Shown one piece after another: positions 1 through 6,267 of a DNA stretch of 6,267 nucleotides. Both the position numbers and the translations under genes were made by a program. Position 1 is the first letter of the stretch; each line of letters begins with the position of its first letter. The notes below the pieces were generated by a model, which had not been told where the DNA came from, did no database searches, and worked only from the letters and a program-made list of their open reading frames with translations. Source of the DNA: Polaromonas sp. (GTDB taxonomy: Bacteria; Pseudomonadota; Gammaproteobacteria; Burkholderiales; Burkholderiaceae_C); contig JAJAYS010000362.1 of the NCBI GenBank assembly GCA_026786065.1, forward strand, positions 1-6,267. Direction: 5' to 3'.

Positions 1-1454
1 GCGCCAGCCCGACCGCGGCCACCAGCGCGGCGACCGCGCCGCCGCACCTGCTGGTGGTGGACGACGACGCCGACATGCTGCGGCTGCTGACGATCCGCCT
101 CAGCGCAGCGGGCTACCGGGTCAAGGCCGTCACCTCGGCCGAGGCCGCACTGACCGAGTTGCACGTCGAGCGACCGCAACTGGTGCTCAGCGACGTGCGC
201 CTCCCCGGCCGCGACGGCTTGGCGCTGTTCGACGACATTCGCGCCGCCCACCCGTCGCTGCCGGTGATTTTGCTGACGGCCCACGGCACCATTCCCGATG
301 CGGTGCAGGCCACCGAGCGCGGCGTTTTCACCTACCTGACCAAACCCTTCGACGGCAAGGCGCTGCTCGACAAGATCGCCCAGGCGCTGGCGCTGAGCGC
401 GCCCGTCACGGCGGCGGTGCGCGGCAGCCCGCAAGCCTGGCAAAACCAGATCGTCAGCCGTTCCAGCCGCATGGCCGAGGTGCTGGCGGAAGCACGCATG
501 GTGGCGCAGTCGGACGCCAGCGTGTTGATTCGCGGCGAAAGCGGCACCGGCAAAGAGTTGCTCGCGCAGGCCATTCACTTGGCCGGAAGCCGCGCCGCGC
601 AGCCCTTCATTGCCGTCAATTGCGGCGCGATTCCCGAGGCGCTGCTCGAATCCGAGCTGTTCGGCCATGTCAAGGGCGCCTTCACCGACGCCAAGAACAA
701 CCACGAAGGCCTGTTTCAGGCAGCCAGCGGCGGCACGCTGCTGCTTGACGAGATCGGCGACATGCCGCCCGCGCTGCAGGTGAAGCTGCTGCGGGTGCTG
801 CAAGAGCGCGTCGTGCGGCCACTGGGTTCAAGCCAGTCGATTCCGGTCGATGTGCGGGTGATCTCGGCCACCCACCGCGATCTGGACCAGGCGATGGCCG
901 AAGGCCAGTTCCGGGCCGACCTGTATTACCGGCTAAACGTTGTCACGCTGACGCTGCCGCCATTGTCGGAGCGGCGCGAAGACATCGCGCTGCTGGCCAA
1001 CCATTTCCTGCACAAGCTCGCCAGCAAGTACAACACGCGGCTGAGCGGCTTTGCGCCCGAAGCGCTGAAGGCGCTGACGACCGCCGCCTGGCCCGGCAAT
1101 GTGAGGCAGCTCTACAACGTCGTCGAGCAGGTCTGCGCGCTGCTGACGACGCCGCTGGTGCCGTTGGCGCTGGTGCAGCGCGCCTTGCGCTCGCCCAGCG
1201 TGCAGGTGCTCACCTTCGCCGATGCGCGCCAGCGCTTCGAGCGCGATTACCTGGTCGGCCTGCTCAAGCTGACCGATGGCAATGTTGCGGATGCAGCCCG
1301 GCTGGCGGACCGGAACCGCACCGAGTTTTACCGGCTGATGCAAAAGCACGGCCTGACGCCGGGCCACTTCAAGCCCGACACCCTGGCCGGCGCGCCGTCA
1401 CCGGCTTCCCCCGCAGGTCCTCGCCGCCCGGACGCCCAAGACCACGCTGCCTGA
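1..1454 (+). CDS. glrR: GlrR/QseF-type sigma54-dependent response regulator (5' end outside window)
   Basis: This is an NtrC-class transcription activator that, when phosphorylated by its partner kinase (GlrK in enterobacteria), uses ATP to open sigma54-RNA polymerase promoters. The frame is open to the left edge (first whole codon at base 3). GTG at 54 lies inside the first beta strand (LLVVDDD), so the true start is upstream. Numbering from base 54: receiver domain 1-115 with acidic residues D3-D5, phospho-acceptor D47, T75 and K97; AAA+ domain about 133-370 with Walker A GESGTGKE (161-168), Walker B LLLDE (229-233), arginines R287 and R293 in FRADLYYRL, and WPGNVRQL (346-353); Fis-type helix-turn-helix 408-434 containing RNRTEFY. 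From memory, E. coli GlrR aligns along the whole length and shares that recognition-helix core. Two oddities: the sigma54-contact loop reads GAFTDA rather than GAFTGA, and a Pro/Ala-rich tail of about 25 residues extends past the usual end. The general class is certain; the GlrR assignment is strong. Confidence 0.88.
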   Translation, partial: ASPTAATSAATAPPHLLVVDDDADMLRLLTIRLSAAGYRVKAVTSAEAALTELHVERPQLVLSDVRLPGRDGLALFDDIRAAHPSLPVILLTAHGTIPDAVQATERGVFTYLTKPFDGKALLDKIAQALALSAPVTAAVRGSPQAWQNQIVSRSSRMAEVLAEARMVAQSDASVLIRGESGTGKELLAQAIHLAGSRAAQPFIAVNCGAIPEALLESELFGHVKGAFTDAKNNHEGLFQAASGGTLLLDEIGDMPPALQVKLLRVLQERVVRPLGSSQSIPVDVRVISATHRDLDQAMAEGQFRADLYYRLNVVTLTLPPLSERREDIALLANHFLHKLASKYNTRLSGFAPEALKALTTAAWPGNVRQLYNVVEQVCALLTTPLVPLALVQRALRSPSVQVLTFADARQRFERDYLVGLLKLTDGNVADAARLADRNRTEFYRLMQKHGLTPGHFKPDTLAGAPSPASPAGPRRPDAQDHAA

Positions 1455-1495
1455 CACCCCGTCGCAAAAGGGGAGCGCTGGCCACGTCGAATTGC

Positions 1496-1513
1496 CGTCG
1501 CTGCACAGCGACA
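1496..1513. promoter_or_regulatory. Candidate GlrR operator 1 (one mismatch)
   Basis: CGTC-N10-GACA differs in one base from TGTC-N10-GACA, the motif I recall for GlrR sites at E. coli glmY. It shares 14 of 18 bases with site 2, differing only in the four central bases (GTCGCTG-N4-GCGACAA, 1497-1514 and 1562-1579). Its centre lies about 204 bases before the predicted opgG transcription start, within the usual range of sigma54 enhancers. The wider sequence can also fold into a hairpin (TTGCC 1492-1496 with GGCAA 1515-1519, and GTCGCT with AGCGAC inside). An alternative role as a weak glrR terminator is possible, but no good T-run follows. Confidence 0.5.
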
Positions 1514-1516
1514 AGG

Positions 1517-1529
1517 CAAGTGCTTGATT
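1517..1529 (-). promoter_or_regulatory. Candidate IHF site between GlrR sites 1 and 2
   Basis: CAAGTGCTTGATT fits the reverse complement of the IHF consensus WATCAANNNNTTR at every fixed position. The side of the site where IHF usually contacts AT-rich DNA (1530-1544) is AT-rich in an otherwise GC-rich region. IHF bends DNA so that an upstream-bound activator can touch sigma54 polymerase, and IHF is known to assist the E. coli glmY promoter. The consensus is short and degenerate, so position is the main support. Confidence 0.45.
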
Positions 1530-1560
1530 GTTAAAGGTATTTTTCATCTGCGCAAAATTT

Positions 1561-1578
1561 TGTCGCTGTCTGGCGACA
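1561..1578. promoter_or_regulatory. Candidate GlrR operator 2 (exact TGTC-N10-GACA)
   Basis: The sequence matches TGTC-N10-GACA exactly and is the core of a longer inverted repeat: TTTGTCGC (1559-1566) and GCGACAAA (1573-1580) are perfect 8-base arms around six bases, extended by AAA/TTT outside. With equal base use, an exact match is expected about 0.004 times in a region of this size. It lies about 139 bases before the predicted opgG transcription start. The neighbouring gene encodes a GlrR with the same recognition-helix core as the E. coli protein, so binding by the adjacent regulator is the simplest reading. Confidence 0.65.
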
Positions 1579-1614
1579 AATTTCGGGTGAAAACCCTGAT
1601 TTTTGAAGAATCGG

Positions 1615-1632
1615 TGCCATAAAGGCTGGACA
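1615..1632. promoter_or_regulatory. Candidate GlrR operator 3 (one mismatch, weak)
   Basis: TGCC-N10-GACA matches the GlrR motif at 7 of 8 fixed bases and is centred about 85 bases before the predicted start. Unlike sites 1 and 2 it has no extended palindrome around it. A one-mismatch hit is expected by chance roughly 0.1 times in this region, so alone it is weak. It is listed because E. coli glmY also carries, as I recall, three GlrR sites. Confidence 0.3.
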
Positions 1633-1650
1633 CCCGACAAAAAACGTGCC

Positions 1651-1663
1651 CAAGCGCTTGATC
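1651..1663 (-). promoter_or_regulatory. Candidate IHF site between GlrR sites and promoter
   Basis: CAAGCGCTTGATC fits the reversed IHF consensus except for the last base (C in place of A/T). It sits between the proposed activator sites and the -24/-12 promoter, the place where IHF normally acts at sigma54 promoters. Its first ten bases are a perfect palindrome (CAAGCGCTTG), so it could instead bind a dimeric regulator. Confidence 0.35.
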
Positions 1664-1682
1664 TACAAGCAGATTTTGACTC

Positions 1683-1697
1683 TGGCACAGGGTTTGC
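1683..1697 (+). promoter_or_regulatory. sigma54 (-24/-12) promoter of opgGH
   Basis: TGGCACAGGGTTTGC contains the -24 element TGGCAC and the -12 element TTGC separated by exactly five bases, so the invariant GG (1684-1685) and GC (1696-1697) have the required ten bases between them. With C1697 at -12, transcription would start near 1709, directly before the opgG ATG at 1710. A sigma54 promoter needs an activator such as the GlrR encoded immediately upstream, and candidate GlrR sites precede it. TTGACT at 1676-1681 resembles a sigma70 -35 element, but no matching -10 follows at normal spacing. Confidence 0.72.
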
Positions 1698-1709
1698 CCC
1701 ACATCCGGG

Positions 1710-3296
1710 ATGTCCCTTCGAATTCCGATTTTCAAGTGCTACTCCGCAAGCCCTGCCCGAAGCCTGCTCACCGCCTTTCTTGCTATTTCTTTTGCAGCAC
1801 TGAGCCACGCAGCAGCGTCGCAAACGCAGCCCGCCTGGAGTTTTGAGGAGCTTGCCGCGCTGGCGCAAAAGCGCGCCCAGGCGGCGTTTTCGGCGCAGAC
1901 CAAACCACTCCCGGCCGAACTGGCCAACCTCGATTACGACGGATACCGCGACATCCGCTACAACCGCGATGCGCCGCTATGGCGCGCCGGCAAACTGCCC
2001 TTCGAGGCCAACTTTTTTCACGTCGGCCGCGAGGTGCTGCCGGTGCGCATCAACGAAGTCGTCGGCGGCGTGCCGCGCCGGATGCGCTACAACCCAGCCG
2101 ACTTCAACTTCGGCAAGAACACGCTGAACCCGCAAAACTGGGGCGACCTCGGCCACGGCGGCCTGCGTATTTTTAGTAACGTCAACGGTCCCGACGTCAA
2201 GGACGAGGCCGCGGTGTTTCAGGGCGCGAGTTATTTCCGCGCACTCGGTGCCGGGCAACGCTACGGCCTGTCGGCACGCGGCCTGGCGGTGGACACGACC
2301 GGCCCAAAGGAAGAATTCCCGACCTTCACCGAATTCTGGCTCGAACGCCCGGCGGCCGACGCGACCCGCGTGACGGTCTATGCCCTGATGGAATCGCAGC
2401 GCATGACCGGCGCCTACCGCTTCGACATCACGCCGGGCCAGCAGACCACCACCGACGTCCGGGCCCGGCTTTTCATGCGCGCCGGCCAACCTCTGATCAG
2501 GACGCTCGGCGTGGCGCCTCTGACCAGCATGTTTTTGTTCGGTGAAAACCAGCCGCAGCGCAGCGACTTCAGACCCGAGGTACATGACTCCGACGGTCTG
2601 ATGCTGGCCACCGGCGACGGCGAATGGCTGTGGCGACCCCTGCAAAACCCGGCTGCCCCGCTGACCACCTCGTTCAGCATGAAAAGCCTCAAAGGCTTCG
2701 GCCTTATGCAGCGCGACCGCAGCTACGGCAACTACGAAGACACCGAGGCGCGCTACGAACTGCGCCCTTCAGCCTGGGTCACGCCGGTCGGCGATTGGGG
2801 TCCGGGCAGGGTCGAGCTGTTCCAGTTTCCGATTCCGGACGAGACGCACGACAACGTCGCCGCCTACTGGGTGCCCGAAAAAATGCCGGCGCCGGGCGAG
2901 GCGCTGGAACTGGCCTGGCGCGTGTCCTGGCAAGGCAAAAACCAGCAGCTCCCGCCCAACGGCTACGTCACGCAATCCCGGCGCGGCAACGGCTTCATTC
3001 CGGCCAACAAGGACGGCTCGCTGCCGCCCAACCAGCCGACCCAATTCACCGTCGATTTCGCCGGACCGGCGCTCGACGCCTTGCTTGAGGACGCACCGGT
3101 CAAGGCGATTGCGACCGCCGACGCCAATGGCCGGATCGTCGAAGCCCTCGCCTACAAGAACCCGGCCAACGGCCACTGGCGCATGACGCTGCGGCTGCAG
3201 CGCACCACGCCAACGCAGCCGGTCGAGCTGCGCGCATTTTTACAGCACGGCGGCAATGCCGTCAGCGAAACCTGGACTTACCTGGTCACACCATGA
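1710..3296 (+). CDS. opgG: Periplasmic glucan biosynthesis protein OpgG (MdoG)
   Basis: OpgG is the periplasmic partner of OpgH in making osmoregulated periplasmic glucans, beta-1,2-linked glucose chains that help with osmotic adaptation and envelope integrity. OpgG/OpgD proteins have been shown to be beta-1,2-glucanases (family GH186). The 528-residue product, slightly longer than E. coli MdoG (511), aligns with it over its full length, including INEV (115-118), GASYFR (172-177), YGLSARGLA (185-193), GVAPLTSMFLFG (267-278), GEWLWRPL (304-311) and LRPSAWVTP (351-359). D381 in DETHDN aligns with E. coli D361, which I recall as the catalytic acid. A Sec signal peptide is visible: basic residues up to R18, a hydrophobic stretch 19-31, and likely cleavage after HAAA (about 36). 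ATG 1710 is the only usable start between the in-frame stop at 1677 and the signal peptide. No Shine-Dalgarno is visible. The gene overlaps opgH by four bases. OpgD is the alternative name, but the opgH partner favours OpgG. Confidence 0.95.
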   Translation: MSLRIPIFKCYSASPARSLLTAFLAISFAALSHAAASQTQPAWSFEELAALAQKRAQAAFSAQTKPLPAELANLDYDGYRDIRYNRDAPLWRAGKLPFEANFFHVGREVLPVRINEVVGGVPRRMRYNPADFNFGKNTLNPQNWGDLGHGGLRIFSNVNGPDVKDEAAVFQGASYFRALGAGQRYGLSARGLAVDTTGPKEEFPTFTEFWLERPAADATRVTVYALMESQRMTGAYRFDITPGQQTTTDVRARLFMRAGQPLIRTLGVAPLTSMFLFGENQPQRSDFRPEVHDSDGLMLATGDGEWLWRPLQNPAAPLTTSFSMKSLKGFGLMQRDRSYGNYEDTEARYELRPSAWVTPVGDWGPGRVELFQFPIPDETHDNVAAYWVPEKMPAPGEALELAWRVSWQGKNQQLPPNGYVTQSRRGNGFIPANKDGSLPPNQPTQFTVDFAGPALDALLEDAPVKAIATADANGRIVEALAYKNPANGHWRMTLRLQRTTPTQPVELRAFLQHGGNAVSETWTYLVTP

Positions 3297-5350
3297 ACAC
3301 CATTCCGAACACCCAGAGCCCAAGCACCTCCTCCGGCACCTTCTCGTCCCGAGCGGGCCGCGATGCGGGGCTCGACGCACCGCACGGGCTGCCGGGTCGC
3401 AGCCAGCTGCGCGAGGAACGCCACCCGAATTCGGTCACCGCGCCGCCGGTCCACCGTGGTTCGATGGCGCCCCGGCCGTGGCGCGGCTTCTGGAATAGTG
3501 TCGGCAATGGGCTGTTGCTACCTTTCGTCAAAGGCCAGGCTGCAACGCAGTGCGGCGACGCCGACAGCGGGCCGCGGGAGCCCTGGCAGCACGCGGCGCG
3601 GCGCCGGCGCACAGTGTTCACTTTGCTGACCGTCATCAGCACGGTGCTGGCGACCGGTCTGTTCATCGACATGCAGCCAGACTACGACAACGCCTGGCTG
3701 CAGCACGGCCAGACGGCGCTGTTCTCCGTGTTGTCGGCCTGGGTCGTCAGCGGCTTCATGACCGCGATGATGGGTTTTTACGTCACACTGCGCGGCGACG
3801 CGCACAGCCTGTCGGCCAAAAAAGTAGCCCACCACAAGCTGGACCCGGCGACGCGCACGGCCATCATCATGCCGATTTGCAATGAAGACGTGCGCACCGT
3901 TTTTGCAGGCCTGCGCGCCACCTGCGAGTCGCTCGCGCTGACCGGCCACCCCGGCCAGTTCGACGTTTTCGTGTTGTCGGACACCGGCAATCCGGGCCTG
4001 CAAAAGGCCGAGCACGCCGCTTGGGAAGCGCTGCGGGCGCAGCTGGCCAGCCAGACCGACCAACCACAGGTCGAGGTTTATTACCGGCTGCGCCAGCGCC
4101 GCACCGACCGCAAGGCCGGCAACGTCGCTGACTTCTGCCGGCGCTGGGGCAAGGACTACAAATACATGGTGGTACTGGACGCCGACAGCGTGATGAGCGG
4201 CGACTGCCTGATTGCGATGACCAAGCTGATGGAAGCCAACCCGAAGGCCGGCATCATCCAGACCGCCACCCAGGCGATCGGCCATGTGACGCTGCATGCA
4301 CGGGCCCAGCAGTTCGCCTCGCGCGTCACCGGCCGGCTGTTTACGCTGGGCATGCAGTACTGGCAGATGGGTGAGTCGCACTACTGGGGTCATAACGCGA
4401 TCATCCGGATCGAGCCTTTCATGCAGCACTGCGCGCTGGCACACATCGAAGGCAGCGGCGGAATGGCCGGCAGCATCATGTCGCACGACTTTGTTGAAGC
4501 GGCACTGATGCGCCGCGCCGGTTACCACGTGTGGCTGGTCGGCGATCTGGTCGGCAGCTACGAGCAGCAACCGCCCGACCTGCTGGCCGAGTTGCAGCGC
4601 GACCGCCGCTGGTGCCAGGGCAACCTGCAGAATTCGCGGCTGATCGTCGAGCCCGGCATTCATGCGGTGCACCGCTCGATGTTTGCGACCGGCGCGATGG
4701 CGTATCTGTCGGCTCCGCTGTGGCTGTGCTTCATGACGCTGGGCACCGCGCTGTGGCTGTCGGGTTCGCCGATGGTGTCCGACTGGAATCTGGTGCCGGG
4801 CGAGCTGATTTCGCTGTGGGCCTGGACGCTGTGCATGCTGTTTTTGCCGCGCATTCTGGGCCTGACGGCAATCCTGATCAAACGCGAGCAGGCTTCCTAC
4901 GGCGGCACGCTGGGCTTGTTGCGCAGCGCCTTGCTTGAAACACTGATCGCGCTGCTGCAAGCGCCGCTGCGGATGCTGGCGCACTCATTATTCGTTGTGG
5001 TCGCGCTGACTGGACTGAAGCTGGAATGGAAGTCGCCGCCGCGCGAAGCCGCCGCAGTGCCGTGGCGCCATGCGCTGCGCCAGTTGGCTCCTATGAGCTT
5101 GGTGGTGATGGCGCTGGCGATTGGCATTGCATGGATCGACGTCAGTGCGCTGACCTGGTTGCTGCCAGTGGGCCTTCCGCTGATCCTGGCGATTCCGATG
5201 ACAGTGCTGACCAGCAAGGTCGGCATTGGCACCGCGATGCGGGCGCAGCAGTTCCTGCTAATTCCGGAAGAGACCAAGTCGCCGGCGGTGCTGCGTCGCG
5301 CCTGGCTGCACTCCAGCCAGAGTAAGACGCCGCAGCTGCGGGCGGCCTGA
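3293..5350 (+). CDS. opgH: Glucan glucosyltransferase OpgH (MdoH)
   Basis: OpgH is an inner-membrane GT2-family glucosyltransferase that builds the beta-1,2-glucan backbone from UDP-glucose and is thought to pass it to the periplasm, where OpgG acts. The cytoplasmic N-terminus (1-105) keeps the family motif SMxPxPWR (58-64). Membrane segments lie near 108-126 and 142-165. The catalytic domain (about 185-460) shows MPICNEDV (193-200), LSDTGNP (228-234), VLDAD (294-298), ESHYWGHNAI (361-370), SHDFVEAALMRRAG (397-410) and the QxxRW motif QRDRRW (435-440). Further membrane segments lie near 466-490, 503-527, 550-575 and 600-640. The ATG overlaps the opgG stop (ATGA, 3293-3296) with no clear Shine-Dalgarno, which points to translational coupling. 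At 685 residues it is much shorter than E. coli MdoH (847): it ends about 27 residues after FLIPEE and lacks the long C-terminal cytoplasmic region, as in some other short OpgH forms. Confidence 0.95.
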   Translation: MNTIPNTQSPSTSSGTFSSRAGRDAGLDAPHGLPGRSQLREERHPNSVTAPPVHRGSMAPRPWRGFWNSVGNGLLLPFVKGQAATQCGDADSGPREPWQHAARRRRTVFTLLTVISTVLATGLFIDMQPDYDNAWLQHGQTALFSVLSAWVVSGFMTAMMGFYVTLRGDAHSLSAKKVAHHKLDPATRTAIIMPICNEDVRTVFAGLRATCESLALTGHPGQFDVFVLSDTGNPGLQKAEHAAWEALRAQLASQTDQPQVEVYYRLRQRRTDRKAGNVADFCRRWGKDYKYMVVLDADSVMSGDCLIAMTKLMEANPKAGIIQTATQAIGHVTLHARAQQFASRVTGRLFTLGMQYWQMGESHYWGHNAIIRIEPFMQHCALAHIEGSGGMAGSIMSHDFVEAALMRRAGYHVWLVGDLVGSYEQQPPDLLAELQRDRRWCQGNLQNSRLIVEPGIHAVHRSMFATGAMAYLSAPLWLCFMTLGTALWLSGSPMVSDWNLVPGELISLWAWTLCMLFLPRILGLTAILIKREQASYGGTLGLLRSALLETLIALLQAPLRMLAHSLFVVVALTGLKLEWKSPPREAAAVPWRHALRQLAPMSLVVMALAIGIAWIDVSALTWLLPVGLPLILAIPMTVLTSKVGIGTAMRAQQFLLIPEETKSPAVLRRAWLHSSQSKTPQLRAA

Positions 5351-5403
5351 GCGGGGGTTAAGGCGCGCGCTATGAAATAAGTAGCTTAAAAAACCCTTTG
5401 ATA

Positions 5404-5432
5404 TTGCGCGTTGGGCCTGCTTGGCGCATAAA
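5404..5432 (+). promoter_or_regulatory. Weak sigma70-like promoter candidate before the kinase gene
   Basis: TTGCGC (5404-5409) and CATAAA (5427-5432) are 17 bases apart, the ideal sigma70 spacing, in one of the few AT-rich parts of the 5351-5589 gap. The -35 matches only three of six consensus bases and the -10 four of six, so support is modest. If real, the leader before the ATG at 5590 would be about 150 bases and would include the inverted repeat at 5494-5511. Confidence 0.22.
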
Positions 5433-5493
5433 AAGTGCCCCGTGTCTCTGCTGTTGTTTTGTGGCCCGGTTACTATGGCGCCGGCCGTCCGAT

Positions 5494-5511
5494 GCGGGTC
5501 TAATGACCCGC
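5494..5511. repeat. Perfect inverted repeat upstream of the kinase gene
   Basis: GCGGGTC and GACCCGC are perfect 7-base arms around TAAT. In RNA this would form a stable hairpin with a four-base loop; in DNA it resembles a dimeric regulator's operator. It is about 80 bases before the kinase ATG. No T-run follows, so it does not look like an intrinsic terminator. Apart from this and the weak promoter candidate, I see nothing identifiable in the 5351-5589 gap. Confidence 0.5.
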
Positions 5512-5589
5512 CCTCCCCGGGAAGTTGCGCAGCCCCACCGCTGCGTCGTGCCATCCAACCCAGGCCCGGCCCTGCGCCGGCCTTGCCTC

Positions 5590-6267
5590 ATGAAACTTTC
5601 CCAATTCATCACCGCCCACCTGGACGAAATCCTGTTGGAGTGGGACCGTTATGCCAAGACCCTGTTCTCCGCTGGCACATCGGATCTCATCCTGCGCGAC
5701 CATGCCAAGGCGATGCTGCAGAACCTGGTGCGGGACATCGAAACCAACCAGACCGCCGGCGAGCAAATCGAAAAATCGAAGGGCCAGGCCAACGACGAAA
5801 TTGACCGGGGCAGTGCCGCCTCGGTGCACGGCACGCTCCGGCACTCGAGCGGCTTCACGCTGATCCAGCTCACCTCGGAATATCGCGCCCTACGGGCTAC
5901 CGTGATCCGCCTGTGGCTGGCACGACAGAAACTTCGAGATGAAGAGGTCGTCAACGACATGACCCGTTTCAACGAGGCGATCGACCAGGCGCTGGCCGAA
6001 TCGGTGGTGACCTTTTCCGAAAGCGCTGACCGCACCCGCGACACCTTTCTGGCGATTCTGGGGCATGACCTGCGCAGCCCGCTTTCCACCATCTCGATGG
6101 CTGGACGCTATTTCACCCGCATCGTCGGCGGCAGCCTCGGCACGCAGCAGATGGGCGCGCGGATTTCCCGCAGTGCCGCCACCATGAGCGCAATGGTCAA
6201 CGACTTGCTGGAATACGCCCGCACCCAGCTTGGCGGAGGCATTCCGCTGACGCGCCGCCAGATGGAC
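5590..6267 (+). CDS. Sensor histidine kinase with RsbRD_N-like N-terminal region (3' end outside window)
   Basis: The frame from ATG 5590 stays open for 226 codons to the right edge, so the gene is truncated by the window. The product begins MKLSQFITAHLDEILLEW, which looks like an RsbRD_N-type all-helical sensor region (about 5-145) of the sort found in RsbR-like stress proteins and in soluble kinases. It has no signal peptide or membrane segment, so the kinase is probably cytoplasmic. A HisKA dimerisation and phospho-acceptor region follows, with H-box LGHDLRSPL (157-165), H159 as the predicted phosphorylated histidine, and the second helix ending near NDLLEYAR (204-211). The ATP-binding HATPase domain would lie past the edge. 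No Shine-Dalgarno precedes the ATG. A GTG at 5548 in the same frame would add unconserved residues, so 5590 is preferred. Its ligand and response-regulator partner cannot be told from the window. Confidence 0.85.
   Translation, partial: MKLSQFITAHLDEILLEWDRYAKTLFSAGTSDLILRDHAKAMLQNLVRDIETNQTAGEQIEKSKGQANDEIDRGSAASVHGTLRHSSGFTLIQLTSEYRALRATVIRLWLARQKLRDEEVVNDMTRFNEAIDQALAESVVTFSESADRTRDTFLAILGHDLRSPLSTISMAGRYFTRIVGGSLGTQQMGARISRSAATMSAMVNDLLEYARTQLGGGIPLTRRQMD

Follow-up and report, generated by a model that had tools for sequence, protein, structure and literature searches.

A conserved sigma54-type control region between glrR and opgG in a Polaromonas contig and its relatives, and its likely use by GlrR

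In a contig of Polaromonas sp. (JAJAYS010000362.1), the gap between glrR and opgG holds a conserved sigma54 module through which, judging from sequence comparison, phosphorylated GlrR very probably activates opgGH. The whole stretch analysed, 6,267 nucleotides, is referred to here as the window. The motifs are unimpressive when judged from the window alone and rare in combination, and the conservation of the module is the decisive evidence for the observation. GlrR-sigma54 control of opgGH had been proposed in a preliminary description of this DNA; the comparison supports the proposal, whereas the directness of that control is what we infer from the sequence.

Layout of the control region

The features of the window are collected in Table 1. 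The ATG of opgH overlaps the opgG stop codon (ATGA at 3293-3296), and a scan of the window against Rfam gave no family above threshold.

Table 1. Genes and predicted control elements in the window (positions are those of the window).
Feature	Position	Strand	Remarks
glrR	3..1454	+	response regulator with sigma54-interaction domain; 5' end outside the window
UAS1, predicted GlrR site	1496..1513	.	CGTCGCTGCACAGCGACA; TGTC-N10-GACA with one mismatch
Predicted IHF site 1	1517..1529	-	CAAGTGCTTGATT on + strand
UAS2, predicted GlrR site	1561..1578	.	TGTCGCTGTCTGGCGACA; exact TGTC-N10-GACA
Predicted IHF site 2	1651..1663	-	CAAGCGCTTGATC on + strand
sigma54 promoter -24/-12	1683..1697	+	TGGCAC-N5-TTGC, exact
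Predicted transcription start and opgG start codon	1710..1712	+	ATG at offset 12 from the -12 C
opgG (mdoG), periplasmic glucan biosynthesis	1710..3296	+	PF04349, 593.5 bits
opgH (mdoH), glucosyltransferase	3293..5350	+	NF003960, 1236.9 bits, cut-off 829

A motif scan recovered the exact palindrome that the preliminary description had reported at 1561-1578 (UAS2), as well as its near copy at 1496-1513 (UAS1) with one mismatch to the consensus; the two have 13 of 18 bases in common rather than the 14 counted earlier, the mismatched positions being 1, 9, 10, 11, and 12. UAS2 is identical to one of the E. coli glmY UAS (TGTCGCTTTCTGGCGACA) at 17 of 18 bases. Across the window, a scan for the UAS with at most one mismatch gave 5 matches against 1.78 expected, a number reached by 8 of 200 shuffles. 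A third UAS-like match (1615-1632, one mismatch) is probably due to chance; the relatives compared show nothing like it at this position. The correctly spaced -24/-12 element described at 1683-1697 was likewise found to be an exact TGGCAC-N5-TTGC, and a window scan with two mismatches allowed gave 7 promoter matches against 11.2 expected. A single terminator-like stem lies at 1583-1599 (0.4 expected in a window scan).

The preliminary description had overlooked two IHF-type sites, as well as the coincidence of the opgG start codon with the predicted +1. The sites at 1517-1529 and 1651-1663 were called with the IHF consensus.

The arrangement had been said to follow the logic of glmY in front of opgGH, and its layout does match that of E. 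coli glmY (GlrR/QseF-sigma54): the order of elements (UAS, IHF, UAS, IHF, -24/-12, +1) and the UAS consensus are the same, and the distance from the -12 C to the annotated +1 of glmY equals that to the predicted +1 here. As in glmY-type promoters, the window has at least two UAS at enhancer distance from a -24/-12 element. The two UAS are 63 bp apart in E. coli glmY and 65 in the window, and UAS2 is separated from the promoter by 107 and 122 bp, respectively. E. coli glmY has a perfect IHF-type site at the matching distance from UAS1, and both consensus-like predicted IHF sites of the window sit at places that match glmY. On the other hand, an exact UAS match is found a third time in E. coli glmY, whose output is an sRNA encoded upstream of glrK, whereas in the window the output is a protein operon that lies downstream of glrR and, unlike the sRNA gene, has its start codon at the predicted +1. 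Control of glmY by QseF and the assistance of IHF are stated in the accessible text of PMC6075780. The GlrR consensus TGTC-N10-GACA, named in the preliminary description, is printed in PMC8745638 and PMC4987338, papers that cite the 2011 GlmY/GlmZ promoter study.

Conservation among related loci

The source genome (83.6% complete) contains a single instance of the pattern in which a UAS is followed at 80-110 bp by the promoter, and none of the reversed form. The pattern was found in 26 of 399 genomes of an order sample (control, 1/399) and in 63 of 300 genomes of a family sample (control, 3/300), while the class-wide search was noisy (26/377 against 10/377 for the reversed control). All 81 glrR-linked opg loci of the 300-genome family sample carry the module (43 found via the exact pattern and 38 via a relaxed scan and follow-up, with linkage recounted), which rules out the lack of conservation that the preliminary description had named as evidence against its proposal; as the opg loci share ancestry, these counts do not represent independent events. 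The module appeared in none of 950 Markov shuffles. We chose the settings (score threshold 4, spacing range 60-140), and the shuffles and the loci from genomes lacking a GlrR match (see below) were rescored in the same way.

A wider scan, allowing up to two mismatches in the UAS and one in the promoter, yielded 158 opg loci. UAS1 with at most two mismatches is present in 158/158, as is the -24/-12 element with at most one, the latter figure being the entry condition of the scan. UAS1 and UAS2 are 65-69 bp apart in 136 loci, 77-79 bp in 16, and 85-91 bp in 6. IHF site 1 (at most one mismatch) occurs in 139 of the 158, where shuffles predict about 4.6, and IHF site 2, sought at the same stringency over the whole UAS2-promoter stretch, in 118 of 120 distinct loci (shuffles, about 11), lying 31-32 bp before the -24 box in 113 of those 118. 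The distinct loci are what remained of 130 after removal of 8 identical segments and of L019 (no opg beside glrR) and L086 (contig ends), the two members of the first set that yielded no module.

The 158 loci leave out 38 of the 87 exact-pattern loci, in which opg is lacking. Nine of these have glrR (L101, L102, L103, L105, L143, L149, L100, L107, and L148) and 29 have neither glrR nor opg alongside; L104 among the 29 is a BON gene locus, and the rest arose by chance or belong to other activators. Also left out are L230, from a genome without an opgH match, and L240, whose stretch by glrR stops short of the promoter; the correct stretch from the latter genome (L294) carries the module. L268, with opgH on a separate contig, is counted in the 158 and not in the 81.

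The spacing between UAS2 and the promoter takes only the values 78-82, 91-92, 101-104, 110-114, and 121-123 in the 158 loci, five classes that are one helical turn apart. At 10.5 bp these loci have a phase coherence of 0.87 and 67 greedy representatives one of 0.81, and the maximum among 20,000 uniform draws was 0.47. For enhancer looping, this five-step ladder amounts to a natural experiment.

Predicted start of the opgG message

An ATG lies 11-14 bases past the -12 element in 134 of the 158 loci and exactly 12 bases past it in 108; one of the 24 others has GTG at offset 12. In the first locus set, all 79 sites have the ATG at offset 11-14, in comparison with none of 34 other sigma54-like matches in the same loci. 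Because the ATG is mostly at offset 12 and E. coli glmY has its annotated 5' end at offset 12 from the -12 C as well, we predict a leaderless opgG mRNA, with AUG at the RNA 5' end.

GlrR-sigma54 control may also be real and the opgG mRNA leadered, with the ATG only providing a favoured CA initiator and the main message arising from read-through or another start; we consider this unlikely, if worth keeping in view. C at offset 11 (102/120 loci) and A at offset 12 (105/120) are indeed common, as such an initiator would have it, but T and G also follow (104/120 and 99/120). The 24 loci without an ATG at 11-14 fit a leader, as do several BON targets in which an ATG is found about 60-90 bases downstream. 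The ATG is in frame without a stop in 64 of 79 loci, and a Shine-Dalgarno-like 4-mer precedes it in only one of the 79, both of which argue against a leader. Of the 64 in-frame ATGs, only 18 have no competing start candidate ahead of the conserved domain, and 46 have later candidates, as a leadered message would allow; the window itself has no later in-frame ATG, GTG, or TTG ahead of the OpgG conserved domain. Counted against the model are 14 of the 79 loci, in which the ATG lies in a different frame from the opgH match and begins a short ORF instead. The short ORF of the Variovorax type is not claimed to encode a protein, as its codon-position pattern shows little coding constraint.

The regulator, its targets, and known systems

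The best NCBIfam match of the regulator is GlrR (605.5 bits), about 195 bits ahead of the next of 107 families. Since this score is below the curated equivalog cut-off of 763 bits, as is that of the Polaromonas JS666 locus (621.6 bits), the protein is named GlrR-type rather than a certified equivalog. It has the GlrR/QseF-type build of a receiver, a sigma54 AAA+ domain, and a C-terminal HTH with RNRTEFY (receiver and Sigma54_activat by Pfam), and an alignment of 445 positions with E. coli GlrR gives 57% identity. The alignment bears out the earlier remark that the HTH core RNRTEFY is retained, as it is identical in the two proteins; an NRTEFY-type core is found in 80/80 loci (L011-L090). The sigma54-contact loop reads GAFTDA rather than GAFTGA in 77 of 81 loci of the first set, which was counted against the model. 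The source genome has rpoN. The window begins inside glrR; in a related locus (L018), a histidine kinase and a weakly QseG-like lipoprotein (NCBIfam 21.1 bits, cut-off 234; Pfam 19.6, cut-off 27) are encoded upstream of glrR.

A different sigma54 activator could bind the palindromes and fire the promoter, given that the source genome has nine Sigma54_activat matches, six of them strong, and that the binding specificity is read solely from the E. coli site and the HTH. This is improbable, as the module is found in 0/25 opgH loci of genomes without a GlrR match at E <= 1e-130 (15 with at least 1 kb upstream of opgG covered, 9 without opgG beside opgH, and one on a contig that ends inside opgG, so that this control is incomplete), UAS2 is one base of 18 away from one glmY UAS, and the module adjoins glrR even where the next gene is a BON gene or opgH instead of opgG.

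In other lineages, BON or EF-hand genes occupy the place of opg. BON passes its cut-off in L101, L102, L103, L104, L105, and L143, and the target in L149 is probably also a BON gene by likeness to these loci. The evidence for EF-hand targets is taken from Pfam because of the noise of the class-wide search: the models score above cut-off in L182, L190, L199, L200, and L203 and below it in L183, L196, and L202, and L183 has a clear BON domain. A glrR match within the locus was found among the EF-hand-type candidates in L182, L183, L196, and L203 only.

Three genomes with glrR elsewhere (G1058, G486, and G627) have the module in front of opgGH as well. That the palindromes serve glrR itself, as a terminator or in autoregulation, with opgGH merely adjoining, is therefore very improbable despite their location past the glrR stop codon and the terminator-like stem, since G1058 keeps the whole module before opgGH, behind an aldehyde dehydrogenase gene, while its glrR contig has neither opgGH nor the sites after glrR, G486 and G627 have it before opgG away from glrR, and termination gives no evident reason for a -24/-12 element at helical spacing.

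As the opg control region is conserved and built like the GlrR-type region of E. coli, an envelope sensor likely switches on glucan synthesis. Under GlrR control of opgGH, a kinase and a QseG-like lipoprotein such as those of L018 would sense the state of the envelope and phosphorylate GlrR, which would bind UAS1 and UAS2, and IHF would bend the DNA twice, allowing GlrR to contact the sigma54 polymerase at the promoter. Transcription would begin at A1710, or within a base or two, opgG would be translated from the 5'-terminal AUG of the leaderless mRNA, and opgH translation would be coupled to it through the ATGA overlap, such that firing of the sensor would result in more periplasmic glucan. 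We lean, with some reserve, towards a broader reading in which this is a portable module with its +1 fused to the start codon, by which GlrR would drive glucans across a large Burkholderiales group, envelope stress leading to a leaderless opgG/opgH mRNA, and in which the neighbouring envelope target is exchangeable (glmY, BON, or EF-hand elsewhere). If true, the output of GlrK-QseG-GlrR would directly build an envelope polymer, outside the enterobacteria and without the GlmY sRNA, and, with a start codon sitting at the +1 of a sigma54 promoter, leaderless translation would be linked to a defined envelope signal.

The same scan found no GlrR-sigma54 module upstream of opgG in E. coli, and the literature search, within the accessible texts, returned no direct link between GlrR and glucans; the accessible text of a paper on an sRNA and a Bordetella sigma54 activator mentions neither GlrR, QseF, nor opg. 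An indirect route from GlrR to opgG via RpoE is already implied for E. coli by a table in the accessible part of PMC10100675, which has GlrR among the rpoE regulators and RpoE as a regulator of opgG. The sigma54 promoter of E. coli rpoE is similarly an envelope-related target of GlrR (PMC6075780, accessible text), although in that case a sigma factor is the target and opgG is reached indirectly. In Dickeya, envelope sensors also govern a periplasmic glucan gene, with different regulators and a different gene, as opgC is controlled via RcsCDB and EnvZ/OmpR (PMC4726272, accessible text).

A conserved module in the glrR-opgG gap

Both palindromes (UAS1 and UAS2) and the -24/-12 sigma54 promoter that the preliminary description placed between glrR and opgG are found there, and the palindromes are identical at 13 of 18 bases rather than the 14 it had counted. 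By the statistics of the window alone, the motif support for the UAS and the promoter is weak, and the source genome (83.6% complete) has a single instance of a UAS followed by a promoter at 80-110 bp. The N-terminus of the histidine kinase encoded 3' of opgH is weakly RsbRD_N-like, under the Pfam cut-off.

Genes and predicted regulatory sites of the window
Feature	Position	Sequence	Location
glrR-type gene, 3' part	3-1454		
UAS1 palindrome	1496-1513	CGTCGCTGCACAGCGACA	glrR-opgG gap
UAS2 palindrome	1561-1578	TGTCGCTGTCTGGCGACA	glrR-opgG gap
sigma54 promoter	1683-1697	TGGCACAGGGTTTGC	glrR-opgG gap
opgG	1710-3296		
opgH	3293-5350		
Histidine kinase gene, start	5590-6267		3' of opgH

GlrR relatives were searched in one genome per GTDB species, and the best 80 of 473 (Polaromonas, Rhodoferax, Variovorax, Hydrogenophaga, Acidovorax, Xylophilus, and others) were kept. 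The UAS-promoter site is present in 79 of the 81 loci formed by these and the window; the two lacking it are L019, whose glrR adjoins no opg gene, and L086, which is at a contig end. A pattern search independent of gene content matched 26 of 399 genomes in the order, compared to 1 of 399 with a reversed control, and 63 of 300 in the family, compared to 3 of 300 with the control. These searches gave 87 loci: 47 are flanked by glrR upstream and by opg downstream, two have opg without an adjoining glrR, nine have glrR with another gene, and 29 have neither.

Among the 300 family genomes, 97 encode GlrR (E ≤ 1e-130), 109 encode OpgH (E ≤ 1e-100), and 84 encode both. The two genes are linked by coordinates (≤6 kb apart on one strand) in 80 genomes, and G673, in which the glrR contig ends inside opgH, was added for a total of 81; in G486, G627, and G575, they are unlinked or on other contigs. 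The exact pattern occurs in 43 of the 81 linked loci. Examination of the region in the other 38 identified the module (two UAS and promoter) with small deviations at the usual spacing in 23, at shorter spacing in 14, and approximately 1.6 kb from glrR but ahead of opgG in G464 (L294), so the module is present in all 81. It was found in none of 25 opgH loci from genomes without a GlrR match (both strands scanned), a control in which the sequence scanned reaches 1 kb or more ahead of opgG in 15 loci, no opgG was found beside opgH in nine, and one contig ends inside opgG. It was also absent from all 950 Markov shuffles generated from the 38-locus set. The motif conservation on which the preliminary description had staked its proposal is thus complete in the glrR-linked opg loci of the 300 family genomes, and the difference from the genomes without GlrR supports the view that opgGH is very probably under GlrR-type sigma54 control, as judged by sequence comparison.

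In G1058, a metagenome assembly, the genes that follow glrR (L019) are unrelated and no sites lie there. The opgGH genes of this assembly are on a separate contig, downstream of an aldehyde dehydrogenase gene (Pfam, 519 bits), and are preceded by both UAS, one IHF-type site, the promoter, and an ATG. Approximately 50 kb separate glrR from the module and opgG in G486, and in G627 the module and opgG are on a different contig than glrR. Because the module precedes opgGH without an adjoining glrR in these three genomes, the sites are assigned to opgGH, and regulation through them would be in trans.

Spacing and IHF-type sites

Spacing was scanned in 158 loci, comprising the 120 whose segments are distinct and 38 examined singly, with all UAS2-promoter distances from 60 to 140 allowed and no period imposed. 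The distances observed are only 78-82, 91-92, 101-104, 110-114, and 121-123. They form five classes that differ by about one helical turn, and no intermediate values occur. For a period of 10.5 bp, the phase coherence is 0.87 (0.81 after collapsing to 67 representatives) and reached at most 0.47 in uniform draws (n = 20,000). Because related sequences are not independent, these figures characterize a pattern and should not be read as probabilities. The UAS1-UAS2 distance is 65-69 in 136 loci, 77-79 in 16, and 85-91 in six.

Using the IHF consensus, a site with at most one mismatch was predicted between UAS2 and the promoter in 118 of the 120 distinct loci (shuffle expectation, ∼11), located 31-32 bp ahead of the -24 box in 113 of the 118. 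Between UAS1 and UAS2, such a site occurs in 139 of the 158 loci (shuffles, ∼4.6), and the window has both. Escherichia coli glmY has a perfect IHF-type site at the first place (UAS1-UAS2); its site at the second place (UAS2-promoter) has one mismatch and the opposite orientation. Passages of PMC6075780 describe QseF (GlrR) as aided by IHF at glmY.

Start codon near the predicted +1

Counted from the C of the -12 GC, the opgG ATG of the window begins 12 bases downstream, and in E. coli glmY the annotated 5' end is equally far from the -12 C. Across the 158 loci, an ATG is located at offset 12 in 108 and at 11, 13, or 14 in 26 more, a GTG is at offset 12 in one, and neither codon is so placed in 23. 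All 79 sites of the first locus set (the window and 80 relatives) have an ATG at offset 11-14, a placement not seen at any of the 34 further sigma54-like matches that these loci contain. Of these ATGs, 55 are in frame with opgG, nine are in frame with opgH at loci in which opgG was not found, 14 are out of frame with the opgH match and open a short ORF, and one is at a locus without an opg match. A Shine-Dalgarno-like 4-mer precedes one of the 79. A leaderless opgG mRNA would be the natural prediction from this arrangement and is reasonably likely, although a later start candidate in 46 of the 64 in-frame loci and an ATG approximately 60-90 bases downstream in several BON-gene targets count against it. 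Leaderless mRNAs, all starting with AUG, are reported for a proteobacterium in PMC3616915.

In Variovorax-type loci (L064, L065, L067-L072, L074-L077, L081, L094, L169-L171, and L174), opgH has no preceding opgG, and an ORF of 65-68 codons starts ahead of opgH at the conserved ATG near +1. Because its codon-position bias is slight, this ORF is possibly a leader and not a protein. The genome of L068 encodes an OpgG relative (38% identical) elsewhere.

The regulator, known links to glucans, and other targets

The GlrR of the window is 57% identical to that of E. coli and retains the HTH core RNRTEFY, as originally described, and UAS2 differs from one E. coli glmY UAS at one of 18 bases. The NCBIfam GlrR score (605.5) is lower than the cut-off (763), but GlrR is still by far the best family. 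Sigma54 was found in the source genome. Upstream of glrR in L018, a relative, are genes for a kinase and for a lipoprotein with weak similarity to QseG, and Betaproteobacteria carry qseE-qseG-qseF clusters according to extracts of PMC12691602. The sigma54-contact loop reads GAFTDA, not GAFTGA, in 77 of 81 loci (window glrR and L011-L090); GAFTGA is kept in six BON-linked GlrR loci (L101, L102, L103, L105, L143, and L149), in L108, and in E. coli.

No direct link of GlrR/QseF to opgG, opgH, or periplasmic glucans was found in the accessible portions of the open-licence literature. The only paper among the matches listed that names genes from both sides is PMC10100675, in which an E. coli table, as excerpted, gives opgG as regulated by RpoE and rpoE by GlrR. 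This suggests an indirect route from GlrR to opgG via RpoE, which adds plausibility to a direct route here and slightly reduces its novelty. PMC6075780 also names rpoE as an E. coli GlrR target. Word searches of two genome-wide sigma54 comparisons, within the text retrieved, found two mentions of QseF and none of opgG, mdoG, or glucan in PMC3162934; in PMC12316311, all six words sought were absent.

The same arrangement serves glmY in E. coli and, beside glrR in other Burkholderiales, is located ahead of BON-domain genes (Pfam; L101, L102, L103, L105, and L143). In some other genomes of the class, the arrangement lies ahead of EF-hand or BON genes at loci that include glrR (L182, L183, L196, and L203) and ahead of EF-hand genes where the stretch examined has no glrR match (L190, L199, L200, and L202, the last scoring below the cut-off), although the class-wide search was noisy (26 of 377 genomes compared to 10 of 377 with the control). 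The BON-domain and EF-hand proteins at these promoters (L101-L105, L143, L182, L183, L190, L196, L199, L200, L202, and L203) are small, and many are encoded beside glrR. Palindromes of the TGTCAC-N6-GTGACA type occur at sigma54-like promoters ahead of secreted-looking proteins in L097, L156, and L168, and are possibly targets of another activator; the L097 site adjoins a protein resembling another sigma54 activator. Variants of TGTC-N10-GACA with different inner bases accompany a sigma54-like promoter in L092, L112, and L116, and the downstream genes in L092 and L112 resemble, by eye, acyl-CoA synthetases.
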